DNA from: Thraustochytrium sp. TN22
Taxonomy: Eukaryota > Sar > Bigyra > Thraustochytrida > Thraustochytriidae
Direction: 5' to 3'
Assembly: GCA_013306675.1 (NCBI GenBank)
Contig: JABLUY010000077.1
Span: 62,001 to 126,000, forward strand
Length of the DNA: 64,000 nucleotides
The translations under genes and the position numbers were made by a program. Each line of letters starts with the position of its first letter. The stretch's first letter is position 1. Of this stretch, positions 1 through 64,000 are shown in pieces. The notes under the pieces were generated by a model. The model did not search any database. It was given only the letters and a program-made list of their open reading frames with translations, and had not been told where the DNA came from.

Positions 1-633
1 GCGGACGGCATTCACGCCCGCGTTCGCTGTGCTGGAGACGAAAGTCGCAGCCCTTTGGGGGAAGGAAGTCGGCGAAGTGCCTTTCTTCTGCTTTGCGTCA
101 TTGTCGTTGTCGTCGTCATGAGCATTCTTCCTCGTGATCTCGTTCTGCTCGGCCGTCTGCAGGATCTTCTGGTGCGTGTCCACGTGGTACTCCCGCAGGA
201 ACTCCATGCGGACCAGCAGCTCGGCGATGATCTGCAAGAAGTCCTCCACGTCGCCCATGAGCACCTGCGTCCGGTGCGCGTCGATCCCGTGCGGTTCCTT
301 GCTGCCATCCCTGCCCGGCACACCGTCCACCGCAATGTAGTGGTCCAGGTTTGCCAGCCGCTGCCCGATGTCCACCGCCGACTGCATCAGCGACGGGTCG
401 TAGATGAAGCGTCCCTGCTCGATCGCCTTGACGTGCTCGGCCCGCAGCTCCGGGCCGTTCGCCGCCGCGTCCTCCCGCAGGGCCTCGACCACCTTGAGCG
501 CCTTCTCCAGCTCCTCCTCCTCCTCGTCGTCGTGCTTCTTCACCATCTCCGGCTTGCTCTGCTGCCTCACCGGCAGCGCCTTGGTGCGCTGCATCGCCGC
601 CGGGCGCTGCGGCTGCGCCTCGTGCTCGGACAT
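1..633 (-). CDS. LRR multi-pass membrane protein paralogue 1, N-terminal part (cut by window edge)
   Basis: This is the first 211 codons of a gene that continues past the left edge; the frame is open from the ATG at 633 to base 1. The start MSEHEAQPQRP resembles the starts of its neighbours. From about residue 60 it carries the family's N-terminal block: HVKAIEQGRFIYDPSLMQ, an AVDIGQRLANLDHYI-like stretch, then a GDVEDFLQ segment followed by MEFLREYHVDTH. The same block opens the five complete genes downstream on this strand, so the missing part probably encodes the membrane segments, LRRs and C-terminal domain seen there. An acidic, Asp-rich stretch follows the block. Function is unknown; family membership is clear, the full length is not. 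Confidence 0.85.
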   Translation of the reverse strand, partial: MSEHEAQPQRPAAMQRTKALPVRQQSKPEMVKKHDDEEEEELEKALKVVEALREDAAANGPELRAEHVKAIEQGRFIYDPSLMQSAVDIGQRLANLDHYIAVDGVPGRDGSKEPHGIDAHRTQVLMGDVEDFLQIIAELLVRMEFLREYHVDTHQKILQTAEQNEITRKNAHDDDNDNDAKQKKGTSPTSFPQRAATFVSSTANAGVNAVR

Positions 634-2562
<1,929 letters not shown>

Positions 2563-5500
2563 TCAGTCGTGAATGGCGGTGAGGCGACCCGCACGGGAAG
2601 CGTCGAGGATGGCCTCGTTCACAGGGGTGATGGCGTAAAAGTAGCCGACAGGGTCGGGGCGGTGGGTGCGGCTGGTGCGCCTGCTGGGACGGTGGCGGTA
2701 AGCAAAGCCGCCATGCTCGTTGATCTTGTGCTTGCCGCTGCGAAAGCGCTCGGGGAGGACCTTTTCGCCGGTGAAGATGTAGCAAAAGTCCATGTCTTCG
2801 TCCTCGTCGGGCTTGAGTTCCGCGATGGTGACCGCGTGCCAGCGGTTGTCTCGCTCGAGGGCGTCCAGCGTGGCGGAGGGGAGCTTGAAGGGCCCGTTGA
2901 AGCTAAGTGCCGTGCCGACGGTGAGCGCAGATGCGGCGACGAAGTGGAAGTCGGCGTCAAAGTAGAGGTAGCCACCAAAGTGCAGAATGCGGCGAGCGGT
3001 GTCAGCGTAGCGCTGGTCGCCGTCAAAGTTGAGATCGTCTACCTCGACGTCGATGACGTCTATCGGGTACGCCCAGCAGTACCAGCGGGCAAAGGGCGGG
3101 ATGTAGAGGTAGCGCTGGAGAACATACAGGGAGTCTGGATCCTCGTTGCTGAGCGTGATGGGGCTCAGCGGGCTGATGCGGCCTGTGAGCGAGCTGTCAG
3201 GGGGCTGCGTTGGAGAATCCTGGTGGTCGGCCTTTGGCTTGGGCATGAAGACGCTGGTGAACTCGGACGGGCAGATGTACGTGTAGGTTTCCCTGCGGAA
3301 GTCCACCTTGATGTTGAGGCGGCGCGTGGACATGATGCCGAAGGGGCGCAGCGAGACGTTGGGCGCAACGGGCCGAGGCGGCGTGGGCGGCTCCCTGAGG
3401 GGGGCGCTGAAGGCCGCGATTCCGAGCGCCACGCAGAGGTCGTCGAGGAGGAAGGTGCCCATCTCGACCTCGCGCATGCCAACGAGGCCCTCCCACTCGG
3501 CGATCTGCTTCGGGCTGTGGCTTGCCTGTTCGAGGCGGAAGCGCGCGCGGCGCACAAAGTCCACGAGACTGACGAGCTTGCCCAGCTCCTTCATGGCGGA
3601 GGGTTCTTCCGGGTTGTGTCTCGAGTTGAGGTTCAAGGCGGCCTCGGTGATGTCGTCCTTCTTATCGTTGATGGCTTCCACGAGCTTGTGCACCTCGCCG
3701 TGCGCCTCGTTGCGCACGTCCCGTGGCAAGCTGATGCCACGCAATCGCGGGAGCAGGCTACCGCCGCCGCCGCGGCCGCCGCCGTCGCCGCCGTGCACGA
3801 TGAGGGAGAGATGGTCGCCGTCGTCGCCAATCTCCACGGGGAGCTCGATACCGAGGCTGCGTGCCACGGCAACGGCTGCACGGATCTTGTCTTCGTAAGC
3901 CCGCAGCTGCAGCTTGAGCTGATCCCCGTAAAACTTCGCAAGCTCCTGTGGACGATCCATCTGCACAACCTCGATAGCCGGCAGCATCTTCCAAAGGCGG
4001 TCAGCGCTCTCCCAATCGACCTTGGTACCGCCCAGGCCGACCAGCTGGAGCGCACCGCAGTAGTCTACGAGAGGTTCGATGTCAGCAACACGCGGAGCAT
4101 CCGTCAGGCGCAGGACGCGCAGCGACCGCGCGTGTTGGGCGAGGCGCGAAACATCACCGTCCGTGAGTGAGCCCATGCCAGCGAGCGAGATGTCGCGCAC
4201 GTAGCGGCTCATGTGCATCACGAAGTTCTTGAAGTCTTCGGGTTCCCAGTGGATGTTGAGGTTGCTGAGCTTGATGACACGCAGCGAAGCGCCGGTCTTT
4301 TTCATGAGCTCCACCAAGTCGGACCCCTCGAAGGACGCTTGCTTGAAGCTGGTACTGCGGAGCAGGTCCGACGCGTTCTCGCGGTAGAGCAGGTCCATGT
4401 CCATGTAGAGCTCGCGCAGGCGGTGGCAGTTGGCCGCCAGATGCTTGAAGGTCTCCGTGTTGAGCTTGGGCAGATTTCGCGCGCTGAGTACGGCGAGGTT
4501 TTGCCCGCAGCACTCCGCGACGTGACCGATGCCATCGCTCGAGATGTGGATGCAGTTGTCCACGATGAGCGTCTGCAAGCTCTTGCAGGCGTTCACCCCG
4601 AGGTACTCGAGGCCAAAGTCGTCCACACGCACGCAGAAGCTGAGGTTGAGCGACTGCAGGTTCCAGCACTGGCTGGTGATGAGGCGAATGACCTCATTCG
4701 TCACCGAGACACAGTCGGTGAGCTCGATCGTGCGGATGCTCTGGTACAGGCGGCGCTTGTTCATGCGGCCGAAGAGGTACGAGTTGAAGCGGTCCTCGCG
4801 CAGCTGGATCGGGGCTTCCACGCGCTCCACGCTGGGCCGCGTGCTGGCTCGCGTGCGCAGGTACGCGTAGAAGCTGCCCGAGTAAGCCGAGACCTGGTTG
4901 TTGGTCTTGCGTTGCGTTTCCAGCGTGGTCTTGACCACCGAGAAGGGGTTGTCCTCGGCAATGAGCGAGCCGTACAGCTCGTCGCGGAAAAACTGGTAGG
5001 CGGCCCACGAGTGGCGGTTACCCGCGCGCCAGCGGAGCGATCTGCCCAGGGTGAAGGGCGCGAAGACCGCCTTGAGAGCCAGGTTGGCGAGCCACAGCGT
5101 CCAGTTGCGCTTCCCTTCCTGCAGGAATTTCAAGTTGAAAAAGGTCACCAGCACAGACTTGACCGTCTTCTTGGCAGTCTCGGCCGTATACCGCGCCTTG
5201 TCCGTGGCGACATTCGCCACCAAAAACTCGGCATCGGGGCCGCCGCCGCCATCGCCTTCCTCGGTGAAAACCTTCTTGACGAGGTTGTCGCCAGCTGGGT
5301 TCAGGATGAGGTGACGCACAAAGACCAGGTTGCGCAGCAGTGGGATGTCGCGCAGCAGCATGTAGGCCTCAAAGATCTGGCGCATCGCCGCAAAGAGGGA
5401 GGTCGCCAGTGCGAAAGCGTAGACGTAGTCGAAGCTGCCACCCGTGAGGCCGATGTAGAGGATCTCCACGACGATCTGCGGCACGTCCTGCAGCAGCATC

Positions 5501-6714
5501 ACCATGGTGGTGCGCACCGCCATCTTGGCGGCCTTGAAGTCCGCCTTGGCCTGCGTCGCGATCGGGTCCTTGACGTTACTGCCGCTTGACTCGCCGATCA
5601 CGCTCTGTGTGACGGACTCCTGTACCTTGAAGGACAGCTTGATGAAGTCGTCGAAGCCTGTGACGGGCTCGATCAGCCCTACCAGCAGGCCAATCGCAAA
5701 CTTCTGCACGCGCCGCGGGTCATCCCAGTCCACCTGGTTCAAGTCCGACAGGCCAATCAACAGGCGCCCAAAGACCGTGAGGGCCACGGCGACCACCGAC
5801 ACCCAGAAGAGAGCCGCCAGCCTGGCGTCGGGGCTCGTGCGCAGCGGATAAAGCACCACGCTGATGAAGATGACGTCCGACAGAAGGTTTGCCAACTCCA
5901 GGGCGCCCTCAAAGATCGATCCGTACAGCCGCTGCCGACGCCGCTTCTCGAAGGTGTGCGGCAGCGTATAGCGCCGCGGCAGCCGGAGGTGCGTCTTCTT
6001 CTCCAGGTCCTCGCGAAATTCCTTCGGGTTGCACGTGATACCAAGGTTCCAAGAGAATGACCGCACGAACCACTCCAGCTGCAGCATAATGCGCCGGCAC
6101 ACGAGCCGGCACGTGTTCGAACGGGAACTCGACACCGGTATGCTCGTGCGCCGCGCAAGCAGCTTCTTTTTCTTCCGGTCCTCCCCATTCTTCCAGATGC
6201 GCCAGTGCGTGTCCTCATGGTACTCGCGCAGAAACTCCATCTTGACCATGAGCTTGGCGATCACCTGGAGAAAGTCCTCCACGTCGCCGATGAGCACCTG
6301 CGTGGCGCGCTGATCAATGTACCTGGCGCTCACTTCGTCGTCGTCCTTCTCGTCCATTTCATCTCCCGGCTCCGCGTCCTCGTCGTCGTCCTTCTCGAAT
6401 GGCTCCGTGTCCTTGTCTGGGATGCGGATGTAGTGGTCCAGGTTCGCCAGTCGCCGCCCGATGTCCACCACCGCCTGCACCAGCGCCGGGTCGTAGATGA
6501 AGGTACCGTTCTCGATCGCCCGCACGTGGCCAGGCGACAGGCCGACCCGCCGCCTGCTCTTCTGCACCTCCGCGTCCTGCTCAAGGAGCAGGTCGTGCAG
6601 ATCCTGCTCCTCGTCATCGTCCTCCTGCCTGATCTGCGACCCTGTCTTCTTGTCGCGCTGCGCGAACGCCAGCTGCCGCGGCAGCATCTGCGGCTCGGGC
6701 TCCTCCGCGGACAT
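2563..6714 (-). CDS. LRR multi-pass membrane protein paralogue 2
   Basis: Single exon, 1383 residues. Start MSAEEPEPQ matches the style of its neighbours. Order of parts: acidic N-terminus; conserved helical block at about 63-170 (HVRAIENG, GDVEDFLQ, EFLREYHEDTH); basic Cys-containing stretch; hydrophobic segments at about 270-292, 301-321, 338-353, 402-423 and 429-447, the fourth carrying QDVPQIVVEILYI; an FBXL/AMN1-like LRR block at about 658-910 (LTDCVSVTNEVIRLI, LQSLNLSFC, LQTLIVDNC); a Gly-rich linker; and a C-terminal domain from about 1110 with FGIMSTRRLNIKVDF, YCWAYP, HGGFAYR and GYFYAI. Membrane-located by its hydrophobic segments; the LRRs suggest a binding face. Function and ligand are unknown. 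The fragment at 7887-8050 is a close copy of its 3' end. Closest complete relative in the window is probably the gene at 12994-16905. Confidence 0.9.
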   Translation of the reverse strand: MSAEEPEPQMLPRQLAFAQRDKKTGSQIRQEDDDEEQDLHDLLLEQDAEVQKSRRRVGLSPGHVRAIENGTFIYDPALVQAVVDIGRRLANLDHYIRIPDKDTEPFEKDDDEDAEPGDEMDEKDDDEVSARYIDQRATQVLIGDVEDFLQVIAKLMVKMEFLREYHEDTHWRIWKNGEDRKKKKLLARRTSIPVSSSRSNTCRLVCRRIMLQLEWFVRSFSWNLGITCNPKEFREDLEKKTHLRLPRRYTLPHTFEKRRRQRLYGSIFEGALELANLLSDVIFISVVLYPLRTSPDARLAALFWVSVVAVALTVFGRLLIGLSDLNQVDWDDPRRVQKFAIGLLVGLIEPVTGFDDFIKLSFKVQESVTQSVIGESSGSNVKDPIATQAKADFKAAKMAVRTTMVMLLQDVPQIVVEILYIGLTGGSFDYVYAFALATSLFAAMRQIFEAYMLLRDIPLLRNLVFVRHLILNPAGDNLVKKVFTEEGDGGGGPDAEFLVANVATDKARYTAETAKKTVKSVLVTFFNLKFLQEGKRNWTLWLANLALKAVFAPFTLGRSLRWRAGNRHSWAAYQFFRDELYGSLIAEDNPFSVVKTTLETQRKTNNQVSAYSGSFYAYLRTRASTRPSVERVEAPIQLREDRFNSYLFGRMNKRRLYQSIRTIELTDCVSVTNEVIRLITSQCWNLQSLNLSFCVRVDDFGLEYLGVNACKSLQTLIVDNCIHISSDGIGHVAECCGQNLAVLSARNLPKLNTETFKHLAANCHRLRELYMDMDLLYRENASDLLRSTSFKQASFEGSDLVELMKKTGASLRVIKLSNLNIHWEPEDFKNFVMHMSRYVRDISLAGMGSLTDGDVSRLAQHARSLRVLRLTDAPRVADIEPLVDYCGALQLVGLGGTKVDWESADRLWKMLPAIEVVQMDRPQELAKFYGDQLKLQLRAYEDKIRAAVAVARSLGIELPVEIGDDGDHLSLIVHGGDGGGRGGGGSLLPRLRGISLPRDVRNEAHGEVHKLVEAINDKKDDITEAALNLNSRHNPEEPSAMKELGKLVSLVDFVRRARFRLEQASHSPKQIAEWEGLVGMREVEMGTFLLDDLCVALGIAAFSAPLREPPTPPRPVAPNVSLRPFGIMSTRRLNIKVDFRRETYTYICPSEFTSVFMPKPKADHQDSPTQPPDSSLTGRISPLSPITLSNEDPDSLYVLQRYLYIPPFARWYCWAYPIDVIDVEVDDLNFDGDQRYADTARRILHFGGYLYFDADFHFVAASALTVGTALSFNGPFKLPSATLDALERDNRWHAVTIAELKPDEDEDMDFCYIFTGEKVLPERFRSGKHKINEHGGFAYRHRPSRRTSRTHRPDPVGYFYAITPVNEAILDASRAGRLTAIHD

Positions 6715-7886
6715 GGCGCCTTCTTCCTCTCCGAGTCGTCCGGGCCCGGTTGGATTCGATCAAGTTGTTCGCCCTTCCTGGCAGCTGGCAGCCCAGCCCA
6801 CCTGCGCCCCTCGCGCGCCGCCGCCGCGCGCCGCCGCCGCCGCCAGCGCCGTGGGAGCGAGCGAGCGAGCGCCGCGGTCTGATGATCGAAGTCGAGGGTT
6901 TGCTCACGCTGGCGCAAGTGTTTCTTGCTGCGCGGGTTTGCCTTGCAAGTTGGTTGTTGCTTGCTCGCTTGCTAAGCCTTGCTTGCAGCAGCCTGGGGCC
7001 GGGTCCTCGCGCGGCACGCGCCGCGCCGCGAAACTGGAAAGCGCGCGCGCTTGCCGTGATCTGCCTGATTGGCTGTTGGCTGAAAGGAGAAAGCGCAGAG
7101 TGAAAGCGCTGACAGCGCACTGAGCAAGCGACCGCTCTCAAGCGCTTGAGAGCGCTTGAGAGCGCTTGCCAGCGCTTGAGAGCGCTTGCCAGGGCAAGTC
7201 AAGGCCCGACTCACCCTGACTCACTGTCAGTGAGCAAGAAGGCTCAGGTAGCGCGCGCTGACAACGTGGTGTTGGGCCTAGGCCTAGTACGAGGAAGCAG
7301 GCTCGACGAATAGGGGTAGCCGCGCGCCGGCGGGCTTCACCTTGACAAGTCGGTCGCGAGTGAACTTGAACAGTTGCAGTCCTGTGAAAGGTGGAAAAGT
7401 TTGGGGCCCAGATCTGGGCCGCCAGGACCAACGCCGGGCACCCTTTCGACGTCTACAGCATCTCCTTCCCGTGGCAATGGCGCTCTCGCATGTTCTGTAC
7501 CACCAGATGGGGTCACTGGGGCTCCTGTTGCGGTACAGGAGGTTGTAGCACGCCACGGCTTCACCCCAGCGGCGATGAACCGACCCCCAGGCTACGGTGA
7601 TCGCGCTCGACGATGGACTGACTCGCTGCGAGGTGCTTGAGGGTCGCCAAAAGGTTTTGCTCCTTGTGAGCATCAGGTCCTCCTTGCGCTCGCTCACTTT
7701 GGCTTGGATTGTAGCGCCGCTTGGCGCATTGCCGGCGGCGACGTCTTCCAGGAACAGGTGCCGTTCTTGCAGTGCGTCTTATCGAGGAAGCAGTGGCTCA
7801 CGGCTGTGCTCTCCGCGGGCGTACTCGGGGGATGACCTCAATCGCTCGAAGCGGGAGGATCAGGAAGCGTTGAGGTTGGTCTGCTT
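6715..7886. other. Intergenic region upstream of paralogue 2
   Basis: The first 150 bases are CGC/GCC-rich, like the upstream side of the other family members. A decamer repeat lies at 7141-7190. Open frames at about 7280-7700 and 7597-7905 resemble no protein and lack family motifs. No gene seen. Confidence 0.55.
7141..7190. repeat. Decamer tandem repeat AGCGCTTGAG / AGCGCTTGCC
   Basis: Five consecutive 10-bp units alternate between AGCGCTTGAG and AGCGCTTGCC, with partial units on both sides. Each unit contains the AGCGCT palindrome, so the array can form many short hairpins. The core GAGAGCGCT recurs in the tandem repeats at 34723-35095. Confidence 0.9.
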
Positions 7887-8050
7887 TTCAGGGGCGATGG
7901 CGTAAAAGTAGCCGACAGAGTGGGGGCTGTTGGAACCGTGGCGGTAGGCAAAGCCGCCGTGCACGTTGATTTTGTGCTTGCCGCTGCGAAAGCGCTCGGG
8001 GAGCACCTTTTCGCAACGGAAGATGTAGGAAAAGTCCCCATGTCTTCGCG
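7860..8050 (-). pseudogene. 3' fragment of an LRR membrane protein paralogue
   Basis: On the minus strand this stretch encodes the last roughly 55 residues of the family: FSYIFRCEKVLPERFRSGKH, then KINVHGGFAYRH, then VGYFYAIAPE and a stop at 7860-7862. It aligns base by base with about 2630-2800 of paralogue 2, with scattered substitutions and a small deletion in the variable HR-rich stretch. Upstream of 8050 the reading frame continues into unrelated sequence and no LRR or membrane part is present, so it is a truncated duplicate rather than a gene. It sits between paralogues 2 and 3, as expected for a relic of unequal crossing-over in the array. Confidence 0.85.
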
Positions 8051-8252
8051 GCCTTGGGTTGCGGCGCGGGAAACAACAGCGCAGCGGCAAGAATGCTCTC
8101 AAAGAGCGTTTGGCATGCGAGTGCGCACCCAGAGCAAACGAGACAGCTTTGGTGGGAGCTAACAAAGTAAGAGAGGCCTGCCGCCTTCAAAGCCTCATCA
8201 CCTCCAACTCAGCTCCTTCAAATCCCCAGCTTTCTAGCTCTTAGCGAAAAAG

Positions 8253-11200
8253 CTACAGGATGGCATCTGTGACCTCGGCGATGGCGAAGAAGTGGACGTT
8301 GCGGTGCGATGCCGAGTCGTCGTTGGGATGCTCGTGGCTATAGAGGAAGCCGCCGTGCTTGTTGTACTTGCGAATGTGTTTTGGGAGAACCTTGTCGCCC
8401 TCCTCGCGGGGAAGGTAGCGAAGCCTGGTCTTGATGTGTTGGAGTCCGACCTCTGAGATGCTGTGCTGGTGGTAGCTTTGCGAAAGGTTAACTTGCTCGA
8501 GTGTGGTCTCCGGGAGCACGAATGGACCGTCGAAGCTGAGCGATGTACCGACAGAGCACGCCGACGCGGAGATGAAGTGCATCTTCTCATCGAAGTAGAG
8601 GTAGCCGCCGAACCTTAGGAAGCGATCCACGGCATCGGGTGGTTTTGTTGCGTCGTAGCTGTAGTAATTGGTGGCATGTTGCTCGGTGACTGTGCTAAGC
8701 GGAGAGGCCCAGCAGTAGTGGCGTGCTGTGGGTGGGATGGAGGCGAAGCGCTTGAGCTTGCGTTGTGTCTTTGCCTCGCTGCTGCTGAGCGTGATGCTTC
8801 CAACCGTCCCGATGCTGCCCTGTAGCGGACTGCCTCTACTACCGCCCAGGTCGAGCTTGTCGATGTGCTCGTCAGGACACATGAAGGTATAGGTCCCCTC
8901 CGTAAAGTTGACCATGATGGTGAGGCGGCGTGTGGAGACGATCCCGATGGGTTCCAAGGAGGCCAGCATGTGTGGCTGGGGCGTCCAGCGGCACGGTCCC
9001 TGGGGGTCGCCGGCACGAGCTAGCTGCGCGCCGTACTCCGTCTCGGCTCGTCCAAAGGACTCGCGCCACGTCCGAAACAGCTGAAGGTTTTCCTTGGCGA
9101 GGTTGAGGCGGAAGATGGCGCGCCGCACGAAGTCGACCTGATATACAACCTGTGCGAGGGGCAGAAGCGCGGACGACGCGCGACGGGTCGCTGGCGAAGC
9201 GGTCTCCGCGCTGCGGAGTCTGTCGATGATTTCGTTCACCTCGCGAAGATTCTCGTAGTCCGGGTCCATCTCAATGTGAACCTGGCCGGGCGGGGCCTCT
9301 TGCGCAAGGCGCCGCTCCCAGTGCGCGAAGTAGATCGTGTCGTACCGTCTAAGCTGACGGTCCAGCTGCTCGTGGTAGAAGTCGGTGCGATCCTGCGCGT
9401 CGTCCACCTGCATGACTTGGACGAAGGGCTCCAGTCGGTTCCAGAGGCGGTTGGCGGCATCCTGCGGGACCTTGACGTTTGCCAACATGATGGCCTCGAG
9501 CGCATCGCAGCGAGGGAAGAGCGTCGACTGCATCGTGCTGCCCGGCTCGTCCAGCCGGATGCTTTCCTCCTTCGTGCAATTGGCACGCAAGGTTCGCAAG
9601 AAGCGGAGCCTGCTGGTGAGCTCCTCCAACAGGCTCTTGCGGTCGACGCTGAGCGCGAGGCCCCGCATGAAAGGGCTGCAGCGTGAGACGAACTCCTGGA
9701 TCGTCTCGACGTTCCACTCGATGTGCAGGTTCCCGGCATCCAGGATACGCAGAGAGGCGCCGCAGGTTCTGAGGAGGTTGACGAGAGAGGTGCCGCTGAG
9801 CGTCAACTTGGTGCTGTCAACGGAGGGGAGGTCTACGCCGAGACGAAGCACACGCAGGCGACTACAGCTCTTCGCCAGGACCTCAACCACCTTGTCGCGC
9901 TTGCAGTCGTTGGAGTACATAAGGTTGCGAAGGCTGAGGAGAGTTAGCTTCTGACCACAGCGCCGAAGGATCTCGTCCAGGTGTTCCTCTAAGTTCATGC
10001 CGCAATCGTCGAGGATGAGCTCCTGCAGGGCCTGGCACCTGCCGGCCACTCCCGAGAGACCCGAGCCTGTGACGGCACGGCAGAAGCTGAGGTTCAGCGT
10101 CCGAAGATTGTAGCAGGTGTCGAGGACCTTGCTGATGGCTTCGTCGGAGACAGATGTGCAGCCGGTTAAGTCCATGACGCGAGTGGCCTCAAAGGTTACG
10201 TCCAAAGTTCCGAAAAGATTTGATGAGACGAAAGACTCGCGCTCGTCCGGCAGCGCAGCAAAGAAGAGGCGGGAAAGGTTCCTCAAGCAGCTGTAAGGAT
10301 GAATCTCGCTCGAGGCGTGGCCGTCCAGGGTCCTGACGGATTGCGACAAAGCCGAGGCGCCGCGGAGAAGTGGGTTCGTCCTCGATGGCTGCGAGACGGG
10401 CTTTTGAGGTTTGTGTGGGACAAAGAGCGACGGCATGACGGTCTTCGAGAACTTCCGCCAACGCCTAGTCTGGGCCTGCCATGTTGTGCAGACGCGCGAG
10501 TCTGGCATGGGTTCGAGGACTCTTTCCAGTACCTGGTCGACCGAGGGACCGTGTGTGTCCTTGGCTGAGCCGTGCTGATCCTTCGCTGCGTCGAAGCTCA
10601 GGTGGCGGGCAAAAATGAGCGTGCGCAGCTTCGGGATGTCAACCAGGAGCTGTCGCGTCTCGTACAGCTGGCGGAAGGCGGTAATGGCGGATGTCGCCAT
10701 CTGGATATAAAAGGCTGCGTCGAGCCTGCCGCGCCCGTGGTTCCTATAGGCGAGAGCCGCGATCACAAGCTGGGACACGTCATGCAGCAGCATGGGAAAG
10801 GTGTTGTAGACGACCATTTTGGCCGCTCGATAGTCCGCCTTGGCCTGCGTCGCGATAAGGTCCTTGATGCTGCCCTCCTTGATGTCGCCCATAACGCTCT
10901 GGTCGAGAAACTCTTCCACTTTGAAGGAGCGCTTGATGAAGTTCTCGAAGCCAGTCATGGGCTCGATAAGGCCTAAGAACACGCCGATGATGAACTTTTG
11001 CACGCGCCGCTTGTCCTCCCGGTCCACCAAACTCCAGCTGCGGATCCCAATGATGAAACGGATAAAGAGCGTGCCGGCGAGCGTACCGAGAGAGGCGTAC
11101 GCAAGGGCTTCCCCCGGGGTGTGCTTGAGAGGCCACAGCACAAGGAGGAGGAAAGCCACGTCGCTGGTCAAGTTTGCGACCTCGAGCATGACCTCAAAGA

Positions 11201-12062
11201 TCGACCCATAGAGCCGCTGACGCCGCCGCTTCTCGAAGATGTGCGGCAACGCGTACCGGGGAGGCATCCACATGCGGGCGTCCTTCTCGAGGCTGCGCCT
11301 CATCGCTCCGGGCCGACACCACAGGCTCAGACTCCAGCAGAGGCTCACCCAGAACCACTGCAAGAGCTCCCACGCTCCGGCGCAGTGGCTCTTCTTCACC
11401 CAGCCCTTCTTGCTCCGCTCATAATCCGTGTGAATGCTCAGGTGTGCGACCTCGTGGTACTCCAGTAGGAATTCCATCTTGACTTGCAGCTTCGCCATCA
11501 CCTGCAGGAGCTCCTCCACGTCGCCAATGAGCCTCTTCGATGCACGCTCATTGATCACCACGGCGTGCATGCGCTCATCCATCAACTCTTCTTCGTCTAC
11601 TTTCGTGTCCGTCTCGGTCAGTCGCTCGCCAACGTCCAAAGACACATCCACGTCCATGTCCTCATTCTCGTCGTTCTCCACCGTCTTGGAGTCAGCCTTG
11701 TAGTGGTCAAGGCTGGTCAGCCGTTCCCCGACGTCTACGAGAGCCTGCACCAGCGCCGGGTCGTAGATGAACTTCCCCTCCTCAATCGCACGTGCCTGAA
11801 GCCTCGACAGCCCGGCGGGCTTCGCCCGGTGTCTCGCTGTGCACCGGCAGCACAAGCAGCACAGGTTGCACCCGCTGCATGCGTCCTGGGCTTTGGGGAA
11901 ACAGCAGCACCCTGTCGCGCCGTGGTCTTCGCGCGTCATGCTCGGCACCATCTCCGGGGCGCCCCTGAGGGCGTCATCCTTGACATCCTTGGTCATTTCT
12001 CTCCGCGTTGAAGTTCGCCTCACCAGGCTGACGCCGCCCCCCCACCCCCCAAAGCCTGCCAC
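8253..12062 (-). CDS. LRR multi-pass membrane protein paralogue 3 (divergent)
   Basis: Single exon, 1269 residues, the shortest complete and most divergent member. A second ATG at about 11996 (MTKDVKDDALRG) would give an N-terminus of the length usual in the family and may be the true start. It alone has a cysteine cluster at about residues 52-75 (GCCCFPK, CSGCNLCCLCCRC), which could be lipidated or bind metal. The family block follows (RAIEEGKFIYDP, GDVEELLQ, EFLLEYHEVAH), then hydrophobic segments at about 280-470, the LRR block at about 624-861 (LTGCTSVSDEAI, LRTLNLSFC), and the C-terminal domain from about 1039, here GIVSTRRLTIMVNF, YCWASP, HGGFLYSH and VHFFAIA. Many positions fixed in the other members are changed. 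Function unknown. Confidence 0.88.
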   Translation of the reverse strand: MAGFGGWGGGVSLVRRTSTRREMTKDVKDDALRGAPEMVPSMTREDHGATGCCCFPKAQDACSGCNLCCLCCRCTARHRAKPAGLSRLQARAIEEGKFIYDPALVQALVDVGERLTSLDHYKADSKTVENDENEDMDVDVSLDVGERLTETDTKVDEEELMDERMHAVVINERASKRLIGDVEELLQVMAKLQVKMEFLLEYHEVAHLSIHTDYERSKKGWVKKSHCAGAWELLQWFWVSLCWSLSLWCRPGAMRRSLEKDARMWMPPRYALPHIFEKRRRQRLYGSIFEVMLEVANLTSDVAFLLLVLWPLKHTPGEALAYASLGTLAGTLFIRFIIGIRSWSLVDREDKRRVQKFIIGVFLGLIEPMTGFENFIKRSFKVEEFLDQSVMGDIKEGSIKDLIATQAKADYRAAKMVVYNTFPMLLHDVSQLVIAALAYRNHGRGRLDAAFYIQMATSAITAFRQLYETRQLLVDIPKLRTLIFARHLSFDAAKDQHGSAKDTHGPSVDQVLERVLEPMPDSRVCTTWQAQTRRWRKFSKTVMPSLFVPHKPQKPVSQPSRTNPLLRGASALSQSVRTLDGHASSEIHPYSCLRNLSRLFFAALPDERESFVSSNLFGTLDVTFEATRVMDLTGCTSVSDEAISKVLDTCYNLRTLNLSFCRAVTGSGLSGVAGRCQALQELILDDCGMNLEEHLDEILRRCGQKLTLLSLRNLMYSNDCKRDKVVEVLAKSCSRLRVLRLGVDLPSVDSTKLTLSGTSLVNLLRTCGASLRILDAGNLHIEWNVETIQEFVSRCSPFMRGLALSVDRKSLLEELTSRLRFLRTLRANCTKEESIRLDEPGSTMQSTLFPRCDALEAIMLANVKVPQDAANRLWNRLEPFVQVMQVDDAQDRTDFYHEQLDRQLRRYDTIYFAHWERRLAQEAPPGQVHIEMDPDYENLREVNEIIDRLRSAETASPATRRASSALLPLAQVVYQVDFVRRAIFRLNLAKENLQLFRTWRESFGRAETEYGAQLARAGDPQGPCRWTPQPHMLASLEPIGIVSTRRLTIMVNFTEGTYTFMCPDEHIDKLDLGGSRGSPLQGSIGTVGSITLSSSEAKTQRKLKRFASIPPTARHYCWASPLSTVTEQHATNYYSYDATKPPDAVDRFLRFGGYLYFDEKMHFISASACSVGTSLSFDGPFVLPETTLEQVNLSQSYHQHSISEVGLQHIKTRLRYLPREEGDKVLPKHIRKYNKHGGFLYSHEHPNDDSASHRNVHFFAIAEVTDAIL

Positions 12063-12993
12063 TGCAGGGAAGCTAGGCTATCCGGGTCTGCTGTGCTGGT
12101 CAGCTCGGCTCGAGCCACTGCCAGCAGCGCCGCGGCGCGCGTGCACGGCACGTGCGTCCGGCCGGCGGCCGGCGGCCCGCGAGCGGCCTGGCCCCTGGCG
12201 GCAATGTGCTTCGAGTGGCTCGGCTCAAAGAAAAAGAGAGAGGTGGACTCGGAGAGAGAGGAGAGAAGATGCATGACATAGGGGCAAGTGGTAGACATGG
12301 TGTATACAACCTCGCAAAGCGCCGCCTGACGGTCCAAGTCCGAGTCGCATGCCAGACTGCCAGTGACTGACGCAAAGATGTCGTGCTGCGGCCGTAGCGC
12401 TGGCGCCGCCGGCGCGTCCGAGTCGCCTTGTGTTGATGCCAGGGCTAAACCAGCACGGTCACACTTGCGGCCCGCGATTGCGGCGATTGAGGATGGTTCA
12501 CGGCTCGACTCGAAGTTGAAGGCAGCGTGACAGTGCCAATGTTGGCTCGCGGCGCCGCGGCTCCGAGTCGCTCGGCCCCGCCACGCCGGCGTCGCCGGGC
12601 CGACCACGAGCAGCGGCCCACCGTGACATGCGGTGCCAGTGGTTGACTGGAAATGCGACTCGGAAGCCCTGAGCGTCCGAGTCAGTGTGACTTGTGACGG
12701 CGTGGCCGCGGCGACTCGGACGGCGGACGCTCTCGAGCTCGCGGCGCGTCTTTCGTGTGACACTGCAAGCTGCCGATGGCGCGATGCGATGACTCGATGC
12801 GAGGCGAGACTCGGAATCGCTTTCGGACACGCCGGGTGTGTGCCGCGCCGCTGGCCCGAGCCGGGCCCAGCAGCGTGGCCGCGCTGGCGCGCGCTGGTCA
12901 CCTGGCAGGCGGTGCGATGCGGCTGAAGGCGAAAGTTACTGCCGGAATCAAGGAGGGAGTAAAAAGACTTGAAGTTGCGTGAACCTTGAAACG
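12063..12993. other. Intergenic region between paralogues 3 and 4
   Basis: GC-rich spacer with repeated GACTCGGA/TCCGAGTC-type octamers (around 12415, 12500, 12563, 12660, 12715 and 12810) and CAGTGCCA/CACTGGCA motifs. Open frames cover it on both strands, but their products are Arg/Ala/Ser-rich and unlike any known protein. No gene seen. Confidence 0.55.
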
Positions 12994-15900
12994 TTACTCC
13001 GCGAGAATAGCGTCGGCGACAGGAGCAATGGCGTAAAAGTAGCCAGTGGGCTTGCCGGTGCCGTCGGGCCAGAGACGGTATGCAAAGCCGCCATGCTCGT
13101 TGATCTTGTTCTTGCCCTCGCGAAAGTGCCTGGGCAAGATCGTTTCGCCGGTGAAGAGGTAGCAGAACTCCATCTTCCGGACGCCGCTGGGCTTGAGCGC
13201 GCTGATGGTGACCTCGTGCCAGCGCCCGTCATCCTCGAGGGCCTTGAGCGTGGCGGAAGGGAGCTTGAAGGGGCCGTTGAAGCTGAGCGCCGTCCCGACG
13301 GTGAGCGCGGATGCGGCAACGAAGTGCAGGTCGGCGTCAAAGTAAAGGTAGCCTCCGTAGTGCAGGAAGCGCTTGGCGGTATCCGCGTAGCGCTGGTTGC
13401 TGAGGAAGAAGTTGACGTCATCGGCATCGATGGCTTCGATGGGGTAGGCCCAGCAGTACCAACAGGCGCTGGGCGGGATGTAGAGGTAGCGCTGCAGAAT
13501 GCGCTTCATGTCACGGTTCTCGCTACTGAGCGTGATGGGGCTGAGCGGGCTGATGCTGCCGACAATGTCGTCGTGGAACCTGGAGTTGAGGGTAAAGACC
13601 GGCGCATACTCGGACGGGCAAATGTAGGTGTACTTGCCCGTGTTAAAGTCCACCTTGATGTTGAGGCGGCGCGTGGACATGATGCCAAAGGGCATGAGCG
13701 CGGTGTTGGGCACGAGGCGCTCAGGTTCCTCGTAGCGGGAAGAGGCGGATTCCAGACCGAGCTTCTCACGGATAATGTTGAGAAGGAACTCGCCCTGCTC
13801 CACCTCGCGGTTGCCCACCAGGGTAACCCAAGCCTCGTATTGCTTGGGATTCTCGCGCGAGAGTTTTAGGCGGTAGAGCGCGCGGCGCACAAAGTCGACG
13901 AGGTGCACAATCTTCTCAAGCGCCTCCATGGAGCCGTCCGCCAGCTCGGGGTCGCCCACTTTGCTGTAGCGGAGACCCAGGTTGGTGATCCCCTCGGAGA
14001 TATCCTCCTCCTCCGCCCGAACGAATTCGAGGATCTCGGTGATCTTGGCGAGGATGGCTTCGCCCGGATTCGCGGCCTCACGCGGCATGTCGAGTGCCAG
14101 GTGGTCTGCGTCGGCGACCTGCGGGCTACTACCAGCGGAGGGTGTGGCGGCCGCCTCCACCAGCTCGAGCTCCTTGAAGTAGCAAGCAATGTGCAGGCTC
14201 AGCTGCTCACTGTAAAACTTGGCGAGCTCCTGCGGGTTGTCCACTTGCACCACCTGGATATCGGGAAGCCGATTCCACAGGCGGCCGGCGTCCTCCCAGC
14301 GGACCATCGTGCCACCAAGACCTGTGACCTGTAGCGCACCGAGGTAGTCGAGGAGCGGGTCCACGGTCCTGATCTTGTTGGCGTCCGTGAGGCGCAGCGT
14401 GCGCAAGAAGCGTGCACGGTGGGCGATGGCCTCAACCTGCTCGTCCTTGAGGCTCTTCATGCCGGCGAGCGAGATCTCGCGCAGGTAGCGGCTGAGGTAG
14501 TGCACGAACTCTTCGAACTCGTTGCCCTCCCAACGGATTTCGAGGTTGCTGAGCTTGATGACGCGCAGCGAGGCGCCGGTCTTCTTCATGAGCTCCACGA
14601 GCGCCGTACCGTCGAATCGATCCACCTTGATGTCCTGGGGGGCAGCGGTCTTGGCCGAGAACTCGCTGTAGAGCAGGTCCATGTCCATGTAGAGCTCACG
14701 CAGCACATGGCAGTGAGCCGCGAGGTAAACGAAGGTGCGTGTATCAAGTTTGGGCAGGTTGCGCAGGCTGAGCAGCGCGAGGTTGTGACCGCAGCACTCG
14801 ACGACAGGCTTGATGCCCTCGCTGGTCACCAAAACACAGTTGTCGAGAATCAGGGACTGGAGGCTGCGGCACTCGTTGATCTTGATGTGCTCGAGCCCCT
14901 CGTCAGTGATGCGCACGCAGAAGCTGAGGTTGAGCGTCTGCAGATTCCAGCACTGGCTTGTGATGAGCTTGACGACATCGTCCGTGACGGAGACGCAGTC
15001 GGTGAGCTCCACGGTACGGATACTTTGAAACAGGCGCCTCGCGTCCATGCGGCTGTAAAGGAAGGAGCCCAGGATGCCCTCGCGCAGCTGAATGCCCGGT
15101 TTGACATCAGCGACACTCCCCTTGGAGCAGATACGCGATCGGACGTACGCGAAGACGCCGTTGGAGGCGGCCGCCACCTGACCATCTGTCTTGTCGTCGA
15201 TCTTGTGCGTGGTCTTGACCACGGAGAACGGCTTGCCCTCGGTGATGAGCGAGTCGTAGAGGTTGTCACGAAAGAACTGAAAGGCAGCCCACGAGTAGCG
15301 GTTGCCCGAGTGCCAGCGGAGAGACATGCCCAGGGTGAAGGGCGCGAAGAGGAGCTTGACCGTCATGTTGGCAGTCCACAGGACCCAGTTGGACTTCTTC
15401 GCCTGCTCCTTCTTCCACGAGAAGAACTCGGTGAGCACCTTCTTGACCGTACTTTGGCCCGTCTTGGCAAAGCTCACGCCGAGTTCGCTTGCGCTCATGC
15501 CAACGTTCGCCTTGCCGAGCATGGGAGTCGGGCGGTGCGTGTCCGGATCCGTCGCACCGTTGTCCTTGAACACGTTCTTGACGTTGGAGTCGCCGATGGG
15601 ATCGAGAATGAGGTGGCGCACGAAGACCAGGTTGCGCAGCAGCGGGATGTCGCGCAGCAGCATGTACGCCTCAAAGATCTGGCGAAAGGCCGCGAAGAGC
15701 GAGGTGGCCAGAGCAAAGGCGAAGACGTAGTCGAAGCTGCCACCCGTGAGGCTCAAGTAGAGGATCTCCACAACGATCTGCGGAATGTCCTGCAGCAGCA
15801 TGACCATGGTGGTGCGGATAGCCATCTTGGCAGCCTTGAAGTCCGCCTTGGCCTGCGTGGCGATGGGGTCCTTGACGTCGCTCCCGCCCGACTCGCCGAT

Positions 15901-16905
15901 GATGCTCTGGCCCACCGACTCCTGCACCTTGAACGACCGCTTGATGAAGTCGTCAAAGCCCGTCACGGGCTCGATCAGCCCCACCAGCAGCCCGATAAGA
16001 AACTTCTGCACGCGCCGCGAGTCCTTCCAGTCCACCAGGTTCAGGTCCGACATGCCAATCATCAGGCGGCCCACCAAGGTGGCGCCCACGGCCGCAACCG
16101 AGATGTAAAAGAGGACCGAGAGCGTCGGGTCCTCGCTCGTGCGCAGCGGCCACAAAATCATCACGATGAAGATGACGTCGGACAAGAAGTTCGCCAGCTC
16201 CAGCACGGCCTCGAAGATCGCGCCGTACAGCCGTTGGCGCCGCCTCTTCTCGAAGGTGTGCGGCAGCGTGTACCGCCGCGGCAGCGGCATCTGCGTCTTT
16301 CTCTCGAGCTGCTTGCGGAACTGCTTCGGGTAGCACGTGATGCCCAGGTTCCAGCTAAAGGACCTCACGAACCACGCCAGTTGGTCGCAGAAGAGCTCGC
16401 AGCGGCCCTTCTCCACCTTGGGCTTTTGGTTCTCATAGATGCGCAGGTGCGTATCTTCGTGGTACTCACGCAGGAATTCCATCTTGACCATGAGCTTGGA
16501 CATGACCTGCAGAAAGTCCTCCACGTCGCCGATCAGCACCTGCGTCATGCGCTTGTCGATGTACCGCGCCTCCACATTGCCTTCGGCGTCCCGATCATCG
16601 GTCTCCGGCACGTTGATGTAGTGGTCCACGTTCGCCAGACGCCGCCCAATGTCCACCACCGCCTGCACCAGCACGGGGTCATAGATGAACGAGCCATTCT
16701 CGATCGCCTTGACGTGCCCGTGCGTCAGCCCCACATCCTCGCTCTTCTTCTTGTCATCCTGCTGCGCCTCCAGCTGCTCCTTGAGCGCGATCTCCTCGTC
16801 CTCGTCGCGGTCCGCCACGTCCTGCCCCGTCTCCGTCGCCGGCGCGGCGCCCTCGCCCTCCTTGAAGGCGCCCTGCCGCTCCATGAGCTGCCGCCGCGTC
16901 GACAT
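12994..16905 (-). CDS. LRR multi-pass membrane protein paralogue 4
   Basis: Single exon, 1303 residues, start MSTRRQLMERQG. The N-terminal block is at about 63-157 (HVKAIENGSFIYDP, VDIGRRLANVDHYI, GDVEDFLQ, EFLREYHEDTH). Hydrophobic segments fall at about 235-420, including GRLMIGMSDL and LLQDIPQIVVEILYLSL. The LRR block lies at about 630-880 (ELTDCVSVTDDVVKLI, LQTLNLSFC, LQSLILDNC), followed by SLAGMKSL and LRTLRLTDANK. The C-terminal domain starts near 1074 with FGIMSTRRLNIKVDF and has YCWAYP, YGGYLYFDADLHFVAA, HGGFAYR and GYFYAIAP. It follows paralogue 2 closely over its whole length, while paralogue 3 between them is divergent. Function unknown. A long open frame on the opposite strand (14419-17283) is a coding shadow. 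Confidence 0.9.
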   Translation of the reverse strand: MSTRRQLMERQGAFKEGEGAAPATETGQDVADRDEDEEIALKEQLEAQQDDKKKSEDVGLTHGHVKAIENGSFIYDPVLVQAVVDIGRRLANVDHYINVPETDDRDAEGNVEARYIDKRMTQVLIGDVEDFLQVMSKLMVKMEFLREYHEDTHLRIYENQKPKVEKGRCELFCDQLAWFVRSFSWNLGITCYPKQFRKQLERKTQMPLPRRYTLPHTFEKRRRQRLYGAIFEAVLELANFLSDVIFIVMILWPLRTSEDPTLSVLFYISVAAVGATLVGRLMIGMSDLNLVDWKDSRRVQKFLIGLLVGLIEPVTGFDDFIKRSFKVQESVGQSIIGESGGSDVKDPIATQAKADFKAAKMAIRTTMVMLLQDIPQIVVEILYLSLTGGSFDYVFAFALATSLFAAFRQIFEAYMLLRDIPLLRNLVFVRHLILDPIGDSNVKNVFKDNGATDPDTHRPTPMLGKANVGMSASELGVSFAKTGQSTVKKVLTEFFSWKKEQAKKSNWVLWTANMTVKLLFAPFTLGMSLRWHSGNRYSWAAFQFFRDNLYDSLITEGKPFSVVKTTHKIDDKTDGQVAAASNGVFAYVRSRICSKGSVADVKPGIQLREGILGSFLYSRMDARRLFQSIRTVELTDCVSVTDDVVKLITSQCWNLQTLNLSFCVRITDEGLEHIKINECRSLQSLILDNCVLVTSEGIKPVVECCGHNLALLSLRNLPKLDTRTFVYLAAHCHVLRELYMDMDLLYSEFSAKTAAPQDIKVDRFDGTALVELMKKTGASLRVIKLSNLEIRWEGNEFEEFVHYLSRYLREISLAGMKSLKDEQVEAIAHRARFLRTLRLTDANKIRTVDPLLDYLGALQVTGLGGTMVRWEDAGRLWNRLPDIQVVQVDNPQELAKFYSEQLSLHIACYFKELELVEAAATPSAGSSPQVADADHLALDMPREAANPGEAILAKITEILEFVRAEEEDISEGITNLGLRYSKVGDPELADGSMEALEKIVHLVDFVRRALYRLKLSRENPKQYEAWVTLVGNREVEQGEFLLNIIREKLGLESASSRYEEPERLVPNTALMPFGIMSTRRLNIKVDFNTGKYTYICPSEYAPVFTLNSRFHDDIVGSISPLSPITLSSENRDMKRILQRYLYIPPSACWYCWAYPIEAIDADDVNFFLSNQRYADTAKRFLHYGGYLYFDADLHFVAASALTVGTALSFNGPFKLPSATLKALEDDGRWHEVTISALKPSGVRKMEFCYLFTGETILPRHFREGKNKINEHGGFAYRLWPDGTGKPTGYFYAIAPVADAILAE

Positions 16906-17614
16906 CCTCCCCGCCCCAGCTGGCCAGCCGGCCGCTCCGCCCCGGTCCTGCGCCGCGCGAGCGCGCCTGCTGCCCGCGCTGCGCCGCGCCCCGCCGCCGC
17001 CGCGCCGCCGCGATCGGGCTCTGCCCGCGCGAGCGAGCGCGCGAGCGAGCGCGCGCGCGCGTGCCGTCCCGGTGGCGCGTGCGTGCAGCGCGCCTTCAAG
17101 GACCTCAGTAAGTTAGTACAGTACGATGTACAAGGATCAAATGCGATCATCAAGGCAAGACGCGCAGCCGAAGGCGAGGCGAGGCGAGGCGAGGCAGGCC
17201 AGCGCCAGCGAGGAGACGCAGACGCGCTGCGAGGCGCCGGCCTGAGCTCGGGGAAGATGCCATTGATCAGAAAAGCAGCCTGAGGTGATGGCCGGGCGCT
17301 TTGCGCACACACACTGCACGGCGCACACGACGGTGATGGTGGATGATCATGGTGACAACCACTCTCTGCACACGCGCGCGCGCTCGCTCGCCAAGGCCGC
17401 CCGCGCGATGACGGAGCAGCCAGATGGTTGGTCGGCGGCCGTGCCGTGCCATGCCGTGCGGTATTGGCGGCAAAGATGGCGAGGACGGCCGCGCGGCGCG
17501 TGGCGGCTCGAGGCGAACCAAGGAGGCACCCGGGCGGTACGTGCGCTGGAAGTCGGGACGGAAGCGGAGCAGAGGGAGCCACGGCAGCCACGGGCAGAGC
17601 AGCTTCTTGCCTGG
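16906..17614. other. Intergenic region upstream of paralogue 4
   Basis: Starts with CGCGCG and GCC-rich sequence next to the ATG of paralogue 4, then a short (GAGGC)n run near 17175-17200 and the 3' side of paralogue 5. No gene seen. Confidence 0.55.
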
Positions 17615-20600
17615 CTACGCGAACCAGCCTGCGCAGGAGGACATGGAGGGGTCGTCGAGGGACGTGCTACGCCGGGGTTCGAGGTCAAAGTCCATCTCCT
17701 CGCTCTCCGGGTCGTCGTCGTGGTCGAGCGACCCCGCGTGCTCGTCCGGGTCCGGAAGCATCGCATCCGATGTGCGGGCGATGGCGTAAAAGTAGCCCGC
17801 AAAAGGGGTGGAGGGGATCTCGCCGCTTGAGTCCTTGCGAAAGTAGCGGTAGGCGAAGCCGCCGTGTGGGTTGAACAAGTCGGATACAGCCGAGGATTTG
17901 GAGGGTAGCTTGAGCGATGGTGGACAGGAGGAGCAAACCTTTTGCTGGGAGCCGAAGGCGTTCTTGAGGACCTTTTCACCCTTGAAGATGTAGCAGAACT
18001 CCATCTTGTCGACGCCTGGCGGCGCGAGTCCCTCAATGGTCACGACATGCCAGCGGTTGTCCTCGCTGATGGCGTCGAGCGTGGCATCGCTGAGCTTGAA
18101 GGGTCCGTTGAAGCTGAGGCCAGTGCCAACTGTGAGGGCGGAGGCAGCCACAAAGTGCAAGTCCTCATCGAAGTATAGGTAGCCGCCAAAGTGTAGGAAG
18201 CGGAGAGGTGTATCGGCGAAGCGCTGGTGCGCCAAGTACTTGGCGTGCTTTTCGATGCCATCTAGCGGGTAGGCCCAGCAGTACCAGCGCGCATTGGCGG
18301 GAATGTACAAGTGGCGCTGAAGGAGGCGCTGGAACGTTGGCCCGTACGCGTTCAAGGTCACCCTGCTCAGCGGCCCAATCTTGCCTGTGAGCTCAATGCT
18401 GCGTGGGCTCTCTTGTTGAGCGGACTGCCGGCTCGGGCTCGTCGTGCCCGTCATGATGTAGGTGTTAGCAAACCTGTCCGGGCAGATGTAGGCGTAGCTC
18501 TGGTTTTCAAAGTCGACGTGGATGTTGAGGCGGCGCGTAGACATGATCCCGAACGGCCCAATCGAGAGCTGAGGGCCCTGGTACGCCGCGGAGCCCTCTG
18601 GCGTCTCACCATGGCGACGCGCGATCTCGGCGACGCCGTGCCTTTGGCGACGCGCGATCTCGGCGACGCCGTGCCTTTCCTCCTCGGGGCTGCTCCACGA
18701 AGCCAGCATCTCCTTGTCAGTACTCTCCGTGAGGACATGCAGAAGGGCCTTGACATGGACGAGTTCGCGCTCGACGTGGCGGAGTGAACCTTCCTCGTCG
18801 GAAAGGCTGGCCCAATCCTCGAGCAGCGGGCCGGGCGGCTTGCAGCCAAGCCGGAAGGTGGCTCGTCGGACGGCGTCAAGGAGCGCGACGAGGTTGTCGA
18901 GGAGACGGGTGTTCGACACCTCCGCATCATTTCGATCGGCGTCCGTCAACTTCGGTCCCAGCTCCTTCAGCTCCTCCCTCAGTTTTGCGAGAACTGCGTT
19001 GACATTGAAGTCAACAATCTCGGGACCCTCGTAGAACTCCAGCAAGCGCTCCACGAGGTTGTCGTGTGTCGTGGCGGGCAGGCCAATACGCGTGTCCTCG
19101 AGCCCCGCCACGGACGGCGACTCGCTGTCCGTGTCCGCCACGGACGGCGACTCGCTGTCCGTGTACCGATCGTGCAGCTTGCGCAGGTGCAGCTTGAGCT
19201 GGTCGCCGTAAAAGGTGACGAGCTCGCGGGGGTTGGCGAGCTGAAGCACCTGGAGGTCGGGCATGGCGCGCCACAGGCGCTGGGCGTCCTTCCAAGCAAC
19301 CCCCGTCCCATCTAGGCCCAGACCCTGGAGCGCCACACAGTTCTGCAGCAGAGGCTCGACGTTCTCGAGCTTGCGCACGTCTGTGAGTCGGAGCTGGCGC
19401 AGAAAGCGCGCGTGGCGTGCGAGCTTCTCCACCTCGCCGTCCGAGAGGTCCATGCCAGCGAGCGAGATCTCGCGAACAAAGGGACTAAGGTACCGGACGA
19501 AGTCGTCGAAGTGGCTCGCTCCGAGGCTCTTGGCCTTTGTCTTGCCCCCACGCGTGGACTGTTCCCAGTTGATGTCCACGTTGCTGAGTCGCAGCGTGCG
19601 CAGGCTGGCGCCCGTTCTCTTCATGAGATCTACGATGGTGCCACCTTGGAGAGGAGCGAAGTACTCCTTGGCCGAACTGCGAGTCGTCGCTTCCGTCCTG
19701 GCAGCCTCCCTGTACAGCAGATCAGTGTCCAGGAAGAGGTCTCGCAGCACGTGGCAGTTGCTGGCGATTAGCTTGATGGTCCCGTCGTCCAACTTCGGCA
19801 GATTGCGCAAGCCAAGCAGCGTCAGGTTACGCCCGCAGCACTCAACGACAGCTCGAATGCCGCCTGTGGTCACGTTGACGCAGTTGTCCAGGATCAGCGC
19901 CTGCAGACCCTTGCACTGATGCCTCTTGATGAGCTTGAGACCCTTGTCGTCGACCTTTTCACAGAAACTAAGGTTCAACGAGCGCAGGCCATGACAGCAT
20001 CTGGCGATCTCGCCCACGGTCCCGTTGGAGACCGTGCGACAGTTGGTCAGGTCGAGGATGCGGATGCAGGCCAGGAGGCGCATGTGCTTCATGCGTCCAA
20101 AGAGGGCAAAGTCCACGAAGCCCTCGCTGAATTGGTCCCCCGTTTGCTCTTCTTGGATCGTCTGGCCTGGGCCCTGCCCGCGGCAGGGCAGGCAGGGCAG
20201 GCGCCTCAGGCTGCGGAGAAGACGTGGGGGCGACTTCAACGCGTGGTAGACGCGTGACACGACACCTCCGAACCCCTTGTCCGGGACGACCCCGGCTGTC
20301 CTGACGACCTGCAGCTGGCGCTTCTCCGTGATGAGCCTTGGGTAGACCTCCTTGCCGAAGCTCGAGAACGTGGCGCGGTCCGTACGGCGCGTGACCCGCT
20401 CGTACAGGCCCGTCCAGCAGCTCCACACGTAACGACTGCAGCCGCCCTTGCCCCTGTTGACCGAGCCGTCCTGCCGGTCTTCAGCTTCCTCGAGAAACTT
20501 CTGCAGCACCTCCCCGACATCTTTCTGGCTGTCGTCGTGCCTGTCGTCGTTGCTTCCCCCGCTCTCCTTGCCGTCGTCCGCCTTCGGCGGCTCTGGCTCA

Positions 20601-21952
20601 GCCATGATGAGGTGACGCACGAAGACCAGGTTGTGCAGCATAGGAATGTCTCCCATGAGCTTGATGGCCTCGTACATTTGGCGCACGGCCGCCAGGATCG
20701 AGGTGATGAGGGCCAGGTAGTATGCCATGCCAAAGCCTTGGTGCGTAAAGCCCAAGAAGAGCACCTCGACGATGATCTGTGGAATGTCTTGCACGAGCAT
20801 GACAAAGGTCGTGTAGATGGCCATCTTGGCGGCCTTCAAGTCCGCCTTGGCCTGGGTGGCGATCGGGTCCTTGATGCCGCTACCGCCAGACTCACCAATG
20901 ATGCTGTGGCCCACGACCTCCTGCGTCTTGAAGGAGCGCTTGATGTACTCGTCAAAGCCGGAAACAGGCTCGATCATGCCCACCAGGACGCCCTGCCAGT
21001 ACTTTTGCACCCGCCGCGGGTCCGACCAGTCGACTTGGTTCCAGCTTCGCAGCCCGATGAAGAGCCTGCCCAAGATGGTAAGCGCGATGGCGCACACCGA
21101 CACCCAGAAGAGCGAGCTCCAGTCCGCACCCTCGTCCATGCCCACCACGCCTTGGCTTGTCGATGCGTACCACATCGGGTACAGTTCGACCACGATAAAG
21201 TACACGTCGGAAAGCAGGTTGGCCACTTCCAGCAGAAACTCGAAGATCGCACCGTACATGCGCTGCCGCCGCTGCTTCTCAAATGTGTGCGGCAGCGCGT
21301 ACCGGCGCGGCAGCTCGTAGCCGGTCTTGCGCTCCAGCGTCCGGCGGAAGGACGTCGGCATGAAGAAGTTGTGCACGCTCATCGCGATGGACTGCAACAA
21401 CCATCTGAGTCGCCCGAAGGAGAGCGTGCAGCATGACCCGCACGACCTCGACGAAAACCACCGTGTCTGCTTGCGACTTGATTTGGACAACGCCGCGACT
21501 TCCTCTGCCTGGAGCGCCTCCCCGGCGCTCTTGTCCTCCTCGCAGATGCGGAGGTGCGTGTCCTCGTGATACTCGCGCAGAAACTCCATCTTGACCTGGA
21601 GCTTTGCCATGACCTCCATGAAATCCTCCACATCCCCCAGCAAGACATCCGACTCGCGGTCCTCGATTATGCGCTGCTTTACGTGGACCCCGTCGGCGTC
21701 TCGCTCGTCGCCGTTCTTCCTCACCGTCACATAGTGGTCCACGTTGGACAGCCGCCTTCCAATGTCTACGAGCGCCTGCACGAGCGCCGGGTCGTAGATG
21801 AAGTGGCCCTCTTCCACTGCCTTGACGTGCAAGTGCGAGAACCTGCGCGGCTGGTACGCATACCGCAGTGCGCGGTCCCTCGTCGCAGACATCGAGTCCA
21901 CCAGTCCCGGGCTGTGCAAGTCCTCCACGGACGCCGACCGCTCGTACCCCAT
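17615..21952 (-). CDS. LRR multi-pass membrane protein paralogue 5
   Basis: Single exon, 1445 residues, start MGYERSASVEDL. The family block is at about 40-150 (HVKAVEEGHFIYDP, VDIGRRLSNVDHYV, GDVEDFME, EFLREYHEDTH). Hydrophobic segments follow at about 240-450, with MLVQDIPQIIVEVLFLGF. The LRR block is at about 631-895 (DLTNCRTVSNGTVGEI, LRSLNLSFC, LQALILDNC). The linker before the C-terminal domain holds two short in-frame tandem duplications, at the DNA positions 18613-18678 and 19107-19166. The C-terminal domain begins near 1136 (FGIMSTRRLNIHVDF, YCWAYP, HGGFAYR, GYFYAIA) and, unlike its relatives, runs on into an extra acidic tail of about 40 residues, rich in Asp, Glu and Ser. Function unknown. 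Confidence 0.9.
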   Translation of the reverse strand: MGYERSASVEDLHSPGLVDSMSATRDRALRYAYQPRRFSHLHVKAVEEGHFIYDPALVQALVDIGRRLSNVDHYVTVRKNGDERDADGVHVKQRIIEDRESDVLLGDVEDFMEVMAKLQVKMEFLREYHEDTHLRICEEDKSAGEALQAEEVAALSKSSRKQTRWFSSRSCGSCCTLSFGRLRWLLQSIAMSVHNFFMPTSFRRTLERKTGYELPRRYALPHTFEKQRRQRMYGAIFEFLLEVANLLSDVYFIVVELYPMWYASTSQGVVGMDEGADWSSLFWVSVCAIALTILGRLFIGLRSWNQVDWSDPRRVQKYWQGVLVGMIEPVSGFDEYIKRSFKTQEVVGHSIIGESGGSGIKDPIATQAKADLKAAKMAIYTTFVMLVQDIPQIIVEVLFLGFTHQGFGMAYYLALITSILAAVRQMYEAIKLMGDIPMLHNLVFVRHLIMAEPEPPKADDGKESGGSNDDRHDDSQKDVGEVLQKFLEEAEDRQDGSVNRGKGGCSRYVWSCWTGLYERVTRRTDRATFSSFGKEVYPRLITEKRQLQVVRTAGVVPDKGFGGVVSRVYHALKSPPRLLRSLRRLPCLPCRGQGPGQTIQEEQTGDQFSEGFVDFALFGRMKHMRLLACIRILDLTNCRTVSNGTVGEIARCCHGLRSLNLSFCEKVDDKGLKLIKRHQCKGLQALILDNCVNVTTGGIRAVVECCGRNLTLLGLRNLPKLDDGTIKLIASNCHVLRDLFLDTDLLYREAARTEATTRSSAKEYFAPLQGGTIVDLMKRTGASLRTLRLSNVDINWEQSTRGGKTKAKSLGASHFDDFVRYLSPFVREISLAGMDLSDGEVEKLARHARFLRQLRLTDVRKLENVEPLLQNCVALQGLGLDGTGVAWKDAQRLWRAMPDLQVLQLANPRELVTFYGDQLKLHLRKLHDRYTDSESPSVADTDSESPSVAGLEDTRIGLPATTHDNLVERLLEFYEGPEIVDFNVNAVLAKLREELKELGPKLTDADRNDAEVSNTRLLDNLVALLDAVRRATFRLGCKPPGPLLEDWASLSDEEGSLRHVERELVHVKALLHVLTESTDKEMLASWSSPEEERHGVAEIARRQRHGVAEIARRHGETPEGSAAYQGPQLSIGPFGIMSTRRLNIHVDFENQSYAYICPDRFANTYIMTGTTSPSRQSAQQESPRSIELTGKIGPLSRVTLNAYGPTFQRLLQRHLYIPANARWYCWAYPLDGIEKHAKYLAHQRFADTPLRFLHFGGYLYFDEDLHFVAASALTVGTGLSFNGPFKLSDATLDAISEDNRWHVVTIEGLAPPGVDKMEFCYIFKGEKVLKNAFGSQQKVCSSCPPSLKLPSKSSAVSDLFNPHGGFAYRYFRKDSSGEIPSTPFAGYFYAIARTSDAMLPDPDEHAGSLDHDDDPESEEMDFDLEPRRSTSLDDPSMSSCAGWFA
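18613..18678 (-). repeat. In-frame 33-bp tandem duplication in paralogue 5
   Basis: Two adjacent identical 33-bp units encode a repeated GVAEIARRQRH-type 11-residue unit in the linker before the C-terminal domain. A third, partial unit follows in the protein (GVAEIARRHGE diverges). Recent slippage is likely. Confidence 0.9.
19107..19166 (-). repeat. In-frame 30-bp tandem duplication in paralogue 5
   Basis: Two nearly identical 30-bp units encode DTDSESPSVA twice, a Ser/Asp-rich linker just after the LRR block. Confidence 0.9.
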
Positions 21953-22378
21953 GGCTCCGGCGCGCGAACGCGAACCGCGCCGGCCTGCGCCGTCCTCGCG
22001 CCGCCGACCTGCCGCAGTGCACTGGCACTCTTACTAGCTAGCTAGTAGATCGAGGTCTGCCAGAGCCAGTGATACAGGTTGGGTGACGCGGCTCGCTCCG
22101 CCTTTGCCTGCGTAGCTAAGTAGCTAGTAGTAGAGTCGCGGCGCGTGGTCGGCGTGCGGCCGGCAAATGACGGGCCGTGGGTGCACGCACACGGCAGCCA
22201 GGCCAAGGCCCACCTCAGCTTGTCTGTTACTGACTGTCAGCGGTGCCAAAGATTACTTTTAGTTACATTCCTGCAGTTGCAGGCCGGGCCGCCAGCGTGA
22301 GGCGTTGCCTGTGCCCACCTGCGAACTCACCGCCGTGCTGGAGTGCTGTGTGAGTGCTGTGCGTGTGCAAGCTTGCCT

Positions 22379-22411
22379 GCCTGCCAGCTGGCAGGCTGCA
22401 GCGCGCTGCAG
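22379..22411. repeat. Two abutting perfect palindromes
   Basis: GCCTGCCAGCTGGCAGGC (18 bp, 22379-22396) shares its last base with CTGCAGCGCGCTGCAG (16 bp, 22396-22411). Both are exact inverted repeats without a loop. Confidence 0.9.
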
Positions 22412-23022
22412 CGGCCGGGCGCGCCGCGCTGCGTGGCATGATTCGGATCATCCACGCCGTCGAACCGGAGGGCGTGGCAGTGCCAGTGGTGCTGGCACTG
22501 GCAGTGAACGTCGCCAGCCTGGGTCAGGTGTTTCGTAAGCCAGTGCCGCTGGGCTACGACAGGGGCTGACGTGCTCTGGCAAACAGGGGACTCCGGTTGT
22601 GGGTAGATTGCGCAACCTCGCACGTCAATGTGGGCGCCGCCCGCGGCGGCCGCGGCCGCCCGGGCCGTGCACCTGCCGGCGCCCAGCCCGCTGCCACCAG
22701 TCGTCGTGCGCGGCCGTTGCCATCACTGGCAGGCTGTAGTCAGTGTAGTGAGTGCGTGGCACGCGGCGCCCGCGCCCCATAACTTACCCGAGCCCGGGCC
22801 TGCAGGAAAGGTAAGGTCGGACGTGCCAGGTTTCACGCCACTCCGAGTCGGCAGGTTGCGCGCGCGGCGTGCGCGGGCCGGCGTCAGTCTCGGCGGGCTT
22901 GTCGAGCCCAGCCCGAGCCAGCTTGCGGCACGCGCCCGGCGCCTCCCGGGCACAGGCAGACGCTGCAGACCGCAGCCGCCTCCGAGTCGAGTGACGGTCG
23001 GGCGCCGCACTGGCAGAACGTG

Positions 23023-23048
23023 ACTTGAACGGCAAGGGCCGTTCAAGT
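23023..23048. repeat. Hairpin, 11-bp perfect stem
   Basis: ACTTGAACGGC and its exact reverse complement are separated by the four bases AAGG. The ACTTGAAC half-site recurs elsewhere in spacers (about 2535-2550, 7352, 23148, 53907-53940). It lies about 180 bp left of the TIR element. Confidence 0.85.
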
Positions 23049-23227
23049 TGCACGCAAAGGCGGCCTGGCGGCGGTCAGCGGTGATTGGTCCTAACGTTGC
23101 TTGGATTGCCGAGGGCCTCTTCTTCGCGACGCACTGCCAGTGGCAACTTGAACCTCTCCGCATCCGCAGTTGCTTCAAGTTCGTCTTCGTCATGCGGTGG
23201 AGACTGGTCTGACAACAAGTAACTTAA

Positions 23228-23249
23228 TAGGCCATCCACCCCTCAAGTG
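23228..23249 (+). repeat. Left terminal inverted repeat
   Basis: Pairs with 25133-25154 with one mismatch in 22 bases. Preceded by TTAA. Confidence 0.85.
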
Positions 23250-23842
23250 GTCCAAAACAGGCCTCAGAATGGGCGGGTCCTTGCATACATCGACTCTTGT
23301 GCGAAACGCCTCGCGTGATCCGGGCGTGGGGGGGCTAGGGGACACGGAGGAGGCCCTCTGGCCGCTTCTTCCTCGGTCGACGGCGGCATGGTCGGCGAGA
23401 ACGAGGCCTCCAAAGTCGCCTCTCGCAGAAGCGGCTGGAGGCGACGGAGAGCTGCGACAGGCCACGCCAGACCGTGGGGAGCCTCGGGCAGGCCCCGAGC
23501 ACCTTCTAGAGCCTTGCTTGATGGCTGGAAAGCGCGGGAAGAGAGCGTTGAGTGTCGATCCGGGCGATGGCGCGATGAGATGTGGATGCGACGGGGAGGT
23601 GGAGACCGACACAGAGGGCCGCGGCGCGGTCAAGGCGGCTCCAAGCGGTAGGAACGTGCGCCAGCTCACGCTGCGCGCAGCTCCGAGGCTTCCTAGCCTC
23701 AAGGACATGGTGCATGCTCGTGGAGAAGTGAGACGTTCATGGGACAATCGTGTTCTGTCAGGTGGCGACCTGGTGCCTGTTCCTGGCAGCGTCGAGGCGT
23801 TCTTGAGCCGCGAGTCGGTCATGCTCTTGCTGTTCACGCCGA

Positions 23843-24292
23843 TTAGGTCGGCGAAGATCGCTCTGATCTGTCTCTGTGCTCCCTGCCCACGTGCAGTAGT
23901 CCTCGTACAGGATGCTCTCGGGTCTGCTTGTGGACCAGGACGGGCGACTCGACCATCTCACCTGGGCAGGCGCGCACGTCTCTCGCACCCCAGACCATGG
24001 TGCCGACATTCTCTGCCACCAGCATGAAGCGGACGGCGACGCGTGCGTCTTTGTCGAAGCTCTCCAGCCTGCGCTCAACCGTGGCAAGGACCTCGCCATT
24101 AGCGCACGCGAGGTTGTGATGTTGCGCCTTTGGCCGAGTCTTCCCGCTGAGGATGACCTCTCTTGCCTTGCGCAAGTCCTCCGGCGTCTTCCTTAGGACA
24201 CCTTTCACGAGCAACGCCCGCTCGGTACGGCCTTGACTTGAGCGTTTCGAGGCTGCCTGGTGACCGTGGTTGCCACCTCGATCAGGCTGCAC
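23843..24292 (-). CDS. Unrecognised frame inside the TIR element (downstream part)
   Basis: An open frame of up to 149 codons that overlaps the end of the frame at 24205-24666 in another phase. From about residue 22 it has a plausible protein-like composition (RKTPEDLRKAREVILSG, LACANGEVLATVERRLESFD, ARVAVRFMLVAENVGTMVW). The overlap and the lack of a good start suggest it is either a second exon or the rest of one protein broken by a frameshift. It matches no transposase I know. A weak resemblance to the H-x2-C-R-x-R genes at 30540 and 49730 is described under findings. Confidence 0.35.
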   Translation of the reverse strand: MQPDRGGNHGHQAASKRSSQGRTERALLVKGVLRKTPEDLRKAREVILSGKTRPKAQHHNLACANGEVLATVERRLESFDKDARVAVRFMLVAENVGTMVWGARDVRACPGEMVESPVLVHKQTREHPVRGLLHVGREHRDRSERSSPT

Positions 24293-24666
24293 AGCTCGCG
24301 GGACTTCTCGCCGACGCCAGTGAGCCTCTGGCCAGCAAGCGGCTGAATGATGCCCGTCTTGCCAGGATACATGAGCTCCGTCATTCGCACGGTCGCGGCC
24401 AAGACGTCGCTGACCACCGCTCGCACCCGTGAGTGGTCCTCCGGCAGCTCTCCCTCCTCACGGTCCTTCTTGCTGGGCGGCTTCTTGCGAAAGCTCTCTC
24501 CAAACCCAAAGGCTGCAAGAAGGTCCGGAATGTCCTTGATGAGACGATCGTCCTTGCCCCTCTCCTCCGCATTGTCCTCCAGCTCCACGCTCGGCGCCGC
24601 GTCTGCCCTGATCGCCTGTGAAGCCTCGAGCGCTGCGCCACGATGACGCTTCGCCCGCGGTGGCAA
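24205..24666 (-). CDS. Unrecognised frame inside the TIR element (upstream part)
   Basis: 153 codons from ATG, MPPRAKRHRGAALEASQ. Basic start, then an acidic and lysine-rich middle (KKPPSKKDREEGELPEDHS) and a mainly helical end (SRVRAVVSDVLAATVRMTEL, EKSRELCSLIEVATTVTR). No known domain, no catalytic motif. The minus-strand order with the following frame suggests that both once formed one protein. Confidence 0.4.
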   Translation of the reverse strand: MPPRAKRHRGAALEASQAIRADAAPSVELEDNAEERGKDDRLIKDIPDLLAAFGFGESFRKKPPSKKDREEGELPEDHSRVRAVVSDVLAATVRMTELMYPGKTGIIQPLAGQRLTGVGEKSRELCSLIEVATTVTRQPRNAQVKAVPSGRCS

Positions 24667-25132
24667 TTGCAGGATCTTGCGCTTGCCAGGCTGTCCACCA
24701 GGCTTGCGCCCGCCTCTATAGTGCAGCGTGCCACCGCTGTCGTCGCCCTTGCTCGCGCCGTCCCGCGCCTCGTCGTTGCCCTTGTCCCCGCCTTCACATG
24801 CTGATGGAGATGAGCCATCCTTGGTGGGGCGCCCCGCCTCCTAGAGCGCAGCCCAGCGCCTGTTTCGCCGTCTGCAAGCTCCCAGGGGAGCCCCTAGCGC
24901 CTCCAGCGCGTGGCGCCGCCGTCGCGCGCCTCTAATCCGGCCTGCTCGACACCGTGCTCGAGCCCGTCACCAGGATGCGCAAGTCGCTCGTTCTCAACGA
25001 CCAAGCCAGCTACGTCCAAGCCACTTGGTGGGCGAAACCTTGGCCGGGTCGGCTTTCCTATGCACGCCCAGGCGAGCAGAAAGCCATCGCACGAGACTCG
25101 ATAATTCGATTTTCCGCCCGTTTTGGTGGTAC

Positions 25133-25154
25133 ACTTAAGGGGTGGATGGCCTAT
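25133..25154 (-). repeat. Right terminal inverted repeat
   Basis: Reverse complement of the left end with one mismatch in 22 bases. Followed by TTAA. Confidence 0.85.
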
Positions 25155-25190
25155 TAAAATTGATTGATCGAGTCTGACTACGTTGCAGAC

Positions 25191-28100
25191 TCACTGAGGG
25201 TCAACGGACTCTGCGACGGGCGCGATGGCGTAAAAGTAGCCGGAAAAGGGAATGTGGGCTTTGGGGTCTTCGCCGTGGTCGGCCTCGTCGCCGTCGTAGC
25301 CGGGATCGCGGCGGAAGAGGCGGTAGGCGAAGCCGCCGTGGCGGTTGATCTTGGACAGCTTGTCGCCGCGATTAAAGTCCGGGGGGAGGATTTTGTCGCC
25401 GGCGAAAGCATAGGCAAACTCCATCTTGGAGACGCCCTGAGGGAGGAGGTGCTGGATCGTCACAGGGCGCCAGCGCTGCTGCTCCTCGAAGGGCTTGAGT
25501 TCCTTCAAGGAGAGCTCAAAGGGGCCATTAAAACTCAAGGCGTTGCCGACGGTGAGCGCCGAGGCAGCGACGAAGTGAAAGTCGGCGTCGAAGTACAGGT
25601 AGCCGCCATAATGCAGCAGGCGCCAGGGCGTGTCGGCGTAGCGCTGGCGATCAAAGAAGTCTGTCTTGTCGTTGACGCCGTCCACCGGGTAGGCCCAGCA
25701 GTACCAGCGCGCCGTTGGCGGGATGCACATGTGCCGCTGTAGGTTGCGCTGCACGGTCTTGCCGTTATAGGCGTAAAGGGTCACGGGACTGAGCGGGCCA
25801 ATGGCACCGCTGAGCGTGTCGCGCTGGTGGCTGCCCGCGTTGCTAAAAATGGTCTTTTTGGAGACCAGTTGATCGCGCAGGCCGCCCAGGTCGGGTCCAC
25901 GGTGGCCTTCGCTCGTCTGCGTCCCACGGCCCTCCTCGCCGACGTTGTCCGTGAGGGCGCGGACGAAGGCGGTCGGGCAAATATATGTATACTTGCGGTT
26001 CGTGAAGTCGACCTTGATGTTGAGGCGGCGCGTGGACATGATGCCAAAGGGACCGATGAAGAGGTTGGGCGCGAAGATGTTTTCCGGGCCGATCTGATCC
26101 TCAAGCAGCGACGCGGGGACCTTCTCGGTGGCTCCATCCTCGGCGCTGAGCAAGAGGCCAAAGTACTTGCCGGCCTCGCCCTCCGGGTCCGCGCACTCAG
26201 TTAGCAGCTCGCCTCCTTGCCCGCCCAGGAGCTCGTGCAGCAGGACCCTGCCGAACGCCAGCTCGCGGAGCGCGACACCTCCATCCTGGTAGGACTGGAG
26301 ATGCAGACCCTTCAGGTGTTCATGGAGCTGGTCCTCCTCGTAGTCGCTTGTAAGCTTCTTCCAGTTGACGGACTCCTGGAAATTGCGCGTCTTGAGCTGA
26401 AGCCGGTAGTGCGCCCGGCGAACAAAGTCGACGAGCCGCACGAGCGTGGCGAGTTTCTTCATGTCCTCAGGCACGCCGTTGTGGAACCTGGCCGCCGCCT
26501 CTTTGAGGCGATCCGAGAGCGCGCCACGGTCCACCTCGTCCTTGAGCATCAAGATGAGCTCCCGGATCTTGTTGCTCGGTTCGTTGGGGCCGTCGTGGCG
26601 CGCAGGTGGAATCGCAAGCGTGTCGCAGGTGTAAGCATAGCTGTCGAGGTGCTGGCTGAGCTGGGCCACGTAGAAGTGTGCGAGCTCTCGCGGATGATCC
26701 AGTTGAACCATCTGCACGTCCGGAAGCTTGGTCCAGAGATCGTCTGCCTGGGCCTTCTCGACCTCGGTGCCACCGAGGCCGATGACCTGAAGCGCACTGC
26801 AATAGTGAAGCAAAGACGTCACGTCGTCGATCTCGGTGAGTTGCGTGAGGCGCAACGTGCGCAGGAAGCGCGCGGCCTTGGCGATCTGCTCCACATGGGC
26901 ATTTGAGACGTTCTTCAGTCCAGCCAGGGAGATCTCCCGCACGAAGGGGCTGAGGAAGGTGATGAATTCTTCGAGGGTCTTGCCTTTCCATTGGATGTTC
27001 ACGTTGGCCAGACGGACCGTCTGCAGCGTGGCACCCGTCTTCTTCATGAGCTCGACCATGTCGGCGCCTGAGATGGGCTTGAAGGCGCTCTCAGAGGCGA
27101 TCGCATACTCCGAGTACAGGAGGTCGACGTCGAGGATGAGCTCGCGCAGGACGTGGCAGTGCCTGGCCACGGCTCGGATGGTCTCGTTCTCAAGCTTGGG
27201 CATGTTACGCAGGCTGAGCACGCGGAGGTTGAGTCCGCAGATTTCCACAATGTATGTGACGCCGACCGTGTCGATCCTCAAGCAGTTGTCCAGGATGACG
27301 GTCTGCAGCCCCTTGCACTCGTGCTTCTTAAAGTGTTCCAGGCCGCGGTTGGTGATTTGGCCACAGAAGCTCAGGTTGAGTGTGCGCAGACTACAGCACT
27401 TCTCCGCGATCACCGCCAGCACGTCGTCATTCACGCTGAAGCAGTCCGTGAGGTCCAGGTTGCGAATCGACTCGAAGACGAGCGCGCCTTTCATGCGGCC
27501 GAAGAAGAAAGAGTCCAACCGGCCGTCCCTGAGCCGGATGCCTGACTGAACGCTGGCAACAGACTTGGCAGAGGGCCCCAGGACGCAGGCGGTCACGGCG
27601 GCCCGCAGCTGGGTCAAGATGTTGGTGTTTGCGCCGGTTCGCTCTTGCTCTTTTTGGGTGGTCTGCACCACGAAGAGCTTGCGGTCCTCGGTGATGAGCG
27701 ATCGATAGAGCCCGTGCTGGAAGAATTTGAAGTCGAGCCGGCCCGAGGTCGGCCGGATGCCGATGAGGGAGAAGCCGAGCGTTACGGGCGCCAGCAGGAC
27801 ACGGACCACAGTCTCGAGGAATGGCCAATGGGTGCCGGCGAGGCTCTTGTCCTTGGTGGTCTCGTCGGCCTCGAAAAACTTCTTCAGCGCCGAGCTGACC
27901 GCGACACGCGTCTCAGCGTCACCCGTGTCATGGTCACCGGACGTCCCTGGCGCCCTGGCGCCGAAGGACGACATCTTTCTGTGAGGAAAGGTGGTGGACG
28001 TCTTGCGATGTTGCTTCTCCTGGTTCAAGACCATCTCCTCGATGGTGTTCTCGGCGGCCTGGGCGGCCTCCTCGGCGGCCTCGTCGGCGCGTTTTCCGTC

Positions 28101-29474
28101 GGACCTGCCGACGGGGGTTGCCGTCTTGACGTCGTGGTGCGCTGTCTTCACACGGGAGTCGGCCGCTGGGTCGAGGATGAGGTGGCGCAGAAAGACGAGA
28201 TTACGCAGCATCGGGATGTCGCGCATCAGCATGAAGGCCTCGAAGACCTGGCGGAAGGCTGCCAGGAGAGAAGTAGCCAGCGCCAGGTAGAAGATGTAGC
28301 TGAAGTTGCGCTTGGTCAGCGTCATGAAGATGATCTCCACCGCAATTTGCGGCACGTCCTGCACGAGCATGACAAAGGTCGTATACACGGCCATCTTGGC
28401 GGCACGGAAGTCCGCTTTGGCCTGCGTCGCGATCGGGTCCTTGGTGCCGCTGCCGCCCGACTCGCCAATCACGTTGTGGCCCACAGCCTCCTGCACCTTG
28501 AAGGACCGCTTGATGAAGTCGTCAAAGGCGGACACGGGCTCCACAATGCCAAGCAGGCAGCCAATCCAGTACTTTTGAACACGACGCGGGTCGCGCCAGT
28601 CCACATGCCCGTAGCTCCACACGCCGATCAGGAAGCGCCCCAGCATGGTGAGCCCCACGGCGGCCGCCGACGTGTAGAAAAGCGCCGCCCAGTCGCCGAA
28701 CATGGCACCGGCCTCCCCCGCGAGGGCCCCGTCAAAGCCGCCGGCCGCCAGGAACAGCGGGTACAGCTCCAGCACGATGAAGGCCACGTCCGTCGCCAAG
28801 TTCGCCAGCTCCAGCACCCACTCGAAGATGGCACCGTAGAGCCGCTGCCGTCGCTGCTTCTCGAAGGTGTGCGGCAACGTGTAGCGCCGCGGCACCTGCG
28901 CGTGCGTCTTTCGCTCCAGCCGCGCGCGGAACCAGCCCGGGCAGCACGTGATGCCGGACGTCCAGAAGATGGACCGCACGAGCCACTGCGCCTGGCCCCA
29001 CATGCAGGCCGCCCACCTCCACTCGTTCGAGGAGGGCTCCCGCGCCTTGTTCGCCGACCTGTCCTCGTCAAAGATGCGCTGGTGCGTGTCCTCGTGGTAC
29101 TCGCGCAGAAACTCCATCTTGTTCAACATCTTCGCGATCACCTGCAGAAAGTCCTCCACATCACCAATAAGCACCTGCTCCGTGCGCTCGTCGATCACGC
29201 GCGCCTTGATGCGCTCCTCCTCGTCCAGCACCGCGTCGTCGTGTCCATGCGGCACGCAGATGTAGTGGTCCACGTTTGCGAGCCGCCGTCCGATGTCCAC
29301 CACCGCCTGCACCAACGCCGGGTCGTAGATGAACCTGCCCTCCTCAATCGCCTTGACGTGTAGGTGCGTCAGGCCCTTCGACACGCCGCCGCTCCCATCG
29401 CCGCCATCGCCCGCCATGGGCACCGACACCTCCTCCACCTTGGCGCTCATGCCCAGCGGCACGGGCGCCGACAT
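25191..29474 (-). CDS. LRR multi-pass membrane protein paralogue 6
   Basis: I place the start at the ATG at 29474 (MSAPVPLGMSAKVEE), which gives 1427 residues and an N-terminus like the other members; the frame is open up to 29657, but that extra stretch is Arg/Ala-rich and probably untranslated. The family block starts near residue 39 (HVKAIEEGRFIYDP, VDIGRRLANVDHYI, GDVEDFLQ, EFLREYHEDTH). Hydrophobic segments follow at about 210-420, including MLVQDVPQIAVEIIFM near 368. A long Lys/Glu/Ala-rich insert precedes the LRR block at about 665-960 (DLTDCFSVNDDVLAVI, LRTLNLSFC, LQTVILDNC). The C-terminal domain begins near 1145 (FGIMSTRRLNIKVDF, YCWAYP, YGGYLYFDADFHFVAA, HGGFAYR, GYFYAIAP). A TIR element lies about 30 bp past its stop. 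Last gene of the minus-strand array. Function unknown. Confidence 0.9.
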   Translation of the reverse strand: MSAPVPLGMSAKVEEVSVPMAGDGGDGSGGVSKGLTHLHVKAIEEGRFIYDPALVQAVVDIGRRLANVDHYICVPHGHDDAVLDEEERIKARVIDERTEQVLIGDVEDFLQVIAKMLNKMEFLREYHEDTHQRIFDEDRSANKAREPSSNEWRWAACMWGQAQWLVRSIFWTSGITCCPGWFRARLERKTHAQVPRRYTLPHTFEKQRRQRLYGAIFEWVLELANLATDVAFIVLELYPLFLAAGGFDGALAGEAGAMFGDWAALFYTSAAAVGLTMLGRFLIGVWSYGHVDWRDPRRVQKYWIGCLLGIVEPVSAFDDFIKRSFKVQEAVGHNVIGESGGSGTKDPIATQAKADFRAAKMAVYTTFVMLVQDVPQIAVEIIFMTLTKRNFSYIFYLALATSLLAAFRQVFEAFMLMRDIPMLRNLVFLRHLILDPAADSRVKTAHHDVKTATPVGRSDGKRADEAAEEAAQAAENTIEEMVLNQEKQHRKTSTTFPHRKMSSFGARAPGTSGDHDTGDAETRVAVSSALKKFFEADETTKDKSLAGTHWPFLETVVRVLLAPVTLGFSLIGIRPTSGRLDFKFFQHGLYRSLITEDRKLFVVQTTQKEQERTGANTNILTQLRAAVTACVLGPSAKSVASVQSGIRLRDGRLDSFFFGRMKGALVFESIRNLDLTDCFSVNDDVLAVIAEKCCSLRTLNLSFCGQITNRGLEHFKKHECKGLQTVILDNCLRIDTVGVTYIVEICGLNLRVLSLRNMPKLENETIRAVARHCHVLRELILDVDLLYSEYAIASESAFKPISGADMVELMKKTGATLQTVRLANVNIQWKGKTLEEFITFLSPFVREISLAGLKNVSNAHVEQIAKAARFLRTLRLTQLTEIDDVTSLLHYCSALQVIGLGGTEVEKAQADDLWTKLPDVQMVQLDHPRELAHFYVAQLSQHLDSYAYTCDTLAIPPARHDGPNEPSNKIRELILMLKDEVDRGALSDRLKEAAARFHNGVPEDMKKLATLVRLVDFVRRAHYRLQLKTRNFQESVNWKKLTSDYEEDQLHEHLKGLHLQSYQDGGVALRELAFGRVLLHELLGGQGGELLTECADPEGEAGKYFGLLLSAEDGATEKVPASLLEDQIGPENIFAPNLFIGPFGIMSTRRLNIKVDFTNRKYTYICPTAFVRALTDNVGEEGRGTQTSEGHRGPDLGGLRDQLVSKKTIFSNAGSHQRDTLSGAIGPLSPVTLYAYNGKTVQRNLQRHMCIPPTARWYCWAYPVDGVNDKTDFFDRQRYADTPWRLLHYGGYLYFDADFHFVAASALTVGNALSFNGPFELSLKELKPFEEQQRWRPVTIQHLLPQGVSKMEFAYAFAGDKILPPDFNRGDKLSKINRHGGFAYRLFRRDPGYDGDEADHGEDPKAHIPFSGYFYAIAPVAESVDPQ

Positions 29475-30539
29475 GATCCTGTCCACCTGCCAGTGCAATG
29501 CTGCCCGAGCCGCGGCGATTTCCGAACTGCAGCGCAGAGCAGCGACCACCAGCGGGCGAGAGGAGCTGCGTGTAGCCGCTCTAGTACTGGCGCGTACCGC
29601 CCCGCCCCGTTCTTCGGGTGCGACAGCGCGCGCCACAGCGCGCGACACCCGCGACACCCTCTAAGTTGGAGTTCTAGTTCGAGTGCCTCGTGTGCAGTGC
29701 AGCCTGAGTGCTGCAGCACCAGACAGTCGAGCCCGACTCGCCTCGCCGCGAGCAACCCCCTTCCACCTCGCGTGCGGGCCGCCTCGAATCGCGCCGCGCG
29801 CCGTGGCCACGCGGCCCGCGCCTCGAGGCTTGTGCAGCAAGGATTGGAAGTCCTCTCCTAGGCCGAGGTTAGCTCTGATTAGAGCTGAAGCTCGCTGTGC
29901 AGGCCAAGGCTTCCAAGCCGAGCCCGTCTGTCCCGGCCGCCGCGTGCACCGCAGGCGACTCGATCCGTGGCCCGAGCAGCCTGCGCCGTCCCTCGCGCGC
30001 CTCGCGCTGGAGTGTCTGCCGGTGGCCCGCGGCGCAGCGCCGCTGGCGCGCGCGCGCCGCGCGCGCCGAGGCCCGCGGCGTCCGAGGAAGTTAGTTAGTT
30101 CGAGCACTGCTCGCCGCCGGCGACTCGGACTCGGACTCGGCGGGCGTCGCCGGGTTGGAGCTGCGCGCGCCGCGCCCCCAGTCCCCGCGCCGGCGCAGCG
30201 CGACGCGACGACGAGTGAAGCAGTGCAGCCGCAGTGCCATGCAGCGCGAACTTGAGGGGATTGGCCGAAGGGACACCGCGACCGCGACCGCGACGGCACG
30301 ACCGCGACTGCGGCGATGGTGCGTGCAGTGCAGTGCCGGGCCGGGCCGGGCCGTGTCGTGTGCACAACAAACAGGCCAGCGGCCGGCCGGCCGGACCGTG
30401 AAAATCGACAGCCACAGCTCGGTGGACACCGGTGTCCACCGGAGCACGCGGCTGCAGTGCTTGGAAGCAGTGAGCAGCTTTTCAAGGAAACGCAAGCGTG
30501 CAACAGTTGCTTGCTGGTTTCTATTGGGCTCTACTTCCA
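29475..30539. other. Intergenic region upstream of paralogue 6
   Basis: Upstream side of paralogue 6 and 3' side of the gene at 30540. Contains CGACTCGGACTCGGACTCGG near 30119-30138 and a CGACCG/GCGACC run near 30278-30310. Open frames are low-complexity. No gene seen. Confidence 0.55.
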
Positions 30540-31598
30540 TTAGTTGGAGCTCGGGGGGTGCCTGCGCTGGTTGAGCTCATGCTCGCGGCGGTCAAAGGGT
30601 GCCTGGAAGAGGCTCCCGGCCATGCTTCTCTCAAGGGCAGAGAGGTTGCCCGTCAAAAGGGCCGCGCCAATGCCAGCGATGCTGTGCAGGTCCTTGGTGG
30701 TCCGCTCGATCGACTCGGAGAAGGCGGTGCGCGTCGCGCGCTGCTTCACGCGACCGATGGCTGCGAGCTCAAGCTGACGACGGCGCTGCTCATCATGGTC
30801 GGCCGCAAGCTTGAGTTGAAGGTAGCGGCGGCGGCAGATCATGTGGATCTTGCGGACAAGATCCATAACCGCCTCGCGCGGGCGCGTCGAGCTGTGCCGA
30901 CCCACAGGACCGCCTTTCGCGTACTTGCTGTACCCGGTTACGTAGGACGGATCCTTCGTGTTCATTTTGGCGGGCACCCTCTTGGCCTCCATCGCACCGG
31001 CACGGAGAAAAATTGTCCAGACCTTGTGCGCCATGGGCAGGTTGAACTCGGCGTGCGACAGGAGGCCCAGCATGCACACGAAGCCTTTGCACCAAGGAGT
31101 CGAGAGCTCGTCGCCGGAACTCGCCGCCTTGCGCTTGCCGGTCCCCTGGGCGTCCTTCGCTTCGTGCGCCTGCGCGTCACGGGCCGTGGCGAGCGGCTCA
31201 TGGCCTTTGTCGTGCGGCACCACGGTAGAGGAGATCTTGATCGGCGCATGGCGCGCGCTCAGCGATACCTTCTCCCCATCGCGCAACTGATCAACCGGAG
31301 CGCGATAGTCTTGATAGTCCCTGATACTGGAGACCAGGTTCTCGTGGTCCCTCGCGACAGTCACGGCGTTGTCGGACCTAAGTCTGGCAATCAGTGCTTC
31401 CAGCATCACGAGCTCCTTGGACGGTTCCACCTGGCTCTCCAAGCTCCCCAGCACATTGTCAAACGCCCCGTCCATCTCCGTGAAGGCGCCACTGATGGCT
31501 TCCATGTCCGTGCTCATATCCCTCAGGGCGCCGCCAATGGCCCTGCTTGTGACCACACCAACCCGCTTCGGCTCGTTGACCTGGACCATGTCCGTCAT
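30540..31598 (-). CDS. Unknown protein, H-x2-C-R-x-R family, member 1
   Basis: 352 residues from ATG at 31598 (MTDMVQVNEPKR). I recognise no known domain. The first half is predicted helical and hydrophilic; a Lys-rich stretch (GTGKRKAASSG) lies at about 152-162. The second half holds a hydrophobic patch (CKGFVCMLGLL, near 170-180), KVWTIFLRAG near 192-201, and the motif IHMICRRRYLQ at 251-261 followed by a charged helix. The gene at 49730-50959 has the same features in the same order with equal spacing (VVWSFYELMLRG, then VHRACRKRFLE about 60 residues on), so the two are distant paralogues. It faces the J-domain-like gene at 32383 across a 784-bp spacer, just as its paralogue faces the gene at 51774. 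Probably nuclear or cytosolic: no signal peptide or membrane segment. Confidence 0.8.
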   Translation of the reverse strand: MTDMVQVNEPKRVGVVTSRAIGGALRDMSTDMEAISGAFTEMDGAFDNVLGSLESQVEPSKELVMLEALIARLRSDNAVTVARDHENLVSSIRDYQDYRAPVDQLRDGEKVSLSARHAPIKISSTVVPHDKGHEPLATARDAQAHEAKDAQGTGKRKAASSGDELSTPWCKGFVCMLGLLSHAEFNLPMAHKVWTIFLRAGAMEAKRVPAKMNTKDPSYVTGYSKYAKGGPVGRHSSTRPREAVMDLVRKIHMICRRRYLQLKLAADHDEQRRRQLELAAIGRVKQRATRTAFSESIERTTKDLHSIAGIGAALLTGNLSALERSMAGSLFQAPFDRREHELNQRRHPPSSN

Positions 31599-32382
31599 CT
31601 TGTCCGCGACGCGCCCTTTCTAATCTCTGATGTGATAGGCAGGCAGCCTGATGATCGATTGCGGTTCTGCTAGCCCGCGGCTCCGGCCGGGCCCGCGACG
31701 CGGCGCGCATCTGCTCAGACCACGACTCCTACTGTTTCTCGTAGCTCTAGCTAGCTAGCTGGTGACAGTCACTTAGTAGAGCGGGGAGCGGGAGCGCAGC
31801 AAGAACGTCGCGAGCGCGGCGAGCGAGCGCGCGCGAGCATGCCGTGCCGTGCCGTGCCATTAGCGCGAACGCGGCAGGATCGCCGCGGCGTAGCGGGCGG
31901 CCACGGAAACGCACAGCACGCGCCTGCGGGGCGCGGGCGCTCCACAGCCCTTGGAGCGGCATCCCCTGCTGCGCATCGCTTTCCGAGTAAGTCGTGACCT
32001 CGGCGGGCGCGGCAAGCGCCTGCTTGGGACGCGCGCAACCGATCTCCTGGCGCTCCCTCGCACGATCTCGATCACGAGCACCTTCGTTCCTTTGTTCCTG
32101 CCTGTGGAGATCGCCGCCGCGATCTCGCGCCGCACCCGTCTCAGCAGACGCACTATCATCATCCACTCTGACCTACAGTGCAGCAGCAGAAGCAGCCAGC
32201 AGGCAAACCCAAATCGAAGACCGCGAGAGCAGAGCAAACCTTTGGCGACGCGTCAGCGGAGGCTGCGAGCCGCGAGTCGCGCGGCATATCTGCGTCGCGA
32301 CGGCGTGGGGCACGGGCAGGCGGGCGCAGCGGCGGGGGCGAGCACCATAGCAGCGCGGCAGAGCGAACGCGGCGACAAAACC
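31599..32382. promoter_or_regulatory. Shared upstream region of a divergent gene pair
   Basis: 784 bp between two diverging ATGs, so it must hold both promoters. It contains CTAGCTAGCTAGCT near 31746-31760, the palindrome GTGACAGTCAC near 31762-31772 and (GCCGT)n near 31840-31858. I cannot point to a TATA box or initiator with confidence. The 814-bp spacer of the paralogous pair (50960-51773) shows no obvious sequence match. Confidence 0.5.
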
Positions 32383-33588
32383 ATGGACGCAGGCGGGGCA
32401 ACGCAGAAGACGGCGAACCAGGACAAGCGCGCGCAGCTTAGCGCGGAGGCAAAGGCCGAGCCGCTGGTGACCATTGGGACGATGCAGACCGACTTTCTGG
32501 GCATGCTCATGAGCGTCCTGGTGGAGCAGGCCGGCACGGCGATGCGCATGGGGCGGCTTGCACTGCTGAAAGATCTCCTCGACAAGTGCCTCGCAACGAA
32601 AAAGCCGAGCTCCTTCAAGAAGAGAATGTACTTCATCATGCACCCAGACAAGCAGCCGGACCACGAGCGGCACAGCAAGTCGTGCCCCAAGGACGCCCAG
32701 GTGCTCTACGACAGGCTTATCGAGGGGCTGGAGCAGCGCCAGTGCGAGATACTCTGGGTGACGGCCGTCAAGGGCATGCAACACTACCTGCGCGAGGGCC
32801 GCGAAATCGTGCACCTCCTCATCGAGAGCGTGTCGTACCGTTCGCACGCAGGCAGCCCGACCCCGACCCGGCAGGCTGATGAGGTCTGCATCATTAGCCC
32901 GACGAGACACACGACGACAACACCCAGCCCGGCCGTCTGCTCCTCGAGCCCAGCCAGCACCAGCTTCTCAAGCCCGGCCAGCACCAATTTCTCGAGCCCT
33001 ACTCGCACCGAAAGCCAGCCCAGCAGCTTGAGCCCAATGGACATGGCGGCCTTCATCAGCCCGCAAGCCAAGGTCGTACAGGAGCCCGGCACCCCATGCT
33101 CCCACACGCCGAGTTTCGCTCGAGGCGTGGAGGATTCGCTGCTGGAGATCGAGACCGAGCCGCGGCCCAAGAAGCGCCGCGTCACGAAGAGCCTGAAGTC
33201 TGCTCCGAATCCAGCCCACGCCCTTGCTCGACAAACTCGACGTGATCTCGAAGAGAAGCTCCGAGACTTTCCACTCGACCGCGTAGAAGTCAACTTGCAA
33301 GAGCCCACGTCGAAGCCCGCTTTCATGAAGATGAAGGTTCTGGGCAAGAAAATTCACATCATGCAGAAGCAGTGCGGCAACCTCGACCTCCGCCCCACCA
33401 TCGTTCGTACCTTTGGCGAAGTTGCCCACGAGCATAACAAACGCGTCGAGCACGAATGTCGCCAGCGGCAGCTCCAGCAGCAACCGGTCTTCGCTTATGG
33501 GCAGGCTTCGCGGGAGACAAACGGACCGCTGCCGCCGACTCCGGATCTGGTGAAGCGGTGGCTCCCAAAGCTTGACGACTTCTTCTGA
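32383..33588 (+). CDS. J-domain-like nuclear protein, member 1
   Basis: 401 residues; the ATG at 32383 lies in AAAACCATGG, a strong context, and starts MDAGGATQKT. Residues about 45-115 look like a DnaJ domain: a helix (LALLKDLLDKCL), then FKKRMYFIMHPDKQP with the HPD motif at 87-89, then a helix PKDAQVLYDRLIEGLE. The HPD triad is what stimulates Hsp70 in known J-proteins, so an Hsp70 partner is possible. A Ser/Thr/Pro-rich linker (repeated SSPAST) follows, then RPKKRRVTK at about 261-269, a likely nuclear localisation signal, and a C-terminal conserved domain at about 282-370 (KLRDFPLDRVEV, MKMKVLGKKIHIM). The gene at 51774 shares both conserved regions. Ends just after LPKLDDFF. Exact role unknown. 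Confidence 0.8.
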   Translation: MDAGGATQKTANQDKRAQLSAEAKAEPLVTIGTMQTDFLGMLMSVLVEQAGTAMRMGRLALLKDLLDKCLATKKPSSFKKRMYFIMHPDKQPDHERHSKSCPKDAQVLYDRLIEGLEQRQCEILWVTAVKGMQHYLREGREIVHLLIESVSYRSHAGSPTPTRQADEVCIISPTRHTTTTPSPAVCSSSPASTSFSSPASTNFSSPTRTESQPSSLSPMDMAAFISPQAKVVQEPGTPCSHTPSFARGVEDSLLEIETEPRPKKRRVTKSLKSAPNPAHALARQTRRDLEEKLRDFPLDRVEVNLQEPTSKPAFMKMKVLGKKIHIMQKQCGNLDLRPTIVRTFGEVAHEHNKRVEHECRQRQLQQQPVFAYGQASRETNGPLPPTPDLVKRWLPKLDDFF

Positions 33589-34080
33589 ACAATCATTGGA
33601 TCTTTTCCTTGGTCGACGCTTCGAGCCATGCTCTCCCTCGCCTTCGCGACCACTCATTCGTAAATTGCCCAAACTGCACGCTGAGCTCCTCGTACTTGGC
33701 TAGCGGACGTCAGCGAGCGGAGTTTGAGCTCCTCCTGCTCGGCGGCACTGCTTCGAGCTCACGCCGGCTCATCGTGACTTACCAGGAGCACTTGCGTGGG
33801 TCGCAAGACAACTCCTGCATGAGGATGCGGTTGACGCCCTCCACACCGGGCCATTGATGCGTATCGGACCGCGCTAGGAGCGGGCAGGACCCATCCAAGG
33901 TTGCCGGCGCAGACCTCGACTCAGCTGCACTCTAGGCAGGCGTCCTGTACACCCTGCGCTCTCCTGGCCGGACTCTCCACACAACGAAGCCACCGGGCGT
34001 TTTTGTGGCGCTCGCCTCGCTCGTCTTGCACCACGTTGCATCTCCCCGAAGATCAAGGTGCTGCCGAAGCCCCAGATGAA

Positions 34081-34160
34081 GCTGCTGGTGCTGGTGCTGG
34101 TGCTGGTGCTGGTGCTCCTGCTGGTGCTCCTGCTGGTGCTCCTGCTGCTGCTCCTGCTGC
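34081..34160. repeat. GCTGGT/GCTCCT hexanucleotide tract
   Basis: Roughly 80 bp of GCTGGT units that turn into GCTCCT and GCTGCT units. It makes Val-Leu-rich open frames on the plus strand and Ser-Thr-rich ones on the minus strand, which I do not regard as genes. Confidence 0.9.
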
Positions 34161-34722
34161 GCGTGTCACACTTGCGCAAGCCGCGCAGCTGTGCACGGCT
34201 TTCTGTCTCCTGCGATAGCTCGCGCCGACGCGAACTCAAAGGCCAACCGTGCCCCGTAGTCCAGGCTGAAGTACCCCAACGCGGGACGCAGAGGACGCCT
34301 GGGGACTCCGGCTTCTGGGTTCGCGCGCTGCAGCTGTTAGTGCCAGTGCTGGCCAGCCGCGAACTGCGCGGGGCCGCGGCCAAGGCTGGCCAAGGCGGCC
34401 AAGCGCGGCCAAGCGCGGCCACGTCGCGGCCGGAATGCACAGAAACCAGAGGTCCGGGGTCCTGCCGGGCTGGCCGGGTCAAGAACGCGGACTGGGGACA
34501 TCGGCCCGCTGTCAGACTCAGGCTTCCTGGCTCAGCACATGCGTGTCGAGAGCGTGACTCTGGACTCCCGGCAGCCACAGGAGCAGGCGAGCAGCCAGCA
34601 AAAGAGCCTGCTGCACCTGTAGGTGGCAAGTACCTGCACCTGCGCGTGCTCGTGCAGTGGCATTGTAGCTACAACAGCACGCATCAGCCACCACCAGCAG
34701 CACTGCACGACAACAGCCAGCT

Positions 34723-35095
34723 GCACTTGAGCGCTCTTGTGCACGGCTGAGAGCGCTGCACTGTTGATAGCGCCGCCGCGCTTCTTCGGCGCCTTAGGCG
34801 CCAGCGAGACTCGGAGCCATAGCACTGGCACCAGCACGCAGCACTTGAGCGCTCTTGTGCACGGCTGAGAGCGCTGCACTGCAGGTGTGCATGGTTGAGA
34901 GCGCCGCCGCGCTTCTTAGGCGCCTTAGGCGCCAGCGAGACTCGGAGCCTTAGCACTGGCACCAGCACGCAGCAGCAGTAGTACAACAGGCAGCTGCCAG
35001 TGCACTGGAGCGCTCCCACGCACGGCTGAGAGCGCCGCACTGCTGCTTGTGTGCACAGTTGAGAGCGCCGCCGCGGCGCTTACGAGGCGAGCAGC
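34723..35095. repeat. Three degenerate tandem copies of a 118-161 bp unit
   Basis: Each copy starts GCACTTGAGCGCTC or GCACTGGAGCGCTC (34723, 34841, 35002), continues with CACGGCTGAGAGCGC and, further on, GAGAGCGCCGCCGC plus GGCGCCTTAGGCGCC in the first two. The last copy ends about 135 bp before the chosen start of the membrane gene, so this is probably promoter sequence. Confidence 0.8.
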
Positions 35096-35228
35096 AGAAC
35101 CTAAACGCAGACGCTCTTGCCTGCGTGTCGCCGTGTGGCTGGCTCCTGACAAAGGAGCTGGCGACGGAGCTGAGCTGGCGACGGCGCTGAGGTCGAAACG
35201 GCAGCGCGCCAGGGGCGCTGCTCGCGCG

Positions 35229-38200
35229 ATGGGCTGGCGACGAAAGGAAGAATGGCAGGAATGGCAGGTGGGGCCGTATCGCGCCGATGAGGCCGGCGAG
35301 TATCCGCAACGCAGCAATGGCAAGTGCACGAGGCTTCGCAGCAAGTGCAACAGGCAGAGTGTCCTGAAGGCCACCAAGTGGCTGGTCTTCGCCACGACGG
35401 CGGTGAGCAACCTGGTCTTCCTCGGGACCCTCGTCTGGCTTGCCCTGCGGCTGAGCAGCAGCGACGAGGTAGAGGTGTCGGAAAGCAGTTGCCCAAGCCT
35501 CGCCGACGTGGCCAACGCGAGTTCGCCGACGGAGCTCATGTGGCTGGGTCGTTGCATCGACTGGGGCTTTATCCGGGACCCCCTCGCGCAGAGCACTACG
35601 CTTGATCCTTATGACTTCGCCTTCCAATCAGCGTACGTCTACCGTGATGCAGACGCTGCGGGCTACAGTGCCAGCACTGCAGGATGCTTTACGGACGCAG
35701 AAAGGGGCCTGAACATCTTTCTTCAGTTCTGCTGGGTGCCAATCGTGCTTGCCTGGTACATGCTGGCCAGGAAGAGCCACAAGGAGGAGGAAAAGAAGAC
35801 ATTCATCTTTCAGACGCAGATCCTGCACAAGATCTTCGCCGCGCATGTGTGGCCCAATCAGCGAGGCGAACCGACGCCTTCCCTTCCCCGACGGATTCTA
35901 ATGCAGGCTTGCTGCTGCGAGCGCGCCCGCGCGGACGAATGGCTGGACTACGGCAGCGCGCTTCAAAGTTTCGACACAGCGTGGACGCAGGAAAGGCACG
36001 AACCTGAGTTCAACTGGATGGACGAGTTGGAGAACGTCCAAAGATGGTACGAGGAGCACTTGGCAAGACTTGACTCCCCGACCGTGGACGCTGGGGATGA
36101 CCTCACGTCCTTGCCAGACTCCACGCCCGAAGACGATGAGGATTTGCATGAGAGAGAGGCCAAGGCGCAACAGGTTTCTATCGTCCTGCGGACGCTGGAC
36201 GAGGAGTGGCACCGCATGCAAACTCGATTTCGGTTGCGGTGGTGGCTGAAGCGCCTCTTTTGCTGCCTTTGCCGCCTTCGCCGTGGCGAGAGCGTGCAGA
36301 GCACCGGAAGTGGACAAGGCAGATCTGCTCGAGCGCCCGCGGAACACAGAGAAGAAGACTTAGCCGCTGGCCTGGAGGGGCCCGTGCGCAAGACTGCAAG
36401 GAATCTTCTCCGCCAGCATATGTGCCAGACATTCTTCTGGGGCCTCGTGACGCTGACTACTTCCAGCGTGAGTCTCGGCATCAGTATCTTCGAAACGACC
36501 CGCGCCTTCGCCGTGTACGGCGAGGACGGCCTCGACTTCGTCTCGGCAGTGCCAGCCTGCCCAAGGCTCTCCGACGCACTGCCAGTGGGCGGTCAGGTCT
36601 TCTTCTCCGGGGAGTGCAGGAACTGGACGGACGTTAGGGAGGTCTTGGTCGTCATCGAAGATGGCCTCGACCTTGTCAACCTAGGCGGCCAGCTCGCAGA
36701 CGCGGTTCACGACGCGGCAGCCCTGCTCGAGGATCTGGGGCATCTAGCGAAGCTCGTCAGGCAGACCACGCAGTGCGTGACGGAGGTCCCGTCGGTCGGT
36801 ACCAACCTCAACGCCAAAGTTTCGCTCCTCGTATTCTTTGGTCCTGCGGCAGCGATCTTCCGCCAACTGCAAGCCGGTCATGGAGGCGGAGGCGGAGACG
36901 GAGACGAAGACGGAGGCGGAGGCGGAGGCGGTCAAGGTTCAACAGGGTCAGGTTCAGGTTCACAATCTTCGCAAGCCAATGATGGAGGCGGAGGCGGAGG
37001 CGGTCAAGGTTCAACAGGGTCAGGTTCAGGTTCACAATCTTCGCAAGCCAATAATGGAGGCGGAGGCGGAGGTGGAGGCGGTCAAGGTTTAAGAGGGTCA
37101 AGTTTAGGGTCGCAAGCCAATCGTGGAGGCAGAGGCGGAGGCGGAGGCGGTCAAGGTTCAACAGGGTCAGGTTCAGGTTCACAATCTTCGCAAGCCAATG
37201 ATGGAGGCGGAGGCGGAGGCGGAGGTGGAGGCGGTCAAGGTTCAGGTTCAGGTCGAGGCCGGGACCAAGGTTGGGACAAAGACGGAGGTTCGGGCCCAGG
37301 TCCGGACGTACACGACCGAGGCACGTTCCTAGACGGTGGAACACGCCCAGTGTCAGAGCTTACGCCACACCCTGGTCGAGATTCCGACCATGATCGTACG
37401 CAGCCTCCTCGGCCCGCACCACGGCCTGGACCTCCACCCCTACCTTGGTTCCGATCTGAGGCTGATCGCACGCAACCTCCTCGGCCTGAACCCGAACCTC
37501 GGCCTGGACGTTTGCCTAAACCTCCGCCCCGACTTTGGTTCCGACCTGGACCTTGGCCTGAACCTCCGCCTCAACGTTGGCGCGGACTCGGACACGAACC
37601 TACACCCCGACCTGGGCCCCGACCCAGGCCCCGACGTGGCCGTCGACCTCGGCCTGGGCCCCCTTCCACGTTGGGCCCATCGCAGACTTCCACGTTGGTC
37701 CCATCGCCGCCACATAATAGATACTGGTTGCCCTGGCGGCTAGTACTGTTCTTGATTGCTTCGCCACGACTTGACAGGAGGGATACAACCAGGTCATCGG
37801 AGTCACGCGAGACACAAGAGCACGCTGACCACGACAATGTGGAGACCGTGACGTCATGGTGGCCGTTGCTGCGATCTCCAAGGTCTCCACGAAACTGCAG
37901 GGTTCACAGTCGGCCCGTGGAGAACAGGGATGGACGCTGCGCAGTGTGCAGGGATCCGTGCGTACGGTGCATGGGTACCACTCAGGCCTTTCTGCTCCCA
38001 ACACGGGAGGAGTGCAGAAGTCATTGGTGCGCCAGGCACGGTCAGGCAGCCGAGGGGACTCGAAACGACGGCCTCTGCGCGATGTGTCTCGAAGGCAAGT
38101 GCATGGACAGTGAGCACACGGACATGAGGGAGGCGCCGTTGCGACGCGAGTGCAGCACGCACTGGTGTTTCGCGTCACAGCACCGTCTGAAAGGCGACGA

Positions 38201-41200
38201 GGGCGGCTTTCGCCAGCCGTGCAAGACCTGCCAGGATCCATGCATGATGTGTCCGAACGGCTCGAGGAAGCCGCGTACCTCTTGCGAGGAGCACTTTTGC
38301 AGGGTCCACCTGCGGCCCAAGTCCAAGGTCCGTGCGGAGCTGCTCAAGGCCGCAAGCTGGGTTTGCGAGGCATGCGAGGACCCATGCACGCGGTGCAGGG
38401 GACCGGTGCGCCCGAAGCGCGACGAGTGCGCCGAGCATTACTGCAATATGCATGACCGACCCAAGCCGTGCCCGGTGTGCACGGATCCCTGCCCGACGCA
38501 CCGCGACAAGGCGCGCAAGGAGTGCGACGAGTGCTTCTGCAAGCGACACGAGCGCAGAAAGCCCTGCCTCGTGTGCGACGAGCCGTGCCCGAGGCATCCG
38601 AACCGCGCGCTGAAGGAGTGCCCCGACTGCTACTGCCAACGGCACAATCGTTTTAAGCCGTGTATGGTGTGCCGCGACCCGTGCCCTCAACATGCGGACC
38701 GGGCGCGCACGGAGTGTTCGACCTGCTGGTGCCTCCGCCACGCGCGAGCCCAGCCGTGTTTGGTGTGCCGGGACCCGTGCCCACAGCATGGGGACCGCGC
38801 GCGTACGGAGTGCGTCGACTGCTTTTGCACGCGCCATGAGCGCGTCAAGCCATGCCCGGTCTGCGCGCATCCGTGCCCGAACCACCCGAGCCTCGGCTTT
38901 GAGGAGTGCGGAACCTGCTTCTGTGCAAGGCACCAGCGCAGCAAGCCCTGCCTCGTGTGCGACGAGCCGTGCTCGAGGCACCCGAATCGCGCGCTGCAGG
39001 AGTGCCCCGACTGCTACTGCCGACGGCACGACCGCCTCAAGCCGTGTATGGTGTGCCGCGACCCGTGCCCTCAACATGCGGACCGGGCGCGCACGGAGTG
39101 TTCGACCTGCTGGTGCCTGCGCCACGCGCGAGCCCAGCCGTGTTTGGTGTGCCGGGACCCGTGCCCACAGCATGTGGACCGCGCGCGTACGGAGTGCGTC
39201 GACTGCTTTTGCGCGCGCCATGAGCGCGCCAAGCCGTGCCCGGTCTGCGCGCATCCGTGCCCGAATCACCCAAACCTCAGCTTTGAGGAATGCGAAGAGT
39301 GCTGGTGCGTGCAGCACGAGCAAGCCAAACCGTGCCCCGTCTGCGCGAACTCGTGCCCACGCCATCCAGACCGTGCGTTTGAGGCCTGCACAACGTGCTA
39401 CTGCCAACGCCACGCCCGCCCCAAGCCCTGCCGCGTGTGCGAGGAACCGTGCCCCACACATCCGGCCAGGGCGCTCACGGAATGCCCCGACTGCTGGTGC
39501 TCGCGGCACGGGCGCCTGAAGCCATGCGCCGTCTGCGCCCACCCGTGCCCGAGGCACCCTTACCTCGCTTTGCGCGAGTGCGAGGAGTGTTACTGCGCCA
39601 ACCACAATCGCTCCAAGCCCTGCGCTGTGTGCATCGAGCCCTGCCCACGGCACCCGGACCGAGCCTTCCAGGAGTGCGCGGACTGCTACTGCATCCTTCA
39701 CCACCGCTCCACGCCCTGCGCCGTGTGCGCGGATCCGTGCCCGAACCACGCAGACCGCGCTCGCCGTGATTGTGCACACTGCTTTTGCAGTCTCCATGAG
39801 CGCCCAACGCCCTGCGCAGTGTGCCAAGACCCGTGCCCGAACCACCCCATGCGCGTGCGCATCGAGTGCGAGGACTGTTTCTGCAGTCTCCACACCCGCA
39901 CCAAGCCGTGCGCCATCTGCGACGACCCGTGCCCGAACCACGAGATGCGAGCTCGCCTGGAGTGCTCCGACTGCTACTGTAGCATGCACGAGCGTGAGAC
40001 CCCGTGCCTCGTCTGCGACGACCCTTGCCCGAACCACGCGGACCGCGCGCGGGAGGAGTGCACGGACTGCTACTGCAGCCTTCACCACCGTGACAAGGCA
40101 TGTCCCGTCTGCGATGACCCGTGCCCGCAGCACGCGGACCGCGCGCGCGTGGAGTGCACGGAGTGCTATTGCAGCACGCACGAGCGCGCCAAGCCATGCG
40201 CCGTGTGCGCCGACCCTTGCCCGAAACACGCGATGCGCGCACGGAAGGAGTGCTCCGAGTGCTACTGCAGCCTGCACGACCGCGTCACGCCCTGCCTGGT
40301 GTGCGATGACCCGTGTCCGAACCACGCGGATCGAGCTCGCGAGGAGTGCCCCGACTGCTTCTGCGGCGAGCACGCACGCAGCAAGCGCTGCCTCGTGTGC
40401 GATGACCCGTGCGGCTGCCACCCTGATCGCGCCCTGCCCGAGTGCGCCGACTGCTTCTGCGACCGCCATGACCTCGCCTTTTGCGAGCCGCCCGAGCCGT
40501 GCAAGCAGGGCTACTGCCCGCAGTGCCACTGCCTCATGTGCAGGCGCGAGATGGCCGAGGATGAGGAAGTCTGCGCGGACCGCAGATGCTTGGAGTGCCA
40601 GGGCAAGTGCTGGCCCCACGCCGTCCAGATGGAGGAGTGCGAGGAGTGCTACTGCAAGAACCACGACAAAGAGCGCGACTGGCACTTTGAATGCGCTGAG
40701 CACCACGAAAAGCTCGAGGTCTGCTACGCCAAGGAGCACGAGGCGGGTCGCGAGGCGCAACGCGTCTGCCCGAGGCATCACTTGGTGCTCAAACAGCTCC
40801 ACGGCGGCAATCTCAGGTACTGTGACCAATGCCCGACTTTCCCGGTCCCTCTCACCAAGACGCGCTTCTGCAAGCTCGCGGCTAAGCTGCACAACTGCAA
40901 CGAGATCCTCCAGCGTCAGTCGCAGCCTCGGCGGCCTTCGCTGTTCTCCGGCTCCTACGCCAGAGAGAGGGCCCAACGCGCGGGGGAAGAGGAGAAGCTG
41001 TCCTGGCAGCAGATTTGGCGGCACGTCGCCCGCCACGGCGCAAACCGCGAGACCCTTAGTGTGTTTACACATGGCGGCCGAGCGCACACGACCGGTCCTC
41101 TGGACCCGGAGACCGAGCGCTGCACAAAGGCCATCTGCGCTGCGCTCAATGCCATTCAGGGTCTAGAAGGCGACGCCAGCGACCTGATGCCGCTCACCTC

Positions 41201-41834
41201 CATGGCATACAACGAGTGTTGTCCGGATGCTCACGTCGAGCCGCAGCCGGGCACCGAGTCGCCACCAGACGCCAGGTCGCAGGCAGACGCCGACTCGCAG
41301 GCAGACTCCGAGTTGGAACCAGACATCGAGGCGCAGTCAGACGCCGTGCTGCAGCCGGATGCTGCTGCAGCGCGCGTACCTTGGATCCTCGCCGGCGATG
41401 GCTTCCGCTTCAAAGAGACGAACGTACGCTCCATTCTCATGCGCCGAGCGCCTGCGGTCGACCCTTCCGAGCTCCGAAAGCGACGCTACAAGAGCCACGT
41501 CATTCGTGAAATCTTCGAGAAGGCGTCCACGCTCAACTGGCGCAAGGATGCCGAGAGCGAAGAGGACGACCCCATGCTCGATCATTTGTACCTTCCCGAC
41601 GACGCCAACACCGGCGACGTGCTCGAAATGGCCTACTTCGCCTCGTTGTGGCGCGAAAGGAGTCAAACCAACTCCACCGGACAGGGGCCCGCCTTCGAGC
41701 TCTATTCCCTCGAGAACCTCGAGCGGCAGCTCAGCCCTGATATTTTTGCCGCGGTCATGGCGCTCGTCGACAGCAAGTCACTCGACGATCTTGGTAGACC
41801 CCCTGGCCGTCGAGTCGAGCCACGACGACAGTGA
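35229..41834 (+). CDS. Four-pass membrane protein with 21 Cys/His-rich repeats
   Basis: Single exon. I start it at the ATG at 35229 (MGWRRKEEW), giving 2201 residues; the frame is open from 35049, but that part runs over the upstream tandem repeats. Hydrophobic segments lie at about 50-74, 159-180, 398-420 and 527-545. The two loops between them carry conserved cysteines and Asn-X-Ser/Thr sites (NASS, NWTD), which suggests they face outward. A Gly/Ser/Gln-rich repeat (about 551-676) and a Pro/Arg-rich stretch follow. From about 903 comes a Cys/His-rich region: four irregular units, then 21 regular 32-residue repeats at 1079-1750 with C-x2-C-x3-C-x2-H-x7-C-x2-C-x-C-x2-H, then more CxxC clusters and a conserved tail (PLTKTRFCKLAAKLHNC). 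Eight possible zinc ligands per repeat suggest two metal ions each. The gene at 45118 is a clear paralogue. Function unknown. Confidence 0.88.
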   Translation: MGWRRKEEWQEWQVGPYRADEAGEYPQRSNGKCTRLRSKCNRQSVLKATKWLVFATTAVSNLVFLGTLVWLALRLSSSDEVEVSESSCPSLADVANASSPTELMWLGRCIDWGFIRDPLAQSTTLDPYDFAFQSAYVYRDADAAGYSASTAGCFTDAERGLNIFLQFCWVPIVLAWYMLARKSHKEEEKKTFIFQTQILHKIFAAHVWPNQRGEPTPSLPRRILMQACCCERARADEWLDYGSALQSFDTAWTQERHEPEFNWMDELENVQRWYEEHLARLDSPTVDAGDDLTSLPDSTPEDDEDLHEREAKAQQVSIVLRTLDEEWHRMQTRFRLRWWLKRLFCCLCRLRRGESVQSTGSGQGRSARAPAEHREEDLAAGLEGPVRKTARNLLRQHMCQTFFWGLVTLTTSSVSLGISIFETTRAFAVYGEDGLDFVSAVPACPRLSDALPVGGQVFFSGECRNWTDVREVLVVIEDGLDLVNLGGQLADAVHDAAALLEDLGHLAKLVRQTTQCVTEVPSVGTNLNAKVSLLVFFGPAAAIFRQLQAGHGGGGGDGDEDGGGGGGGQGSTGSGSGSQSSQANDGGGGGGGQGSTGSGSGSQSSQANNGGGGGGGGGQGLRGSSLGSQANRGGRGGGGGGQGSTGSGSGSQSSQANDGGGGGGGGGGGQGSGSGRGRDQGWDKDGGSGPGPDVHDRGTFLDGGTRPVSELTPHPGRDSDHDRTQPPRPAPRPGPPPLPWFRSEADRTQPPRPEPEPRPGRLPKPPPRLWFRPGPWPEPPPQRWRGLGHEPTPRPGPRPRPRRGRRPRPGPPSTLGPSQTSTLVPSPPHNRYWLPWRLVLFLIASPRLDRRDTTRSSESRETQEHADHDNVETVTSWWPLLRSPRSPRNCRVHSRPVENRDGRCAVCRDPCVRCMGTTQAFLLPTREECRSHWCARHGQAAEGTRNDGLCAMCLEGKCMDSEHTDMREAPLRRECSTHWCFASQHRLKGDEGGFRQPCKTCQDPCMMCPNGSRKPRTSCEEHFCRVHLRPKSKVRAELLKAASWVCEACEDPCTRCRGPVRPKRDECAEHYCNMHDRPKPCPVCTDPCPTHRDKARKECDECFCKRHERRKPCLVCDEPCPRHPNRALKECPDCYCQRHNRFKPCMVCRDPCPQHADRARTECSTCWCLRHARAQPCLVCRDPCPQHGDRARTECVDCFCTRHERVKPCPVCAHPCPNHPSLGFEECGTCFCARHQRSKPCLVCDEPCSRHPNRALQECPDCYCRRHDRLKPCMVCRDPCPQHADRARTECSTCWCLRHARAQPCLVCRDPCPQHVDRARTECVDCFCARHERAKPCPVCAHPCPNHPNLSFEECEECWCVQHEQAKPCPVCANSCPRHPDRAFEACTTCYCQRHARPKPCRVCEEPCPTHPARALTECPDCWCSRHGRLKPCAVCAHPCPRHPYLALRECEECYCANHNRSKPCAVCIEPCPRHPDRAFQECADCYCILHHRSTPCAVCADPCPNHADRARRDCAHCFCSLHERPTPCAVCQDPCPNHPMRVRIECEDCFCSLHTRTKPCAICDDPCPNHEMRARLECSDCYCSMHERETPCLVCDDPCPNHADRAREECTDCYCSLHHRDKACPVCDDPCPQHADRARVECTECYCSTHERAKPCAVCADPCPKHAMRARKECSECYCSLHDRVTPCLVCDDPCPNHADRAREECPDCFCGEHARSKRCLVCDDPCGCHPDRALPECADCFCDRHDLAFCEPPEPCKQGYCPQCHCLMCRREMAEDEEVCADRRCLECQGKCWPHAVQMEECEECYCKNHDKERDWHFECAEHHEKLEVCYAKEHEAGREAQRVCPRHHLVLKQLHGGNLRYCDQCPTFPVPLTKTRFCKLAAKLHNCNEILQRQSQPRRPSLFSGSYARERAQRAGEEEKLSWQQIWRHVARHGANRETLSVFTHGGRAHTTGPLDPETERCTKAICAALNAIQGLEGDASDLMPLTSMAYNECCPDAHVEPQPGTESPPDARSQADADSQADSELEPDIEAQSDAVLQPDAAAARVPWILAGDGFRFKETNVRSILMRRAPAVDPSELRKRRYKSHVIREIFEKASTLNWRKDAESEEDDPMLDHLYLPDDANTGDVLEMAYFASLWRERSQTNSTGQGPAFELYSLENLERQLSPDIFAAVMALVDSKSLDDLGRPPGRRVEPRRQ
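36880..37260 (+). repeat. In-frame Gly/Ser/Gln-rich tandem repeat in the membrane gene
   Basis: About four units of 70-75 bp, each a GGAGGCGGAGGCGG block followed by GGTTCAACAGGGTCAGGTTC and a SQSSQAN-encoding end. The third unit is diverged. The G-runs are regular enough to form G-quadruplexes on this strand. Confidence 0.9.
38463..40478 (+). repeat. 21 tandem 96-bp units encoding 32-residue Cys/His repeats
   Basis: All 21 units are exactly 96 bp without any length change and keep all eight Cys/His positions. Units 2-5 (38559-38942) and 6-9 (38943-39326) are close copies of each other as a block, so a 384-bp four-unit segment was duplicated after the single units had diverged. Confidence 0.95.
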
Positions 41835-42232
41835 GCCTCTAGCTAGCTAGAAATCTTTTGCACTCACTTTGCAGCAGTGGTATCGTTACGGCCGGCCCGT
41901 TCGGGCGACGAGCCGTCGATCTGTGGCACCGGTGCCACGGTGCACCATTGGCGCTCCTGGACTCGGGGCGCAGGCGTGGGCGCAGACTACTTGCTCACAG
42001 ACAATGCTCAGCCGGGATCCTCTGAATCATCAACGTGCTTTGGCTCGCGTTGAATCCGCAGAGTGGTGTCAGAGTACTGAAGCTCCTGAAAAGCGCTGCT
42101 GACGTGAGTCTGCGTGCACACCGATGAGCTCCATCGAGCTAGCCAAATAGATCCCAACCACCAGCGCTGCGCCGCGCTGCGCTGCGCAGCGCTGCGCAGC
42201 GCTGCGCAGCGCCGCGTTCCCAAGCCTGCGGC
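41835..42232. other. Short intergenic region
   Basis: 398 bp between two plus-strand genes. Contains CTAGCTAGCTAG just after the stop (about 41839-41850), GGCACCGGTGCC near 41925 and the decamer repeat at 42163-42215 right before the next ATG. No gene seen. Confidence 0.6.
42163..42215. repeat. GCTGCGCAGC palindromic decamer repeat
   Basis: Three perfect GCTGCGCAGC units preceded by two variant ones, ending about 18 bp before the ATG at 42233. Each unit is its own reverse complement, so the 5' leader could fold strongly. Confidence 0.85.
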
Positions 42233-44392
42233 ATGGTGAGCGGCGCGGCGGCGGCGCGGTGCGCGCGCATCGCAGAGCCCGCCGCCGCGGCCGCACGTAT
42301 CGTCGACCTGACGGAGGACGACCCTGACATCATCATCTTGCTCGACTCCAAGGAGAGGGACGTAACCACCACCACAGGCTGCGGCGAGGACCTGGAGGAG
42401 GACGCATCGCGCGAAGCGAAGACCGAGTCGAGGGGCGGCGACGCTGCGCGCAGCCCAAGACGAGCCACCGAGCCCGCGCAGCAGACCGACGCGGCGATCA
42501 AGACGGAGGTGGAGTGCTGCTCCAGCAGCAACGAGAACGCGCGGGACTCGGAGCCCCTCCTCGCCATCGCCGCGGCAGGGAACCTGCAATCCGACGACGT
42601 CGGCGACGTCGCCGTGTATGAGCGAGACGCTGCGGTGGATGCGTCGCCAGAGCCGCTCAACGAGGTTGATGTGCAGGAGCGGCCGCAGCTCATCGATGCA
42701 GAGCCGCTCGATGAAGCGAGGGCGCAAGTCATCGCGTCGCTGGAGGAGGTGCTGCAGACAGCGGCGACGAGCCTCAAGAGACTGCGCGCGAAAGCAGACA
42801 CGCCAGGCGGCGCGCAAGATGAGATGCAGCTTGAACTAGGGCTTGTCGAGTCTCAGGTGCGCCGCCTGCGGTCAGCTGGGGCGACGATGCTGGAGGATGA
42901 CTTTGACGAGGAAGTGGTCCTGACGCAAGAGAAGATCGTTGCGCTCCTGGGCCGTATTCGAGAGGAGATGAAGCGTCTGGCCGCTGTCCGCCGCAGCCTT
43001 CGCAAGCCGTGCGTCGCGTTGGAGCAGGGACCGGAGGACGGGCGCGTTGCGCGAGAGTTGGCGGCTGCCGAGGAGCGCGGGCGAGACGGCCAAGGGCAAG
43101 CGCGCGAGGTTGCAATCGCGGGCCCCGCTCCGGATTTGCTCGTGCAAGGCAAGGCCAAGCAAGCCGCCCCTGCCACGCCTGCGCCCGGACGAATCGTGCC
43201 GGCGACTCCAGAGCGCGGCACCCTCACCACGTCCGAGTCTGACGAGAGCGACGAGACACGCGCGGCCGCTGCCGACGAGCGCAGGCGAGACGGCCAAGGG
43301 CAAGCGCGCGAGGTTGCAATCGCGGGCCCCGCTCCGGATTTGCTCGTGCAAGGCAAGGCCAAGCAAGCCGCCCCTGCCACGCCTGCGCCCGGACGAATCG
43401 TGCCGGCGACTCCAGAGCGTGGCACCCTCACCACGTCCGAGTCTGACGAGAGCGACGAGACACGCGCGGCCGAGTCGCGCGCCGTCGAGAGTGCCACCTC
43501 ATGGCGAAGGCAGGACCCGAAGCGCGCAGCGATTGCCGCTGCCTGCCTCATGACCGAGGTGAACCGCAAGGACGGCTTGGCGCAGCGACGTGCCCTGGAT
43601 GCCGTGATCAAGAAGCTCAAGTCGAGGACGCCGGCCGCGAGGGACGAGGCCAAGAGGCAAAAGATCATGGCCAGGGTCGCGAAGCGCAGCGCGCGGTCGC
43701 GCGCGGACCAGCAAAAGGACAAGGACCTCCGGCTTCGGCGGCGCATGGACGAGTCGAACCAGAATTTGCAAGGCCTCCTGAGGCTGCCGCTGCAGCAGGA
43801 CGTCGCGGAGCTGGAGGAGAAGCGGGTGCTCTACGCGATGGCATCCAGGACCGTGACCGCGTCGGCGCGCAAGTTTGGGGTGGCGCAACTCCGCGCCGCC
43901 GCCGCCGTGCAGGGTCGGCCGCAACCTCATGCTGCCGCCGGCGGCGAGCAACTCCACCACATTCGCGGTGCACCGCAGCCTGCACAGCAGCGAGCAACCC
44001 AGCAACCGAGAACCACCGGCCTTCAGCCTGCCAGTGGTGGTGGCGCGCCCGGAGCTGCGTCGCGAGACATGTGCGACCCTGCGACTGCAAGTCCGCTGAT
44101 GAGTCCGGCCACTCCTAGGCCAACCACTGGCAGTGCGTCGAAGCGCGGGCCGCGCGGCCACGACTCAAACCACTGGCAGCCACCGACTCCTGCTACCGTG
44201 ACCGTGACCAGCAGGGAGAACTTGAAGCTTGCCAATGCCAGCCACGGCGTCGAGCCACCCACTGGCACTGGCACGGGCAGATTTGAGCCCGATTTGCAGG
44301 CCGAGCTCGATCTCGAGCGAGCAATCGAGCTCCAGTGGCAGGCGGAGGAAGCCGCAGCCCGCCAGACCGACCTCCTCGACGAACTGGCATGA
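42233..44392 (+). CDS. Probable nuclear protein with SUMO-interaction-like motifs
   Basis: 719 residues from ATG at 42233. Near the start, IVDLTEDD at 23-30 and IIILLDSKE at 33-41 look like two SUMO-interacting motifs: a hydrophobic core next to acidic residues, as in SUMO-targeted ubiquitin ligases; no RING finger follows here. A helical, acidic middle (ASLEEVLQTAATSLKRLRAK) leads to two nearly identical 68-residue units (DNA 43081-43475) ending in TPERGTLTTSESDESDE. The C-terminal half is basic and helical (RRALDAVIKKLKSR, RDEAKRQKIMARVAKRSARS, KDKDLRLRRRMDE), then Gln/Ala/Pro-rich, with a final acidic helix (DLERAIELQWQAEEAA). I recognise no family. It lies between the two zinc-repeat membrane genes on the same strand. 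Nuclear location is inferred from the basic stretches and SIM-like motifs. Confidence 0.75.
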   Translation: MVSGAAAARCARIAEPAAAAARIVDLTEDDPDIIILLDSKERDVTTTTGCGEDLEEDASREAKTESRGGDAARSPRRATEPAQQTDAAIKTEVECCSSSNENARDSEPLLAIAAAGNLQSDDVGDVAVYERDAAVDASPEPLNEVDVQERPQLIDAEPLDEARAQVIASLEEVLQTAATSLKRLRAKADTPGGAQDEMQLELGLVESQVRRLRSAGATMLEDDFDEEVVLTQEKIVALLGRIREEMKRLAAVRRSLRKPCVALEQGPEDGRVARELAAAEERGRDGQGQAREVAIAGPAPDLLVQGKAKQAAPATPAPGRIVPATPERGTLTTSESDESDETRAAAADERRRDGQGQAREVAIAGPAPDLLVQGKAKQAAPATPAPGRIVPATPERGTLTTSESDESDETRAAESRAVESATSWRRQDPKRAAIAAACLMTEVNRKDGLAQRRALDAVIKKLKSRTPAARDEAKRQKIMARVAKRSARSRADQQKDKDLRLRRRMDESNQNLQGLLRLPLQQDVAELEEKRVLYAMASRTVTASARKFGVAQLRAAAAVQGRPQPHAAAGGEQLHHIRGAPQPAQQRATQQPRTTGLQPASGGGAPGAASRDMCDPATASPLMSPATPRPTTGSASKRGPRGHDSNHWQPPTPATVTVTSRENLKLANASHGVEPPTGTGTGRFEPDLQAELDLERAIELQWQAEEAAARQTDLLDELA
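43081..43475 (+). repeat. Near-identical 204-bp tandem duplication in the SIM-like gene
   Basis: Two direct copies with period 204 bp (43081-43284 and 43285 to about 43475). Over the shared 190 bp I see about one substitution (GAGCGCGGC versus GAGCGTGGC). The length is a multiple of three, so the frame is kept. Confidence 0.92.
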
Positions 44393-45117
44393 CTCTGTGC
44401 CAATGTAAGTAGCCAATGTTTTGCGCAAGCCCGGGCTTTTTGTTTGGTTGCCGTGCGGTGCGGTGGAGAGCGTGCTGCGCGAAGTACTCATTTGGAGGTA
44501 CCCGGTACCATGGTATGGTACCGCTGTGATTGGAGCCTGGCTGGGTCCGGCGCCTCCCGGACTCCGGCCGCGGAGGAGGCCACGCCGCCACGGGCTCGGA
44601 CTCAGGGCGCGAACGCTTGACTGTAGTACTTGCAAGGACTCCGGACCCGACGGGAGCTCACGCTGCGCAGGTTCTTGCTCTCGAAAGGGCTGGCGTAATT
44701 CTCGCTTCGCTCTCCAAGTCGTGACGCGACGTGGCCGCTCTCAAGCCACGGCACGTCGAGTTTGAGGCCTCCAAGCTACCAAGGCCCAGGCCTCAAGTGG
44801 CGCAACACAGGACAACCCGGCGGGCCGGCGGGCCGGCGGCGGGGTTGCGCTTGGCATGACTGCTCGCTCCTAAGCTACTTCTACGGCGTGGCCGCCAGTC
44901 TCGCGAGATCAGGATCGACCTGGCTGCTGCGGCGCGTGAAGATCGGGCCCGCGCCAGGCTGGTGGCCGCGCCGACCGCGACACTTTCGCGCTCGCCTCGG
45001 CGCTTCCACGCCGCCGCCGGCCCGCGCAAGCCCGCGAAAGCCTCGGTCGCAGCCACTGGCCGCGAGCAAATGCGCAAAGGTCCGCGGAAGCTCGCTCCCT
45101 CTGCAAGGCCGGCGACC
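44393..45117. other. Intergenic region upstream of the second zinc-type membrane gene
   Basis: Contains three GGTACC sites within 25 bp (44497-44522) and a CGGGCCGGCGGGCCGGCGG run near 44820. The frame of the following gene is open back to 44962, but that part is Ala/Arg/Pro-rich. No separate gene seen. Confidence 0.55.
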
Positions 45118-48100
45118 ATGGACCCGGCGGGCGTGCCCGAGCTGGAGGACGGGAGCGGCGGCAAGTCCGCGGGCACCAACATAATGCGCGCGGACCGGTG
45201 CCGAAGGTTGCACTGGATTGGCGCCGGCGCCAAGAGATGCGCGCGGCCATGGACGCAAGGCCGAACTTGGTGCCAGATCTTTGCGCTGGTGACCTCCTTC
45301 GTCGCGCTGGTGCTCGACCTGGTCTTTTTGGGCATCTGGATCGCTCTGGTCGCGCGCCTGGGTGCTTCGGAAGCGGGCCCCGTGTCGAGCGACGAATGCG
45401 TAGGCCTGCCGGCGATCGCGCAGGCCAACATCACCACCGAGATGTTGTGGCTTGGCCGCTGCATCGATGTCGGCGAGTTGCGCGACCTCTTGAGCCAGAG
45501 CACCGGCCTCAGCCCGTACGACTTCTCCTTCAAGGCCGCGTATGCGTGGGACACGGACGCCCAACGTGACGAGGCCGCTGAGCTATTCAGCAGCACAAGC
45601 GGTTGCTTCGACGAGTCCGCCGCGGCCTTGAACGTCCTTCTTCAGCTCATCTGGGTGCCTCTCCTCGCCACCTTTGCCTACGCATCGTCGCGTGCACGCA
45701 AGGGTGAGCAAGCCTTTCGTATCTTCCGAGCCAAGCTGACTGCAAAGGTTCTCAAGACCGACGTCTGGCCCTTCCCTCGTTGGCGGAGGTGCAGCTGGTA
45801 TGTGCGCCGCGCGCTGTGCTCTCGCAACAAGCAGTGGCTCGAGTTCGACGAATATCTGGAAAGCTTCTACCAAAAGTATGCAAAGCTCGACGACGAGCCC
45901 GAGACTGGATGGCCTGCCGAGCTTGACAACGTGTGGCAGAGCTACGTCCACTTACAGGGCTATCCAGACATGGAGAGGATGGAAGATTCAGGCGGAGCCA
46001 ACCCGCAAGAGCGAGACGCTACGAAACTCTACGAGGTCCTGTTCTCCGTGGACAACGAGTTTTTCCGTACGAGAAAATGGTGGCGGCCCTGGTGGAAGTC
46101 GTGCTGGGAACGAGTCTTGCGCCTTTTGAAACCCTGCTGGGACCGAATCCTGTGGCCCTGTGTGAACCCCTGCCGGGAGCGTGTCCTGCAGCACTGCTTG
46201 CGGCCCTTGGGGAGATGCATCCTGCAGTGCTGGCAACGCTGGCGCGGCCGTGGGGGGGAAGACCTCGGCGACTCCCAAAGGGAACGAGCGATTAGCTCAG
46301 GGGCGGAGCCAGAACGGCCGAACCATCAAGTGAATCCTCGCGTCGTTTCCGACAAGAGGAGCTGGGGAAGCGACGAAGAGGACGGGTCCAACCCGGAGGA
46401 CGACACCGAAACCCACGCTGCGCCGTACAAGCCTGCCGGCACTTACCGATACGTTGTGTTCAGGCGTCTCTTGCGAGCGTGGCGCACGACGCGCTTTTGG
46501 TTGGTTTTGTCCTTCCTGAGCGTCGCGCTGAGTATGGGCGTCAGCATTGTGGAAATCACGCGCGTCTACTCCCCTACTGAAGCGGAAGAAAACCTTGGGA
46601 TCCCATCCTGCCCAAGGCTCTCTGACGCTCCGGCGGCGGCCCAGGTGCTGTTTGGAGGCCTCTGTGAGCCGTGGATCGAAGTTCAGGCGGTGCTGCGCAT
46701 CATCGAGGACGCCGGGGCGCTTCTGGACCAGGGCGGTGACCTCGCCAATGCCGTGGCCGATGCCACAGACCTGCAGGAGTACCTGAGCCCACTCCAGCGG
46801 CTCTTTGCGCAGATGAGGGAGTGCGCCGCGAGGTCTCCTTCGGTGCGCTCTGGAGCAGGGGCAAAGCTGGCCTTTCTCATTCTCTTCGTGCCGCTCGTCA
46901 GCCAGTACGGCAAGTCCAACATCGACCGCAGCAAGATACAACCCCGCGAAGGCGGTGCGCCTCCTCAGGGTCGGCCTCCTCAGGGACGCCGTCGTCGTAG
47001 GAGACGGTCAGCAAGCGACGACCACCCCCACCCGAATCCCGGGAGCGACAGCGACGAGGACGAGGATGTAAGCAACGATGACAATAGCCAGCAAGGTGGG
47101 CCACGCGACTTCCCGGAGCCTCCGCCACGCGACTTCCCGGGGCCTCCGCCACGCGTCTCGAGACGGCCACGGCGTTCGGCCCGTCGCAGCCGCAGGTCAG
47201 GCCGGCCAAACGACGACGAGGACCATGGCGATCCTCCTGCAGCCGATGATGCCTACGAGTCGGAACCCAGCGACTCCGTGGAACCACCTGCCGACGACGA
47301 GTCGGAAGCAAGCGATGATGCCCCAGATCTGTGGTGTTATGAGCACGAACGTGAGACCGACGACCACAGCGACGGCCACTGCCTCGTGTGCGAAGACCCG
47401 TGTACGCGCTGCGAAGGCAAGGGAATCCACGGCGCGCGGCTTCCTGCGCGCGAGGAGTGTACGGAGCACTGGTGCCAGGACCACGATCGTGCAGCGGAGG
47501 AAGGCAAGGTCGGCGAATGCATCGTCTGTATCTACGGGTTATGCTCCGACCACGGCGACGATGAGGGCCCCGTGGCTCGGCGCGAGTGCGACCTGCACTG
47601 GTGCTTTGACGCGAAGCACGAACGCATTGGGGATGGTGGCCTGCACAAACCCTGCGACACGTGCCTCGACCCGTGTGGGGCCTGTGTGGACGGCCACAAG
47701 TTGCCCCGGACAAAGTGCCCGGAACACTTTTGTGCCGACCATCAGCGGGACAAGCCCTGCCACGTGTGCGATGATCCTTGCGCATGCCATGCAGACCGCG
47801 CACTCCAAGAGTGCGTCGATTGCTTCTGCGCGCGCCATGACCTGCCCCTCTGCGAGGACTTCGACAGCTGCCAGAATGGCTTCTGCCCGCGGTGCAACTG
47901 CCCCATGTGCAAACGCGCCTTGCGGGACGGAGAGGCGCTCATGGAGAACGGCCGCTGCGAGGACTGTCAGGGCAAGTGCGACCACGGCATCCAGCTGGAG
48001 ACCTGCAACATTTGCTGGTGCGAGGAGCATGCAACAGCACGTGGGCCGCGCCTTGTCGACTGTCCGGACTGCGGTGGAGAATTTGAGACGCTTCCCGCAG

Positions 48101-49065
48101 AGACGTTACGCTTCTGCGGGGGCAAGCCACTCTATATTCCGCTTCCCCTCACCAAGACGCGCTTTTGCAAGCTCGTCGCCAAGCTGTACAACTGCACCGA
48201 GATCATCAAGAATGGAAACATCTCGGATGACCAAAAACTCAAGTGGTGTGAGGTCTGGAAGCACGTCAGGCGGCACGGGAACAACCGTGCGGCGATGTCA
48301 CGGCAGACAACTTTCGTGACAAGCGGAACTCCAGTTGAGGCCAGATACAGCTTCGCGATTCGTGCCACAAGTGCGGCCCTGAGGGACGGCACTTTTCAGC
48401 ATCTACTGCATGCCCCGGGCAACCGGTGCTGTCCAGAGCTAAGAGAGACGCCCATTTGCCTGGGAACTCCTTGGGTCCTGAACGATTCAAGCTTCGTGAC
48501 CGCGCAGAACGCTGTCAATATCATCCTTGGGGACGCCAGCGAGAGGGCTCCACATCAACGCCCAGACGAGAAATTTGGGAATGGTGAAGTGCGACGTGCC
48601 CTGACTTCGCGGTTCAAACCGCCCAACACATGCGGAAACGAGGACGAGGCACCCCCTACCTTTGACTCAGACCCGGGAGACGGCGAGGAAACGCGACGCT
48701 GGTGGATTCAGGGTGAGGATGAGGAGTCTGTCGAGCCGATGTTGGACAAGCTACAGATTGAAGGCGACGACAGCGACATCCTCGAGCTCGCCTTCTTCGC
48801 ATGGCTCAGCGGTCATTCACGTCTACAGGGCGAAGGCGAGGTCGGTGACTACTATCGATATCTCGATCTTCCATTCCTCAAGAAGTACCTAGAGCCTGAA
48901 GTCTTTGAGAAGATCGGAGCCCGTCTTAACACGCCTGGTCCTCCTGGCGAGTCAGAAGTTCACCGAGCTTCGCGCATCATGGACGAGCTGCGTGAAGAGA
49001 TGAACACCCGCGACCGCGAACCACGAGACTGCTCCTGTGATGATCCACACCACACTACAAACTAA
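45118..49065 (+). CDS. Four-pass membrane protein with Cys/His-rich tail, short-array paralogue
   Basis: Start chosen at the ATG at 45118 in GCGACCATGG (MDPAGVPELEDG), giving 1315 residues. It follows the gene at 35229 through its length: TM1 (FVALVLDLVFLGIWIALVA), an outer loop with ELLWLGRCID-like LWLGRCIDVGELRDLL and SGCFDES, TM2 (LLQLIWVPLLATFAYA), a cytosolic stretch, TM3 (SVALSMGVSIVEITRVY), a second loop with IPSCPRLSDAP, TM4 (AKLAFLILFVPLVSQY), an Arg/Asp/Ser-rich linker instead of the Gly-rich one, then the Cys/His region. Here only one regular 32-residue repeat exists (KPCHVCDDPCACHADRAL), flanked by the irregular units (CLVCEDPCTRC, CPRCNCPMCKRAL). The tail PLTKTRFCKLVAKLYNC and a final acidic domain are shared. 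It probably shows the ancestral layout before the 21-fold expansion. Function unknown. Confidence 0.88.
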   Translation: MDPAGVPELEDGSGGKSAGTNIMRADRCRRLHWIGAGAKRCARPWTQGRTWCQIFALVTSFVALVLDLVFLGIWIALVARLGASEAGPVSSDECVGLPAIAQANITTEMLWLGRCIDVGELRDLLSQSTGLSPYDFSFKAAYAWDTDAQRDEAAELFSSTSGCFDESAAALNVLLQLIWVPLLATFAYASSRARKGEQAFRIFRAKLTAKVLKTDVWPFPRWRRCSWYVRRALCSRNKQWLEFDEYLESFYQKYAKLDDEPETGWPAELDNVWQSYVHLQGYPDMERMEDSGGANPQERDATKLYEVLFSVDNEFFRTRKWWRPWWKSCWERVLRLLKPCWDRILWPCVNPCRERVLQHCLRPLGRCILQCWQRWRGRGGEDLGDSQRERAISSGAEPERPNHQVNPRVVSDKRSWGSDEEDGSNPEDDTETHAAPYKPAGTYRYVVFRRLLRAWRTTRFWLVLSFLSVALSMGVSIVEITRVYSPTEAEENLGIPSCPRLSDAPAAAQVLFGGLCEPWIEVQAVLRIIEDAGALLDQGGDLANAVADATDLQEYLSPLQRLFAQMRECAARSPSVRSGAGAKLAFLILFVPLVSQYGKSNIDRSKIQPREGGAPPQGRPPQGRRRRRRRSASDDHPHPNPGSDSDEDEDVSNDDNSQQGGPRDFPEPPPRDFPGPPPRVSRRPRRSARRSRRSGRPNDDEDHGDPPAADDAYESEPSDSVEPPADDESEASDDAPDLWCYEHERETDDHSDGHCLVCEDPCTRCEGKGIHGARLPAREECTEHWCQDHDRAAEEGKVGECIVCIYGLCSDHGDDEGPVARRECDLHWCFDAKHERIGDGGLHKPCDTCLDPCGACVDGHKLPRTKCPEHFCADHQRDKPCHVCDDPCACHADRALQECVDCFCARHDLPLCEDFDSCQNGFCPRCNCPMCKRALRDGEALMENGRCEDCQGKCDHGIQLETCNICWCEEHATARGPRLVDCPDCGGEFETLPAETLRFCGGKPLYIPLPLTKTRFCKLVAKLYNCTEIIKNGNISDDQKLKWCEVWKHVRRHGNNRAAMSRQTTFVTSGTPVEARYSFAIRATSAALRDGTFQHLLHAPGNRCCPELRETPICLGTPWVLNDSSFVTAQNAVNIILGDASERAPHQRPDEKFGNGEVRRALTSRFKPPNTCGNEDEAPPTFDSDPGDGEETRRWWIQGEDEESVEPMLDKLQIEGDDSDILELAFFAWLSGHSRLQGEGEVGDYYRYLDLPFLKKYLEPEVFEKIGARLNTPGPPGESEVHRASRIMDELREEMNTRDREPRDCSCDDPHHTTN

Positions 49066-49729
49066 AAGAAGGAAAAGTGCCCCTCGAAAGCGTGCGAAGC
49101 ATCTACCAGTGTCGGCGCAGCCTAAGCGGGGGGCGGGTTCGGCGCGGTCGGATGAGGTGCAACCCAGCAAGTCGCCTCCTCTCACTGGCCCGCGTACCCG
49201 CCCTCCAGCACCACCTCGGCCGCAATTCTCCTGTCCCGCCCAGGAGAATGGATACAACCCTGTCGTCGTCGCGCGTGCCCTTGTCAGCCACTTGGGCTGC
49301 CTACGGCCCGTTCGCTACCGTGTCGAAAATCTCGATCGTTGATTTCCACAATTTGTGCCGCGTCTTGCACCTCAGTATGGCCTGCTCCGCGTTGAAGGTG
49401 TTAGTTACTTCGTCGTTTCCGGCCACGCCCAGCACGTCGTCCTCATCGCCAGCGCAATTTTCCTGCAGATCTTGCAGTACTTGACGTCCTGCGCCGTGCC
49501 CCTTTTTAACAGGCCAGCTTTCTATGCACGGGCTTGCAGCGTCCAGCCACTGGACGGTCCCTGCTAGCTCAGGGCCAGCTCGGCGAGGTGGGTCTTGAGG
49601 GGGAAGTGGACGACGATGATGTCAGGGCGAGCCTGATCTTCATCTGATGAACAAGTCTATTTTGCATCGGCGCGGGTTCGGCAAGGAGAGCGGGACGAAA
49701 TTATCAGCCAGGAGTTGAATTTCCGAGCA
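49066..49729. other. Convergent intergenic region
   Basis: Lies between the stop of a plus-strand gene and the stop of a minus-strand gene, so it should hold two 3' ends. Less GC-rich near 49610-49730. Short open frames resemble nothing. No gene seen. Confidence 0.6.
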
Positions 49730-50959
49730 TTAGTTAGCGTCGTGGCCGTGATCGTGGTCGTCGTCGTGGTCGTCATTAGCGAGGATCTCGTCCAAGTCCG
49801 CGTCGCGCGAGAGGGGCTCTGGCGTGTCGGCCCAGTCGTCGATGGCATCGAGGCTCTTAATGAGCGCATCGTTGGCTGTCCGGAACTGCTGCACGGCCTG
49901 AACCAGGACGTCGGCTTGCTGCTCGCGCACAGCAGCGAGCTGCTCCTTGAACTTGCGGGTCTCATGGGTCTCCTCGACCTCGAGAAATCTCTTCCTGCAG
50001 GCCCTGTGGACAGCTGCGAAGGCGCTCAAAAAGGCGGACTGCTGGAGCTGGTTCTTGAACGGGGCAAAGGACCAGGAGCCGTCCTGACGCCGTTTGAACA
50101 GAGAGCAGCCGACACTCTTCTTCTTTGCCGTGGACCGGGCCGCTTCTGCCTCCGCATAGGCGATGTAGCCCCTGAGCATGAGCTCGTAAAAGCTCCAGAC
50201 GACGGGCGACTCCGACGTGATGTACTTGTCTGGGATCATGCCAAGAATGGCATAGTACGAGTCGCAGGCGAAGAGGGTCAATACTTGCTTGGTGCGCGGC
50301 CGAGTGCGGACCGACTGCAGCTTGACGGGCACGTCCTCAATGAGGAGGTCATCGGCTTTATCGCCCGCGAGCATCTGCGCTACGCGTGACTTGAACTTCT
50401 CGTACGTTGGGTAGTCCAGCTTGCGAAATGCGAGCTCTGTCACGCAGCGTTGCGCGCAGAGCATGTCGGCGTTCTGCATGTGCTCATCCTGCACTTTGCT
50501 GTAGTCCGGCGAGGCCACCGGGATGTTGCTCACGGCACGTAGCATCGCGGTGCCAACCTTGGAGATCTTCTTGGTCGAGTCCGTCATGACCGCCAGGTTC
50601 GACTTTACACGCGCGGTCAAAAGAAGCGAATGCTCGCGGGCCTCGCGGCTCTTGAGGGCATAGTGGCTGCTCGCGGCACCACCATATGCGCTGGTACTGG
50701 TCTTGCTTGTTGAGCTGCTCAGCGTTTGCGTTTGCTTCTGCTGATGCTTCTGCTGGTGCTGGTGGTGCTGGTGGTGCTGGCGGCGCGGGCCCGTCAGCCG
50801 GCGCCTCTTGCTGCCAGGGCCGTCCTCTTGCTCCGGCTCATCCTGCTGCGCTGCCCGCTTTGCCGTGAGCGGTGTTGTCGAGCCGCGCTCCTCGCTGTCG
50901 TTGCAGCTTGCCGCCTCGCGCGCTGGCAGCGGCACCTTCTGCTCCGCGACCACGTCCAT
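49730..50959 (-). CDS. Unknown protein, H-x2-C-R-x-R family, member 2
   Basis: 409 residues from ATG at 50959 (MDVVAEQKVPLP). N-terminal part disordered, with KRRRLTGPRR at 51-60 as a likely nuclear localisation signal and a Gln/His-rich tract at 61-78 (from CTG/TGG-type repeats). The conserved part starts near 100: helical SREAREHSLLLTARVKS, a KLDYPTYEKFKSRV stretch, TLFACDSYYAILG near 228-240, VVWSFYELMLRG at 253-264 and VHRACRKRFLEVE at 317-329. These match the order and spacing in the gene at 30540-31598. The end is acidic and closes with a His/Asp run (DDHDDDHDHGHD), a possible metal-binding tail absent from member 1. It diverges from the J-domain-like gene at 51774 across 814 bp. No known domain. 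Confidence 0.8.
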   Translation of the reverse strand: MDVVAEQKVPLPAREAASCNDSEERGSTTPLTAKRAAQQDEPEQEDGPGSKRRRLTGPRRQHHQHHQHQQKHQQKQTQTLSSSTSKTSTSAYGGAASSHYALKSREAREHSLLLTARVKSNLAVMTDSTKKISKVGTAMLRAVSNIPVASPDYSKVQDEHMQNADMLCAQRCVTELAFRKLDYPTYEKFKSRVAQMLAGDKADDLLIEDVPVKLQSVRTRPRTKQVLTLFACDSYYAILGMIPDKYITSESPVVWSFYELMLRGYIAYAEAEAARSTAKKKSVGCSLFKRRQDGSWSFAPFKNQLQQSAFLSAFAAVHRACRKRFLEVEETHETRKFKEQLAAVREQQADVLVQAVQQFRTANDALIKSLDAIDDWADTPEPLSRDADLDEILANDDHDDDHDHGHDAN

Positions 50960-51773
50960 CCTCTCGGAGGTTAGTTGATCAGCATCTGTCTGTCAGTCAG
51001 TCACGTCGCCGCCGCCACGGCCCGCCAGCAGGTCCGAGTCGTGCGCATGCAGTAAAGATCGGGCGGGCGGCGGCTAGGTCTCACGCAAGCCTTGCCGCTG
51101 TTCTGCCTGCGCGATCAATCAACTTGAACAGGCCTTGAATACCGAAGCCACACGTTCGGCCGGCCAGCCAACCCCCGCTCATCGCACACCGGCCGCAAGC
51201 GCGCGACTCGAAGCGAGCGACGGCGACCGTGCACTGGCAGGCCGCACGGCGGCGCGGTCGCGCAGGCATGCCGCGTCGCAGCCCGCGCGGGGCCCGAAGG
51301 AGCTGATCTGCTGCGGCTTCTGCGCGACTGACGCGCGTGCCGGTGGCTCAAGTTTGGTGCGTCGCGCGCGGCGGTTGGGTGGGGGAGCGCGGTCGGTGCA
51401 CGCGCTGTACGGCTGCGTCGCCTGCCACCGCGGCGCCGCGGCTTCGGATCACGACTGCGGCAGCGGCGCGACGCCGCGTGGCGCGGCCGTCACGGCAGCC
51501 GCGTGGCTCATCCGAGTCAGACTGGCAGGTGTGACTCCGTCGGATGTCCTAGGGTCATTGGCGGCAAGCAGGCGACTTGCTCAGGCTGCTGAAGAAACGC
51601 GAAGGCGACTGACTGCCTGGTGCCGGCGCTTGCTTCGCTCCACTCCGCTCGCACGCCAGCGCAGAGCCGCGCGCGCGGCGACCAGCACGCACGCGGCGCG
51701 GGAAGACTTGCCGCCGGCGCGCGGCCGGCCGCCTGCGCGTGGGCGGCTAACACTCCTGGACGCCGTCGGGGCC
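50960..51773. promoter_or_regulatory. Shared upstream region of the second divergent gene pair
   Basis: 814 bp between two diverging ATGs. Contains CTGTCTGTCAGTCAGTCAC near 50986-51004 and several CACTGGCAG-type motifs. The plus-strand frame is open back to 51135, but its product is Arg/Ala-rich and I regard it as leader. No clear core promoter element. Confidence 0.5.
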
Positions 51774-53336
51774 ATGGCGCTGCACGGTGGCAGTCGCCAG
51801 GCGGAGAATGAGGGCGAGCTCAGCGAGCACGTCTTCGCGGCGCTCGGCTGGCCCGAGCCGGAGGACGCCGACAAGGGGCGGGCGGGAAATACGCAGAGGC
51901 CGCCGAAGCGCGGCGCCACCCAGACCATTTTCACCTTGGATTTGCTCATGTGCATGCACTGGGTCACGGAGCATTTCCTGCACCTGGTCACCTTTAGCCA
52001 GCGCCACGGTAAGATCGCGGGCTTGTCGCGGCGGCTTGAGACGATGCAGCGGAGCTCCAGCGACCAGCTCTTCCGCAAGATTCACCTGCTCATCAGCGAG
52101 GACAAGCAGCCGCGAGGCTACAGCGAGACCGCACTAAAGTGCGCCAAGCGCGCCACGGTCTTCTTTAATGGGCTCGTTGACACCACCAAGGAGAGCCCCG
52201 ATCTGCGGCGCAAGATCGAGCTCGCGCTCAAGCGCCTCTTGAGGCGGTGCGAGCGGATGATCGATCTCACGCAGCAGCAGGTCTCGCAGGCGTCTCTAGC
52301 ATCCATCTCACAGTCAAGAAACTCTCGCTCACCGGCGGAAGAGGCTCTTGGGACGCATGACGATGTGGCGGTGCGGCCTCGAGTCAAAGAGAAACCAAGC
52401 AATGCGGCGGTCTCTGGCGCTCATCGCCAGGACTTTGCAGCTCCCGATGCGGCGGGATCCGATCTTGTTCGGAACGCCGCAGCTTCCGGCGTCGCTTCCG
52501 AGCGCAAGCGCAAGGCCCATGTGCACACGTGCAACCTGAGCCCGACGGCGCCGCCACCCAGCAAAAGAGTTGATGATTGGAGCGAAGTTGGCACCACCGC
52601 CAAAGCGGCCCTCTCCAAGGGCGGGCAGTCGCTCGATGAAAGCACTTCAACACCAAAGAACGTGCCTTCCACGTCAAGTAGCGCCGAAAAGACGCCTCGA
52701 AGCTCGTTCTCCTTCAAGATTCCTGGTGAGCGCAACGGTTGCAGCGCAGGCAGAAGCAACAGCACTTGTGAAGAGACCGCTCATGACGGAGCGCCGACGA
52801 AGGAAAATGCCAGGACGCCTCGTGGCAAGACCCGGACTCTGAGTTGCGCGGCCAGTCCTCAGACCGAGCGGCCTGCGGACCCAAAGTTGCCGGTGGTAGA
52901 AGTGTCGACGCGACCCGTCCATCGAATGCTCCAGGAGCTGTCCGAGAAGGACGCCTCGATCCAGGTTCGCTGTTTGCAGGACGTTTACGCTGCCTTTCGC
53001 GACCGGGTCGCCAGATTCCGTCCTAAATGGGTGCAAGAGTGCGTCGAGGTGGACAAGGCAAAGGGCACGGCGAGGGTCACCATCCTCTATGACGAAGGGG
53101 TTCTGCTGGAGCGCTACATTGCCGACGCGTCGTTGTGCGATCCCATCGCCAACGCTTTCCGCGACCTCGTCGCGCGATACATGGGCCGCGGGCAAGGATC
53201 GAGGCCGAAGCGGAGGCACGAGCAGTCCGCCAGCTTCGACTCGCAGTTGCCCAAGTCGCGCAGAACTGGGCCCAAGAGCGCAGGGCGACGTGGCACCTCC
53301 GGCTCGTCGCGGCGACGGCACGGCAAGACTGCATAG
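51774..53336 (+). CDS. J-domain-like protein, member 2, with degenerate HPD
   Basis: 520 residues from the ATG at 51774 in GCCATGG (MALHGGSRQAENEG). It shares two regions with the gene at 32383. The first, at about 50-150, aligns as DQLFRKIHLLISEDKQPRG against the J-like helix-loop of member 1; here the HPD triad reads SED (108-110) although DKQP is kept, so Hsp70 stimulation is unlikely. The helix after it is LKCAKRATVFFNGLVD. A long Ser/Thr/Pro/Lys-rich linker follows. The second shared region, at about 400-475, reads RVARFRPKWVQECVEV and ARVTILYDEGVLLERY against the matching part of member 1. The C-terminus is strongly basic (RPKRRHEQS, KSAGRRG, SRRRHGKTA), which fits a nuclear or nucleic-acid-bound protein. 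Role unknown. Confidence 0.8.
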   Translation: MALHGGSRQAENEGELSEHVFAALGWPEPEDADKGRAGNTQRPPKRGATQTIFTLDLLMCMHWVTEHFLHLVTFSQRHGKIAGLSRRLETMQRSSSDQLFRKIHLLISEDKQPRGYSETALKCAKRATVFFNGLVDTTKESPDLRRKIELALKRLLRRCERMIDLTQQQVSQASLASISQSRNSRSPAEEALGTHDDVAVRPRVKEKPSNAAVSGAHRQDFAAPDAAGSDLVRNAAASGVASERKRKAHVHTCNLSPTAPPPSKRVDDWSEVGTTAKAALSKGGQSLDESTSTPKNVPSTSSSAEKTPRSSFSFKIPGERNGCSAGRSNSTCEETAHDGAPTKENARTPRGKTRTLSCAASPQTERPADPKLPVVEVSTRPVHRMLQELSEKDASIQVRCLQDVYAAFRDRVARFRPKWVQECVEVDKAKGTARVTILYDEGVLLERYIADASLCDPIANAFRDLVARYMGRGQGSRPKRRHEQSASFDSQLPKSRRTGPKSAGRRGTSGSSRRRHGKTA

Positions 53337-54683
53337 ACATACATCATCTCAGACCGTGCCCGAGCCCGCTCGCGCCGCCAAGCAGGACACGAGCTCGACT
53401 GCTCACGCGAGCATCGACCAGCCTCTTTAGAGATGCCATGGCCGCCCCGCGCAGCCAGCAGACTCCGCCGCATAATGCGCTGTAAGCGAGCGAGCCTCTG
53501 AGGTCGGTCGCCTGCCTGCACCTTCTTTTTAGTATTCCTGATCAACGCGACCACCTCTTCCGCGCCGCTCAATGCCCGCGCTCCGTGCCCTCTTGCGAAT
53601 ACCACCGAGTCCATCCCCAGACCCCGCCAGCCGTTGCTTGCTGTGCTCGACCGCGATCGCGCCGGCCGCCGTCGGCCGTCCTCGACGTGCGTCGTCGCTT
53701 GATCGAAGCTGGAGACCTCGAACCGCAAGCCGCCGCGAGCAGCGCAAGCAGCCGCAAGGCGCGGCGCTCTCAGGCCTTGTGTCTGTCACGATGCTGCGCT
53801 TGTAACGTTACCAGTAGCTTACAGCGACCATGGCGAGTTCAAGTTCGAGTCAGACGTTCATTCATTCATTCTTTCTTGCTGCGCTGGCTGCCAGGGCAGT
53901 GAGTAACTTGAACGTTGTACCAGTTGAAGTTGAACTTGAAGTCGCAAGTGCAAGTAGAGCTGTGGCCAACCAAGGTCTCCGCCTCTCTCGCACAGACAGA
54001 TTACCAACTCGAAACGAGCCCAGGCGCTCCTCCACGCGGCTGGAGGCGGCGGCCTGCGGCGGCGGAGGGGCGCGAGCCCTGGGCGGGGCGGGGCGGCGGG
54101 GCGGCCAGCGGATGATCACGGCGGAGCACAAGCCGGGCGGGAGCGAGCCCTGGCGGTGCGGTGACGTGCGGTGCGAGCGGCTGCGAGCGCGTGCGAGGCG
54201 TGCTCCACGGCGAGAATGTGTGCGATCTCTCTCTCTCTCTCAGGCTGAGCAGGCTGGCTGTCAGCTGCTCTCACTGCAGCTCATCAGCGCCGCGCTCATC
54301 ATCTCATCGGGCTGATCAACTCACGGTCAGTCAGGAAGAGACGAGCGCGCGGCGTGGGGGCGCACTGGCATCAAGTAGGCCCTAGCCTCTAGGCGAGGAG
54401 CTGAGGGCTGGCGCCGCAGCCGGCTGTCGTGATCGCAGGCTGGCGTTTTCCTTGCATGATCTGCTGCCGAGGTCGTGAACGGACGCTGCTTCGCAAACAA
54501 GCTTGGGCTCTGGCTTAGCGTGGCGATTATCTTAGCAGTAAACGATGATTCATGTAGTTATGTCGCGCCGGCGGAGCCCGGCCGGGCCTTCGCCGGCATT
54601 CACATCGTGACATCCACGAAGTTCTTGTGTTGACTGATGATGACAGTGAGGTGGACACTGCAGCACGGACCCCAGCCTTACTG
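53337..54683. other. Convergent intergenic region
   Basis: Between the stops of the plus-strand J-like gene and the minus-strand spliced LRR gene. Contains ATTCATTCATTC near 53857, a stretch of TTGAACTTGAA-type motifs at 53903-53955 and GGGCGGGGCGGGGCGG near 54080-54100. No gene seen. Confidence 0.6.
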
Positions 54684-57115
54684 TTAGTACCGACCACCGT
54701 GTGAGGGCAAGGCGACCTCGCACGGGCGCAGCAGGAAGGGGCCCAGGAGCGGAGAGGAGGCGGCCAAGCCCGCTGCCTCGAGGCGGACCGCCGCGATCCG
54801 CGCGCGGAGGAGGTACGCCTGGCCTTGGTTCGGCGAGACGGCGGCCTCGTTTCTGTGCGCCGAGTCGGCCGGGAAGCACGCGCCATCGTTGCTGTCGCCA
54901 TTGTCCTTGGCAGTGATCATGAGGCGCTCGACGCGGTGGCCTCGTGTGACGAGCACCGGGAGCCCGCGCTGCCGGGCGACGGCCGCTGCGAGGCGCAGCT
55001 CCGCGACGACCTGCTCGCCGGCCGCCACGGCGTCGCGCAGCTTGCGCAGCAGCCGGTTTGCGCGGAGCTGCGGCAGGTCGTTTGCTTCGTCGCCAGGCCC
55101 GCTGCTCAGACTGCGTGCGTGCAGGCGCGCGCGCGAGCGCCAGCGCGAGAGATAGAGCGCAGTCAGCGCGAGCGCCGTCAGCTTTGCCTTCTCCTTGCCT
55201 TCCGCGGCCCATCGCTCATCTTCACGTACCGCAGCAAGGAGCGGTTCGTCATGAGGGCCGCCTCCCAGATGTCGGGGCACGAGGCGCCGTAGCGCAGGCT
55301 GCGCGCCACGCTCGTGTTAGCTGCCAGCCACCGCAAGGCCGCTCGACGATGCGGAGACGTACCTGAGGTGCTCCAGGGAGGTGTTGGCGCTCAGCATGCG
55401 TGCCAAGGGCACGAGGCCAGCGCCCGAGAGCCGTGCGCTGTCGAGGGTGAGCTCTCGAAGTCCCAGGCCTTGTCCTAGGCCTTGTCCTAGGCCTTGTCCT
55501 AGGCCTTGGTGGACCTGCAACGCGAGCGCGAGCGCGCGGGCGCCGTCGTCGCCGATCTGGCAGCAGGAGAGCCGCAGCGAGCGCAGCCTCGGGTGGCCGG
55601 CGACGGCCCGCGCGAGCGCGCGCGCGCCGTGGTCGCAGATGTCGACGTAGTCCAAGCAGAGCGCCTCGAGCGACTCGTTGCGAGCGAGCGCCGCCGCCAG
55701 GGCCTCGGCCGCGGCGGGGCCAAAGGTGCTGTGGCTGAGGCTGCGCGCACGCACGCGGAGACGTGAGTCCAGGTCCCGCGACTCGCCCGGAGCCCGAGTG
55801 CAATGTGGCGCCAACGTACTCGAGGCGCTCGAGAGGCGCGCGCACAAGCAGTGTGGCCAGAGCGCGCGCGCCCCGATCGCCGACGTGGTTCTGGCCGAGC
55901 AACAGCTCGCGGAGCGTGGTCATGTGCGCGATTGCGGCGGCGCCGTCGTTGCCGATGTCTGCATGTGCGAGGCTGCGCGCGCGCGTCCCCCCCTCTCTCG
56001 TCAGTGCCACAACTTGTGAAGATGGCTAGTCACCAAGATGCGGGGCGTGCACGTACTTGAGCGTGGCCACGCGTAGCGCGGCGGCCAGAGCGCATACAGC
56101 GCGGTCGCCAAGCGGGTTTCGAGCGAGGCTGTACAAGGTCAGTCCAGCAAAACTTCTTCGACATGCGCGCGCGCGATCCACTCCACGTACCTGAGCTTGC
56201 GAAGGCGCGCGTGGGGCGGCGGCGCTGCGGCCGCGAGGGCGTCTGCGTCGAGCGGGCCTAGGTCGTTTCCGCTGAGGTCGAGGTCGTCCAGGGAGACGCA
56301 GTGCACAAGGAGGGCCGCGGCGCCGGCGCCCCGGATCCCATTGCGCGAGACGTCGAGCGCACGTAGCGTGCGGTGGTCTGCGAGCGCGGCGGCCAGGCTC
56401 TGCGCGCCGAGGTCCGCAAGCGCGTTGCTGGCGAGACTAAGCCTTTGGAGCGCGCTGGCGCGCCCGAGCGCCGGCATGAGCGCGTGGTGGAGCTGGTCGG
56501 GGCACAGGCGCGTGCGCTCGGCGTCGAGCTTGCGCAGCGCGGGCGCCGTGGCGACGAGGTCGGCCAAGGCCGCGGTGCCAACGCTCTCGAGGCAGTTGCA
56601 AGCGAGGCTGCGCACGTGGTCAGTGGCCGATGGTGGCGTGCGATTGGCCGAGGCGCGGGCCGCCCATCAACGTACTCTAGGTCGGAGAGCGCCCTGTTGC
56701 CGTGCAGGGCGCGGAGGAGCTCGCGCACCTCGGCAGGTCGCAGGCCGTTCTGGCGCAGGCTGATGTTCTGCAGCGCGGTGCAGGCGCGAAGACCCACCGC
56801 GAGCGCATCTGGGCCGAGGAAAAGGCCGCCGAGGCGGCAGTCTGCTAGATTGAGCTCGCGCAGCGTACCGGCCGCGAGCGTGCTACGCAGGGCTTGCACA
56901 GACAACATGCAACAGCCGGACAGGTCGAGCGCGCGCAAACTTGTCGGCAGCTCCGCCGCGTCGTCGAGGTCGAGCGCGCGCAAACTTGTCGGCAGCTCCG
57001 CCGCGTCGTCGAGGTCGAGCGCGCGCAAACTTGTCGGCAGCTCCGTCGCGTCGTCGAGGTCGAGCGCGCGCAAACTTGTCGGCAGCTCCGCCGCGTCAAC
57101 TCCGTCTTCGGGCAT
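54684..57115 (-). CDS. Spliced leucine-rich repeat protein (ribonuclease-inhibitor type), seven exons
   Basis: Gene model, minus strand: exons 57115-56676, 56607-56191, 56128-56057, 55972-55820, 55740-55363, 55298-55230 and 55110-54684. They join to 1956 nt, 651 residues. All six introns (62-119 nt) are phase 2, begin GTACGT, end in CAG (five times GC(G)CAG-like) and carry CTGAC, CTAAC or CTCAC some bases before the end. Each junction rebuilds the L-x-x-L-x-L core of an LRR: SDLDLACN, RKLSLARN, ATLNLAHA, ERLDLSHS, EHLSLRYG. Exon 1 opens with four 15-residue ELPTSLRALDLDDAA units, then about 14-16 RI-type LRRs of 24-29 residues follow; exon 7 encodes a helical, non-LRR tail (LPQLRANRLLRKLRDAV). 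No signal peptide or membrane segment, so probably a soluble intracellular binding protein; the partner is unknown. It is not a close relative of the FBXL-like LRRs of the membrane array. Confidence 0.85.
56922..57100 (-). repeat. Four 45-bp tandem units in exon 1 of the LRR gene
   Basis: Units start at 56922, 56967, 57012 and 57057; they are almost identical (one substitution changes Ala to Thr in one unit). Each encodes 15 residues with LPTSLRALDL, a short LRR-like pattern. Confidence 0.93.
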
Positions 57116-57938
57116 GGCGGATGCTCGTAGTCTGCGGCGCCGTCAGCCTGCCTGCCTGCCTGCCTGCCGTGCGCCACTGGAGCGAGCAAGTTGGAGGCCA
57201 CGTACACGAGGTCGCGCGCCGCAGCGCGCGGTTGAGTCTGGTCCATCAAGATGTGAGCCCTGGAAGCGCGGCGCCCCTGGTGCGCGTGCGTGCGCGTGCG
57301 TGCGTGCCGTGCCGTGCCGCGTCGCGTCGCGTGGCGTCGCGTGGCGTCGCGCCACGCCGCGCTGCGCCGCGTTCCGGAGCAAGCGGGGGGGCGAGCTCCC
57401 CTTTGCGGGCTCGGACCGATGGTGCGTGCTTGCGTCGTCCACGTCGTACAGTCGCCGTGGCACTGCCTGCAGCAGTGCACTACGTTGTAAGCTGACTGAG
57501 TTGTGCGCGTCAGGTGGGCCAGTTGTTGCGGCTCGTCAAAGGGGCCCATTTTCCGCGGACAAGTCTTGGTGGTGGGTGTGTAGAGCATGAACAAGTCTGT
57601 GCGCTGCACTTTGCGTTGCATAAATGGAAAATCTTGACTCGTCGTTGCTTTGCGCCGCTTTGATGCTCGTCGTTGTTTGGTTTGAAGTTCGTCGTTGGTC
57701 TGAAGCTGCTTGCTTTGATGATGGGTGTTGCTTGGAATGAATGAATGAAAAAGGATTGGTGTACATGTATGATTCTAGAGTAAGATGTCAATCGCTTGAG
57801 GAGGTATAACAAGCGCAGCGTGGCGCTGCAGGTGCTGCAGAGGCCGCAGGGCGCTGCGCTCCCCCCCCCCACCCCACCCGCGGCAGCGGCCCGAGCTGCC
57901 CTGGCGTTTGATTTGCTCGCGCGGCGTGGAATAGGTTT
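57116..57938. other. Intergenic region between the LRR gene and the MYB gene
   Basis: The left part is GC-rich with stepwise changing repeats (CGTGC, GTGCC, GTCGC units at about 57285-57370) and is upstream of the LRR gene. The right part, about 57580-57790, is clearly less GC-rich, contains TGAATGAATGAA, and is probably the 3' untranslated region of the MYB gene. A 120-codon minus-strand frame there is not protein-like. Confidence 0.6.
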
Positions 57939-59017
57939 TCAAAAGACGGAGTCGTCCTTGCTCTTGGCGCGCTGGATGGACTTGAAGCGGGACTTGACAC
58001 CATTTTCGGTGCGGCCCGGCAGGCTGCGCTTGATCTCAGCCCACTTGTTGCCAATCTTGGCGTGGAGATGGAGGAGGATCTGGTCCTCCTGATCGGTCCA
58101 GGGCCCGTGGTTGATGGAGGGGTCGAGGCAGAGGTTCCAGCGCTCGCGGCACTGCTTGGCGGTGCGGCCGGGGATGAGCTCGGCGATCTTGGTCCAGGAG
58201 CGGTCGTTGCCCTGTTGCTCGAGGAGCTGGAGGAGGTGGTTGTCCTCCTCGCGGGACCACATGCCCTTGACGAGGCCGGGCTGGAGCACCTTCTTCCAGC
58301 GCTGGAGGCACTGCACGTGGTTGCGGCCCTCGACGCACTGGGCGATGGCCTTCCAGTTGGACTCGTTGTACTTGGTGACGGCGCGCTTGAGCTGGTCATC
58401 CTGCTTGGCGGTCCAGCGCTTGCCAGCGATCTTGGAGCTGCCGACGCGGAGGGCGCGCAGCGGGTCGCGCGTGCAGCCGGGCGCGGGCGCGTAGGGCAGG
58501 CGGCTACCGGAGCGCTGGGCGGCAGCCACCACGTCGGGGCGGGCGTCCGCGAAGGAGCTCGTGGCGCTGCCGCTGGGCGAAATGGAGCGCTGCTGCTGCT
58601 GCTGCTGCTGCTGGTGCGGTGCGGGCGCGCCGAAGCTGTGCGCGGCGGTGCTGATAAAGGCCGGCGCGCCGTAGTGCGAGGGGCGCGCGACCTTGGCGGC
58701 GGGCGTCTGCGGTGCGGAGCCGGCGGGCGCCTTGCGCTTGAGCGAGGGCATGGCGGCGCTGCTGCTCGTGGTGGTGTCGGTGAAGGGGGCGGCGGCGCTG
58801 GCGGCGAAGTCCGCCATCATGTCCCGAAAGGTGAGGTCGTCGGCCTCGAGGCCGATCGAGCCGAGCGGCTGGAAGGCGTCCGGCATGTCGAGCGGCGCTG
58901 GCGTGGGCTCGAGCGTGCCTTCGAGGGCCGCGGCGGCGTCGGCGGCGGCGTCGAGGTCCAGGTCGAACAGGTAAGCACCGCCGCTGCTGTTGCGGTGGTG
59001 GCCGCTGCGGTGGCTGC

Positions 59018-59064
<47 letters not shown>

Positions 59065-59606
59065 GTGCTCGTCCCGAGGGCGCCGTTGTCGCCGAGCGAA
59101 GCGCCGTTCGCGGTGAGAGCCGACATGATGTCGGCGGCCGTGGCAGAGGCGGCCAGCAGCTCCGCCTTGGTGTCGCGGTTGTTGTCCGCGAAGGATTCGT
59201 TGGCGAGCGCAGGCGCCTCGCTGCCGTAAAAGCCGAAGGCGTCCAGGCCCGGCACCAGGTCGTCGTCGAAGTCCTGCGCGCGGGCCTCGAGGCCGAGCGA
59301 GCTGGGCTCGGCGAAGAAGAAGGCGGCACCGCGGGGCGAGCTGTGGCCGACCATGGGCGGCGCCAGCTCGGTCTCAATCTTCATGGCGCTGCCGTCGAGC
59401 GCTGGCAAGTTGAGCGGCTCGAGCTCCAGCAGGAGGTCCAGGCCGCTGCCCTGCCGCTGCGCCTGCTGCGCCTGCTGCGTCTGCGACTGCTGCGCCGCGA
59501 GCGCGCGCCTCCTGGTGACGACGCCCTGCTGCTCCGCGAGCTTGCGCGTCTCCTCGAGTGCCGCGGCGGCGCGGTCCGCCGCCGCCCTGTCCTGCAGGAG
59601 TTGCAT
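57939..59606 (-). CDS. Three-repeat (R1R2R3) MYB transcription factor
   Basis: The start is probably the ATG at 59606 (MQLLQDRAAADRAAAALEE), giving 555 residues; the frame stays open to 60392, but that extension is Arg/Ala/Ser-rich. Three MYB repeats fill the C-terminus: R1 at about 394-446 (GKRWTAKQDDQLKRAVTKY), R2 at 447-499 (GMWSREEDNHLLQLLEQQ, RTAKQCRERW) and R3 at 500-545 (GPWTDQEDQILLHLH, RTENGVKSRF). The helix-spacing Trp residues are all there except the last of R3, which is Phe. Such proteins bind MYB sites (AACNG-type) in DNA and, in plants and animals, often regulate cell-cycle genes. The region before is acidic and rich in Ala/Ser/Asp (DLTFRDMMADFAASAA), a likely activation region, with polyglutamine tracts at about 182-197 and 331-338 and a possible nuclear signal (PSLKRKAP). 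MYB domains at the very C-terminus are unusual for this class. Confidence 0.92.
59014..59064 (-). repeat. CAG/CTG repeat encoding polyglutamine in the MYB gene
   Basis: About 16 uninterrupted CTG units on the plus strand (CAG on the coding strand). A shorter tract of about eight units lies at 58590-58613, and another in the first codons upstream of 59606 (about 59609-59627). Confidence 0.95.
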
Positions 59607-61104
59607 GCTCTGCTGCTGCTGCTGCTGCCGCTCGCCGGCGTCAGGTGCGGTCGGCGCCGCGGAGGGTTTCGCGGCGCGGGGTTGCGTTTCCTGCGTGCTC
59701 GGTTCGCCGGCGCGGTCCTTCGTGCGAGTGCTTTGCTTTGCTTCCTCGCTTGCTTGCTTGCTTGCTCGCTCGCTTCGGGTTCTGCTGCCTCTTCCTGCCT
59801 CTTCCTGCCTGCCTGCCTGTGACCGGCTGGCTGCGCCTGCTCTCCTGCGCTCTCCGCTGGCTAGCGCGCTCCGGCTCGCCGGGAGCGGGCGGGAGCGGGC
59901 GCGTTGACGGGCGGTGGCTGCGCGACGGCGCGGCTCTCGCGCGTTGCGGCCGCTGGCGCGGCCTGGCAGGCGCGGGCGCGGGGCGCGCGGGCGCGCGAGG
60001 GCTCGAGTCGAGCGGCCGGCGGGCTTGGCTTGGCTTGGCTTGGCTTGTCCTGGCTCGGCCGCTGATGCGCGATGGCTGCCGCGCTCGGCCCCTGCGTAGG
60101 TAACGCGCGCGAGCGAGGGAGGAGGCCGCCGCGGCGCGCGGGCGGGCGGGCGGCGCGGGGGCGGGCGGCGCGCGGGCGCGGGGGCGCTGCTGCTGCTGCT
60201 GCTCTCGCGCGCGCGGGTGCTGCTGGCGCGGCTCGAGGTTGCTTGACTGCCGCCGCTCGATCGGCCCACGCCGCTGTCAAGCAGCCGCGGTTCGCCGCGC
60301 CTCGCTCGAATCCCGTGCCGCAACGCGCCGCTGTCCCCAGCCGCCGCCGCCGACGCGCGCGCTGCCCCCCCGCTCGGTCTCACAGCCAACAAGCCACGTG
60401 CGCCGTGACAGACCGCCGCAGCGGAGACGGCAGACGGACGCGCGGGACGCCGCGCCGCGGAGCGAGGAGCGAGAGCGGCAGCGAGGCTGGCGAGACGCGG
60501 CCGCGAGAGCGAGCGGGAGCGCGGGAGCGCGGGAGCGCAGGGCGCAGAGCGCGGAGCGCGGAGCGCAGAGCGCAGAACTTCGGATTAGTTCGAAAGAAAG
60601 AGAGAGAGAGAGCAGGGAGAGCGGTCGGAGCAGCCGAGTGAGGCTGCGGCGTGGCGCCGATGGGACTCGCCGCGGCGCCCGCAGAGCACGCGCGCTCCGC
60701 GCTGCGCGGCGGCGAGCTGAGGAGCGGAACCTGCCTCGCGCCGCCAGACGCGCGTCTTCAGACGCAGGCCTTGGTTGCGCCAAGCACTGGTCTCCGCGTC
60801 GGCCATCCCTCCCCTCACCACGTGGCCAGTTGGCAAGCTGGTTTCCAACTCACCCAAATCCCAGGAGACGCGAGCAAGTGCAAAGTATGAATGGCTTCTG
60901 TGTCAAGCGCCACTGTGAGAAAGAGCGCCAAGAGAGGAGGCTAGTCAGAGGAGAACATGGGACAGCGCGGCGCAACAAGGCTCTCTGTCACGGCACTGCT
61001 GAACCCCGGACCCCAGCGAGGCCGATGCCGCTGCGGCATCTCGATTCACCCGCGCTGCGTCGGCCTCGCGCGCCGCGGCCGGCGGCGGGGCAAGCGCGCG
61101 GCCC

Positions 61105-61178
61105 GTGGCGTGGCGTGGCGTGGCGTGGCGTGGCGTGGCGTGGCGTGGCGTGGCGGGGCGGGGCGTGGCGGGGCGTGG
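61105..61178. repeat. GGCGT pentanucleotide array
   Basis: About ten perfect GTGGC units followed by variants with GGGGC, 74 bp in all. Confidence 0.9.
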
Positions 61179-62976
61179 AAACGCGGCTGGCGGGCGTAAG
61201 GCGGCGGCCTCGCAGTTTTCTTTCCTCGCACTTTCTGCGTTGGTTCCCTCGTGCCCCGAAAAAGCGCGAGCGGTGGGCGACCTGCGCCCGCGCGAGCAAG
61301 AAAGCAAGCAAGCAAGCAAGCAAGCGAGCAAGCGAGCAGGCAACCAAGTTGTCCGGACTCCGGAAGTTGCTTCCGGACTCGTCGGGTCGAGCTGGCCGCG
61401 TGGCTGGCGGCGTGGCGCCGTCCATCCATCTTGCGTCCCGCCAGTCGCTTGTGAGGCGCCGTGCGCAGCAGGCAGCGCTCAGCTGCCGCGCCGCGCTGCG
61501 CTCAGCTTCGGCCGCGCTCGATTCGATTCATCGCCTGCCAGCCAGGGATTTTGTTGCACTACAGAGGCCAGCAGTCCGAACAATCCGCCGCCAGGAAGTA
61601 GTCCCTCGAGACTTGAGAGCACTGGGTCCTCGTCTCGCCATCTTTGATGGCTTCTGTCGCACGCATCATACTAGCTCGCTCGCTCGCTCGCTAGCCAGCG
61701 CGCGGCGCAGCTGCCGCCCGCTCCAGGCAGGTGCTCTTTCTTGTTCAAGAACCCGCACGCGAGCCTGGGGCGGGAGCCGTCACCGGAGCCAGAGCGAAGC
61801 CTGTCGCACCTGATCAACGCGTGTGCCATCGTGGTACTTGGCATGCGCCAAGCAGCACCTTGCGAACCTCAAGGCGCCTGACTACTAGATTGCACGAGTG
61901 GATCACTGCCCATTGCGTCCCAGCGACGCTTCGCTCGATGCGCTCCGGCTCGCTGGCCGCCCTCGCTCCCCTCGCTCGCTCGCGCGCAGCCGCAGCGCCA
62001 CCTTGCCAACGAGCGTCCCACTGCGCTCGCGGCTCTCCTACTTGAGTGCCAACTTGGAGAACTTCATTCAAGTAGTCCTGGCCGCGCCACAGTTCGAGGC
62101 GCGCGAGGCGCGCGCGGGCGCGCTCCATCACCAAGGTCGCCTGGCGCCGCGTGCGCGGGACGCTCGGGCGGTCCCTGGCCGCGCGCGCGCGAGCCCGTCC
62201 GAGTCTGGCAGGCAGGCTGCGCTGCCGCGCGCGAGCGAGCCTCGACGTCGCCCAGCCAAAAGCCAGGGCCGGGCCCAGGGGGGGTAGGCTGCGCGCGCGC
62301 GGTCACGGAAGCACCGGCGGCGCCGCCTCAGAACGGGCCACGACTGGCAAGGTGGCTGCGCGGCGGGCGCGGCGGCCTCGTGCCGCAGGCTGCGCAGACT
62401 GCGCGCAGCGCAGCCGCAGCGGCAGCGGCGCCGGCCTCGCAAAGCCCAGGTCTGCAACTGCAGTTTTCTTCAAGTTGTCCGAGTCGTCCTGCGGTGCGCT
62501 GCGGTGCGCTGCGCCGCGGTGCGGCGAGAGATACCTTACCTTGATTGCAGCGGTCATGCTCATGCTAAGAAAGCGCGACCAGCGAGAGAGCCATCGGGCC
62601 GCTTCCATCGCCATCTCCAGCGAGCGGCCATCCATCGTGGGGTCGTGGCGCTTCGTGGCCGCTCAGCCGCTGCCGCCGGCACCTCCTGTCGTGATCGCGC
62701 TTTCGCTCGGTTCCAGCCAACCCCGCGCTGCTCGCGCGGCTCCGAACTCGGCTCCGCCCGGAAGACTTGCCATGGCATGTCCGTGTCCTCACGCGTACGG
62801 GATGTGCGCCCGGCCACCATGACCACGCGCACGCCGGTGCGCCTTTCGCACACCCCGATGTAACGCGAGCTGCGATGACGAGCAGCGACGAGCATCACCG
62901 CTGTGTCATCGCTGTCAGCTCATGCGATCAGACAGCCTGAGAGCGCTCCTGGGCGTGCTACTCCTCAACGTTTCTC

Positions 62977-63024
62977 GAGCTGGAGCTGGAGCTGGAGCTG
63001 GAGCTGGAGCTGGAGCTGGAACTG
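62977..63024. repeat. GAGCTG hexanucleotide array
   Basis: Seven perfect GAGCTG units and a final variant (GAACTG). Confidence 0.92.
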
Positions 63025-64000
63025 CCAGTGGAGCCAGAGTTGCGCTACGTAAGTTAGTACAGGGCGTACAGTACCGCGCGCACGGGCAACTGGTTTACGT
63101 TAAGACCGATCGATCAACCTGGAGCCAATCTGATCGCGGTGCGAGCAGATAGTCAGCAGCGAGATTCATTCGAGCGCCGCCCGGCCGGCCCGGGCCCAAC
63201 GCGGTTGGCTTTCCAGCCTTTCCTGTCTTTTCCTGCGTGCGGGTCGCTCGTGGCGCGCAGCTGGCGATGGGCGCCGCCGCGCACTATGTTAGCAGGCCTA
63301 GCTGGCCCTCTTTCACTGTTTCCGCGGCAGGCGCCGGCAACCGCGGCGCAACTCCGCGCGGGCGAGCGCGGCGGGCGAGGCGAGGCTCTTGCTTTGCTTT
63401 GACAGACGGGACCGGACGCCGCGGGGCGAGCCTCGCCTGGCCAGGCTGGACCTGCTCTCGAAACCTCCACGGCCCGCGGCCAGGGGCGCCCAGGCTGCGG
63501 CGCTGCGCCACCCTCTTGCGCCAGCGCTGCCAGCGCCGGCGCTGCTGCTGACGCGGCCACGAGAGCTGCAGCCAGCAGCGTGCCAACACCTCGCGAGGCT
63601 GCGCGTCGCAGACGCCGTCCGAGTCTGCGCGGCGTACATCTCGCGCGGCAGCGGCTGCGCCGCTCCGCTGCGGATGGCTCGCCTTGGGCTCGCCGCCTGC
63701 CTGCTGCTGCCTGCTGCTTGATACCGCCGCTGTTCCCGCGGTACTACACGCCGCCGCCAGCGCGGCGGCGCAGCCTCACCCGGCGCGTAAGCCGCGCGAA
63801 GATCCAACTCCCTGATCCACAAGGTGTTGCGACTCGTCTGTGAGGCAGAGCCCCCTGCCCGCCCCCCGGAATCCTGCCGTGCCGCCTGCCCGGCCCCGCT
63901 GTGCCCGGGCCGCCTCGGGCTGTTGGCCGCCCCCGCCGCTCGCCCGCCTTCTCCTGTCAGACAGCGGCTTCTCGCGGTGAAGCGCGCCAGGCGCAGTTTC

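Follow-up and report, generated by a model that had tools for sequence, protein, structure and literature searches.

The protein coded by a gene of Thraustochytrium sp. TN22, here named WA, carries 21 consecutive 32-residue units with eight Cys/His residues each, and the features of the unit make it very probably a metal-binding module. The array lies at positions 38463–40478 (+ strand) of the window, a stretch of 64,000 nucleotides (contig JABLUY010000077.1, positions 62,001 to 126,000) with a GC content of about 64%. A pattern scan finds the 21 matches to C-x2-C-x3-C-x2-H-x7-C-x2-C-x-C-x2-H in a single open frame with a period of exactly 96 bases and no gaps, and all 168 candidate ligands are present. 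The coordinates and counts of a sequence-only reading that had pointed to the gapless repeats are thus exact. By comparison with the sister genes, which still carry one or two such units, the array is an amplification of older units. The family is unrecognised in Pfam, NCBIfam, PDB, viral, prokaryotic and phage data, and it may be widespread or named elsewhere.

Array conservation and organization of WA

The 21-row alignment of the units has 32 columns, of which the eight ligand columns (six Cys and two His) are all invariant and the other 24 are not. Eight invariant columns placed at random would fall on exactly the ligand columns once in 10.5 million, a figure obtained by post hoc arithmetic. 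The ligand codons have no non-synonymous difference over the 210 unit pairs, while the minor synonym occurs in 24 of the 168 (TGT 13 times and CAT 11 times). This absence of ligand replacement despite synonymous change argues for selection for metal-bound folding. Such selection had been proposed from the sequence alone and is well supported by the ligand codons, none of which is replaced, and by the upkeep of other residues: position 25 is aromatic and position 5 is V or I in all 21 units, V5 and P9 are each found in 20, and E20 in 19. Positions P2, P11, A17 and R31 are also conserved, and this set of kept non-ligand positions points to a fold rather than to a loose chelator. A period that stays at 32 residues throughout the 21 units argues for a regular stack.

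DNA sequences of the units differ by up to 47%, which suggests that much of the array is old, save for a recent four-unit block duplication (38559–39326, +). The latter relates units 2–5 (38559–38942) to units 6–9 (38943–39326), whose matching members are 90, 99, 97 and 77% identical. Rough dN/dS values of the non-ligand codons (Nei-Gojobori) are about 0.53 over all unit pairs and 0.62 between the two blocks. The array has a net charge of -1 over its 672 residues. Note that charge follows a gradient along the array, units 1–8 summing to +13 and units 14–21 to -15. A 970-residue antisense frame overlies the array (38175–41087, -), presumably produced incidentally by the GC-rich repeats.

The WA open reading frame (35049–41834, +) codes for 2261 residues from a GTG and needs no intron. 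Its first in-frame ATG is at residue 61 (35229) and is the likelier start, the organism being a eukaryote. Hydropathy predicts two transmembrane segments, TM1 (35376–35453) and TM2 (35709–35768), while the probable TM3 (36429–36494) and TM4 (36813–36869) are below the hydropathy cut in WA and are placed by likeness to the paralogue WB, in which four segments pass the cut. The proteins C1, C2 and C3 coded by contig C27 have more hydrophobic stretches than WB. These profiles suggest that WA is a multi-pass membrane protein with four or more predicted passes. A linker follows (36879–37934) whose translation is largely of low complexity, first Gly-rich and then Pro/Arg-rich. It precedes four longer degenerate Cys/His units common to the paralogues (37935–38462; alignment and parse of halves), mostly C-x2-C-x3-C-x2-C-x(10-14)-C-x2-H-x-C-x2-H. 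The array ends with unit 21 (40383–40478), which by likeness stands at the place of the single WB unit. Next comes a shared Cys-rich end (40482–40673) made of a C-x5-C-x4-C-x2-C-x-C-x2-C element and one further unit of an A and a B half (see below). The Cys/His-rich region, which extends past the array on both sides, totals 168 Cys and 67 His in 971 residues. The C-terminal region (40848–41834) starts with PLTKTRFCKL and has no Pfam match; all five paralogues share its first part. Four MSCRAMM models aligned to the C-terminal part (E 0.039 to 0.33) are far below cut-off.

Loop composition provides a topology for WA and WB. In both proteins Lys and Arg account for 12–23% of the residues in the N-terminus, loop 2 and the tail, three parts that lack N-glycosylation sequons, and for 4.8–7.0% in loops 1 and 3; loop 1 has a sequon in both proteins, whereas loop 3 has one in WA but not in WB. 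The positive-inside rule assigns the side rich in Lys and Arg to the cytosol, and loop charge together with sequon placement therefore suggests that the tail bearing the array is cytosolic. In WA and its four paralogues the predicted extracytosolic loops 1 and 3 (TM1–TM2 and TM3–TM4) look alike by eye, each with a Leu/Asp-containing start and then G-x-C. This likeness suggests an old duplication of a hairpin carrying a small Cys module.

Gene family, array origin and neighbouring loci

Three single-protein searches of the genome assembly (37.9 Mb, 453 contigs), with array-end, C-terminal and N-terminal queries, retrieve the same five genes, match counts being lower bounds. WA and WB are found in the window, while C1, C2 and C3 follow one another on contig C27; all five are single uninterrupted frames. 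The array-end query gives one further weak match on contig C431 (E 0.038, 24% identity). WB (44962–49065, +; 1367 residues) has its parts in the order of those of WA and carries a single perfect unit (47752–47847, +), which agrees with the one unit that the sequence-only reading had attributed to it. Perfect units number 21 in WA, one each in WB and C1, and two each in C2 and C3. When WA units 1–20 are omitted, Cys/His columns align across the family from the longer units (four in WA, of which WB lacks one) over the one perfect unit to the Cys-rich end, and PLTK[TK]RFCK follows the Cys/His region in all five proteins.

Unit 21 corresponds in position and sequence to the unit of the sister genes. 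It shares 24 of 32 residues with the WB unit and 21 with the best other WA unit, while the nearest match of each of the other 20 WA units is another WA unit (20 of 20). Unit 21 clusters with the units of WB and C1 in both FastTree trees (support 0.951 for DNA and 0.896 for protein), and in the protein tree this cluster also takes in a C2 unit and a C3 unit; the trees are built from very short sequences and many nodes are weakly supported. By count and by nearest match, these 20 units are extra copies in WA. They form no single clade, units of C2 and C3 being interspersed among them in both trees, so that the extra units may stem from more than one older unit. Ligands are kept outside WA too: between C2 and C3, 131 of 133 Cys/His are kept in the Cys-rich region, with a dN/dS of about 0.26.

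The units are composed of four-ligand halves, termed A and B. A regular-expression parse counts 130 of them, with 52 in WA, 11 in WB, 17 in C1, 25 in C2 and 25 in C3, although it misses some degenerate halves, for example one in WA. A halves are mostly C-x2-C-x3-C-x2-[CH] and B halves C-x2-[CH]-x-C-x2-H, a tight spacing that is partly built in, as the parse permits short inner spacers only. Linkers between detected halves range from 5 to 55 residues, the longest perhaps spanning missed halves. Odd halves also occur, namely CEDCFCAIH in C2 and C3 and a terminal run that has three halves in these two proteins and two in C1. In all five proteins the element C-x2-C-x-C-x2-C stands without an A half but has two more Cys upstream, which prevents it from counting as a solitary half in the strict sense. 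Alignment A3 contains six long units. In five of them ligand 4 is Cys and ligand 6 is His, which reverses the order in the 32-residue unit while retaining six Cys and two His; in the sixth, a WB unit, both ligands are His. The arrangement of halves suggests that the half is an evolving piece, compatible with one ion per half.

Other loci were noted in the course of the work. A 719-residue frame without Pfam match lies between WA and WB (42233–44392, +) and contains a direct 68-residue repeat, at residues 276 and 344, with at most three mismatches. Five tandem paralogues at 2563–29657 (-) code for 1268–1487 residues, with best local matches 33–58% identical; they have hydrophobic stretches by eye, and two of the five have weak leucine-rich-repeat matches, one of them over cut-off. 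A sixth paralogue lies immediately upstream of the window and is truncated where the retrieved sequence stops. These genes represent a second local gene-family expansion. A frame at 57939–60392 (-) codes for three Myb DNA-binding repeats (E 3.7e-41). Contig C124 has a 3044-residue frame that scores 2539.7 bits with the omega-3 PUFA synthase model PfaA, which in 14 control genomes gave partial matches in 11 and none over cut-off. A second large frame nearby on the opposite strand matches part of the same model, and such an arrangement of PUFA synthase genes is a thraustochytrid trait. Together with the long unbroken frames in DNA rich in GC, it points to a thraustochytrid genome.

Searches for known families and models of the unit

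The whole WA protein matches no Pfam family at E up to 1. Six WA stretches searched to a maximal E of 10, in a range where HMMER filtering suppresses the majority of matches with E over 0.1, return two families only, both at chance level on three units (Peptidase_M7, E 1.1; CIAPIN1, E 2.7), and no RING, zinc-finger or C2H2 family. NCBIfam has no family for the array. The earlier statement that its spacing fits no described family holds as far as the Pfam, NCBIfam and PDB libraries reach. A profile search of the repeat, which had been put forward as a check, gives nothing significant among PDB sequences. Profile A2 finds a cysteine-knot peptide (E 7.2) and Fpg glycosylase (E 2.6), the latter with its register kept for pairs 1 and 3, profile A3 finds the aragonite protein AP7 (E 1.6), and WB finds a DUF521 protein (E 0.58), all at chance level. 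Pattern matches in collections of viral contigs (28) and of prokaryotic genome contigs (13) yielded none that was confirmed, and tblastn against phages gave no match; the virus and prokaryote collections have little bearing on protist relatives. Searches of open-licence literature, judged by titles and abstract openings, list nothing on the array motif or the family.

AlphaFold2 models reach a pLDDT of 45 for three units (19 alignment rows) and of 67 for one unit (29 rows), values that are not high enough to establish a fold. The one-unit model, which is of moderate confidence, retrieves no PDB chain in Foldseek. Three ligand pairings modelled in torsion space all satisfy a home-made geometry model. 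The best of 12 starts each totals 33.9 for the sequential, 30.3 for the cross-brace and 26.5 for the nested pairing, the totals being too close and the starts too few to rank them. The short spacers within halves, the variable linkers between them and the odd halves suggest one ion per half. Cross-brace pairing would agree with the chance-level alignments of Fpg (E 2.6) and MDM2 (E 0.056), in which pairs 1 and 3 face Cys pairs of these zinc-binding proteins.

Candidate functions and comparison with known systems

The preferred explanation, to which we give somewhat less than an even chance, is that a chain of zinc-folded modules on a cytosolic tail, lengthened in tandem, serves as a multivalent protein-binding scaffold. 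In the reducing cytosol Cys/His sets of this kind hold zinc, and zinc is the likely metal for a tail predicted to be cytosolic. The eight ligands of each 32-residue unit would form two four-ligand halves that probably hold two zinc ions, giving the array a capacity of up to 42. With a period of 32 residues and a link of five residues, both fixed, the array would make a regular, stiff arm in which the conserved V, aromatic, Pro and Arg positions hold the module and the variable positions face partners. Tandem duplication in WA would have lengthened this arm, and the tail would then gather proteins at the membrane. The array, the conserved ligands, the gene family, the shared unit 21 and the 20 added copies are directly observed; the cytosolic side, the stiffness, the binding of metal, its identity as zinc and the number of two ions per unit are inferred from sequence; and the scaffold role is a conjecture, metal buffering accounting equally for the ligand counts. 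A wider proposal is more tentative: the half C-x2-[CH]-x(1-3)-C-x2-[CH], paired into 32-residue units, may define a new module family of thraustochytrid-type protists that forms a regular rod at the cytosolic side of a membrane, with some 42 zinc ions and a length set by tandem amplification. Such a zinc-held arm would be of a type absent from the sources searched. If the units fold on zinc, they would represent a small zinc module unknown to the searched libraries in a natural and regular array of 21 copies, would provide a test of long metal-held repeat arms with little hydrophobic core, and would give a first handle on a multi-pass membrane family without Pfam match or known role. They would also be a case in which a single gene among five sisters has gained copies.

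The chief rival to a protein-binding arm is a metal buffer, namely a membrane-tied, very long metallothionein-like store of about 42 zinc (or other) ions whose copies were raised for capacity. It agrees with the 168 ligands and the raised copy number but we consider it unlikely. Strictly kept non-ligand positions are not expected in a bare chelator, whereas aromatic 25 and V/I5 are each kept in 21 of 21 units. Furthermore, C-x-C occurs only once per unit (unit 21 excepted), the carrier is a long membrane protein with other conserved parts, and the long array is found in one of the five genes. A metallothionein is by definition a short protein of mostly chelating Cys with little conserved between them; membership of WA is rejected on its 2261 residues and its conserved V/I5, aromatic 25, P, E and R positions. 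The likeness lies in high Cys content and growth through internal duplication, the latter being a described route in fungal metallothioneins (PMC12508003). The metallothioneins given there (49 and 32 residues) are small compared to a membrane protein that has His-containing eight-ligand units and conserved hydrophobic positions.

A membrane E3-ligase-like role, in which RING-like cross-brace units, perhaps paired over unit borders, recruit E2 or substrates, is quite improbable. Membrane proteins bearing cytosolic cross-brace fingers are a common plan, and the top PDB sequence matches are all MDM2 RING (nine distinct sequences, E 0.056 to 0.15), although not significant. The best alignment (E 0.056, low confidence) places Cys/His of MDM2 opposite six ligands in unit 4 and opposite the two leading Cys of unit 5, so that eight array ligands are accommodated at chance level. 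This register is partial: it needs insertions of 4 and 1 residues, borrows two Cys from the next unit and leaves C7 and H8 unpartnered. MDM2, which is absent from the PDB matches listed for profiles A2 and A3, thus provides a lead for this reading but is not taken as a relative, and neither a RING model nor any other zinc-finger family appears among the Pfam families for the six WA stretches (maximal E 10).

About as improbable is a bridged zinc cluster with shared cysteines in each unit, like Zn3Cys9 of CXC domains, instead of two separate sites. Two of the eight ligands are His, a residue that is not known to bridge zinc. The C-x2-C-x-C-x2-C element shared by the ends of all five proteins speaks for a bridged cluster. 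In the part of PMC3447885 that describes it, the MSL2 CXC domain has C553-x2-C556-x-C558-x2-C561, the spacing of both the B half and this end element, and C553 bridges two zinc ions. Its splitting of the motif over two ions supports pairing across halves. The same part gives MSL2 nine Cys and no His ligands in one cluster of three zinc ions, unlike the six Cys and two His of the array unit. The CXC/TCR model PF03638 (MSL2, LIN54), which like PF00643 serves as a control, has nine matches in the genome at E<=10, eight of them over cut-off, and none in the five genes.

An array of nucleic-acid-binding fingers is very improbable: C2H2 arrays also have long tandem repeats with variable positions between fixed ligands, but the near-neutral charge of this array (net -1 over 672 residues, in spite of the +13 of units 1–8), its membrane protein carrier and the absence of a C2H2 Pfam family argue against it.

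The unit can also be compared with other zinc modules. The B-box (PF00643; TRIM proteins) likewise has eight Cys/His ligands in pairs, and most PF00643 matches of this genome sit in long open frames, as the array does. The resemblance noted in the sequence-only reading does not extend to membership. B-box spacing is C-X2-C-X7-12-C-X2-C-X4-C-X2-[CH]-X3-4-H-X4-9-H, with an additional type 2 form (PMC5533445). The array differs from the types described there: in each of its 21 units the spacer is x3 from pair 1 to pair 2 and x1 from pair 3 to pair 4. The PF00643 model, scored on the best candidates only, has at least 19 genome matches at E<=10, at least 10 of them over cut-off, all in genes other than the five of the family. 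LIM, RING, FYVE and PHD domains hold two ions each, with both sequential and cross-braced pairings known, according to the part of PMC7614390 that covers them; the array is unlike them in that no such Pfam family is listed for the six WA stretches at a maximal E of 10, where HMMER drops most matches above E 0.1. The unit belongs to none of the two-zinc fingers tested, yet it may act like them.
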